28,748 nucleotides of DNA. It comes from a virus. How positions within the stretch are numbered: position 1 is the stretch's first letter; each line of letters opens with the position of its first letter. This document shows positions 1 to 28,748 of this stretch, in pieces. The notes beneath the pieces are model-generated. The model was not told the DNA's origin, made no database searches, and saw only the letters and a list, made by a program, of their open reading frames with translations. Made by a program: the position numbers and the translations under genes. The stretch spans positions 1 to 28,748 of IMG/VR virus record IMGVR_UViG_3300028557_000154; one strand, given 5' to 3'.

Positions 1-1
1 A

Positions 2-589
2 CTTGTGGTGAAAGAATACCCAACGGCATCTGCTGGCGCCGGGCACTTCCGTCACCTACTGAACGAACTGAAGCTTAAAAAGAACTTCAAGCCTGACATT
101 ATCTACATTGACTATATGAACATCTGCACCTCCAGCCGGATTAAGGCTGGTGCTAATGTGAACTCGTATACTATGGTCAAAGCCATTGCCGAGGAACTTC
201 GAGGCTTGGCGGTAGAGTTCGAGGTTCCAATTGTTACGGCAACTCAGTCTACCAGGTCTGGCTATAGCAACTCCGACGTAGGGCTAGAGGACGTATCGGA
301 GTCGTTTGGTACTGCACACACAGCAGACTTTATGTTTGCGCTCATCACCACCGACGAACTGGCAGGACTTAACCAACTGCTGGTGAAACAACTTAAGAAC
401 CGATTCAGTGACCCGGATCAGTTCAAGCGCTTTGTCGTCGGCATTGATAAATCCAGAATGAGGCTATATGACGTAGAACAAAATGCACAGTCCGATCTAA
501 TTGATACCCCACTGATGGACAACACTGGCTTTGGTACTCGAGATTCCACCGAAAGCAAGTTCAAATCCAAATTTAGCAATTTTTCATAA
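2..589 (+). CDS. 41: Replicative DNA helicase, T4 gp41-like (C-terminal part, cut by window edge)
   Basis: C-terminal RecA-fold part of a DnaB/gp41-family hexameric helicase, which unwinds the fork 5'-3' and works with the phage primase. Visible motifs include the Walker B-type segment DIIYIDYMNICTSSR, then ELRGLAVEFEVPIVTATQ (the sensor-like TATQ of DnaB helicases), SESFGTAHTADFMFAL and the conserved end VKQLKNRFSDP...KRFVVGIDKSRMRLYDVE. The order and wording match T4 gp41 closely as I remember it. The frame is open to the left edge, so the Walker A half lies outside the window and no internal start should be believed. The acidic and polar tail after MRLYDVE is typical of the family. Identification is secure; the start is unknown. 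Confidence 0.95.
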   Translation, partial: LVVKEYPTASAGAGHFRHLLNELKLKKNFKPDIIYIDYMNICTSSRIKAGANVNSYTMVKAIAEELRGLAVEFEVPIVTATQSTRSGYSNSDVGLEDVSESFGTAHTADFMFALITTDELAGLNQLLVKQLKNRFSDPDQFKRFVVGIDKSRMRLYDVEQNAQSDLIDTPLMDNTGFGTRDSTESKFKSKFSNFS

Positions 590-598
590 AGAGAGAAA

Positions 599-793
599 AT
601 GATTAACTATAAGATGTCCAATGTGCGTGATGGCCTGGCTGACGTACTTGAAACTACCACCGGCTTTATTCTGGGGCGACAGCTACCAGTTGAGTCGGCT
701 AGAGCTCGAGTAAGGCACCTAAACTTTGGTGGTGGTTTTGATGGGGCCACACCAAGTTTCTTTGTAAGTAGAGATTCACTTTCGTATAAATAA
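599..793 (+). CDS. Small hypothetical protein
   Basis: 64-residue protein that I do not recognise. It starts at ATG 599, ten bases after the helicase stop, behind a purine-rich GAGAGAAA stretch that is a weak ribosome site. It has an arginine-rich middle (ESARARVRHL) and a glycine-rich segment (NFGGGFDGATPSFF). No membrane segment or cysteine is visible. Its last codons (TCG TAT AAA TAA) overlap a perfect late promoter octamer, so the 3' end carries regulatory sequence as well. A comparable open frame exists on the opposite strand. The + frame is preferred because of its position directly after the helicase and the strand of all neighbours. Confidence 0.6.
   Translation: MINYKMSNVRDGLADVLETTTGFILGRQLPVESARARVRHLNFGGGFDGATPSFFVSRDSLSYK
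785..792 (+). promoter_or_regulatory. T4-type late promoter TATAAATA
   Basis: Exact match to the T4 late octamer TATAAATA, which in T4 is recognised by the gp55 sigma-like factor with the sliding clamp. Transcription would start about six bases downstream, near 798-800, at the base of the structured RNA that begins at 801. There is no gene start for more than 200 bases after it, so its product appears to be an RNA. Confidence 0.65.
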
Positions 794-800
794 AACATTG

Positions 801-912
801 GTGCATGTAAGTGTGACTCAGATCACACTAGTGGCAAGAGCCCGCGTAAGACGGGTATACTGGAATTAACGGGGAAGCTGCAAGGCAGGTGGGGTTCCTC
901 CCGTTCATGCAC
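801..912 (+). ncRNA. Candidate structured RNA, multi-helix, unknown class
   Basis: A gene-free stretch that folds into a closed multi-helix shape. P1 pairs GTGCATG (801-807) with CATGCAC (906-912), 7 bp. P2 is AGTGTGA (810-816) with TCACACT (823-829) and a six-base loop. P3 is GCCCG (840-844) with CGGGT (852-856) and a seven-base loop. P4 is AACGG (868-872) with CCGTT (901-905), extended by GGAA (873-876) with TTCC (895-898). A small hairpin CTGC/GCAG (878-881/885-888) caps P4. A late promoter lies just upstream and an intrinsic terminator follows at 920. I recognise no known RNA family. It could be a free-standing late RNA of about 145 bases or the aptamer of an attenuator. The pairings are seen; the function is inferred. 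Confidence 0.6.
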
Positions 913-919
913 AACTTGA

Positions 920-946
920 GGGAGGGTCTTAGGGCCCTCCCTTTTT
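920..946 (+). terminator. Intrinsic terminator
   Basis: A 9-bp stem GGGAGGGTC (920-928) with GGCCCTCCC (933-941), containing one G-U pair, has a TTAG loop and is followed directly by TTTTT. This is the strongest terminator in the window. It ends the structured RNA and separates it from the promoter cassette at 957. CCTCCC at 897-902 could pair with GGGAGG at 920-925 instead, which would be an antiterminator arrangement. Confidence 0.85.
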
Positions 947-956
947 GCATTTTTCG

Positions 957-1011
957 TTTGACTTTAATTAGAGTCCTGTTAGTATGATAATAGGAAGTGA
1001 AAAGGAAAAAC
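957..1011 (+). promoter_or_regulatory. Early-type promoter cassette, copy 1 (R1)
   Basis: First copy of the recurring promoter module. TTGACT at 958-963 is a good -35. With a 16-base spacer the -10 is TAGTAT (980-985); TATGAT at 983-988 with a 19-base spacer is an alternative. A dyad TCCTGTTA (974-981) / TAATAGGA (988-995), one G-T mismatch, sits across the -10. The module ends with the ribosome site AAAAGGA before ATG 1012. Near-identical copies occur at 1704, 2640, 4991, 5346, 24745 and 28628. Confidence 0.85.
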
Positions 1012-1224
1012 ATGTCTATCACATATGTAGTAGAAACCATGGTTGACGGTCAGAAGGGAATTCCCTTTATCGAGACCAAGCTCTCAGAAGCTATGAAGCT
1101 TGCCAATGCGTTCTGTGACTGTTCGGATGAAGTTGAAATCGTAAAGCTTTTGGGCGGCAAGGAACAAGGCCGAATGCCATTTAATATGTACACGTGCCGC
1201 CCCCATCACGTCGGCTTTCGCTGA
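1012..1224 (+). CDS. Small early protein
   Basis: 70-residue protein that I do not recognise, first gene of the R1 cassette. ATG 1012 is chosen because AAAAGGA of the cassette lies about eight bases upstream; an in-frame ATG at 997 falls on top of that ribosome site. The middle looks like a short helix (KLSEAMKLANAFCDC) followed by a strand (EVEIVKLL). Two cysteines are close together (CDC), with a third and a histidine pair near the end (CRPHH), so metal binding is possible but not shown. The stop TGA overlaps ATG of the deaminase gene (TGATG), so the two are probably translationally coupled. Confidence 0.75.
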   Translation: MSITYVVETMVDGQKGIPFIETKLSEAMKLANAFCDCSDEVEIVKLLGGKEQGRMPFNMYTCRPHHVGFR

Positions 1225-1613
1225 TGGGTGCTAGGCACCAGAAATATCTGGATATGCTTTGTGACGTTGCTGAGACAGTAGAACCGGTAGCTCGACAACG
1301 GATGGCGGCTGCAGTGGTGCTAAAGAACCATGTAATCTCAGTTGGAATTAATAAACGAAAGACCCATCCGGTCCAACAGAAATACAGCAAACATAAAGAG
1401 GCCATTTGGCTTCACGCAGAGATTGATGCAATCATCGGAGCTCTGCGGCACATCAGCCCAGAGGAACTTAGTCAATGCACTATGTACGTGGCTCGAGTTA
1501 AACGCCCAGACGATAACCCTAATGTTTTTGTCGAAGGCTTGGCTAAGCCCTGCGAAGGGTGTCAACATGCTTTGGAACAATTTGGAATTAAGAAAGTGTA
1601 CTACACGAAATGA
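1224..1613 (+). CDS. Cytidine/dCMP deaminase-fold protein
   Basis: 129-residue zinc-dependent deaminase-fold protein. The catalytic signature is LHAEIDAI (His64, Glu66) followed by KPCEGCQ (Cys110, Cys113), the HAE...PCxxC pattern of the CDA/dCMP deaminase superfamily. The protein is shorter than T4 Cd and lacks visible allosteric elements, so the exact substrate (dCMP, cytidine or another) is open. A role in deoxypyrimidine supply fits with nrdA, nrdB and the glutaredoxin in the window. ATG 1224 overlaps the previous stop; an upstream in-frame start at 1194 would add residues encoded inside the upstream gene and is not needed. The stop overlaps the start of the next small gene (ATGA). Confidence 0.85.
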   Translation: MGARHQKYLDMLCDVAETVEPVARQRMAAAVVLKNHVISVGINKRKTHPVQQKYSKHKEAIWLHAEIDAIIGALRHISPEELSQCTMYVARVKRPDDNPNVFVEGLAKPCEGCQHALEQFGIKKVYYTK

Positions 1614-1708
1614 AACGAAATAGATATAGCAGTTACGTCATTCTTGCCGCCGCAGGATCGCTTGTGTTTTTGGGCATGATTCTGCAATTAATCTCACAAA
1701 TCTTTTGA
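1610..1708 (+). CDS. Tiny single-pass membrane peptide
   Basis: 32-residue peptide starting at ATG 1610, overlapping the deaminase stop as ATGA. A basic N-terminus (MKRNR) precedes one hydrophobic segment (YVILAAAGSLVFLGMILQLI), which fits a small inner-membrane protein with the N-terminus inside. Its stop TGA (1706-1708) is part of the -35 TTGACT of the next promoter cassette, so gene end and promoter are fused. No separate ribosome site is apparent and translation would rely on coupling. The coding call rests on overlap and hydropathy only; function is unknown. Confidence 0.5.
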   Translation: MKRNRYSSYVILAAAGSLVFLGMILQLISQIF

Positions 1709-1760
1709 CTTTAATTAGAGTCCTGTTACTATGATAATAGGAAGTGAAAAGGAATACATT
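1704..1760 (+). promoter_or_regulatory. Early-type promoter cassette, copy 2 (R2)
   Basis: TTGACT at 1705-1710, dyad at 1721-1742 with loop ACTATGA-type spacing, and ribosome site AAAAGGA. Identical to R1 through the dyad except for C instead of G at the first loop base. The sequence stays matched to copy R7 beyond the start codon, into codon 8 of the downstream gene. Confidence 0.85.
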
Positions 1761-1880
1761 ATGAACTACGAACTGACTGATGAATGGCTCCAAGGGAGCT
1801 GTATATACGGTAGTGAAAGAGAATGGCAAAGCCAGCTGGCTTTGGCTTTCGTAGAATTTGTAAACATATTCAAGAGGTGA
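1761..1880 (+). CDS. 39-residue early peptide, N-terminus shared with gene at 28692
   Basis: Short frame starting at ATG 1761 with a well-placed AAAAGGA. It begins MNYELTDE, the same eight residues as the gene starting at 28692, and then diverges completely to a tryptophan-containing, mostly helical tail (EWQSQLALAFVEFVNIF). The start is well supported by the promoter cassette and ribosome site. The short length suggests a recombinant remnant in which a cassette plus the first eight codons was joined to unrelated sequence, but a genuine small early protein is equally possible. Confidence 0.6.
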   Translation: MNYELTDEWLQGSCIYGSEREWQSQLALAFVEFVNIFKR

Positions 1881-1887
1881 TGTAACG

Positions 1888-2079
1888 ATGAGTAAAAAAG
1901 TGATCAAAAAGCAATACACAGAAGAATACGTCGAGGCAACCAGACAAAACCTGCGTAGGCTTCAACATTGGTTCGATGGCTTTGAGGCTGCCGGTGGCAA
2001 CATTCCTCAGTGCTTGCAAGGGCTATGTTCATTAAACGCAGCTATCAGAATCCTACAAGATTACAAGGTGATTAAATAG
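1888..2079 (+). CDS. Small hypothetical protein
   Basis: 63-residue, lysine- and arginine-rich protein that I do not recognise. ATG 1888 has AGAGGTGAT about eight bases upstream, overlapping the end of the previous frame. The sequence is predicted mostly helical (EEYVEATRQNLRRLQHWFDGFEAAGG, then CLQGLCSLNAAIRILQDYK). It lies in the R2 transcription unit with the genes at 2082 and 2273, spaced by only two bases from the next. Size and position suggest an early host-takeover or accessory protein, which is inference from context. Confidence 0.7.
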   Translation: MSKKVIKKQYTEEYVEATRQNLRRLQHWFDGFEAAGGNIPQCLQGLCSLNAAIRILQDYKVIK

Positions 2080-2081
2080 CA

Positions 2082-2273
2082 ATGTATGAAGTAATGGTAT
2101 ATGAGACCCCCAAGGGCTACCAAGTGGATGTGGGCTGGGGCTCCTATGAGTTCTGTCGATCACGCTTAAGCCCAGCACCCGCAGTAGAGCTGCTTACATT
2201 CTGGCCAGACAATGTCAAGGATAGAGCTATGGAGGCGCTGGAGATCGGGCGTGCTAATGGGTTGCCTCTGTAA
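2082..2273 (+). CDS. Small hypothetical protein
   Basis: 63-residue protein that I do not recognise, starting two bases after the previous stop with no strong ribosome site of its own. It reads as beta strands at the N-terminus (MYEVMVYETPKGYQVDVGWG) followed by helix (DRAMEALEIGRANG). One cysteine and several aromatic residues are present, with no membrane segment. Its stop TAA shares the A with ATG of the next gene (TAATG), so translation is likely coupled across this R2 unit. Confidence 0.7.
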   Translation: MYEVMVYETPKGYQVDVGWGSYEFCRSRLSPAPAVELLTFWPDNVKDRAMEALEIGRANGLPL

Positions 2274-2632
2274 TGCACCTAGCACCGATATTTGTAAGCA
2301 CCATCAACCATGGTAAAATCAAACGAAAACTCGCTGCACCACAGCAACGAGCACTAGCCGAACACGAGGCTTGGCTACGTAAACGTGGGCTTCATAGTGA
2401 GCAAATCAATGAACGCAAGCCAAAGAAGCAAACTACCAAGGAAAGTACTTCTTCGTATGATCCTCGGTGCAACGTGCCAATGTCCAATCTAGTAGGCAAT
2501 GGCTTCAAGAAAGATGAAAACAGATACACAGGTACTTTGATTAAGGGCATTGCAACCATGCACAAGTCCAATGCAGTTCCGGTTATTGACAAGAACCAGA
2601 TGGAAGAAATCTCTCGTATGCGCCGAGGATAA
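2273..2632 (+). CDS. Conserved phage protein of unknown function
   Basis: 119-residue basic protein. The C-terminal part (YTGTLIKGIATMHKSNAVPV followed by EEISRMRR) is a combination I recall from uncharacterised proteins of many tailed phages; the family has no function known to me. The N-terminal half (ALAEHEAWLRKRGLHSEQINERKPKKQ) is charged and probably helical or disordered. The start overlaps the upstream stop (TAATG). It is the last gene of the R2 unit; the next cassette follows eight bases after its stop. Confidence 0.8.
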   Translation: MHLAPIFVSTINHGKIKRKLAAPQQRALAEHEAWLRKRGLHSEQINERKPKKQTTKESTSSYDPRCNVPMSNLVGNGFKKDENRYTGTLIKGIATMHKSNAVPVIDKNQMEEISRMRRG

Positions 2633-2639
2633 AATGCCG

Positions 2640-2694
2640 TTTGACTTTAATTAGAGTCCTGTTAGTATGATAATAGGAAATGACAGAGGAAACC
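2640..2694 (+). promoter_or_regulatory. Early-type promoter cassette, copy 3 (R3)
   Basis: TTGACT at 2641-2646 and dyad at 2657-2678, as in the other copies. It differs after the dyad: the usual GAAGTGAAAAGGA is replaced by a stretch with AGAGGAAA as ribosome site, ending at ATG 2695. Conservation therefore stops at the right arm of the dyad, which marks the dyad as the functional edge. Confidence 0.8.
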
Positions 2695-2949
2695 ATGCCT
2701 ACACTTTTTAATGACAACGAACAACGTGCCAAGTCGGTTTTGGCTCGCTTTAATGCCCTGCCCGAATGGTACAAGACCAAAGATGCGGAATGGGCTCGAC
2801 GTGTTCCAAGCAATATCGATGCAGCCTTGGTAAAAAACCGCACTGGTAGAATCAAGGAGGCCGAACTCGACCTGCGCGACATTGACAACCAAGTTGACTT
2901 TGTCGAGTTCAAGATCGAAGATGCCGCTTCAGATTTGGATTGGTGCTAA
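2695..2949 (+). CDS. Small early protein with C-terminal coiled coil
   Basis: 84-residue protein that I do not recognise. ATG 2695 is preferred over the in-frame ATG 2680, because AGAGGAAA lies just before 2695 whereas 2680 abuts the promoter dyad and has no usable ribosome site. The N-terminal half is helical and basic; the C-terminal half (GRIKEAELDLRDIDNQVDFVEFKIEDAASDL) has heptad-like spacing and acidic charge, consistent with a coiled coil. It ends DWC. The stop overlaps ATG of the next gene (TAATG). Confidence 0.75.
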   Translation: MPTLFNDNEQRAKSVLARFNALPEWYKTKDAEWARRVPSNIDAALVKNRTGRIKEAELDLRDIDNQVDFVEFKIEDAASDLDWC

Positions 2950-3401
2950 TGTACTACATTGATCGGAGCCGCCGCTATGTCGGTCTTACTCCGGGTAGCA
3001 TTCTTTCTATCGAAGAACAATACGGCGCTACCTATATGGGCGAGTTTTGCTTGAAGCGGAATAATACCTGGACCGAGGCGGTTGATATTTTCTACCAGCC
3101 AAATCCGAATACGGAGCTTGGGCATACAAATTACTTTGGCATTTTTAACCGAGGCGACTCTACTTACATCACAGAAGGCTCTAGTGCTTTCAGTGAAGGG
3201 CTAATAGGTGCCGTGTGTGAGCCCGATGAAGATGGCAAGATCGAAGTGCTTGTGTCACGAGATCGGCATGATTACGTAACTATGAAGGGCGCTATGATCG
3301 ATGGCGGCCGCGACTATACTAAATCAAACGGTTGTAAACTAATCAAGGTGTCGGTTGACGGCCCTGACTTTGTGTTTACTGAGTTCAAATCCAATCTCTG
3401 A
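2949..3401 (+). CDS. Hypothetical protein
   Basis: 150-residue protein that I do not recognise. ATG 2949 overlaps the previous stop, pointing to coupled translation in the R3 unit. The composition is rich in glycine, aromatic and beta-forming residues (TPGSILSIEEQYGATYMGEFCLKR; TNYFGIFNRGDSTYI), suggesting a compact beta protein. No motif of a known enzyme is visible. A late-promoter-like GATAAATA (3400-3407) overlaps its stop codon, so the end of this gene marks a transcription boundary. Confidence 0.75.
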   Translation: MYYIDRSRRYVGLTPGSILSIEEQYGATYMGEFCLKRNNTWTEAVDIFYQPNPNTELGHTNYFGIFNRGDSTYITEGSSAFSEGLIGAVCEPDEDGKIEVLVSRDRHDYVTMKGAMIDGGRDYTKSNGCKLIKVSVDGPDFVFTEFKSNL

Positions 3402-3407
3402 TAAATA
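3400..3407 (+). promoter_or_regulatory. Late-promoter-like GATAAATA
   Basis: Seven of eight bases match TATAAATA, at the end of the upstream gene and 43 bases before the small frame at 3450. The first position is the mismatch. It would drive the gene at 3467 and the larger protein at 3711. Confidence 0.4.
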
Positions 3408-3449
3408 CTTGTGCTACTCCCAGCATCATTAAAAGGAAACTACTTCACT

Positions 3450-3467
3450 ATGTTCGAGCTAATCTAA
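3450..3467 (+). CDS. Five-codon minicistron MFELI
   Basis: ATG TTC GAG CTA ATC TAA, preceded by AAAAGGA with a rather long gap of about 12 bases. Its stop TAA overlaps ATG 3467 of the next gene (TAATG). It looks like a leader minicistron that feeds ribosomes to the next start, which has no ribosome site of its own. It is short enough to arise by chance; the stop-start overlap and upstream AAAAGGA are the only support. Confidence 0.3.
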   Translation: MFELI

Positions 3468-3625
3468 TGCAAGGTTCATACAATCGAGTAAACTCATTTG
3501 GTTCAAAGAAGAACCGTGACTATGAGGACCGCCGAGATGATTGGTCCACTGGAAAAAAGGCTCAGAATAAGAATAACTGGAAGTCGAACAGAGAAGACAA
3601 ATGGAAAGCCGCTCTAGAGGATTAA
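3467..3625 (+). CDS. Small charged protein
   Basis: 52-residue, highly charged and lysine/arginine/aspartate-rich protein (KKNRDYEDRRDDWSTGKKAQNKNNW). Start ATG 3467 overlaps the stop of the five-codon minicistron. No hydrophobic core is visible, so it may be disordered or bind nucleic acid. I do not recognise it. Frame integrity, strand and the late-type promoter upstream support it moderately. Confidence 0.55.
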   Translation: MQGSYNRVNSFGSKKNRDYEDRRDDWSTGKKAQNKNNWKSNREDKWKAALED

Positions 3626-3638
3626 CTGACTGGTTGGT

Positions 3639-3710
3639 ATGTGGAGTTGGATTGCTCAGCCGTATCCCTACGATGAGTGTAACATTGTAAGCTATCGAGA
3701 GGTAAGGTAA
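3639..3710 (+). CDS. Possible 23-residue peptide
   Basis: ATG 3639 to TAA 3710, ending directly before ATG 3711 in the same frame. The peptide begins MWSWIAQPYPYDE and is rich in aromatic residues. There is no clear ribosome site. It could be a tiny phage peptide, or an N-terminal piece separated from the next gene by a stop codon. Confidence 0.3.
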   Translation: MWSWIAQPYPYDECNIVSYREVR

Positions 3711-4637
3711 ATGCTCACGTATAAAGACTTCGCGTATGAAGTAAAATCAGAGGAATTGAGTGAAGAAGCCGCTACTGGGTTGGCGGCAAAAGCAGCAAAG
3801 TCTGGCGTATCATTATCAGTACTAAAAAAGGTCTACAATCGCGGTATGGCTGCATGGAACTCTGGGCATCGACCTGGTACTACGCCACAGCAATGGGGTA
3901 TGGCTCGTGTCAACTCCTACATTACCAAAGGCAAAGGAACATACCACGGAGCCGATAAAGATTTACGAGAAGCCACTGCAAGGGATGCAGCATCTGGATT
4001 GCCGAAAAAATACGTAGCGGGCGTGTCAACTGCAACCGCAAAAGCTCGAGCTGCACATTTTAGAAAAGCCGACAAACTGTCTGACCGAGACCCAGCGGCT
4101 TATAAGCCTGCTCCTGGTGATGCAACAAGTAAAACTAAGGAATCAGTTCACACCAAGAAGGCTCGAAAGATGTTTGGTGAAGCAAAAGATTCCCGAGAGT
4201 ATGGCTATGAGGGTGAGATGGCAATGTCTCAACTTAAAGCCATTATGCAGCACGCAAAGAGACTACACGATCTTCTAGAACCAGACACCGATTTGCCTGA
4301 GTGGGTCCAATCAAAGATAACCCTTGCCTATGACTACATTCAAACTGCGGCGGATTATATGTCGACAGAGTTAGATGAAATTGCCGAAGCCACATACAAA
4401 GGCAAGACAGTTAAACTAAACAAGCCTATGGCAGGCGATGTTAAGAAGTCAAAGGTCTTTGTCGACCCAGACGGCGACGGCAAGGCACAGAAAGTTAACT
4501 TCGGTGACAAGAATCTGAGCATCAAAAAGCACATTCCGGATCGTAAGAAGTCATACTGCGCTCGCTCTAGTGGGCAGGGCAACCTCACGGATAAGACGTC
4601 GGCAAACTATTGGAGCCGTAAAGCTTGGGATTGCTAA
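3711..4637 (+). CDS. Multi-domain phage protein built from shuffled small domains
   Basis: 308-residue late-type protein. Residues about 25-75 carry the KSGVSLSVLKKVYNRGMAAW...RVNSY motif, a small domain seen in many phage and giant-virus proteins of unknown function; a related copy ends the protein at 10436. Residues about 98-145 have a KKYVAGVSTATAKARAAHF segment, another recurrent phage module. Residues about 165-225 form a helical unit (EMAMSQLKAIMQHAKRLHDL, EWVQSKITLAYDYIQTAADYM). The C-terminal 75 residues (KGKTVKLNKPM, KVNFGDKNLSIKK, then DRKKSYCARSSG and YWSRKAWDC) form a fourth module common in phage proteins. The role is unknown; a virion or head-assembly role is a guess. The ribosome site is GAGAGG. 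Confidence 0.8.
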   Translation: MLTYKDFAYEVKSEELSEEAATGLAAKAAKSGVSLSVLKKVYNRGMAAWNSGHRPGTTPQQWGMARVNSYITKGKGTYHGADKDLREATARDAASGLPKKYVAGVSTATAKARAAHFRKADKLSDRDPAAYKPAPGDATSKTKESVHTKKARKMFGEAKDSREYGYEGEMAMSQLKAIMQHAKRLHDLLEPDTDLPEWVQSKITLAYDYIQTAADYMSTELDEIAEATYKGKTVKLNKPMAGDVKKSKVFVDPDGDGKAQKVNFGDKNLSIKKHIPDRKKSYCARSSGQGNLTDKTSANYWSRKAWDC

Positions 4638-4678
4638 GGTCAAGTCAGGATACTTCTCTCAACAAATAGAACTATATT

Positions 4679-4984
4679 ATGTCAATACTACGGTTTGAAG
4701 AATCAATTGAAGCCTCGTGGGGGACCCCAGTCGAGGTTGAACGCAGGCGCCGCATACGAGTGGCGGTCTGGGCTTGGGCATATGAGGTAAAGAGTTCTCC
4801 ACTTGTGGATGATGCTACCTATGACCAAGAGGCTCTGCTCATAGACCCAAGCATTGATACTGGTAATGCAGAGATGGACACTTTCTTTCGAGAGAAGTTT
4901 GCACCACATACTGGGCAATGGGTCTTTCAACATCCAAACAAAGACGGGCTTGAAAGATACTTTCAGCTCTGGGCAAAGCCGTAA
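4679..4984 (+). CDS. Conserved small phage protein
   Basis: 101-residue protein. The pattern RIRVAVWAWAYEVKSSPLVD-DATYD, then DPSIDTGNAEMDTFFRE, TGQWV and HPN recurs in uncharacterised proteins of diverse phages. The first part resembles the small N-terminal helical domain of bacterial NAD-dependent DNA ligase (Y-x-V-x(4)-PxxxDxxYD), which is a suggestive likeness only. ATG 4679 follows a short AT-rich gap with no strong ribosome site. A promoter cassette begins seven bases after its stop. Confidence 0.7.
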   Translation: MSILRFEESIEASWGTPVEVERRRRIRVAVWAWAYEVKSSPLVDDATYDQEALLIDPSIDTGNAEMDTFFREKFAPHTGQWVFQHPNKDGLERYFQLWAKP

Positions 4985-4990
4985 AAAACG

Positions 4991-5046
4991 TTTGACTTTA
5001 ATTAGAGTCCTGTTACTATGATAATAGGAAGTGAAAAGGAATACCA
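4991..5046 (+). promoter_or_regulatory. Early-type promoter cassette, copy 4 (R4)
   Basis: TTGACT at 4992-4997, dyad at 5008-5029 with C at the variable loop base, AAAAGGA ribosome site, then ATG 5047. Identical to R5 from the -35 to the start codon. Confidence 0.85.
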
Positions 5047-5349
5047 ATGTCGTTTGCGGCGATTAATCTCTCGGATGATCTTGCAGGATGTTTCAATGAG
5101 AAGGAATATGGGCGGCCGTTCGAATACAAAAAGAATCCAGACATGGTTCTTTACCCAGACCTTCGGACAGGGCGTAACGCCGTCTATCCTCACTTGATCT
5201 TTGTAGGGCCCAGAGGTGATCAAGTTCGTATGGCACTGGTAAAAAAGACCGTGGCGTATGTTGTGGTCGACGAAGTTGACGGCGACCGTGTCATCATTGA
5301 AAAATGGAACATCAAGAATAATCGCACATATCGCAAAAATAACGATTGA
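5047..5349 (+). CDS. Small early protein
   Basis: 100-residue protein that I do not recognise, sole gene of the R4 cassette. ATG 5047 has AAAAGGA about eight bases upstream. Predicted largely beta (YPHLIFVGPRG, VRMALVKKTVAYVVVDEVDGDRVIIEKW), with a basic C-terminus. Its stop TGA (5347-5349) is built from the TTGACT of the next cassette R5, so the frame appears to have been fitted exactly to the promoter module. Confidence 0.75.
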   Translation: MSFAAINLSDDLAGCFNEKEYGRPFEYKKNPDMVLYPDLRTGRNAVYPHLIFVGPRGDQVRMALVKKTVAYVVVDEVDGDRVIIEKWNIKNNRTYRKNND

Positions 5350-5400
5350 CTTTAATTAGAGTCCTGTTACTATGATAATAGGAAGTGAAAAGGAATACCA
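5346..5400 (+). promoter_or_regulatory. Early-type promoter cassette, copy 5 (R5)
   Basis: TTGACT at 5346-5351, dyad at 5362-5383, AAAAGGA, ATG 5401. Only one gene separates it from R4, giving two tandem cassettes within about 410 bases. Confidence 0.85.
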
Positions 5401-5559
5401 ATGTTTGATGCTAAATTCTTCGCCAAAGATTTTGTCGGTGGTAAACTTCCCACAAAGATCGGTGAAGTCGCCAAAGTCAAGGAATTCTTTGGGCAGAAAA
5501 ATGCTCCAGTTCGGGTTCTTACCCTCTGGAACAACTGCGTTCTAGCAACCCTGCTCTAA
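5401..5559 (+). CDS. Small early protein
   Basis: 52-residue protein starting at ATG 5401 with the strong cassette ribosome site. A basic, phenylalanine-rich N-terminus (MFDAKFFAKDFVGGKLPTK) is followed by a helical middle (EVAKVKEFF) and a hydrophobic C-terminus (VLTLWNNCVLATLL). I do not recognise it. The gene call is supported by the promoter, ribosome site and frame. Confidence 0.65.
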   Translation: MFDAKFFAKDFVGGKLPTKIGEVAKVKEFFGQKNAPVRVLTLWNNCVLATLL

Positions 5560-5594
5560 CCTACATTTTATTAAATTACTGAAAGAGAAGACAA

Positions 5595-5816
5595 TTGGCT
5601 ATTCTTAAAAAACAACCCCGGGTCGGCAAGATCGAGATCGACATTACCGGCTCACAAGGTAACGCTTTTGTTATCATGGGTTATGCTCGGCAATATGCAA
5701 AGCAACTCGGCATGGACTCGAAACCGATCATTGATGAAATGATGTCTGGTGACTATGAAAACCTGCTGGAAGTCTTTGACAAGAACTTCGGTGACTACGT
5801 CGACTTGCTACGGTAA
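5595..5816 (+). CDS. Small hypothetical protein, TTG start
   Basis: 73-residue protein that I do not recognise. The best start is TTG 5595, with AAAGAGAAG seven to ten bases upstream; no ATG lies near. The N-terminus is basic (KKQPRVGKIEIDITG), with a strand then helices (NAFVIMGYARQYAKQLG, PIIDEMMSGDYENLLEVFDKNFGDYVDLL). The acidic C-terminal helix and its linkage to the next small gene four bases away suggest one unit downstream of R5. Confidence 0.7.
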   Translation: MAILKKQPRVGKIEIDITGSQGNAFVIMGYARQYAKQLGMDSKPIIDEMMSGDYENLLEVFDKNFGDYVDLLR

Positions 5817-5820
5817 TCAT

Positions 5821-6078
5821 ATGAGTAACAAAACTTTTACCGTAACCGTAGAACAAATGAAAGCTCTGTTTGATGCTGGCGTTTCTTCTGGCAAAACTTC
5901 CGATGTTGCATACAGCACCGCTTGCCGATATTACGGTATGAACGCCGACTTTATTGAAGCCGCCCATGTGGTGGTTAACTTGGATAAAGAATGGGGTGAT
6001 GGCGGTTATACATCGTTTGATGATATTCTAGCTCTCGCTATTCAATCAAAACTTGAAGGTAAAAAAAACAATGCGTAA
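5821..6078 (+). CDS. Small hypothetical protein
   Basis: 85-residue protein that I do not recognise. ATG 5821 is chosen because it lies four bases after the preceding stop; a longer upstream frame would overlap that gene. It starts with a strand (KTFTVTVEQMKALFDAG) and contains YGMNADFIEAAHVVVNLDKEWGDGGYTSFDDILALA. It overlaps the next gene by eight bases. Mildly acidic, with no membrane segment. Confidence 0.65.
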   Translation: MSNKTFTVTVEQMKALFDAGVSSGKTSDVAYSTACRYYGMNADFIEAAHVVVNLDKEWGDGGYTSFDDILALAIQSKLEGKKNNA

Positions 6079-6562
6079 AGAACTTGATACACTGCTATGT
6101 GAGAAGTACCCTAAGATTTTCAGGGACCGAAATGCACCCATAAATCAAACCTGCATGAGCTGGGGATTCGATTGCGGGGACGGTTGGTTCAACATCATTG
6201 ATATGCTGTGTGCTAATATCCAAAGCCATATTGATAATGCTGCTAAACAACGCCAGTGGGCAATTGAATGGAATAATCAAGTAAACGACCCTGATTATGA
6301 TTGGTCTGATAAGAAATCATTCGCCGAGCGCAAAGAACGTCCTGTTCCGGAACTCCTTGATCAGGTTGTTGCTGTCCAGGTAAAAGAAAAGTTTGGTACA
6401 CTGCGTTTCTACTACAATGGCGGTGACAATTACATCGATGGTCTAGTGTGTATGGCAGAGTCAATGTCTGCCGTCACCTGTGAGGTGTGCGGTAATCCTG
6501 GCACTGGTCATGACGGCGGTTGGATTCGTACTCTGTGCGAAGAACATAAAAAGGAAGATTAA
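6071..6562 (+). CDS. Conserved phage protein with C-terminal Cys motif
   Basis: 163-residue protein of a family I recall from many tailed phages, function unknown. Hallmarks are MSWGFDCGDGWFNIIDMLC near the N-terminus, VVAVQVKEKFGTLRFYY in the middle, and a C-terminal probable zinc site CEVCGNPG...TLCEEH. ATG 6071 is preferred to the in-frame 6053 because it avoids a long overlap with the upstream gene. It sits in the early-type region with the next gene two bases away. The conserved GTLRFYY segment suggests a compact binding domain, which is inference. Confidence 0.75.
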   Translation: MRKELDTLLCEKYPKIFRDRNAPINQTCMSWGFDCGDGWFNIIDMLCANIQSHIDNAAKQRQWAIEWNNQVNDPDYDWSDKKSFAERKERPVPELLDQVVAVQVKEKFGTLRFYYNGGDNYIDGLVCMAESMSAVTCEVCGNPGTGHDGGWIRTLCEEHKKED

Positions 6563-6564
6563 CA

Positions 6565-6963
6565 ATGTCGTGGAACAATGTAATCCCTGATGTTATTGTT
6601 CAGGGAATGCTCGAGAAGATTAGGAAAGAGCCGAAACAGTTACACTTTCATCTTGATCTGTTCCCACCTCTTTTCAGTATTGATAAAGAAGGTCTCACTG
6701 CCTGCAACGAAGCGTTCACGTGGATTGGGCCTGGCGGCGGCGGCAGATCTGGGACGATCTCGAAATCAGTCGATCACCCTGCATTTGCTGCCCTTCGAAA
6801 GCATCTCAGCAATAACGGTTTCATTAAAATGGAAACAGGTTGGTCGAATGGTGATGTTGTGACAAAACCGTTTTACCTCAACGAAGTGTATTTCAATGTT
6901 GGAGACCCGTTTGTTTGTGCTTCAGCAATGAATTATTACCTGATGATTAGAAAAAAGCCGTGA
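6565..6963 (+). CDS. Hypothetical protein
   Basis: 132-residue protein that I do not recognise. ATG 6565 follows AGGAAG at a good distance. It contains a glycine-rich loop (WIGPGGGGRSGT) and beta-forming stretches (FYLNEVYFNVGDPFVC), without an obvious nucleotide-binding signature because no GKS/GKT follows the loop. Its stop overlaps the GTG start of the next gene by four bases. Confidence 0.7.
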   Translation: MSWNNVIPDVIVQGMLEKIRKEPKQLHFHLDLFPPLFSIDKEGLTACNEAFTWIGPGGGGRSGTISKSVDHPAFAALRKHLSNNGFIKMETGWSNGDVVTKPFYLNEVYFNVGDPFVCASAMNYYLMIRKKP

Positions 6964-7271
6964 ATATATTTTACCTATCCAAAGATCCTGTGGAATCTGC
7001 ACAAATGATGCTGGACAAGCATGTTGTGAAAATGATTCTCGAAACCGCACAGCTCTTGTCTACCGCCCACAGAGTGCTAGATGGTACATTTGAAGCGCTC
7101 GATAATGGCAGCTGCCGAGTTACAGTTGACGGGATTCCTTATCTGGTGGACCACGATTCTGAAGGCTGGATGGTTTTGGAAGAAAACGGGCTTGGCTTTG
7201 GTATGCACAACACCAGTCTACTTGAAGCCATTAAGCCCATGGTGGGCAGGCGTCACCCGGGCCCTAGGTAG
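6960..7271 (+). CDS. Short member of the MNIF...DKHVVKMILETAQLL phage family
   Basis: 103-residue protein starting with GTG 6960, overlapping the upstream stop (GTGA). The N-terminus MNIFYLSKDPVESAQMMLDKHVVKMILETAQLLSTAHRVLDG (in pieces) matches a family I know from many phages, sometimes annotated near pyrimidine-dimer glycosylases. Usual members are longer and continue with an NHPS...W segment after the first 45 residues. Here that part is missing and replaced by a different segment (CRVTVDGIPYLVDHD) ending in GRRHPGPR. It may be a truncated or chimeric version. No frameshifted continuation was found before the late promoter at 7273. Confidence 0.7.
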   Translation: MNIFYLSKDPVESAQMMLDKHVVKMILETAQLLSTAHRVLDGTFEALDNGSCRVTVDGIPYLVDHDSEGWMVLEENGLGFGMHNTSLLEAIKPMVGRRHPGPR

Positions 7272-7272
7272 T

Positions 7273-7280
7273 TATAAATA
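7273..7280 (+). promoter_or_regulatory. T4-type late promoter TATAAATA
   Basis: Exact octamer 24 bases before ATG 7304, with GGGAGA (7292-7297) as ribosome site between them. It switches from the early-type region to the late block with the nuclease-like and ligase-like genes. Confidence 0.75.
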
Positions 7281-7303
7281 TAGTCACATATGGGAGACTA
7301 TAC

Positions 7304-8221
7304 ATGGCTAGCAATCTTGGAGGGGCAGAACTTTATAAGCGTGACCAACGAGTAGCCATGTTTCTTGCTAAGTATGAGTCACAAGACAACTTTGAGCTAA
7401 TAAGTGGGCTCAAAGTTGTCTTTAGAGTAGACCAAGACATAGTAGCGGCGGTGAAACGAAAACAGTCTACTATTAATCTAAAGCTCATCACCACAGATGG
7501 CAAGACTTACAAGTTCAATCAATTAAAAAAGACTGCTGAGTTTGGTGGTAAGGGCGAAGGCTCTGGTACTATCAAGGAAGATAAAGAATTAAAATCTCTT
7601 AACGATCAACTAGATGCCGCAAAACTAAAAGCCATTTCTGCTACAATTCCTATCAAGGTAGGCATCAAAGTTTATCAGGTGGCTCAAGCTGTATCCACCC
7701 CGGGTACTCCAAAGTCTGACTTCCATTTGGTGGATGCCAATGGAAACGAAGTAGTATGGATTAGTCATAAAGACGGCTCGACTGCTAAGGACTTTCAACA
7801 ATGGGGCGGCATTTCACAGCGAGGCGAGCCCGATATAAACAAGCACAAAGAGACACGAGCTTTCATCCAGGAAATGAAGGATATGTTTCCAAAAGGAATC
7901 CCACGTGCTACTACCGTCTATAGAAAAATCACGGACCCAAAGCTTAAGATGCTTTCTGTCTATGGTAACAAATATGGCGGGCCGCTAGGGCGACAGAATG
8001 TGTCCATGTTGCTTCAGGGCCCGGTCAAGCTGATCAAGCAGGGAAGTATATATAAGTTAGACGCCAATCATGTTCACTATAATGGGCAATCGGTGGATGG
8101 AGATGGGTTCGACCCAGTCATTATGGCTACCTACAAAGGCGATAGAAATAATGAGGGCATTATAGGCGCTCGACTATCAATCTCCCCAGAAAAATCCCGA
8201 AAGGGCACGGAGCTTAAATGA
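7304..8221 (+). CDS. Putative PD-(D/E)XK-like nuclease, late gene
   Basis: 305-residue protein, first gene after a perfect late promoter, with GGGAGA as ribosome site. Residues 136-158 read TPKSDFHLVDANGNEVVWIS then HKDG. An Asp after a GTPKSD turn, a strand, and a WISHK strand resemble the D...(D/E/S)xK core of restriction-endonuclease folds (Asp139, Ser154-x-Lys156, with Ser in the acidic position). FQQWGG follows, as in phage relatives I recall with no assigned role. A helical segment (residues 93-115) precedes it. Its stop overlaps the next start (ATGA), tying it to the ligase-like gene. The fold assignment is a hypothesis; a virion protein is the main alternative. Confidence 0.6.
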   Translation: MASNLGGAELYKRDQRVAMFLAKYESQDNFELISGLKVVFRVDQDIVAAVKRKQSTINLKLITTDGKTYKFNQLKKTAEFGGKGEGSGTIKEDKELKSLNDQLDAAKLKAISATIPIKVGIKVYQVAQAVSTPGTPKSDFHLVDANGNEVVWISHKDGSTAKDFQQWGGISQRGEPDINKHKETRAFIQEMKDMFPKGIPRATTVYRKITDPKLKMLSVYGNKYGGPLGRQNVSMLLQGPVKLIKQGSIYKLDANHVHYNGQSVDGDGFDPVIMATYKGDRNNEGIIGARLSISPEKSRKGTELK

Positions 8222-9444
8222 CACCTTTCACTAAGTTTTTAGCCGAACAAAAGAACACTCATATGAATCACCTTGAGGATATGATTCTTCTTGGTGGTGT
8301 GAGTGGCGCTCGAGAGTCAATCAACTATCTTCAGGCCCTACGAAATATGCTTGCAGGGCACACGGGTACCCATATCAAAACTACACTTAAGTGGGATGGT
8401 GCTCCGGCAATTATCTGTGGTATTGACCCGACTGATGGTAACTTCTTTGTTGCCAAGAAGAGTGTTTTCAACAAGAATCCAAAAGTGTATAAGACACCGG
8501 CGGATGTTGAAGCTGATACCTCTGGAGACCTAGCGAAAAAACTTAAACTAGCGCTATTGCACTTTGCCAAACTTGGTATTGAGGGAGTAATTCAGGGAGA
8601 CTTGCTTTACACCTCCGATGATATCAAACACGAGACTATTGACGGCGAAGAATACATCACCTTCCAGCCTAACACAATTGTGTATGCCGTGCCTGCTAAG
8701 TCAACTCTAGCCAAGACCATCAGTGCATCAAAGATCGGTGTGGTTTGGCACACCACATACGAGGGCAAAACATTTGAGTCAATGTCAGCTTCGTTTGGTA
8801 AAGATATTTCAACCAAGCTCAATAAACTTTCCTCAGTTTGGCATCAAGATGCTACTTTCAAGGACGTGTCTGGTACTGCCACTTTGACTAAGGACGAAAC
8901 TGCCAAACTTACAAATCTACTTTCTCAGGCTGGCACGGCATTTAGAAACATCCCGCCCAGCACGATTAGTGATATTGCCAACGACGAAGAACTACGAATT
9001 AGAGTTATGACATATAATAATTCAAAGGTTCGAGCAGGTGAACTCATCACAAATCCAAGCGCACACACAACCGGGCTTATGCATTACATCTCTGACTACT
9101 ATCAGAAAGAAATGGATGCTAAGAAAACCGAAAAGGGAAAAGCTGTCTGGAAAGCTAAACAGGCCGAGGTCCTTAAGTATTTTGCCAGACACAGCCACAA
9201 GGATATCACTGGTATCTTTGTTCTGATGAACCTTCTTACTGAAGCCAAGGATATGATTATCAAGAAGATGGATTCGGCTTCATCAACTAGGCTATTTCTA
9301 CGGACCAAGGATGGCTTTAGAGTGACTGCACCAGAAGGGTATGTTGCGATTGACCACATGGGTTCTGCGGTAAAACTAGTGGATCGAATGGGCTTCAGTG
9401 CCGCTAACTTCTCCACCGACGTCATCAAAGGCTGGGAACGCTAA
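8218..9444 (+). CDS. Putative ligase-like covalent nucleotidyltransferase, late gene
   Basis: 408-residue protein. LKWDGAPAII (Lys58, Asp60, Gly61) fits motif I (KxDG) of ATP-dependent ligases and capping enzymes. GVIQGDLLYTSDD (about residue 125) resembles motif III with Asp for Glu. Near the C-terminus APEGYVAIDH resembles motif IV (EGxV) and GSAVKLVDRMGF resembles motif V. The spacing between III and IV is much longer than in T4 RNA or DNA ligases, with a helical insertion that includes a YYQKEMDAKKTEKGKAVWK stretch. If correct, Lys58 would be adenylylated. It overlaps the nuclease-like gene by four bases. I recall uncharacterised relatives in aquatic T4-like phages. Activity is inferred. 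Confidence 0.6.
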   Translation: MTPFTKFLAEQKNTHMNHLEDMILLGGVSGARESINYLQALRNMLAGHTGTHIKTTLKWDGAPAIICGIDPTDGNFFVAKKSVFNKNPKVYKTPADVEADTSGDLAKKLKLALLHFAKLGIEGVIQGDLLYTSDDIKHETIDGEEYITFQPNTIVYAVPAKSTLAKTISASKIGVVWHTTYEGKTFESMSASFGKDISTKLNKLSSVWHQDATFKDVSGTATLTKDETAKLTNLLSQAGTAFRNIPPSTISDIANDEELRIRVMTYNNSKVRAGELITNPSAHTTGLMHYISDYYQKEMDAKKTEKGKAVWKAKQAEVLKYFARHSHKDITGIFVLMNLLTEAKDMIIKKMDSASSTRLFLRTKDGFRVTAPEGYVAIDHMGSAVKLVDRMGFSAANFSTDVIKGWER

Positions 9445-9510
9445 TCCTTACTTCCAATATCCAACCAGGCATTAACCCAACCTGATAAACTTTACCGATC
9501 CCGCTTCGCG

Positions 9511-9529
9511 TTGGAAGACAAGCTTCCAA
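9511..9529 (+). terminator. Stem-loop, possible weak terminator
   Basis: TTGGAAG (9511-9517) pairs with CTTCCAA (9523-9529) across a five-base loop, followed after about ten bases by a T-rich stretch with two copies of TTTGTTTCTT. The T tract is not adjacent, so termination is uncertain. The rest of the 189-base gap 9445-9633 shows no gene or other clear signal apart from AAAAGGA before ATG 9634. Confidence 0.35.
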
Positions 9530-9633
9530 ACTACTGGTTTTGTTTCTTTTGTTTCTTTATGAAGGATTACATATCCATTATAACGTGTTTCTAGTTCAAT
9601 GTCAACAAAATAATGCAATAAAAGGACTATATT

Positions 9634-10347
9634 ATGAATGAATATTCAAATTATTTGGTAAACAAACCTGCTACTATTGAAGGACTCGGCCCATGGGCTT
9701 GGCTAGCATCGGATAAGCAAGCCTGGCAAGGAATCACCTGGGACTGGATGAATAGCCATAAGGCGGCATACTTGGAACACGTGACCGATTGGTCAGTATG
9801 TATTCAGGCCGGTGGTTGCATGGGACTTTATGCCAGGCTTTTCTCTGATATGTTTGAGAGGGTATATACATTTGAGCCAGACCCGCTCAACTTTTTGTGT
9901 TTGACCATCAACTGCCAAAAAGACAACATCATAAAAATGCAAGCGGCTCTGGGGCATAAGAATCAACTAGTAGGAATTCGACCTCAGAATGGTACTAATT
10001 CTGGAATGCATATTATTGATGATCGCCAAAGTCTGGTTCCTATGCTGATGCTGGATCAACTAGAGCTAGATGCGTGTGGTCTAATTCAGCTTGATGTGGA
10101 ATTCTATGAATTGAATGTGCTAAGAGGTGCTCTGAAAACAATTGAAAAATTTAAGCCTGTCATTACATGTGAACTAGGCCGATTGTCTTGGTTTGATGAA
10201 CATGATCTTAGTGGACTGCAGCATAACTCGGACTTGATGCAAGATGACAATCTAGAAGCAGACATTCTTGCACTTTTAGCTCCCTATGGTTATAAAAAGG
10301 TCGGGCAATCTTGTGCCGATGCGATCTTTAAAGTAGTTGAAGTATAA
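9634..10347 (+). CDS. FkbM-family methyltransferase
   Basis: 237-residue AdoMet-dependent methyltransferase of the FkbM type. VCIQAGGCMGLYARLFSDMF (about residues 56-75) is the glycine-rich AdoMet loop, followed by the acidic strand VYTFEPDPLNF that usually binds the ribose. Later LIQLDVEFYELNVLRGALKTI matches the conserved LxKIDVEGxE...L.GA.. of the family, with F in place of the usual G after DVE. Phage copies are thought to modify glycans or small molecules; the substrate is unknown here. ATG 9634 has AAAAGGA about eight bases upstream. The glycosyltransferase at 23751 could belong to the same modification theme. Confidence 0.85.
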   Translation: MNEYSNYLVNKPATIEGLGPWAWLASDKQAWQGITWDWMNSHKAAYLEHVTDWSVCIQAGGCMGLYARLFSDMFERVYTFEPDPLNFLCLTINCQKDNIIKMQAALGHKNQLVGIRPQNGTNSGMHIIDDRQSLVPMLMLDQLELDACGLIQLDVEFYELNVLRGALKTIEKFKPVITCELGRLSWFDEHDLSGLQHNSDLMQDDNLEADILALLAPYGYKKVGQSCADAIFKVVEV

Positions 10348-10350
10348 ATA
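10343..10350 (+). promoter_or_regulatory. T4-type late promoter TATAAATA
   Basis: Exact octamer overlapping the stop codon of the methyltransferase gene. The next start is at 10436, so the transcript would carry a leader of about 80 bases containing two stem-loops. Confidence 0.7.
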
Positions 10351-10356
10351 GAATGT

Positions 10357-10401
10357 TGCCAACTAGTTGGCAGCTAGTGGTTAGGGTTAAGCCAACCCCA
10401 C
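10357..10401 (+). promoter_or_regulatory. Structured mRNA leader: perfect palindrome plus hairpin
   Basis: TGCCAACTAGTTGGCA (10357-10372) is a perfect 16-base palindrome. It is followed by a hairpin GGGTT (10384-10388) / AACCC (10394-10398), extended by GTG/CAC (10377-10379/10399-10401) around a four-base bulge. The structures lie between the late promoter and the start of the nucleotidylyltransferase gene. They may stabilise the late mRNA or regulate translation; as DNA, the palindrome could also bind a dimeric protein. Confidence 0.5.
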
Positions 10402-10435
10402 GCGATTGTAACTGATAAGCCCTAGGGAACCTCAG

Positions 10436-11821
10436 ATGAAAAAAGAACAAGAAACTACCAAAGTCCAAGATGCCAAAGGTAAGGCAAAAGGCAAAACAGT
10501 ATCGGGTAAGCCAGCAAATTCGATTGACTTCTCTCCTACAACGAATGAACAGCTATCCGAACAATCGCGTGGGGCCGTGGTTTTTGCATTCGGCAGATTC
10601 AACCCACCCACCATCGGGCACGAAAAGCTTGTAAATAAAGTTAAAGAAGTAGCAAAGCGCACAGGCGCCACACCTGCGGTCTTTCTTTCTCATTCACAAG
10701 ATAAAAAAACTAATCCGCTATCATATCAAGACAAGTTCCGCTATGCTAAAACAGCATTCGGACCTGTAGTAGTATCTTCACCCGCAAAGCATGTTATGGA
10801 CATTCTTGGTTCACTACAGCACATTGCCAAAAATGTGACCATGGTTGTAGGGTCGGATCGGGTACAAGAATTTACAACTCTGCTTAACAAGTATATCAAA
10901 GACTATGATATCGACAGTATTAATGTTGTGTCAGCTGGTGAACGCGACCCGGACGCCGAAGGTGTTGCCGGTGTATCAGGCACTAAGCTAAGAGCATTTG
11001 CGGTTGCCGGCGACCTGGCTTCTTTCACTGGCGGTCTGCCAGATAAACTAAAACCAGAGGCTGCAAAGCTGTTAAAACAAGTGAGGTCCGCGTTGACTGA
11101 GGAAACAATCGACGAAGCACTATCAGTAGAGCAGCGCAGGAAGCGTGCCATGATTATGCGCCGACTAGAGCCGCGAATTGAAAGAGCCAGAGAAAGAGCT
11201 CAAAAGCGACTCGCTGATTCATCACACATTCGAGGGCGGGCTGCAAAGAAAGCTCGAAACATCATTCGTCAACGGCTTGCCGGTGGTAAGAAATACTCTG
11301 ACATGACTCCAGGTGAGAAAGTTCAGATTGACAAGCGCATGAAGTCCAGAGCCACCGCAATCGTTAAACTTACTAGCCGTCTGATTAATAAGACTCGACA
11401 GGCAGAGTATGAACGACTGAAATCATATATTCATGGGCATGCACTAGACGCAATGCACACAAGGGCAAAGTCTCCGGTGACAGAAGAACTAGATAACCGG
11501 TTCGAGAAGCACATGACATACAATGTGGTTGATTTGGATTCAATCGTTGAATCTATGGTTACGGCTGCTCTACCTGTGCTGATGACGGAAAAGGAACAAG
11601 GTTCCCTAAAGAATAAAAGTAATAAGTCAGGCTTTGAGTACTCTGTTCTAGAGCAAGTTTATATGCGTGGTATGCTAGATACTTGCGGCGACCGAAGTGC
11701 TGCATTTGATCGAGTCAACTCATTTATCGCAGGTGGCCGCACGGCAATGAACGAAGACCGTGATCTGTTTGAAACTGGAACGCTCTCCCTAGACGACATG
11801 TTTAATGAAAGATTTAGGTAA
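10436..11821 (+). CDS. Nucleotidylyltransferase fused to a basic C-terminal region
   Basis: 461-residue protein. Residues 46-225 are a cytidylyltransferase/NMN adenylyltransferase-type domain. VVFAFGRFNPPTIGHEKL has the (H/T)xGH signature (Thr59, Gly61, His62), and GVSGTKLR (about 179-186) matches the second ISGTxxR-type signature. Such enzymes transfer a nucleotide monophosphate to NMN, pantetheine phosphate or similar; the substrate is not readable here. Residues 225-360 are very basic and helical (RRLEPRIERARERAQKRL). Residues about 395-430 repeat the KSG-x-EYSVLEQVYMRGM...RVNSF motif of the gene at 3711. It is expressed from the late promoter at 10343. The stop overlaps the next ATG. A virion-associated enzyme is possible. 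Confidence 0.8.
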   Translation: MKKEQETTKVQDAKGKAKGKTVSGKPANSIDFSPTTNEQLSEQSRGAVVFAFGRFNPPTIGHEKLVNKVKEVAKRTGATPAVFLSHSQDKKTNPLSYQDKFRYAKTAFGPVVVSSPAKHVMDILGSLQHIAKNVTMVVGSDRVQEFTTLLNKYIKDYDIDSINVVSAGERDPDAEGVAGVSGTKLRAFAVAGDLASFTGGLPDKLKPEAAKLLKQVRSALTEETIDEALSVEQRRKRAMIMRRLEPRIERARERAQKRLADSSHIRGRAAKKARNIIRQRLAGGKKYSDMTPGEKVQIDKRMKSRATAIVKLTSRLINKTRQAEYERLKSYIHGHALDAMHTRAKSPVTEELDNRFEKHMTYNVVDLDSIVESMVTAALPVLMTEKEQGSLKNKSNKSGFEYSVLEQVYMRGMLDTCGDRSAAFDRVNSFIAGGRTAMNEDRDLFETGTLSLDDMFNERFR

Positions 11822-12021
11822 TGGACCAGAAAAAATTAACCCATAAGCACGTGCATGGGCTTGAATCTGATATGCGGATGACCGCTCACGACCGCGATGA
11901 AGTCCCGTACCCAGGTAAGGTATCAGTAGACACAAAGAAGACAACTCGAGATGCCATTAAACAGCATCTGGTCCGAGCTTTTAGAACCAACCAAAAACTC
12001 AAAATCATCGACCAAGAATAA
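11821..12021 (+). CDS. Small hypothetical protein
   Basis: 66-residue basic protein that I do not recognise, with its start overlapping the previous stop (TAATG). Histidine-rich N-terminus (KKLTHKHVHGLESDMRM) and a basic helical end (TTRDAIKQHLVRAFRTNQKLK). Translation is probably coupled to the nucleotidylyltransferase. No membrane segment. The next gene follows after 12 bases with AAGGAAA as ribosome site. Confidence 0.7.
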   Translation: MDQKKLTHKHVHGLESDMRMTAHDRDEVPYPGKVSVDTKKTTRDAIKQHLVRAFRTNQKLKIIDQE

Positions 12022-12033
12022 GGAAATCAACTC

Positions 12034-13593
12034 ATGACAAGCAAATTTGACAATCTAGTTCCAGAGGCTGGTCTTCTTGAGACGGTCCGGGCAATGTATG
12101 CACCTAAGCCGGAAGAGTTAAACGAAGGCTCTCCTAATCTGGGCCCAGAGATTTCATATACTCTAGCTCGTGCAAATCGAGCCAAAGACAAGAAGTACTC
12201 TCCTAAGTTTGCTAAGGAACGAGCCGAGTACGAAAAGAAAATGCACGCGGCCAATAAGAAACTTGGTGGTCCGAATGCAGCCCCGCTACATTTTGCTAGT
12301 GGCTCTAACTATAACCAACAGGAAGAAACCGAGCTAGAGATTGCTCAGGCCATTAACGAACTATCTGCTGATACACTTAGGTCCTATGCCAAACAAGCTC
12401 AAGGACAAGTCGATGCTAAAATGCCGCGTGGGCGTCAGCCAGCCGCTCTTAAGAAGACACTTGAGAAGCGCCAAGCGGGTCTAGATATTGTAGGTAAAAA
12501 GAGTAGAAGAGAGTTTAACAAGCGGGCTGCAGCCCGTGATGCTAACCATTCGGCTATGCTAAAAGACCTTCATTCAAAGATCCCCGATCTAATCAAGAGC
12601 CACGGTTATACCAAAGTTCACAGTGCCGATCTGCCATCTGGCACTAAGGCCACTATGTATCAAAAGGCACACGAAGGTGCCGCCGTTATTACACACGTAA
12701 CACACTTCCAGCGGGCAGATGACAATGATTATAGACCAGTAGTCAAGTTTAGCGGTTCGGGTAACGTAAGTAGTTCGTCCGACGATTATCGTATTAACAA
12801 ACTCTTCGGGGACGAAACACCATCTGCAACACCATCTGCAGATGAACATCTAAAAAATATTTCTGCGGAACTTAAAGGTGCAGAGAGACGGCATGCCAGT
12901 TACTCCATGAATGAGGGCTCTGGCGCAGAAGACGTAGAACAGATTGATGAACTATCAAAGGCCACACTTGGTTCGTATATCAAGAAAGCCTCAACTTCAG
13001 CCGCAAGTAAGGCAGTTGAATATGGGACAAAAAAGACTGAACGCGATGAAGTTGATCGTATGACCAACCGTCATATGAGATATGATGACAAAGAAAAGAT
13101 TCATAAGGCTCTCAACACAACATCAAGCGACGTTGAAGCTCCTCGTAGAAAGGCCGCTAAGCGTCTAGGTGGTATCAACCGAGCTGTGACCAAACTCACT
13201 AAGGAAGATGTAGGCCTAGATGAGGAACAAGTAAAGAGAGGCCGCGGGCGCCCAAAGAAGAATCCTGAGCCTGGTGAAGACACACAAGAAGGCCCAGAGG
13301 CTCTAGGTTACCAACTTCGTAAGGCTCGGTCAATCGGCAAACCAGTCACCTTCCTAGACGGATCACAGCATAAAGTAGAACATAAGCACGGTGTGCTGTT
13401 TGATATCCATATGGATCATCGTAAGACGTCCAAGGAAAAGCAAGAGTTCCAAAATGCAGCTCACGCTTCACACGCCGACTTTGTCAAACAAGTAACTGCA
13501 CCACTTCCTACTACTCACGAAGGCGGTGGTACTGGTGAGATTATGCGCTACAGCACATCAAATGATCGCTTCGGGCGCCATCAGCGGTACTAG
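12034..13593 (+). CDS. Large basic phage protein with ELS..TL.SY motifs and an AT-hook-like segment
   Basis: 519-residue hydrophilic protein. The motif (I)NELSADTLRSYAKQA (about residues 106-121) recurs as IDELSKATLGSYIKKAS (about 303-320). This ELS-x2-TL-x-SY-x-KKA unit is common in proteins of T4-like and other phages with no assigned function. Around residue 402, KRGRGRPKKNPEPG matches the AT-hook core (RGRP), suggesting minor-groove DNA binding. The surrounding sequence is lysine-rich and low in hydrophobics. A short tandem duplication of ACACCATCTGCA (about 12819-12842) encodes TPSATPSA. A late internal head or DNA-binding role is inference. The start ATG 12034 has a good AAGGAAA. Confidence 0.8.
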   Translation: MTSKFDNLVPEAGLLETVRAMYAPKPEELNEGSPNLGPEISYTLARANRAKDKKYSPKFAKERAEYEKKMHAANKKLGGPNAAPLHFASGSNYNQQEETELEIAQAINELSADTLRSYAKQAQGQVDAKMPRGRQPAALKKTLEKRQAGLDIVGKKSRREFNKRAAARDANHSAMLKDLHSKIPDLIKSHGYTKVHSADLPSGTKATMYQKAHEGAAVITHVTHFQRADDNDYRPVVKFSGSGNVSSSSDDYRINKLFGDETPSATPSADEHLKNISAELKGAERRHASYSMNEGSGAEDVEQIDELSKATLGSYIKKASTSAASKAVEYGTKKTERDEVDRMTNRHMRYDDKEKIHKALNTTSSDVEAPRRKAAKRLGGINRAVTKLTKEDVGLDEEQVKRGRGRPKKNPEPGEDTQEGPEALGYQLRKARSIGKPVTFLDGSQHKVEHKHGVLFDIHMDHRKTSKEKQEFQNAAHASHADFVKQVTAPLPTTHEGGGTGEIMRYSTSNDRFGRHQRY

Positions 13594-13639
13594 AAGTTTT
13601 ATACATAGACTATGCCAACCAATTAAGTAAGGAATACCA

Positions 13640-13891
13640 ATGAGCGGTCGCGACGAAAAAATCCCAGAACTAACTTCCATCGGCGCGACCGCCACTTCCA
13701 TTGCGGCTGCCGACTTGTTCATTGTAGAAGATGTTTCGGCAAATGAAACCAAGACGACAAGGTTTGACACCCTACGAATCAATCTGGTGGTCGGGCCTTT
13801 TGCAAACGACTCGGCCGCAAACACAGGCGGCGTTGCTGTCAAACAGCCATATTACACTGCAGACGGTTCGGTAAAAGTCCGGCTGGCGTAA
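13640..13891 (+). CDS. Conserved small virion-type phage protein
   Basis: 83-residue protein. The first half (RDEKIPELTSIGATATSIAAADLFIVEDVSANETK) and the second half (FANDSAANTGGVAVKQPYYTADGSVKVRL, in pieces) follow a pattern common in tail or fibre-associated proteins of aquatic phages, where a D.F.V.DVS..ETK segment and an AND.AA..GGV...YYT...VKVRL segment appear. Function is unproved; a structural role is likely from that resemblance. The ribosome site AAGGA sits before ATG 13640, with the same AAGGAATACCA spacer as the early cassettes. The stop overlaps the next ATG by one base. Confidence 0.75.
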   Translation: MSGRDEKIPELTSIGATATSIAAADLFIVEDVSANETKTTRFDTLRINLVVGPFANDSAANTGGVAVKQPYYTADGSVKVRLA

Positions 13892-14283
13892 TGACTGAAC
13901 TTATTGATAATGCTAACTTTGTCCTATGTGCCGCTAAACATTACGACAATCCGCAATGTGTGGATACAGTGGAATTCTATGACGACCTAAAGCGCTTTAA
14001 GTACCTAAGGAGACTTTTCAACCGCTATATTATCACCGGAGACTTAAAGCACCGTTTGATTCTTAACCACATCATCATTCTTTACAATGTATTTGGCTCT
14101 GATATTGCTACTAAGCTTCTATTTGTGAAACTAGAACCATTTTATCCACAGCTTAAGCCATTTCTAGTGATGATTAATCAAATGCCTGCCCACGTCACTA
14201 ATATTATCAGGCCGGGGTTGACAATATATGATAGCGATATTATAATGGATACTAATGTGATTGCTCAACTTAGGTCTCTATAA
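13891..14283 (+). CDS. Conserved T4-type phage protein, function unknown
   Basis: 130-residue protein. The sequence NFVLCAAKHYDNPQCVDTVEF, YDDLKRFKYLRRLFNRY and KHRLILNHIIILYNVFG is a pattern I recall as well conserved across T4-superfamily genomes, especially in aquatic members. It is helical and partly hydrophobic without a clear membrane span. Function is unknown to me. A perfect sigma-70 promoter lies within its last 70 bases, so the 3' end is dual-purpose. ATG 13891 overlaps the preceding stop. Confidence 0.8.
   Translation: MTELIDNANFVLCAAKHYDNPQCVDTVEFYDDLKRFKYLRRLFNRYIITGDLKHRLILNHIIILYNVFGSDIATKLLFVKLEPFYPQLKPFLVMINQMPAHVTNIIRPGLTIYDSDIIMDTNVIAQLRSL
14218..14246 (+). promoter_or_regulatory. 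Perfect sigma-70 promoter inside a coding region
   Basis: TTGACA (14218-14223), a 17-base spacer, and TATAAT (14241-14246). All 12 consensus bases and the ideal spacing are present. The start would fall near 14253, about 40 bases before ATG 14294. It gives the lysis-region genes a host-type promoter in addition to late transcription. Confidence 0.75.
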
Positions 14284-14293
14284 GGAACTACCA

Positions 14294-14614
14294 ATGCCTC
14301 ATCTGTTTAAGATTCAAGCCAAACAAGGGCCCGCAGGTACTACATCCGCCGATGTATTCACCCGCCGAGTAAATAGCAGAGGGCACCAGATTGCTCCATC
14401 AGTTCGCCATCCTACACTAAATCACGCCATGGCTCACATCAAAAAAAGTGGCGGCAAACTGTATGAAGATACCACCGTGGGGTCTGGAGCCATTGCCGGA
14501 GTTGGCATCGGTCCTGATGGAGAACCACCCGTTAGAAACATCAAAAAGCGGAACAAAACTTCCACGACTCCTCGGAAAATCATGAGTTTTGCCGACTTTA
14601 GCAAAGGTTCTTAG
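14294..14614 (+). CDS. Hypothetical phage protein with IAGVGIGPDGEPPV motif
   Basis: 106-residue basic protein. The start ATG 14294 is taken because AAGGA lies about eight bases upstream; an in-frame TTG at 14261 would overlap the previous gene. The middle segment TTVGSGAIAGVGIGPDGEPP is a recurring short motif near the C-termini of many aquatic T4-like phage proteins, often virion-related. The tail (RKIMSFADFSKGS) resembles a FxDF-type ending. Function is unknown. It is the first gene downstream of the perfect promoter at 14218. Confidence 0.7.
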   Translation: MPHLFKIQAKQGPAGTTSADVFTRRVNSRGHQIAPSVRHPTLNHAMAHIKKSGGKLYEDTTVGSGAIAGVGIGPDGEPPVRNIKKRNKTSTTPRKIMSFADFSKGS

Positions 14615-14615
14615 A

Positions 14616-15143
14616 ATGTTTTTACTGTCTTTCCTCAAATCCAAGCTTGGTGTATACACAATGATCGCTCTTGCGGGCTTTCTGACGTTTGCCAGTACCT
14701 ATGGGTATGGTTATATGAAGGGAAGTGCTACGGCGAACGCCCGCATCGCAGAGTTCGAAGCCGAGTTTGCTCAGCGCCAGGCTAGCCTAGCAATTGATTC
14801 TGGTGAAGCTACTGCGAACACTATCACTGAATATGTCGATAGAGTTCGAATTATTAAAGAAAAGGAAATCCAATATGTCGAAATTGCCACTAATTCTGTT
14901 CCTGCTCAGCACATTCTTTCTAACGGTTTCGTGCAGCTGCACGATGCCGCAGCCACTAATGGTGATGCCAACCCCGCCGGAGCTTCTGATGCGACCCCCA
15001 GCGGAGTTGCAGACAATCAAGCCCTCGCAACCGTCGTCAGCAACTACGGGCTCTGCCACGCCACCGAAGTCCAACTAACATCTCTACAGAGTTGGATAGT
15101 CGAGCAACAGGCTCTGGTAGCCGAGGCTAATAAGGATCGATAA
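14616..15143 (+). CDS. Inner-membrane spanin, Rz-like (i-spanin)
   Basis: 175-residue protein with an N-terminal membrane anchor (about residues 10-33, GVYTMIALAGFLTFASTYGY) followed by a soluble, helical periplasmic part (ARIAEFEAEFAQRQASLAID). The C-terminal end YGLCHATEVQLTSLQSWIVEQ resembles the last helix of Rz-type i-spanins. Spanins bridge inner and outer membranes and complete lysis of Gram-negative hosts. The strongest support is the lipoprotein frame embedded within it at 14875. ATG 14616 has AAAGG upstream. This implies a Gram-negative host. The stop overlaps the next ATG (TAATG). Confidence 0.8.
   Translation: MFLLSFLKSKLGVYTMIALAGFLTFASTYGYGYMKGSATANARIAEFEAEFAQRQASLAIDSGEATANTITEYVDRVRIIKEKEIQYVEIATNSVPAQHILSNGFVQLHDAAATNGDANPAGASDATPSGVADNQALATVVSNYGLCHATEVQLTSLQSWIVEQQALVAEANKDR
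14875..15078 (+). CDS. Outer-membrane lipoprotein spanin, Rz1-like (o-spanin), embedded in the i-spanin gene
   Basis: 67-residue frame wholly inside the i-spanin gene in another reading frame, as in lambda Rz/Rz1. ATG 14875 has AAAGGAAA about eight bases upstream. The N-terminus is a lipoprotein signal (MSKLPLILFLLSTFFLTVSC) with Cys20 as the likely lipidated residue; a second cysteine follows at 22. The mature part is short and proline-rich (PQPLMVMPTPPELLMRPP), as expected for Rz1-type proteins. It would sit in the outer membrane and bind the i-spanin through the periplasm. Automated callers often miss such genes because they are nested. Confidence 0.8.
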   Translation: MSKLPLILFLLSTFFLTVSCSCTMPQPLMVMPTPPELLMRPPAELQTIKPSQPSSATTGSATPPKSN

Positions 15144-15397
15144 TGTACCAGATTAGAGAGGCAGAGGACAATACTCCTGATACAAAAGGGCAGCTCATTA
15201 ATTACATTGTGAGTAACTTTTATAGATTCATCAACGACCCAGCCCTAAAAGATGACAGATCGCTATTACTCCTCATTGCGGCTCTGTCTACTATCAGTGC
15301 CTCGGGTGATGATAACCCATCGGCTCTTGCAGCCGCTCGACGCCTTACACAAAACGCCATGATGCGCCAGGGTAGAGGCAAAAAGGAAAAAGTATAA
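15143..15397 (+). CDS. Small hypothetical protein in the lysis cluster
   Basis: 84-residue protein that I do not recognise. The start overlaps the i-spanin stop (TAATG). It has an acidic N-terminus, a helical middle (GQLINYIVSNFYRFIND, SLLLLIAALSTISASG) and a basic tail (RQGRGKKEKV). The SLLLLIAALSTISA stretch is moderately hydrophobic but short for a membrane span. A late promoter octamer overlaps its last codons (15393-15400). Confidence 0.7.
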   Translation: MYQIREAEDNTPDTKGQLINYIVSNFYRFINDPALKDDRSLLLLIAALSTISASGDDNPSALAAARRLTQNAMMRQGRGKKEKV

Positions 15398-15400
15398 ATA
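15393..15400 (+). promoter_or_regulatory. T4-type late promoter TATAAATA
   Basis: Exact octamer at the end of the previous gene, 66 bases before ATG 15467. The gap between them contains no gene. It would drive the holin-like gene and the following coiled-coil protein at late times. Confidence 0.7.
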
Positions 15401-15466
15401 CAAAACATCATAAGTTGTGAATATCATTATGTAAAGTTAACATATAAAAGATAGGATCGGCTTAAT

Positions 15467-15703
15467 ATGAACAAGCTCATGGAAATGTTACTTCAGACCT
15501 TCACTGGTCTTGACGGGAAAACAATAGATATAGGACGTGTTCTTTGGGCACAAAGTGTTTTTGTTTTTTTCGGACTTTCAATTCACGCACTAATTCTTGG
15601 GCAGACGTTTAGCCCATCTGAGTGGGGTATCGGAATCGGTGCCATTCTTGCCGCAGGTGGCGCCGCAATTGGTCTAAAAGCCAACACCGAGCCTAAGGAT
15701 TAA
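15467..15703 (+). CDS. Holin-like small membrane protein
   Basis: 78-residue protein with two hydrophobic segments: VLWAQSVFVFFGLSIHALIL (about residues 25-44) and GIGIGAILAAGGAAIGL (about 54-70), joined by a short loop (GQTFSPSEW). Size, two spans, a charged C-terminus (KANTEPKD) and position after a spanin pair under a late promoter fit a class II-type holin, which would form membrane lesions that release or activate the lysis enzyme. Similar small two-span proteins in aquatic phages are often just called membrane proteins. AGGA lies about ten bases upstream of the start. Confidence 0.65.
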   Translation: MNKLMEMLLQTFTGLDGKTIDIGRVLWAQSVFVFFGLSIHALILGQTFSPSEWGIGIGAILAAGGAAIGLKANTEPKD

Positions 15704-15706
15704 CTT

Positions 15707-16210
15707 ATGGCCACTCCAAGAAGACCAATACCTGCCGAGTCTCAAACCCTTGTTACCCTTAAAGCAGATGTTGATGCGCTAAAACAGGATATGGCTAAAG
15801 TTGGCTTTCTGGTAGACAGACTCGACACAACGATCGATAAACTATCGGAAGTAGCCAACAGCGTATCACATTTGCTAGCGGTACACGAATCCAAAATTGC
15901 CCATTCAGATGATGTTCTTGCCAAGAACACGGTTCTGTTTGAAGCTCGGAGAATTGAAGTGGACGAAAAAATCAAAGACGTATACAAAAGAGTGCAAGAA
16001 GGAGAGCAGTCAGTAATGAGCAAACTCGACGATGAGACTGATGCAATCTTCACTGAACTCAAAGCCATGAGAAAAGAATCAACCGACCAGCACAATAAAT
16101 TAGCGGACCGCATAAACCAAATGGAGCGGTGGATGTGGATGGCGGTCGGCGGAGTCGCGGCCCTGACTTTAATCATTAACAATTTCCCTTGGGATCGGAT
16201 TTTCGGCTAA
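15707..16210 (+). CDS. Coiled-coil protein with C-terminal membrane anchor
   Basis: 167-residue protein. Residues about 18-140 are heptad-rich and charged (TLKADVDALKQDMAKVGFLV, KLADRINQMERW), predicted coiled coil. The C-terminus WMWMAVGGVAALTLIINNF is a single membrane span followed by PWDRIFG. It starts four bases after the holin-like gene and is likely cotranscribed. Such pairs are common in phages next to holin-type genes, and a regulatory (antiholin-like) or membrane-tethering role is a reasonable guess. No enzyme motif is present. Confidence 0.7.
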   Translation: MATPRRPIPAESQTLVTLKADVDALKQDMAKVGFLVDRLDTTIDKLSEVANSVSHLLAVHESKIAHSDDVLAKNTVLFEARRIEVDEKIKDVYKRVQEGEQSVMSKLDDETDAIFTELKAMRKESTDQHNKLADRINQMERWMWMAVGGVAALTLIINNFPWDRIFG

Positions 16211-16215
16211 ATAGT

Positions 16216-16244
16216 TTGACATTAAACTCGTGACGTGATACTAT
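16216..16244 (+). promoter_or_regulatory. Sigma-70-type promoter directly upstream of primase
   Basis: TTGACA (16216-16221), 17-base spacer, TACTAT (16239-16244). The expected start point, six to eight bases after the -10, is at or next to ATG 16251. The same TACTAT serves as likely -10 in the recurring cassettes. It resembles the promoter at 17184 (TTGACATTAAAC... in both). Confidence 0.7.
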
Positions 16245-16250
16245 CTTACT

Positions 16251-17276
16251 ATGAATACTTTATGGCTCGATGAAGCTTATCTCAGACAAATAGCATATAA
16301 ACTTCCCCGCTTTAAGCAAAGAAGTATACACCTATACAATGCTAGGTGTATACTTTGTGGTGACAGTGAAAAAAAGAAAAACAAAGCTCGGTGGTTTGCG
16401 TTTGAACACAAAGGCGCGCTTATGGTTAAGTGCCACAACTGTGGTTACAATAACTCATTCGGTGCTTTTCTCTACAAAGTCGAGCCAACACTTCACAAGC
16501 AATACTCTCTAGATAAGTTCAGAGAACAAGGTAATACGGGCCCTGTCAGTCGGGCAGTGCCAAGCCCTGAGTTTAAGATGGCAGCCCCAGAGTTTGCTAA
16601 GCCTTCTCCGCTGGCGGCAATTAAAAAACTCAGTGCCATTAGAGAAGATCATCCAGTTTTGGCATATGTTAATCGCCGTATGATTCCAGTCGAAATGCAT
16701 GAACATCTATACTACGCACCTAAGTTTATGACCTGGGTGAACTCGTTTATGCCGGGCAAATTTCCACCGTTTGAAAAAGACGAACCTAGGCTGGTGATCC
16801 CGCTCAAATCTGAGTCTGGTAAATTGCTTGGCATTGTTGGCAGAGCTTTGATCAAGACTTCTCAACGATTCTTCACCATTCTACTCGAAGAAGACAACGA
16901 TAAGATATTTGGACTAGACAGAGTGGACCCGAGCAAAACAGTCTATGTCACCGAGGGCCCGATTGACGCTATGTTTATTCCAAATGGCATCGCCGTGCTT
17001 GGTGGGGAGATAAATAAGTTTCTTAGGTATGACGACCGAGTGATTCTCATAGACAATGAACCAAGGAATCCTCATGTCGTGAAAAAAGTTAAGTCGTGCA
17101 TAGATAAGGGCCTTAAAGTCTGCATCTGGCCTCCCGACATGGCAAAACGAGGTAAGGATATCAATGATTTTGTACTCAGTGGGTTGACATTAAACGAGCT
17201 TATGAGTATAATAAAATCTAATACATATGAAGGGCTTAAAGCCAACCTGGCATTTCAGGCGTGGTGTAGAACGTAA
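16251..17276 (+). CDS. 61: DNA primase, T4 gp61-like
   Basis: 341-residue primase, close to T4 gp61 length. It makes RNA primers for lagging-strand synthesis with the gp41-type helicase. The N-terminal zinc ribbon has Cys33/Cys36 (CILCGDS) and Cys61/Cys64 (CHNCG). The Toprim domain shows YVTEGPIDAMF (catalytic Glu near 235), then VILIDNEPRN (Asp near 264) and the later KDINDFVL. The N-terminus (NTLWLDEAYLRQIAYKLPRF) aligns with the start of gp61 as I recall it, so ATG 16251 is the true start although it has no ribosome site. The mRNA from the promoter at 16216 would be leaderless or nearly so. The last part of the gene holds a perfect promoter at 17184. Confidence 0.93.
   Translation: MNTLWLDEAYLRQIAYKLPRFKQRSIHLYNARCILCGDSEKKKNKARWFAFEHKGALMVKCHNCGYNNSFGAFLYKVEPTLHKQYSLDKFREQGNTGPVSRAVPSPEFKMAAPEFAKPSPLAAIKKLSAIREDHPVLAYVNRRMIPVEMHEHLYYAPKFMTWVNSFMPGKFPPFEKDEPRLVIPLKSESGKLLGIVGRALIKTSQRFFTILLEEDNDKIFGLDRVDPSKTVYVTEGPIDAMFIPNGIAVLGGEINKFLRYDDRVILIDNEPRNPHVVKKVKSCIDKGLKVCIWPPDMAKRGKDINDFVLSGLTLNELMSIIKSNTYEGLKANLAFQAWCRT
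17184..17212 (+). promoter_or_regulatory. Perfect sigma-70 promoter inside the primase gene, upstream of nrdA
   Basis: TTGACA (17184-17189), 17-base spacer, TATAAT (17207-17212): all consensus bases and ideal spacing. Transcription would start near 17219, within the last codons of primase, and run through the small gene at 17288 into nrdA. Confidence 0.75.
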
Positions 17277-17287
17277 GGGAGAAATCG

Positions 17288-17449
17288 ATGAATGACTTTA
17301 AAGCTAACATTAAGTTAGCGGCGGCAATGTTTCATGAAATGCATCCAAAGACTAATTTCTATGGCATCAGCACCGAACGAAAAGACGACTGGATTAAACT
17401 CGCTATATTTGCACGCTCTGCAATTAAAGAAACTTCACCGACTCAGTAG
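17288..17449 (+). CDS. Small hypothetical protein upstream of nrdA
   Basis: 53-residue protein starting at ATG 17288 behind AGGGAGA. Sequence features: a helical N-terminus (NDFKANIKLAAAMFHEMHP) and DDWIKLAIFARSAIKE. It fills the gap between primase and nrdA and would be the first gene of the transcript from the perfect promoter at 17184. It ends eight bases before nrdA. The function is unknown. A longer frame in another register overlaps it but has no good ribosome site. Confidence 0.65.
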   Translation: MNDFKANIKLAAAMFHEMHPKTNFYGISTERKDDWIKLAIFARSAIKETSPTQ

Positions 17450-17457
17450 GAAAAAAT

Positions 17458-19875
17458 ATGATCAATGTAGTAAAGAGAGACGGTTCAAAAGAGCCGTTGG
17501 ACCTAGAGAAGTTTCACAAGGTAGCGGCCTTGGCATGTGATGGTATTAGTGGCGTGTCCATCTCGGATCTAGAACTCAAGACACAACTACAGTTCTATAA
17601 TAACATCAAGTCGACTGAAATTCAAGAGACGCTTATCAAGGCTGCGTCGGAACTCATCACCGAAGATACACCTAACTATCAGTACGTGGCTGGGCGACTC
17701 ATTAACTACAACCTTCGCAAGGAAGTGTATGGCAAATATGAACCAAATCATCTTCTTACCCACTATGTGAAAGTCAAATCACACGGCTATTATGACACAG
17801 AGCTAGGGACTGCATACACTCAAGAAGAATGGTATGAACTCAACGATGCAATCGATCATAGCAGAGACAATCTACTTACCTATGCGGCAATGGAACAGTT
17901 CCGTGGAAAGTATCTGGTAAGAAATAGAGTAACCAACAAGTTCTACGAAACTCCGCAGATGGCATTTATGCTCATTGCGATGACGCTCTTCAGCAGATAC
18001 AAGGAAAATAGACTCAAGTGGGTCAAGGAGTTATATGACGCAGTTAGTACATTTGACATTAGTCTTCCTACTCCTATTATGGCAGGAGTTCGTACTCCAC
18101 AGAAGCAGTTTAGTTCTTGTGTACTCATTGAAACCGGAGACTCATTGGAATCTATCAATGCTACGGCTTCGGCTATCGTTAAATATGTTTCACAAAAAGC
18201 TGGAATTGGTATTGGTGCTGGTTCTATTAGGGCTATCGGCTCTCCCATTCGTGCTGGCGACACTAGTCATACTGGTGTCACCCCTTTTTATAAGCACTTT
18301 CAGTCTGCTGTCAAAAGCTGTTCGCAGGGTGGAGTCCGAAACGGCGCGGCTACTCTCTACTATCCGCTCTGGCACCTAGAAATCAGAGATATGCTTGCCC
18401 TGAAGAATAATCGGGGTATTGAAGACAATAGAGTTCGGCATATGGACTACGGAGTCCAGTTTAACAAACTAATGTATGAGCGCTTTCTATCAAACGGTAA
18501 CATCACTCTATTCTCTCCTTCAGATGTTCCTGGTCTATATGAAGCATTCTTTGCCGACAACGACAAGTTCAAAGAACTATACGAAAAGTACGAGCGCTCT
18601 CCTAAGATTAGAAAGGAAGTGCTTCCTGCCCGGGAACTGTTTAGTACATTTATGCAAGAGCGTAAGGACACCGGCCGTGTCTATCTAATGAATGTCGATC
18701 ATTGCAACGACCACGGATCATTTGACAAACATGCGGCTCCTATCCGAATGAGCAATCTGTGCACTGAAATCACCTTGCCTACGACCCCGCTTCAGGATAT
18801 CAATGACGGTGCCAGCGTTCGAGAGCTTGTCAAGATTCCGTTTAGCGAGTGGGATCAGCACCGTGCTTGGCGAGGCCAACATCCCAATAGCCCGCTTAAG
18901 ATGCCCCAGGTAGCAGACTTTGTCGACGTGACAGATACTGACCATATGTATAGCATGGAACTAGTGGGCTCAAAGTCAGACGCAGAAATCTCATTGTGTA
19001 CTCTTGCCGCGATCAACTGGGGTAAAATCAAGAAGCCATCTGACTTTGAAAAGCCTTGCACTATTGCGGTAAGGGCGCTAGATGCTCTACTTGACTATCA
19101 AGAATATCCAGTCGCGGCCGCACGGAATGGCACTGAAAATCGTAGGCCTCTTGGCATTGGCATCATCAACCTAGCTTATTGGCTGGCAAAGAATGACACC
19201 AACTATCAGCAACCTAATCTGGAGCTTGTCCACAAGTTTGCTGAGGCCTGGTCCTACTATCTAATTAAAGCTTCAGCCGACCTGGCTACCGAACTTGGTG
19301 CTCCAAGAAAGAACCATCAGACCAAGTATTCGCTCGGTGTAGTTCCGATTGACACATACAAACGAGATGTTGACTCTCTTGTAGAACCAGTATATAATAT
19401 GAAGTGGGATGAACTACGGGCTCAACTAAAAGAGACCGGTATTCGTAACTCCACTCTAATGGCGCTCATGCCATGTGAAACAAGCGCTCAGTTAAGTAAT
19501 AGCACGAACGGTATTGAACCACCTCGGGCTCTTGTGTCCATCAAGCAGTCAAAGAATGGAGTTCTTAAGCAAGTAGTTCCTGGCATCTCATATCTTAAGA
19601 AGAAATACGACTTGCTATGGGATCAAAAGTCACCCGAGGGCTATCTAAAGATCATGGCGATCCTTCAAAAGTTCGTCGACCAAGCCATTTCAGTTAATAC
19701 GTCCTACAACCCAGCACACTATCCCGACAACGAAATCCCTGAGTCTGTTATGCTTGGGCACCTTCTAATGCACTACAAATATGGCGGTAAAACATTGTAC
19801 TACTTTAACACCAACGACGGCGCAGGCGAAATTGAAGTTCCTCAAGGTGCTGACTGCGAAAGTTGCAAACTGTAA
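17458..19875 (+). CDS. nrdA: Ribonucleoside-diphosphate reductase, class Ia, large subunit
   Basis: 805-residue NrdA, slightly longer than the E. coli enzyme. It reduces ribonucleotides to deoxyribonucleotides with NrdB. The N-terminal ATP-cone (NVVKRDGSKEPLDLEKFHK) indicates allosteric control. Active-site parts are FSSCVLIETGDSLESI, SNLCTEI (Asn, Cys, Glu of the radical site), EISLCTLAAINWG, the tyrosine pair in KTLYYFNTNDGA and the C-terminal shuttle CESCKL that is re-reduced by glutaredoxin. Between TPLQDIND and EISLCTL there are about 55 extra residues (roughly 450-508) compared with E. coli. AGGAAAA precedes ATG 17458. Promoter at 17184. Confidence 0.97.
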   Translation: MINVVKRDGSKEPLDLEKFHKVAALACDGISGVSISDLELKTQLQFYNNIKSTEIQETLIKAASELITEDTPNYQYVAGRLINYNLRKEVYGKYEPNHLLTHYVKVKSHGYYDTELGTAYTQEEWYELNDAIDHSRDNLLTYAAMEQFRGKYLVRNRVTNKFYETPQMAFMLIAMTLFSRYKENRLKWVKELYDAVSTFDISLPTPIMAGVRTPQKQFSSCVLIETGDSLESINATASAIVKYVSQKAGIGIGAGSIRAIGSPIRAGDTSHTGVTPFYKHFQSAVKSCSQGGVRNGAATLYYPLWHLEIRDMLALKNNRGIEDNRVRHMDYGVQFNKLMYERFLSNGNITLFSPSDVPGLYEAFFADNDKFKELYEKYERSPKIRKEVLPARELFSTFMQERKDTGRVYLMNVDHCNDHGSFDKHAAPIRMSNLCTEITLPTTPLQDINDGASVRELVKIPFSEWDQHRAWRGQHPNSPLKMPQVADFVDVTDTDHMYSMELVGSKSDAEISLCTLAAINWGKIKKPSDFEKPCTIAVRALDALLDYQEYPVAAARNGTENRRPLGIGIINLAYWLAKNDTNYQQPNLELVHKFAEAWSYYLIKASADLATELGAPRKNHQTKYSLGVVPIDTYKRDVDSLVEPVYNMKWDELRAQLKETGIRNSTLMALMPCETSAQLSNSTNGIEPPRALVSIKQSKNGVLKQVVPGISYLKKKYDLLWDQKSPEGYLKIMAILQKFVDQAISVNTSYNPAHYPDNEIPESVMLGHLLMHYKYGGKTLYYFNTNDGAGEIEVPQGADCESCKL

Positions 19876-20420
19876 TGCTCTACACTGGCTCGGGCAACAT
19901 TCCAACTCACATCTACTGCTTGGTTGACTCATCCTTCATTCGAAAGGATGTCAGTAAAGGCGTATTTGAACCTTGCGTTTGGTTTGCACTACATTCTAAA
20001 CCTGGGCATGCCTGGGGTTGCCATATGATGCTTGAGTGTGGTGCTGTGTATCGTGGCGTTCCACCTCATGCTCTGTCGTTCTCTAGAATGCCAGAACTTG
20101 CCTGGGGGCTAAAAGACTCTCAGATTTGGGACTGCTATGGAGATCAGTTCTCTGTTATCCGTTACACGTACCTAGATGGCCAACGAGCAGAACTGCGAAA
20201 GAGTGGCTTGTTTGGGCGCTATCTATTTACTGTGGTTCCTATGAACGATGGCTTTACTATGGAAGCCTCACAGTCAAAAGAGTTTATGTTTATCCAGTTG
20301 GACAATGGAAGATTGAGCATTATGCCTACCAACGAAGTTAGGTTCCATGATAAATCTTACACCGCCGGAGATTGGCCTGATAATATTAAATTGAACTCAA
20401 ATATTTGGCGAGTCGAATAA
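19875..20420 (+). CDS. Hypothetical protein between nrdA and nrdB
   Basis: 181-residue protein that I do not recognise. ATG 19875 overlaps the nrdA stop (TAATG), so it is coupled to nrdA translation; the in-frame TTG at 19863 lies inside nrdA and is not needed. It is rich in aromatic, His and Cys residues: HIYCLVDSSFIRKD, WFALHSKPGHAWGCHMMLE, FSVIRYTYLDG. The pattern suggests a compact beta-rich domain. The histidines and cysteines at about 42-51 (HSKPGHAWGCH) could bind metal. Its fixed place in the nrd cluster suggests a nucleotide-metabolism accessory role, by context only. Confidence 0.7.
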   Translation: MLYTGSGNIPTHIYCLVDSSFIRKDVSKGVFEPCVWFALHSKPGHAWGCHMMLECGAVYRGVPPHALSFSRMPELAWGLKDSQIWDCYGDQFSVIRYTYLDGQRAELRKSGLFGRYLFTVVPMNDGFTMEASQSKEFMFIQLDNGRLSIMPTNEVRFHDKSYTAGDWPDNIKLNSNIWRVE

Positions 20421-20423
20421 ATA
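20416..20423 (+). promoter_or_regulatory. Late-promoter-like AATAAATA
   Basis: Seven of eight bases match TATAAATA, overlapping the stop of the upstream gene and 26 bases before ATG 20450. It would allow late expression of the small gene at 20450 and possibly nrdB. Confidence 0.4.
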
Positions 20424-20449
20424 CTATACTACAACGTGGGGGTATTCAG

Positions 20450-20623
20450 ATGAACAGCGTACGAATTGACACAGACGAATATGGTGATATCGGCTCCGTC
20501 TGGAAAGTCGTTGAAGTTGAGGCCGATACTATTGCCGCCAAACTTAAACTAGTACTTGAAGATGACTATGGAACTCAAGTCACTCGATCTATTTACCAAT
20601 CAGCTCTAACTTTTATGGAATAA
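20450..20623 (+). CDS. Small hypothetical protein upstream of nrdB
   Basis: 57-residue acidic protein. ATG 20450 is chosen over the in-frame ATG at 20405, which would sit inside the previous gene and upstream of the promoter-like octamer. It starts with strands (SVRIDTDEYGDIGSVWKVVEVEAD) followed by a helix (TIAAKLKLVLEDDYG). GGGGG seven bases or so upstream may serve as ribosome site. It ends one base before nrdB. Function unknown. Confidence 0.65.
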   Translation: MNSVRIDTDEYGDIGSVWKVVEVEADTIAAKLKLVLEDDYGTQVTRSIYQSALTFME

Positions 20624-20624
20624 T

Positions 20625-21716
20625 ATGACAATTTTTGACACTACCAAGAATGACGCAACCAAGGAAACTTGTTTCTTTGGCAATCCTGTAAATATTGCTC
20701 GCTATGATAAGATGCGCTATCCCATCTTTGATAAGTTGACCGACAAGCAACTAGGTTTCTTTTGGCGCCCAGAGGAAGTCAATCTTTCTCCTGACAGCAA
20801 AGACTTTAAGTCGCTGACTCCTTCACTGGCTCACATCTTTACCTCAAATCTAAAGCGCCAGATTGTACTAGACTCTGTGCAAGGCAGGGCACCAGTATTG
20901 GCGCTTGGTCCACTTGTTTCTATTCCAGAGCTTGAAACTTGGATTCAGACGTGGACGTTCAACGAAACCATCCACAGTAAATCATACACGCACATCATCC
21001 GCAATATCTACTCCGATCCGTCGGTGGTCTTTGACGAGATGCTAGATACGCAAGAGATTTTAGACTGCGCTACCGATATCAGCAAGTACTACGATGAGCT
21101 CATTGCTCTCAATTGCCATCATGCAGTCCATGGCTATAAAAATTACGAACTATATGCACACAAGAAAGCTCTATGGCTCTGCCTTAATGCTATCAATGCG
21201 TTGGAAGGAGTACGATTCTTTGTGAGCTTTGCTTGCTCTTGGGCCTTTGCTGAGGTGAAACTCATGGAAGGCAATGCAAAGATCATCAAGCTTATCTCTA
21301 GAGACGAGAATGTCCACCTGGCATCAACCCAGCATATGCTTAAAATCCTGCCCAATGAAGACCCAGACTTTGCCGCTCTCAAGGCAGAATGCTATGACGA
21401 TGTGATTGGTATCTTCAACGATGTGGTGAACCAAGAAAAAGCCTGGGCAAAGTATCTCTTCAAGGGTGGTTCCATGATCGGACTCAACGAGGAACTACTT
21501 TGCAACTATGTAGATTGGACCGCGCACAAGCGGCTTACTTCACTTGGTGTAACGGGGCTTCCGTCTGCCGGCGCAAATCCTCTACCGTGGACTCAAAAAT
21601 GGATATCAGGCGGTGACGTTCAGGTAGCGCCGCAAGAAGCAGAGATTTCGTCATATATCATCGGCGGTGTCAAGAAGGACCTGACGGATGAATCCTTTGC
21701 AGGATTCACACTTTAA
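20625..21716 (+). CDS. nrdB: Ribonucleoside-diphosphate reductase, class Ia, small subunit
   Basis: 363-residue NrdB, carrying the diiron-tyrosyl radical cofactor. Iron ligands and the radical tyrosine are readable: LDSVQGRAP (Asp), FNETIHSKSYTHIIRN (Glu, His and the radical Tyr), NALEGVRFF (Glu) and SRDENVHL (Glu, His). This is the E. coli and T4 pattern, so a conventional tyrosyl-radical enzyme. The end (SYIIGGVKKDLTDESFAGFTL) is the flexible tail that binds NrdA. The gene starts one base after the small gene at 20450. A 7-bp stem-loop TGAATCC/GGATTCA (21689-21708) lies in its last codons. Confidence 0.97.
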   Translation: MTIFDTTKNDATKETCFFGNPVNIARYDKMRYPIFDKLTDKQLGFFWRPEEVNLSPDSKDFKSLTPSLAHIFTSNLKRQIVLDSVQGRAPVLALGPLVSIPELETWIQTWTFNETIHSKSYTHIIRNIYSDPSVVFDEMLDTQEILDCATDISKYYDELIALNCHHAVHGYKNYELYAHKKALWLCLNAINALEGVRFFVSFACSWAFAEVKLMEGNAKIIKLISRDENVHLASTQHMLKILPNEDPDFAALKAECYDDVIGIFNDVVNQEKAWAKYLFKGGSMIGLNEELLCNYVDWTAHKRLTSLGVTGLPSAGANPLPWTQKWISGGDVQVAPQEAEISSYIIGGVKKDLTDESFAGFTL

Positions 21717-21741
21717 AGAGTAGGTGGGAATTCCAGATTTG

Positions 21742-21749
21742 TATAAATA
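21742..21749 (+). promoter_or_regulatory. T4-type late promoter TATAAATA
   Basis: Exact octamer 40 bases before ATG 21790. It argues against the upstream GTG at 21724 as the start of that gene. Confidence 0.7.
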
Positions 21750-21789
21750 TGGTTCTCATGGCACACTTAGCAAAGAAGAGGAGAGCAGA

Positions 21790-21975
21790 ATGAGATCAAA
21801 ACTAGTCGAGGATATCGTCCGAGTTCTACATGACGAAGTCAATGATGAAGCCCGCCGTAGATCAATCTACCTAGAACTCATTCCAGTTTTTATTGAGCAC
21901 GAAGTCGATGATCTAGAAGAAGCTCTAGGCTATGACGACGCATATGACGAAGCTTATGAAGAGGCGATCGTATAA
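21790..21975 (+). CDS. Small acidic protein
   Basis: 61-residue acidic, helical protein (KLVEDIVRVLHDEVNDEARRRSIY; EHEVDDLEEALGYDDAYDEAYEEA). ATG 21790 has GAGGAGAG upstream and follows a perfect late promoter; an in-frame GTG at 21724 would lie upstream of that promoter. The DDAYDEAYEEA tail is strongly acidic and could mimic nucleic acid charge or bind a basic partner, which is speculative. A late promoter for the next gene overlaps its stop. Confidence 0.65.
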   Translation: MRSKLVEDIVRVLHDEVNDEARRRSIYLELIPVFIEHEVDDLEEALGYDDAYDEAYEEAIV

Positions 21976-21978
21976 ATA
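21971..21978 (+). promoter_or_regulatory. T4-type late promoter TATAAATA
   Basis: Exact octamer overlapping the previous stop codon, 27 bases before ATG 22005 of the GIY-YIG gene. Together with 21742 it makes two late promoters within 230 bases. Confidence 0.7.
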
Positions 21979-22004
21979 TATCTTTTAGTTGAAAGATATG
22001 TACC

Positions 22005-22439
22005 ATGTGGCTTTATGAAGGAACTGAGTTCACTGATCCAGAGTCGCATTACGGCTTCATATATCTAATCACCAACAATCTAACTGGGCGTAAATACATT
22101 GGGCGAAAATATTTTACTAAAGCCAAGACTCGACAAATAAAAGGCAAGAAGAAACGAAGCAGAGTTGATTCGGAATGGGTTTCTTATTGGGGCTCTTGCC
22201 AACCATTACTTGACGATATACTAACTCATGGGCAAGAAAACTTTACCAGAACTATACTAAGACTTTGTAAGACTAGAGGTGAAACAAATTATTGGGAAGC
22301 CAAGCTACAGTTTCAATACGAAGTTCTTGAAGGCGAGTCTGATTGGTACAATGCCAATATTATGATGAAGTTCACTAGGCGAAATATCGGAAACATCAAA
22401 TCGGAGACACAATGCGTTGACAAAGCTATTGGAACATAA
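22005..22439 (+). CDS. GIY-YIG-type nuclease, segE-like
   Basis: 144-residue protein of the GIY-YIG superfamily. YGFIYLITNNLTGRKYIGRK has the two signature strands (here GFIY and YIG) with Arg in the following RKYF. The end of the core has NYWEAKLQFQYEVL, where Glu is the expected catalytic acid, and DWYNANI resembles the conserved NxN region. It is close to the segE-like family of T4-like phages, whose members may be homing endonucleases or domesticated nucleases. The late promoter in front is unusual for a purely selfish gene. It overlaps the AdoMet decarboxylase start by 23 bases. Confidence 0.85.
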   Translation: MWLYEGTEFTDPESHYGFIYLITNNLTGRKYIGRKYFTKAKTRQIKGKKKRSRVDSEWVSYWGSCQPLLDDILTHGQENFTRTILRLCKTRGETNYWEAKLQFQYEVLEGESDWYNANIMMKFTRRNIGNIKSETQCVDKAIGT

Positions 22440-22788
22440 ACACCTCATCATTCGAGCCGAGGTACAAGAACCGCCCAAGAATGTAGATGAAGTAAATGTG
22501 TGGGTAAAAAATCTCGTAAGTGAGATTGACATGGAAATTATGATGGGGCCATACTCCGCATATAGTACTATGGTCGGGAATCGAGGCCTTACTACGGCGA
22601 CTGTTATTTCCACGTCACACATTGTATTACATTCTTGGGACGAAGTGGACCCCGGACTAGTGATGCTAGATGTTTACACTTGTTCTCATCTAGACTTGGA
22701 TGTTGTGTTCAAAGCTATGGAAGTGTTCAAACCAACAAAAATTGAATATAAGTTTCTTGACAGAGAACATGGGTTGACTTTAATCTAG
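22417..22788 (+). CDS. speD: S-adenosylmethionine decarboxylase proenzyme-like (SpeD/SpeH)
   Basis: 123-residue AdoMet decarboxylase of the short prokaryotic type, which supplies decarboxylated AdoMet for spermidine synthesis. The active core STSHIVLHSWDE...LDVYTC lines up with the family: the Ser before HIVLH is the processing serine that becomes the pyruvoyl group, followed by the proton-transfer His five residues later and Cys in YTC. The residue before the Ser is Thr rather than the usual Glu. TTG 22417 is used, with GGAG ten bases upstream, because LLEHKHLIIRAEV is the expected N-terminus. ATG 22412 is out of frame. The stop TAG lies inside a degenerate promoter cassette. Confidence 0.82.
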   Translation: MTKLLEHKHLIIRAEVQEPPKNVDEVNVWVKNLVSEIDMEIMMGPYSAYSTMVGNRGLTTATVISTSHIVLHSWDEVDPGLVMLDVYTCSHLDLDVVFKAMEVFKPTKIEYKFLDREHGLTLI

Positions 22789-22810
22789 GTCCTGTTACTA
22801 TACATAAATA
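22774..22810 (+). promoter_or_regulatory. Degenerate promoter cassette (R8) joined to late-like CATAAATA
   Basis: TTGACT (22774-22779), 16-base spacer and TACTAT (22796-22801), recognisably the cassette of R1-R7 (GTCCTGTTACTAT kept). The right arm of the dyad (TAATAGGA) is missing and its place is taken by CATAAATA (22803-22810), a near match to the late octamer. The 5' part codes for the end of the AdoMet decarboxylase. AAAAGGAG before ATG 22832 is kept. Confidence 0.6.
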
Positions 22811-22831
22811 CCATATGAAAAGGAGCACATC

Positions 22832-23077
22832 ATGGGTAAAAAGCGACTACGCAAGAAGAGTACCTCAAAGGGCATTCACTCATCGGTTTCCGCGGCAATT
22901 GTTTCCGCTGTCCGAGCATCACGTTCTGTGTTGGACGTGCATTATAACAAGCACAAAGCCTGGATGGAAGGAAAGAATCCATGGATCACCATGGAAGTGG
23001 GCAAGGAGAATTCCAATACCCGCTATCGTCGGTTCCGGGCCAACGATCTCTGGGGCCCGTTCAAGAAAAAAAGCTGA
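22832..23077 (+). CDS. Small basic conserved phage protein
   Basis: 81-residue, very basic protein (GKKRLRKKSTSKGIHSS at the N-terminus, ending FKKKS). The segment KAWMEGKNPWITMEVGKENSNTRYRRFRANDLWG follows a pattern I recall from small proteins of aquatic T4-like phages (K.W..GKNPW.T...P......R...VRAND.WG). Function unknown; nucleic-acid binding is plausible from charge. AAAAGGAG lies seven bases or so before ATG 22832. Another frame starting at 22815 overlaps but starts before the ribosome site. Confidence 0.8.
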   Translation: MGKKRLRKKSTSKGIHSSVSAAIVSAVRASRSVLDVHYNKHKAWMEGKNPWITMEVGKENSNTRYRRFRANDLWGPFKKKS

Positions 23078-23085
23078 ATAAGCGG

Positions 23086-23199
23086 TTCCCGCCTAGGCTT
23101 ATATGGGGCCCTGCGCCCGCGCATCTTGGCTTTGGTTTCCTCGGAAAGTGGCTTGCGTTTCCTGCCTCGGTGTGCCGCTCCAATCTTGGCTTTGTATCC
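23086..23199 (-). pseudogene. Homing endonuclease remnant: NUMOD3-like motif on the minus strand
   Basis: Read on the minus strand, this gene-free gap encodes GYKAKIGAAHRGRKRKPLSE then ETKAKMRGRRAPYKPRRE. The SEETKAKM core flanked by KIGAAHRGRK matches the NUMOD3 DNA-binding repeat found at the C-termini of GIY-YIG and HNH homing endonucleases. There is an in-frame stop just upstream (23218-23220) and no start codon or nuclease domain, so this is a fragment. The 147-base gap on the + strand holds no other clear feature. It is the only convincing minus-strand coding signature in the window. Confidence 0.6.
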
Positions 23200-23224
23200 C
23201 CATAGTACTATTAACAATCAACAA

Positions 23225-23494
23225 GTGACATCAGGAGAGAATATCATATACGATTTGTACACAAAGGGCAACTGTGCATTTTGCACCAAGGCAAAAGCTC
23301 TGCTTGAAGAAAAGAATATTATGTACCGCGAGTTTATTGTCGGCGTCAATGTAACCCGAGAAGAAGTGCTGCGGAAATTCCCTGACCAAACTATGGTTCC
23401 CATCATCGTAGCCGATAACGGTGTTACGATTGGTGGTTATGACAAACTTTATGAAAGGATAGTGACAAATGGTGCAAAACTTCTCCAAGGCTGA
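23225..23494 (+). CDS. Glutaredoxin
   Basis: About 82-89 residues. YDLYTKGNCAFCTKAKALLE has the redox CxxC (CAFC) of glutaredoxins; DQTMVPIIVADNGVTIGGYD contains the cis-Pro (TMVP) and the GGYDKL glutathione-side motif. It would donate electrons to NrdA through the C-terminal CESC. The start is uncertain. GTG 23225 is a normal start codon but has no ribosome site. A good AGGAG (23233-23237) lies downstream of it and points to ATC 23243 or ATA 23246, either of which would give the expected N-terminus just before YDLYTK. The 3' end overlaps the next gene by 26 bases. Confidence 0.88.
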   Translation: MTSGENIIYDLYTKGNCAFCTKAKALLEEKNIMYREFIVGVNVTREEVLRKFPDQTMVPIIVADNGVTIGGYDKLYERIVTNGAKLLQG

Positions 23495-23750
23495 GCTCGT
23501 CGAGTTTCTGAAAACGCAACGTAATTGGGTAGTCGACTTTATCAAGGTTGACGGTACCACCCGTTCAATGCGCTGCACTCTTGATCCAGCCCTGCTTCCA
23601 GAACAACCCGAACTAACAGAAGCTAAAGCACCTCGGGCTGAGAGTGAAGAAGTAGTACGAGTGTTTGATACAGAAAAGCAGGCTTGGCGATCATTTCGAC
23701 TTGACAAAGTCGTCGGCATTAGCTTTGTAGCGAACGAAGAGGATTTATAA
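23469..23750 (+). CDS. Conserved small phage protein, probable SH3-like barrel
   Basis: 93-residue protein. VVDFIKVDGTTRSMRCTLDPALLP and the C-terminal VVRVFDTEKQAWRSFRLDKVVG follow a pattern common in T4-like phages (FxKxDGTxRxMxCTLxPxxLP ... VxVxDxxxxxWRSFRxDxV), a family I believe is described as an SH3-type barrel. Function unknown. AAAGGA lies upstream of ATG 23469. It overlaps the glutaredoxin end and directly abuts the glycosyltransferase, so the three form one unit. Confidence 0.8.
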   Translation: MVQNFSKAELVEFLKTQRNWVVDFIKVDGTTRSMRCTLDPALLPEQPELTEAKAPRAESEEVVRVFDTEKQAWRSFRLDKVVGISFVANEEDL

Positions 23751-24740
23751 TTGCACATCATCAATGGTGAACTAATACGCTCAGACACAACTAGTAAAGC
23801 AATGGGCGGCACCGAACTACTTAGTCACAGACTAGTAGAGGCGCTTCCCAAGGAATTGCTTGACGAGGTTCAGATTGTAGTTTCTCGATTAAAGTTTCCG
23901 TTGGATGAAACTAAAATCCGAATCTATTATTGCCATGACTTGCCTAATGATCCAGAGTCTGCTCACCTAGCAAATGGTGGGTGGGCTAAGTTTCATCGGC
24001 TAGTCTTTGTATCTAACTGGCAGATGCAACAGTATGTTTCACACTATAACATTCCATGGGCCAAGTGTGTAGTCATCCAGAATAGTGTGGTTCCTATTGA
24101 AGCACACGAAAAGCCCAAGGATAAGATTAGACTTGCATACTGGTCTACACCACATCGTGGGCTTAGTATTCTATATCCAGTCTTTGCAAAGCTTTGTGAA
24201 GTTCATCCTGATATCGAGCTGAATGTTTATTCATCATTTAAGCTATATGGATGGGAAGAGTCCGATGCACCATTTAAGCCTATCTTTGATGCACTGGAAA
24301 CCCATCCTCAGGTGAACTATCACGGAACGGTTAGCAATGAAGTACTCCGAGAGGAACTAAAGAAGCAACATATCCTTGCGTATCCAAATACTTGGGTTGA
24401 AACTTCGTGTCTGGTACTAATGGAAGCAATGACGGCTGGAATGCTTGCAGTGCATCCTAACTTGGGTGCTCTATATGAAACCGCTGCTGGTTGGACTTCC
24501 ATGTACCAATATCAAGAAACGGATCAGCAACACGCTAACCATTTCTACCAGCACCTCAATCGAGCCATTGAGATAGTTAAGGAAGGCAAACTGCAAGAGC
24601 ATCTAGCCACACAGAAGACCTATGCCGATGTGTTCTATAACCCCATCGGGAAGCATGCACAGTGGGAATCATTGCTTGTCTCCCTCCTCAATGAACCCCG
24701 AGCCCTACAAGCCGAGGAATATTTCACGTTCCGCACATAA
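23751..24740 (+). CDS. Glycosyltransferase, GT-B/GT4-like
   Basis: 329-residue glycosyltransferase starting with TTG directly after the previous stop. The N-terminal half includes SKAMGGTELLSHRLVEALP (typical GGxE start of GT4 enzymes), FVSNWQMQQYV and VIQNSVVP. The C-terminal half includes RLAYWSTPHRGLSILYPVF, a donor-binding segment, and AYPNTWVETSCLVLMEAMTAG with the E-x7-E arrangement that binds the nucleotide sugar. The sugar and acceptor are not readable; phage relatives are proposed to glycosylate DNA, virion proteins or host glycans. The TTG start may keep expression low. AGAGGA is the likely ribosome site. Confidence 0.85.
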   Translation: MHIINGELIRSDTTSKAMGGTELLSHRLVEALPKELLDEVQIVVSRLKFPLDETKIRIYYCHDLPNDPESAHLANGGWAKFHRLVFVSNWQMQQYVSHYNIPWAKCVVIQNSVVPIEAHEKPKDKIRLAYWSTPHRGLSILYPVFAKLCEVHPDIELNVYSSFKLYGWEESDAPFKPIFDALETHPQVNYHGTVSNEVLREELKKQHILAYPNTWVETSCLVLMEAMTAGMLAVHPNLGALYETAAGWTSMYQYQETDQQHANHFYQHLNRAIEIVKEGKLQEHLATQKTYADVFYNPIGKHAQWESLLVSLLNEPRALQAEEYFTFRT

Positions 24741-24744
24741 ATCG

Positions 24745-24801
24745 TTTGACTTTAATTAGAGTCCTGTTACTATGATAATAGGATTTGAAAAGGATATATG
24801 A
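24745..24801 (+). promoter_or_regulatory. Early-type promoter cassette, copy 6 (R6)
   Basis: TTGACT (24746-24751), dyad at 24762-24783, then GATTTGAAAAGGA instead of GAAGTGAAAAGGA. It sits nearly 20 kb from the R1-R5 cluster and precedes a much larger gene than the other copies. Confidence 0.85.
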
Positions 24802-25893
24802 ATGGTTTCGGCTGTAACACGCGCCAAGCGCCACAAAAAAGCGGCGACGGTTAATAAACTAGGAATGGGCTCTGAGCCTGGATGTAACGTAAACATCACC
24901 GAAGATAATCTGCACGTATTTGCTGAGGCGTTGAACTGGTACTCTTATGCACGGGAAGCCGATGACAACAAGACGGCTGTGCTAGATTATCTTCGGCATT
25001 CTGGCTACCCCGCCGATCGGGTAAGGAAAATTGCTCGGCTTGATAAGAATGCATTCCCGCCTTCGGCCGGCACGGTAGGCACTCTGCTCACCCGGATGTG
25101 GACTCTGCCTACCATCACTATGGAAAAGTTTAAGTCAAAGATTGCCGTTCTTGATGCTGCAGCCATGGAGCTTCAGCCCGTTGTGGTAGAGGTGACTACT
25201 GGAAAAGCAAAACCACAAGCTCCCTGGATTAAGTGGCGGGAGCTTATCGACCTGGAGCTTGACAAGTTGCTCGAGGATGAGAACCACGTCTACGGACTAT
25301 ACACCCAGCTAGAGATTGAAAAGCCTAGTGCTGGTGCTATTGATATGGTACGCGACTGGCTTCAGGGCTTGCAGGACGACTTTGACCTGCCTGGCTATGA
25401 AACAACACCGAAAACCAAACTCAAGAAGTGGCGCGCGTTCAACCAGTCCATGATTGATGATTGCGTTCGGTATACCCAGAACAAGAAAGTGGGCAAGGCG
25501 CCGAGGAAGAAAAAGGTGGTGACCAGCGATCGGTTGGTAGCCAAACTTAGGTTCTCACCTGGCTTTGCTCCACTCAAGCTTGTGAGTGTCCCTCCACAAA
25601 CTATCGTTGGCGCCAAGCAGCTGTGGGTGTATAATACCAAATACCGCAAGCTTACAGTCTACAACGCGACCAGTGAAATGGGGCTGTCAGTTAAGGGTAG
25701 TGCCATTATTGGCTTTGATACCACCACCTCAGAGACACGGATGCTCCGCAAGCCAGACTTTGCGCTCAAGGGTCTTCTCGAGGCGGGTAAAATTACCCTG
25801 CGGTCCTTTATGTCTGGGCTGACCAGCAAAGGGTCCATTCCTAATGGGCGCATCAATACAGATACAGTGCTTTTGCGGGTGGCGGCAAAGTAA
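24802..25893 (+). CDS. Hypothetical protein under the early-type promoter
   Basis: 363-residue protein that I do not recognise. Two ATGs follow the ribosome site AAAAGGA: 24798 opens an 18-codon frame that ends quickly, and 24802 opens this gene at better spacing. N-terminus basic (RAKRHKKAATVNK). An N-terminal helical region (NLHVFAEALNWYSYAREADD, NKTAVLDYLRHSGY) leads to a lysine-rich linker (KVGKAPRKKKVV) and a beta-rich C-terminus (KQLWVYNTKYRKLTVYNAT, SVKGSAIIGFDTTTSETRML). It looks like a two-domain protein. I have a faint impression of relatives in aquatic T4-like phages but no function. Confidence 0.8.
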   Translation: MVSAVTRAKRHKKAATVNKLGMGSEPGCNVNITEDNLHVFAEALNWYSYAREADDNKTAVLDYLRHSGYPADRVRKIARLDKNAFPPSAGTVGTLLTRMWTLPTITMEKFKSKIAVLDAAAMELQPVVVEVTTGKAKPQAPWIKWRELIDLELDKLLEDENHVYGLYTQLEIEKPSAGAIDMVRDWLQGLQDDFDLPGYETTPKTKLKKWRAFNQSMIDDCVRYTQNKKVGKAPRKKKVVTSDRLVAKLRFSPGFAPLKLVSVPPQTIVGAKQLWVYNTKYRKLTVYNATSEMGLSVKGSAIIGFDTTTSETRMLRKPDFALKGLLEAGKITLRSFMSGLTSKGSIPNGRINTDTVLLRVAAK

Positions 25894-25909
25894 AGCCCTA
25901 TGGGAACAT

Positions 25910-25917
25910 TATAAATA
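25910..25917 (+). promoter_or_regulatory. T4-type late promoter TATAAATA
   Basis: Exact octamer 31 bases before ATG 25949. It serves the small gene at 25949 and possibly RNase H. Confidence 0.7.
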
Positions 25918-25948
25918 GGTGATGTAAACTTATTAAGGTAGTATAGCC

Positions 25949-26263
25949 ATGAGTGATAACCTAATCGTATTTCCAAAAGAAAAACTTTCCCGGCCCCCTC
26001 AGTCGATGAGTGAAATAATCGACATGGTATCAGAGAATAGAATCTCTCATATTGCCGAAATCCTAGATGATGTTATGACCGCGGTCGTTTGTATTTCAAG
26101 TGACCACGGCTATTATCTTGTAGGCGAGGATTGCATTAAAGATTTAACCCTAGTAAGTGAAGCACTAAAGTCTACAATGTATAAGTGTGTTGGTATTGAC
26201 CATCCGCTTCAAGCGGTAGCAGAGAACCACGTAGACGTACCGGATTATGAACTGAAGGACTAA
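25949..26263 (+). CDS. Conserved small phage protein
   Basis: 104-residue protein. It opens MSDNLIVFPKEKLSRPPQS and continues with helices (MSEIIDMVSENRISHIAEILDDVM) and a strand region (TAVVCISSDHGYYLVGEDC). This arrangement, a short FPK-type N-terminus then a RISH-x-x-EI helix, is one I recall from T4-like aquatic phages next to RNase H. Function unknown. It is served by the late promoter at 25910 and ends seven bases before RNase H. Confidence 0.75.
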   Translation: MSDNLIVFPKEKLSRPPQSMSEIIDMVSENRISHIAEILDDVMTAVVCISSDHGYYLVGEDCIKDLTLVSEALKSTMYKCVGIDHPLQAVAENHVDVPDYELKD

Positions 26264-26269
26264 TATAGA

Positions 26270-27127
26270 ATGATTATCGTAGATTATAGCCAAGTAGTTA
26301 TCTCTAACTACATGGTACAGGTTGGCAAATTTGCTGACATGGACATTGACACAAGTCTGTTCCGCCACATGATTTTGAATAGCATTAAAGGCTACAAGAA
26401 GAAGTTTGGCGCTCAGTATGGCGAGATTGTAATTGCTTGTGATTCTCCCAACTCGTGGCGCAAGGAAGTATTTCCTTACTACAAAGCCAATCGAAAGACC
26501 TCAAGAGAAAAATCGACGATAAACTGGACTCAATTGTTTGAGTGCCTTAGTACTGTGCGAGAAGAGCTTGAAGAGTACTTCCCTTATCGAGTGGTCCGAG
26601 TGCCACGGGCTGAGGCAGATGATATCATCGGTGTGCTGGCAAACGACTACGGCAATCTGCTTGGCGCCGAGCCCATTATGATTATCTCGGGCGACAAGGA
26701 CTTTATTCAGCTTCAGTCTAACATGAATGTCAAACAGTATAACCCGGTAATGAAGAAAAATGTGACTCATGCTAATCCGGGACTATACCTAAAAGAGCAT
26801 ATCATACGAGGTGATACCGGCGACGGTGTGCCTAACTTTATGAGCAATGACGATCAGCTGGTCCTAGGCACTCGAGCCAAGCCCATCATGACAAAAAACC
26901 TTGAACGCTGGATCAAGATGAAGCCGGAAGAGTTCTGCACCTCAGAATATCTTCGGAACTGGCATCGGAACCAACAATTGGTCGACCTGAACTTTACCCC
27001 AGATGATATCAAGACGGCTATTCTTGACGCATTCAAAGCTCAGGAAGGCAAGGATCGCTCGAAGCTATTTGACTATTTCATTAAGTACAAACTCGCAACT
27101 CTAACCGAACACATAGGAGACTTCTAA
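26270..27127 (+). CDS. rnh: RNase H, T4 Rnh-like 5' nuclease
   Basis: 285-residue flap/5'-3' exonuclease family enzyme, a little shorter than T4 RNase H. It removes RNA primers from Okazaki fragments, complementing the primase and helicase in the window. Metal-binding acids are visible in order: MIIVDYSQ, IACDSPNSWRKEVFPYYKANRK, VPRAEADDIIGVLAN, IISGDKDFIQLQ and IRGDTGDGVPNF, the last in the helix-turn segment before the C-terminal domain. AAGGAC lies about eight bases before ATG 26270. The next gene starts one base after the stop. Confidence 0.93.
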   Translation: MIIVDYSQVVISNYMVQVGKFADMDIDTSLFRHMILNSIKGYKKKFGAQYGEIVIACDSPNSWRKEVFPYYKANRKTSREKSTINWTQLFECLSTVREELEEYFPYRVVRVPRAEADDIIGVLANDYGNLLGAEPIMIISGDKDFIQLQSNMNVKQYNPVMKKNVTHANPGLYLKEHIIRGDTGDGVPNFMSNDDQLVLGTRAKPIMTKNLERWIKMKPEEFCTSEYLRNWHRNQQLVDLNFTPDDIKTAILDAFKAQEGKDRSKLFDYFIKYKLATLTEHIGDF

Positions 27128-27128
27128 C

Positions 27129-27566
27129 ATGGGAGTATTAATCGGGCTCGGAGAAATCTTTCTCGAGGCATCAAAACAAAAAACCCGCCTTGGCGTCGTA
27201 GAGTATCTCAGGAATAATGCTAACGCAAGCCTTCTGACTCTGTTACGGTATACATATGACTCTACTTTTGAGTGGCTGCTGCCTCCTGGCGCACCTCCTT
27301 ATAAGCCGAATAAGGTAATTGACTGTGAGAATATCCTATACCTAGAGATGAGGCGTCTCTATATCTTTATGAGAGGCCCATACAATAATCCCAAGCCTGC
27401 AAAGATGGAAGCAATCTTCATTGAGATGCTAGAGGCCATGGCTCCGCTCGATGCAGAACTACTCATCTGTGTTAAAGATCGTAAGCTGCCATACAAAAAT
27501 ATCACTAAAGCGGTTGTCGATCAGGCGTTCCCTGGTCTTCTTACTGATATTTCAACAAAAGAATAG
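27129..27566 (+). CDS. Conserved T4-like phage protein
   Basis: 145-residue protein of a family common in aquatic T4-like phages that I believe is listed as DUF6433. Typical segments are EIFLEASKQKTRLGVVEYLR, LLTLLRYTYDSTFEWLLPPG, APPYKPN, and the end AELLICVKDRKLPYKNITKA with AFPGLL. Function is unknown. Its position directly after RNase H and before PhoH suggests a replication or nucleotide-metabolism context. AGGAG lies about nine bases before ATG 27129. Confidence 0.85.
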   Translation: MGVLIGLGEIFLEASKQKTRLGVVEYLRNNANASLLTLLRYTYDSTFEWLLPPGAPPYKPNKVIDCENILYLEMRRLYIFMRGPYNNPKPAKMEAIFIEMLEAMAPLDAELLICVKDRKLPYKNITKAVVDQAFPGLLTDISTKE

Positions 27567-27596
27567 GCTGAACTGTCAGCTAGTAGTCTACTTATG

Positions 27597-27604
27597 GATA
27601 AATA
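27597..27604 (+). promoter_or_regulatory. Late-promoter-like GATAAATA, six bases from a start codon
   Basis: Seven of eight bases match TATAAATA. ATG 27610 follows five bases after the octamer, where transcription itself would begin, so the late mRNA would be leaderless. Confidence 0.5.
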
Positions 27605-27609
27605 GAATC

Positions 27610-27840
27610 ATGCCTACATATACCTTTCTTGATACCACAACTAATGAGCAACGAGATGATCGTATGAGCATTGCGGATAAAGAAGCATATCTGGAAGCTA
27701 ATCCTCACATTCGCCAGGTCCCAATGGGCTTTGCCGGCATAGGTGATTCATCTAGACTACGAAAACCAGACGAAGGGTTTAGAGATATCCTAAGAAATAT
27801 AAGGAAAGAACACTCCGGCGCAAAAGTCAACACCTGGTGA
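27610..27840 (+). CDS. Conserved small phage protein (MPTYTF family)
   Basis: 76-residue protein. It starts MPTYTFLDTTTNEQ, followed by MSIADKEAYLEANPHIRQVP and EGFRDILRNIRKEHSG. This pattern (MPTY.F..., then a helix with LxxNPH, then DGFR..L..I...H) recurs upstream of phoH in aquatic T4-like phages. The beginning resembles FmdB-type regulators but the zinc cysteines are absent. ATG 27610 is the start; a longer frame upstream overlaps the previous gene. No ribosome site is present, and the late-type octamer is only five bases away. Confidence 0.78.
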   Translation: MPTYTFLDTTTNEQRDDRMSIADKEAYLEANPHIRQVPMGFAGIGDSSRLRKPDEGFRDILRNIRKEHSGAKVNTW

Positions 27841-27876
27841 GCCCACAACTCTTGAGTTTCAAGGAGTATCACCCAC

Positions 27877-28632
27877 GTGCTAACACTAGTAGAAAACCAA
27901 CCTCGTCTCACAAAAAGAGAGAAAAGACTCAATCGACAAGCAGGTATTACGTCTGCTGCCTCCAATCAATCATTTAAACTGAAGTCTATTATACCAAAGA
28001 CCGAAACTCAAGTCAAAACCTTTTCTGCATACGACAACGACAAACACCTATTTCTACTAGGCTCCGCCGGCACCGGCAAAACATTTATTTCTTTGTACCT
28101 GGCGCTAAAATCACTGGTGAACTCGCAAGAGTACAATAAAGTAATCATCGTGCGCTCTGCGGTTGCGGGCCGCACGATCGGGTATCTTCCAGGAAGTCCA
28201 GCAGAGAAAACAAAGGTATTCGAAGCACCATACCAGCAAATCTGCAACGAGCTATATGGCCGTGGTGATGCATACAACATTCTCAAGCAAAAGAATATGG
28301 TGGAGTTTATGTCCACTTCATACATCCGCGGAATAACAATGACCAACGCCATTGTTATCGTAGATGAGTGTCAGAATATGGACTGGGGTGAACTTAACAC
28401 CATCATCACTCGAGCCGGGTCCAACTGTAAGTTCGTCTTCTGTGGCGATATTAAGCAGGACGACCTTACCTCAAATAGGTACAAGGAAGAATCTGGCATC
28501 AAGAAGTTCATTGAGGTTATCCGTCGGATGAATCACTTTGAATTCCTAGAGTTCACTTCTGCTGATATCGTCAGAGGCCCGCTGGTGAAAGAATATATCA
28601 TTACTTGCGAGGAGCTTGGGATTGTGGGTTGA
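27877..28632 (+). CDS. phoH: PhoH-like ATPase
   Basis: 251-residue PhoH-family P-loop NTPase, of the length usual for phage copies. Walker A is LGSAGTGKTF, Walker B is IVIVDECQNM, and FCGDIKQDDL is the sensor segment. The RSAVAGRTIGYLPG stretch is a family hallmark. The biochemical role is debated; phage PhoH has been linked to phosphate stress by its host homologue, and an RNA-helicase/nuclease role by the PIN-PhoH relatives. GTG 27877 is the start, with AAGGAG about ten bases upstream. Its stop TGA is part of the -35 TTGACT of cassette R7. Confidence 0.95.
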   Translation: MLTLVENQPRLTKREKRLNRQAGITSAASNQSFKLKSIIPKTETQVKTFSAYDNDKHLFLLGSAGTGKTFISLYLALKSLVNSQEYNKVIIVRSAVAGRTIGYLPGSPAEKTKVFEAPYQQICNELYGRGDAYNILKQKNMVEFMSTSYIRGITMTNAIVIVDECQNMDWGELNTIITRAGSNCKFVFCGDIKQDDLTSNRYKEESGIKKFIEVIRRMNHFEFLEFTSADIVRGPLVKEYIITCEELGIVG

Positions 28633-28691
28633 CTTTAATTAGAGTCCTGTTAGTATGATAATAGGAAGTGAAAAGGAATAAGGAATATATT
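28628..28691 (+). promoter_or_regulatory. Early-type promoter cassette, copy 7 (R7)
   Basis: TTGACT (28629-28634), dyad at 28645-28666 with G at the variable loop base, AAAAGGA. Just before the start codon there is a short internal duplication (AGGAATAAGGAATA) that lengthens the leader relative to R2. Homology with R2 resumes after it and continues into the gene. Confidence 0.85.
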
Positions 28692-28748
28692 ATGAACTAT
28701 GAACTGACTGATGAAACTGTCGCAGGACTTGGTAAGACCCTGTATCGT
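28692..28748 (+). CDS. Start of an early gene, cut by the window edge
   Basis: The first 19 codons are present, reading MNYELTDETVAGLGKTLYR. The first eight residues equal those of the 39-residue frame at 1761. An opening (K/N)YELT-x-ET...GKTLYRI is known from uncharacterised phage and prophage proteins, so this is probably the intact member. AGGAATA repeats upstream give the ribosome site. The rest of the gene lies outside the window. Confidence 0.7.
   Translation, partial: MNYELTDETVAGLGKTLYR

Follow-up and report, generated by a model that had tools for sequence, protein, structure and literature searches.

Does the short stretch behind the helicase gene gp41 of an uncultured T4-like virus of bacteria hold an RNA gene of its own, and what might its product do? 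The locus lies in a window of 28,748 nt, the whole stretch of DNA that was analysed, which is one strand of IMG/VR record IMGVR_UViG_3300028557_000154. A sequence-only reading had proposed a self-contained late structured RNA gene here, with an exact late promoter, a fold closed by a 7-bp stem, at least three internal hairpins, an intrinsic terminator and no reading frame of note. It named compensatory changes in P1, P2 and P4 among homologues as support for the fold, and uncompensated breaks in P1 and P4 as evidence against it. We compared the locus with its relatives in environmental phage contigs and with known RNAs.

Promoter, fold and terminator at the locus

The proposed promoter matches the T4-type late promoter TATAAATA exactly (Table 1) and overlaps the stop codon of the upstream 64-aa ORF (TAT AAA TAA). 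Seven exact copies of TATAAATA were observed in the window, against 1.25 expected. Given late-promoter geometry, the RNA presumably starts near 798, which gives a predicted transcript of about 149 nt, and the proposed terminator was found as a stem followed by a T run. The minimum-energy fold of positions 795-950 was closed by P1, an exact stem as proposed (z = -3.15, 0 of 200 shuffles as good). The internal hairpins were recovered as P2, P3 and P4, to which we added P5 and the small hairpin P5a. The single-sequence minimum-energy fold drew the P4/P5 region somewhat differently, and P4 and P5 were assigned from covariation. In agreement with the sequence-only reading, the RNA is not a coding sequence or small-peptide gene, since the distances separating its invariant motifs occur in each of the three phases.

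Elsewhere in the window, near-identical early-promoter cassettes (TTGACTTTAATTAGAGTCCTGTTASTATGATAATAGGAAGTGAAAAGGA; -35 and extended -10) precede small genes. Cytidyltransferase-like genes and the large and small subunits of ribonucleotide reductase were observed at 3711-4637, 10436-11821 and 17458-21716.

Table 1. Positions of the features at the RNA locus and nearby, in coordinates of the window.
Feature	Position	Strand	Remark
gp41-type DNA helicase, C-terminal part	2-589	+	DNA primase-helicase matches
64-aa protein of no assigned function	599-793	+	RNA neighbour; conserved ...LNFGGGFDG.TPSFF...
T4-type late promoter TATAAATA	785-792	+	exact match
Predicted late non-coding RNA, ~149 nt	798-946	+	promoter, fold and terminator as a unit
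P1 5' strand, 7 bp	801-807	+	exact; pairs with 906-912
P2 hairpin, 7 bp	810-829	+	810-816/823-829, loop 817-822; covariation
Junction strand GGCA	833-836	+	GGC invariant; fourth base A, rarely T (alignments)
P3 hairpin, 5 bp	840-856	+	840-844/852-856, 7-nt loop; window fold
Junction strand GGAA	862-865	+	invariant in alignments
P4 5' strand, 6 bp	868-873	+	pairs with 900-905; covarying
P5a small hairpin	877-886	+	877-879/884-886, GCAA tetraloop; optional
P5 hairpin, A-GG[UGGGGUU]CC-U	887-899	+	887-889/897-899, loop 890-896; covariation
P4 3' strand	900-905	+	pairs with 868-873
P1 3' strand	906-912	+	pairs with 801-807
Intrinsic terminator	918-946	+	stem 918-943, then T run
Early-promoter cassettes	958-1007, 1705-1754, 2641-2691, 4992-5019, 5346-5373		repeated

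Homologues and compensatory change

Three IMG/VR pattern scans returned at least 211 family loci in T4-like phage contigs, representing at least 136 distinct sequences, and the unit of promoter, fold and terminator recurs in at least 136 distinct homologues. The scan patterns use parts of the RNA motif, and the P5 loop was part of all three, so that its invariance in these sets is partly by construction; three tests were made that depend on the motif less or not at all. Loci fetched by the small upstream ORF alone carried the RNA directly downstream in 75 of 78 cases (best 80 hits), and all 31 distinct RNAs obtained in this way from the best 80 hits had an exact late promoter, GGCA, GGAA and the full loop UGGGGUU. 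The loop also held in the set fetched through gp41, where diverged copies of the RNA were observed in viral contigs encoding the neighbouring helicase, on either strand relative to gp41. It was kept in every member seen.

A covariance model built without the window (R2) recovered the window with a score of 43 bits (E 8.8e-9 in a search of 0.6 Mb, E-values of this model and of model R1 being from a shortened calibration). Model R2 also found two diverged members, L023 and L024, whose P5 stem reads CTG/CAG rather than CGG/CCG, the inner pair having changed to T-A with the loop UGGGGUU unchanged. These two members (L023 at 1330-1443) are without an exact TATAAATA upstream. Some other pattern matches, including L257, L259 and L260, were without promoter and fold and were dropped.

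To judge the promoter we used 34 non-truncated, distinct members that had been selected without it. Thirty of these had an exact TATAAATA (0.009 expected per window), and the remaining four had close variants, e.g. CTAAATA or GATAAATA. A terminator-like hairpin was present at the matching place in 124 of 126 distinct members, compared with 5.7 expected from shuffles. Late promoter, covarying fold and terminator were thus found together as a unit, as in a stand-alone T4-type late RNA gene, and we infer from the promoter that the RNA is transcribed and that this happens late.

Compensatory changes in P1, P2, P4 and P5 support the predicted fold, with many two-sided changes in the three stems singled out by the sequence-only reading. 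MAFFT misplaces P1 and P2 in wide alignments; pairs in P4 and P5 were therefore located by their fixed distance from anchors, and those of P1 were scored on a trimmed subset. P4 was paired in 815 of 816 cells (100%) over 136 sequences among the matches listed, comprising 772 Watson-Crick pairs, 43 G-U, 0 A-C and 1 other; since G-U is tolerated and A-C is absent, the strand downstream of the promoter is the folding RNA strand. In the trimmed diverse alignment 96% of P1 cells were paired, with two-sided changes at 6 of the 7 pairs, and the figure was 98.9% in the window's subfamily. Breaks of P1 and P4 without compensation, the outcome that would have spoken against the fold, were therefore not the pattern observed. 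The P5 closing pair, formed by the bases that flank GGTG on its 5' side and TTCC on its 3' side, was never broken among the 136 matches listed (A-T 66, C-G 52, T-A 17, G-C 1). For P2, all cells in the window's subfamily were paired (100%) and 3 pairs had two-sided changes; in the wide alignment it had two-sided changes at 5 of 6 pairs and 68% of its cells paired, a lower value because lengths differ.

Taken over 24 diverse sequences, P1, P2, P4 and P5 gave a covariation score of 0.586, versus 0.222 when shuffled and at most 0.106 with slid partners, and 16 of their 22 pairs had two-sided changes. Within the window's subfamily 99.7% of cells paired and 9 pairs had two-sided changes. When members were selected on promoter and loop only, 78 of the 79 distinct matches listed also had P4 complete with its six pairs and an intact closing pair in P5. 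P3 varies in sequence and length across the family, although most homologues have a hairpin there, and it was left out of the covariation count. P5a was 100% paired in the window's subfamily and missing from many other members. The most conserved elements, namely the P5 loop and the GGCA and GGAA junctions, had not been part of the sequence-only reading, nor had the gene order described below.

Neighbourhood and distribution

The gp41 cluster adjoined the RNA in 126 of 136 loci among the matches listed. The small ORF was present at 124 of the 136 RNA loci listed, directly upstream on the same strand in 109 and on the opposite strand in 15. Its 64-aa protein family (...ETxTxQII...LNLGGGFDGWTPSFFL...) adjoins gp41 in most RNA carriers, and the protein had no Pfam family and only a weak phrog_29065 match (best E 2e-5). 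A tight coupling of the RNA to the small ORF was considered and rejected, as five loci (L060, L035, L079, L349 and L379) carry the ORF without the RNA; the two are thus separable. The genes downstream of the RNA vary, and in isolated cyanophages mazG or another ORF follows shortly after gp41. Exactly one copy of the RNA was present in every one of 17 RNA-carrying contigs, the longest of 195 kb. One RNA-carrying contig, that of L213 (167 kb; L414, L415, L417 and L418), holds 27 ARAGORN tRNA genes covering all 20 amino acids, and a permuted tmRNA call (tag ANDNAPFAMAVAA) there overlaps a tRNA-Arg call.

In one gp41 lineage (24 distinct gp41 rows) the RNA was observed at the same place on the opposite strand, with its own promoter and terminator; this lineage includes L014, L037, L050, L083-L085, L094, L126, L172 and relatives. 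A tree of gp41 fragments, made by a quick method and with many weak branches, had the RNA carriers scattered over the whole clade. On this tree the opposite-strand RNA needs one change (a single inversion) and the absence of the RNA needs five, with the cyanophages among the lineages without it. The distribution, with its weak branch supports, fits an RNA of presumably ancient descent, one inversion and several losses.

Searches outside the environmental contigs gave no further members. BLAST searches of 50,697 phage records with the RNA and with several relatives as queries returned chance matches only, and scanning 84,980 species of bacteria and archaea for the pattern gave one match, apparently in coding sequence, which was judged to be chance. 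Model R2, run with stricter filters, had no match at E ≤ 1 in 13 isolate T4-like genomes including T4 and HTVC008M; matches of 9-16 bits by model R1 in T4 and HTVC008M were rejected. The RNA carriers described here are uncultured metagenomic contigs only.

Relation to known RNAs and possible role

No Rfam 15 family was found in the window at its gathering score, and a search at permissive E of the window and six homologous loci gave chance-level matches only. Literature searches, of partial coverage, returned no description of this RNA. Several structured or regulatory RNAs of T4-like aquatic phages have been described, namely wcaG, manA, PhotoRC-II, glnA and CfrI, of which CfrI is antisense and the other four are cis-regulatory (PMC2864571, PMC9602691). 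These four are Rfam families, and none matched this RNA. The abiF RNA (RF03085) has been reported in the T4-like cyanophage S-CREM1, where the match covers 37 bases (10531-10567) and is far shorter than this RNA (PMC9964418); identity with abiF was rejected, as no abiF match was found in the Rfam scans of the window and homologous loci. The RNA anti-CRISPRs of phages (Racrs) are likewise stand-alone phage RNAs that act in trans, but they mimic single CRISPR repeats (PMC10651486), whereas the RNA described here is a multi-helix fold conserved across a phage clade. What would be new here is the class of RNA; non-coding RNAs in general are already known from phages.

We consider that the locus is probably a stand-alone structured RNA gene of an uncultured T4-like phage clade, whose product would serve late in infection as a trans-acting binding platform or decoy for one conserved partner. 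Late RNA polymerase would start at TATAAATA, make about 149 nt and stop at the terminator. The RNA would close via P1; P2 and P3 would act as struts that vary, P4/P5 would form the conserved core, and the invariant single-stranded bases of the 7-nt loop UGGGGUU, GGCA and GGAA would be displayed. Acting in trans, it would have these bases read by the partner, and the stems drift around fixed loop and junction bases, as is typical of binding sites. The partner would more likely be a protein or RNP, of the phage or of its host, than mRNAs. In two RNA-carrying contigs of complete size, neither genes nor start regions had an excess of the loop complement AACCCCA, a result that weakly favours a protein or RNP partner over an RNA. 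From these comparisons we infer that action in trans and a protein partner are most likely.

An antisense-type regulator, whose UGGGGUU loop would base-pair with C-rich sequences in, for instance, mRNAs or the 3' end of a tRNA (...CCCCA, the ending of tRNA-His), is a doubtful alternative. An invariant G-rich 7-nt hairpin loop and a late promoter of its own are what such a regulator would have, but in the same two contigs neither the full complement nor the shorter ACCCC was enriched in sense genes or start regions.

Most loci have the RNA on the 3' side of the small ORF and gp41, which would suit a cis element, whether a 3'-UTR element stabilising the mRNA of gp41 and the small ORF or a riboswitch-like aptamer with its terminator. 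Riboswitches do usually have a terminator behind the aptamer; a riboswitch, however, occupies the 5' leader of the gene that it controls, whereas here the RNA's own terminator comes before the next gene in 124 of 126 members, and that next gene varies. Two observations make a cis role unlikely: the RNA comes with an exact late promoter and a terminator of its own, and in the opposite-strand lineage it points towards the antisense strand of gp41 and the small ORF, with no sense gene directly after it. The window's terminator arm GGGAGG could pair with P4' CCTCCC, but this was not kept in the few members inspected.

The late promoter, the single copy per genome and the deep conservation of the core bases would also suit a part of a late phage machine. 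The phi29-type pRNA is a phage RNA of similar size, with helix-closed ends and hairpin arms; it belongs to a different phage group, and we use the likeness as a working analogy only. We regard an RNA for packaging or capsid assembly of this kind, or a putative catalytic RNA, as quite improbable: many T4-like relatives, including cyanophages and T4, manage without the RNA, and the family alignments contain no invariant partner loop for ring formation, i.e. no C-rich loop complementary to UGGGGUU as in pRNA. A wider and tentative form of the idea, to which we give a low probability, is that of an ancient, clade-wide RNA that may be catalytic, or may belong to a late machine for packaging, assembly, host shut-off or counter-defence, with UGGGGUU, GGCA and GGAA as its putative active site.

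A degenerate tRNA or a relative of T4 RNA C or D is extremely improbable and failed the tests made. The four-helix outline, the 7-bp outer stem and the UA linker after P1 recall a tRNA, but the RNA is without a 3' CCA and a T arm with TTCRA, and ARAGORN made no tRNA call in the window, nor at the RNA in any of 15 homologous loci, in keeping with the sequence-only reading, which had set a tRNA aside. The T4 stable RNAs C and D (species 1 and 2) are likewise small, stable, structured RNAs of a T4-type phage without assigned function. They differ in being encoded at the end of a tRNA cluster and, by inspection, in lacking the GGCA/GGAA/UGGGGUU core, with a tRNA-like T arm in RNA C; model R2 matched neither of them, nor the rest of the T4 genome, at E ≤ 1. 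A DNA element (an origin, recombination or packaging site) whose inverted repeats merely resemble an RNA fold would suit the fixed place beside replication genes but is as improbable, given that the 43 G-U and 0 A-C pairs of P4 mark an RNA strand and that promoter and terminator flank the fold in the matching direction.

It is rare for a structured RNA to keep invariant bases throughout a virus clade that has diverged deeply, and to our knowledge no such late RNA is known in T4, the textbook phage. The abundance of the RNA in environmental T4-like contigs, set against the lack of any match in the isolates tested, would explain why it has escaped notice. Its fold, promoter, terminator, single copy and invariant loop offer precise mutations, by which the roles of late phage RNAs would become directly testable.

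Follow-up and report, generated by a model that had tools for sequence, protein, structure and literature searches.

Two overlapping genes of a T4-like virus, one nuclease-like and one ligase-like, raise the question of what such a pair does and in which cell it acts. The window, by which we mean the whole stretch of 28,748 nucleotides that was analysed (IMG/VR virus record IMGVR_UViG_3300028557_000154), is a T4-like replication region with a gp41-type helicase, a dCMP deaminase, a primase, NrdA, NrdB and PhoH. The module around the ligase-like gene has the same location in cyanophages, with gp41/MazG on one side and the primase on the other. The original prediction described the two products, here called P1 and P2, as a cut-and-seal pair made late in infection.

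Gene coupling and the late promoter

Both predicted open reading frames exist, and they overlap by four bases, the common ATGA, at 8218-8221.

7304-8221, + strand: P1, 305 aa, PD-(D/E)XK-like nuclease (predicted), phrog_13937
8218-9444, + strand: P2, 408 aa, DUF6267, predicted RNA/DNA-ligase-like covalent nucleotidyltransferase fold
7273-7280, + strand: TATAAATA, T4-type late promoter core, 23 bases 5' of the P1 ATG

The coupling recurs in relatives. Of the 40 non-identical loci that extend far enough downstream, 31 have P2 within 2.5 kb after P1, and in two more the genes are adjacent in another arrangement; P1 relatives are not accompanied by P2 everywhere. The perfect late promoter that had been claimed for the pair is indeed present at 7273. 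The window contains seven copies of TATAAATA, all on the coding strand, compared with 1.25 expected from shuffled sequences, and over all P2-bearing loci the coding strand carries 283 copies and the other strand 15. This strand bias indicates that the sequence acts like a real T4-type late promoter. In 23/64 non-identical regions, where ~1.1 would be expected, it is found no more than 150 nt upstream of the gene directly before P2 (hereafter the slot gene), and it also precedes slot families unrelated to each other. The conserved late promoter sequence thus predicts late expression of P1 and P2.

Just upstream of P1, a 103-aa ORF (6960-7271) is near-identical over its first 43 residues to proteins of 180-200 aa in the relatives (98% over 43 aa to L004, 4303-4896) and then diverges. 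This ORF looks truncated or recombined.

Conserved residues and predicted folds of P1 and P2

P2 matches Pfam PF19782 (DUF6267) over model positions 1-374 of 376 (E 1e-109, 367.9 bits, cut-off 27), as do 68/68 of its relatives. Relatives of P2 are present in 396 phage records, chiefly of cyanophages and also of a pelagiphage and Stenotrophomonas phage DLP_6. Among bacterial and archaeal genomes, the collections searched had P2 on nine contigs only, nearly all from metagenome bins; it therefore looks like a phage gene. Novelty was assessed by comparison with the Pfam, PHROG and PDB collections and with open-access papers. The statement that neither protein has an assigned function holds, in that P2 is a DUF and P1 an unnamed PHROG with no significant match in Pfam, and the open-access literature searched contained no paper naming DUF6267.

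8389-8400, + strand: P2 motif I, K58-W-D60-G61 (K58 and D60 in 68/68 sequences, G61 in 67/68)
8593-8601, + strand: P2 motif III-like Q126-G127-D128 (68/68)
9334-9387, + strand: P2 motif IV (E373-G374) to motif V (AVK386LVDR390), with E373, G374, K386 and R390 in 68/68
7718-7771, + strand: putative P1 active site D139...S154-H-K156, with D139, S154, H155 and K156 in 50/50
7304-7603, + strand: P1 N-terminal domain, residues 1-100, common to relatives with different C-terminal domains

The ligase motifs that had been pointed out in P2 (KWDG, QGDLLY, PEGYVAID and AVKLVDR) are all present in the ligase order I, III, IV and V, and their key residues are invariant. The AlphaFold model of P2, built from an alignment of 68 sequences, has a pLDDT of 89.1 and a pTM of 0.84. 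We re-aligned the 1000 best Foldseek chains to this model with VIA-align and listed 50 matches, of which 50/50 were RNA or DNA ligases, with Z scores of 6.3-8.9 over ~160-195 residues. The best among the matches listed was the Naegleria RNA ligase NgrRnl (Z 8.9, 184 residues), followed by TbREL1 (8.4), T4 Rnl1 and Rnl2 (7.7 each; the latter is the comparison that the original prediction had proposed) and human DNA ligase I (about 7), values to be read with the caution that a best Z of 7-8 often arises in VIA-align without kinship. With these RNA ligases, P2 shares a predicted nucleotidyltransferase core and the ordered KxDG, GD, EG and K motifs; it differs from them in the Asp of motif III, where Glu is usual, and in a helical insertion of ~130 residues (about 225-353) between motifs III and IV.

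What makes the ligase-like reading convincing is the combination of a list made up of ligases only with the invariant K58, D60, D128, E373, K386 and R390 in motif order. Since Foldseek itself gave no significant match for the P2 model (the ligase rows had E 0.58 or worse), the support for a nucleotidyltransferase fold is moderate. At the sequence level, no ligase family scored above its Pfam cut-off for P2, RNA_lig_T4_1 matched 1/68 family members (E 0.015), and PDB searches with the P2 family found no known ligase. An hhalign comparison of P2 with single T4 Rnl2, Rnl1 and DNA ligase sequences detected no homology, a weak test because each target was only one sequence. P2 is thus probably a ligase-like covalent nucleotidyltransferase with a moderate resemblance to known ligases, and it may join nucleic-acid ends, as the model would predict.

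A single-sequence scan of viral contigs with P1 found nothing, and a scan with a P1 alignment found relatives; relatives of the window type are present in 24 phage records. The Pfam family LOR, considered as an identity for P1, was sub-threshold (E 0.02) and was set aside, as was a sub-threshold Pyr_excise match upstream, and sequence searches of the PDB with P1 gave nothing solid towards known nucleases. P136, K137 and Q166 are as invariant as the putative active site (50/50 sequences). In the comparison with restriction nucleases, the AlphaFold model of P1 (pLDDT 93.7) best matched MspI (VIA-align Z 7.3 over 172 residues) and HinP1I (Z 6.7 over 168 residues); Foldseek found HinP1I with E 0.018 and a probability of 0.72, which is not significant, and further VIA-align rows at low Z were mostly nucleases of the PD-(D/E)XK fold.

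The PD-(D/E)XK pattern proposed for P1 is therefore borne out in its invariant D139, S154 and K156 and in its MspI/HinP1I-like fold, but not as the canonical motif, because Ser154 takes the place of the usual acid in 50/50 sequences. E183 (49/50) or E92 (47/50) might supply the missing acid. A non-standard active-site residue is also known from some type II enzymes (PMC4081073). P1 resembles HinP1I and MspI in its predicted core, over ~170 residues, and in the active-site D and K, whereas the Ser in the (D/E)xK position, an extra N-terminal domain and the lack of a methyltransferase partner set it apart. The first 80 residues of P1 fold into a small barrel that weakly resembles Hfq/Sm (Hfq rows at Z about 3 in VIA-align). 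We consider P1 a probable PD-(D/E)XK-like nuclease, though not a canonical member, with a moderate structural resemblance. Neither the folds nor the homologues spoke against the original prediction: the predicted folds fall within the two classes named, and K58, D60, D139 and K156 are retained.

A constant core behind a variable slot

In viral contigs, isolates and cyanophages, we found a recurrent order of slot gene, P2, NMNAT-like gene (CT) and DUF5824. The window carries the corresponding features as follows.

10436-11821, + strand: CT, HIGH-superfamily NMNAT-like adenylyltransferase ('cytidyltransferase'), 461 aa, Pfam CTP_transf_like above cut-off
10343-10350, + strand: second TATAAATA, before the NMNAT-like gene
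3711-4637, + strand: DUF5824 protein; relatives have this domain behind CT or fused to CT

CT lies downstream of P2 in most relatives and has the conserved motifs GRxNPPTxGH and SGTKLR. In locus L126, P2 and the NMNAT-like domain are fused in one protein. A second candidate fusion, in L057, was rejected as it lacks the NMNAT motifs and has only the C-terminal region of CT with DUF5824. Like the phage NMN adenylyltransferases of the NadM/NadR type, CT has a HIGH-superfamily domain with GRxNPPTxGH and S-x-T/S-K-x-R motifs; its partners, by fusion or linkage, are DUF6267 and DUF5824 in place of Nudix, a kinase or NadV. A phage NMNAT has been suggested to act on NAD+ (PMC9602691). The NMNAT-like adenylyltransferase is the third enzyme of the set. 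Between P2 and CT, the window also encodes an FkbM-type methyltransferase (9634-10347), which is found directly behind P2 in L001-L005 and is absent from most other relatives. A further ORF of the window (22005-22439) matches an 'NAD synthetase' PHROG and has weaker matches to homing endonuclease PHROGs; near it are copies of the late promoter at 21742 and 21971.

The gene before P2 is far less constant. In many P2 loci, it encodes a protein other than P1 with a D-x(n)-[E/S]xK stretch, for example GDIEALYNGKEFNIEIK in L018, PDLVMTIDKKTTQFEIK in L025, PDLTVQRGTKKAGVELK in L030, TDFTIGNNKISLK in HTVC008M and GDIFIKYNDGKMVGVSLK in ACG-2014b, and no significant Pfam match was found for any of these. 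Exchange is also seen within the P1 family, where the N-terminal domain is joined to at least five C-terminal types (iterated HMM). L092, L101, L103 and their relatives carry two slot genes in tandem. The motif D-x(n)-[SE]xK occurs in 16/21 slot families and in 96/335 other ORFs, an enrichment that is no statistical proof because the pattern was devised after the slot sequences had been seen and some matches are plainly not nucleases (an FAD-dependent thymidylate-synthase-like protein and a GIY-YIG protein). Judged by motif and position, the slot proteins other than P1 may nevertheless be nucleases as well. P2 is therefore best described as the constant partner and the P1-type nuclease as one of several apparently unrelated slot proteins. 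The cut-and-seal pair of the original prediction keeps its fold classes, its coupling and its late promoter, and it changes into a constant P2 with an exchangeable slot and an added NMNAT. In L101 (8292-8942) and also in L142, a GIY-YIG-like gene lies between the tandem slot genes, which are predicted nucleases, and P2.

The P2 N-terminus and the place of action

The first ten residues of P2 bear on where it would act.

8218-8247, + strand: predicted capsid-targeting sequence MTPFTKFLAE at the start of P2, with an (L/I)xE prohead-protease site after E10

P2 of the window starts with MTPFTKFLAE QK, and T4 ipII and ipIII start with MKTYQEFIAE A, which has the same pattern. For T4 IPIII, targeting to the prohead core depends on residues 4 and 7, processing involves residues 8 and 10, and gp21 makes its cut behind L/I-X-E (PMC9026906). 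The pattern M..[FY]..[FY][ILV].E heads 48/86 non-identical P2 relatives and 14/66 slot ORFs, compared with 5/48 CT and 27/684 other ORFs; as relatives are not independent, these raw counts overstate the significance, and the fairer test by family gave 9/25 slot families versus 7/124 others (Fisher p 1.4e-4). At internal Met residues, the pattern was found in 1/6758 cases. A test free of the regular expression, with the P2 relatives anchored on the conserved His15, showed F/Y at position 4 in 59% (background 8%) and at position 7 in 73%, I/L/V at position 8 in 80% (background 20%) and E at position 10 in 80% (6.6%), and the control positions 5, 6 and 9 had no such preference (2-5%). Residues 1-13 of the P2 model have a pLDDT under 50 and are disordered. 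The pattern also heads unrelated slot proteins and part of the P1 family; it is absent from P1 and CT of the window, and cyanophage P2 homologues often lack it. Stenotrophomonas phage DLP_6, in which P1, P2 and CT are all present, has a P2 with a similar start (MMKFTQFLAE). From these sequence comparisons, we predict that P2, alone among P1, P2 and CT of the window, carries a T4-type capsid-targeting N-terminus.

The T4 internal proteins IPI, IPII and IPIII are a close parallel, since they too are products of late genes with a ten-residue N-terminus that has the same key positions 4, 7, 8 and 10 and an L/I-x-E cleavage site, and very different mature proteins follow the one tag. A precedent for injection is IPI*, which enters the host to counter one of its restriction enzymes (PMC3012670), and the capsid-targeting tag has served to load foreign nucleases into T4 (PMC9026906). 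In contrast to the T4 internal proteins, P1, P2 and CT are far larger and enzyme-like, P1 and CT of the window have no tag, and packaging is only predicted for P2.

Virion proteomes of other phages provide a second line of evidence. The NMNAT-like CT was detected in virions of S-SCSM1 (ORF91), S-SZBM1 (_140) and S-CREM2 (ORF154) (PMC9602691, PMC9146016, PMC10665884), and PMC9602691 also cites S-CBWM1. The start of CT fits the tag loosely in S-SCSM1 (MKSFLQFLKE) and S-SZBM1 (MRFRQFIIE). S-SCSM1_90, the neighbour of CT, is annotated as 'virion protein' and belongs to a slot family by alignment and tblastn; it has no match to the tag, which indicates that the tag is not required for detection in virions. 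The P2 homologue of S-SZBM1 (SSZBM1_141) and its slot partner, both without the tag, are absent from the listed proteome, and the proteome papers contained no report of P2 in virions. The authors of these proteomes caution that such virion proteins may be contaminants or carry-over.

Taken together, the capsid-targeting N-terminus of P2 and the NMNAT in virion proteomes point to action in the next cell at the time of DNA entry. We give about an even chance to the reading that P1, as the nuclease, and P2, as the ligase-like member, belong to a payload that is made late, packed into the head and injected. Late transcription would yield P1, P2 and the NMNAT-like enzyme; the first ten residues of P2 would direct it to the prohead core, and the prohead protease would then cut them off behind E10. 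After injection into the next cell, DNA would be cut by P1; P2 would self-adenylylate on K58 and close or cap ends of nucleic acids, such as those at nicks in the incoming phage DNA, and the NMNAT would maintain NAD+ early in infection. P1 of the window, with no targeting sequence of its own, would ride with P2 if it is packaged at all. Here, the packaging of P2, the activities of P1 and P2 and the target of P1 are what we infer. That the nuclease is the exchangeable part is as expected for a component of attack or counter-defence. Of the functions that had been proposed (late genome processing, repair before packaging or defence against the host), the late timing is retained through the promoter, while the evidence points away from genome processing and pre-packaging repair and towards the next cell.

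Three other explanations are possible, which we rank in the order of repair in the same cell, RNA repair and exclusion by site-specific cutting. We regard it as rather unlikely that P1 and P2 stay out of the head and act where they are made, P1 trimming or resolving branches or damaged ends and P2 sealing nicks before packaging. This would agree with the late promoter before P1 and other slot genes, with the position among replication genes between the helicase gp41 and the primase gp61 (also in L083, L084 and L173) and with the missing tag on P1 and CT of the window and on many cyanophage P2 homologues. However, it leaves the tag on P2 and on unrelated slot families as well as the NMNAT in virions unexplained, and a diversified nuclease beside a constant ligase would be odd for housekeeping. 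T4 Rnl1 with Pnkp is the model for RNA repair after attack by host defence nucleases, and P2 could likewise be an RNA ligase that restores cut tRNA or rRNA, with P1 and CT as loosely associated counter-defence genes. In the structural comparison, RNA ligases (NgrRnl, TbREL1, T4 Rnl1 and Rnl2) rank above DNA ligases as neighbours of P2, by ~1-2 Z units only, differences too small to settle the substrate. Since the genes examined next to P2 included no kinase-phosphatase and the constant type of upstream partner resembles a DNA restriction nuclease, we hold RNA repair to be improbable.

The least probable of the three, in our view, is that P1-type nucleases cut DNA of competitors or the host at specific sites while the phage DNA is shielded by base modification or loss of sites. 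Site-specific type II enzymes are the closest folds of P1, and the slot is strongly diverse, as this explanation would have it, but the set is without a constant DNA methyltransferase and no 4-bp palindrome is specifically depleted in P1-bearing loci (CCGG 0.89 and GCGC 1.14, versus 0.76 and 0.96 in loci without P1). We favour the injected late payload because it accounts best for the tag, the promoter, the proteomes and the changing nuclease.

A wider reading, which we put forward tentatively and with less confidence than the payload itself, is that T4-like phages of marine and fresh waters carry a cut-and-seal cassette, packed into the head and injected, in which the ligase-like protein and the NMNAT are constant, the nuclease is interchangeable, and unrelated proteins share one ten-residue tag. 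If so, a logic like that of polymorphic toxins would apply to phage ejection proteins. DUF6267, so far without a function, acquires predictions of its enzyme class and its place of action, together with a set of constant partners. Should P2 prove to be packaged, one could tell from sequence alone, by the T4 capsid-targeting pattern, what marine T4-like phages inject, and the recurrence of NMNAT in cyanophage virion proteomes would be explained.

Two further protein groups were noticed near these genes. Lys/Glu-rich proteins that are annotated or reported as virion proteins are encoded beside CT in L172 (5609-6580 and 9313-11087) and L173 (8304-9677); they have no tag pattern and could be internal DNA-condensing head proteins. 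A family of ~200 aa with the capsid-targeting-like start MLGFKEYIAENVG is encoded just before or in the slot (L030, 3596-4207; L034, 3308-3919; L044, 846-1457; also L067/L070) and is a possible further payload protein.
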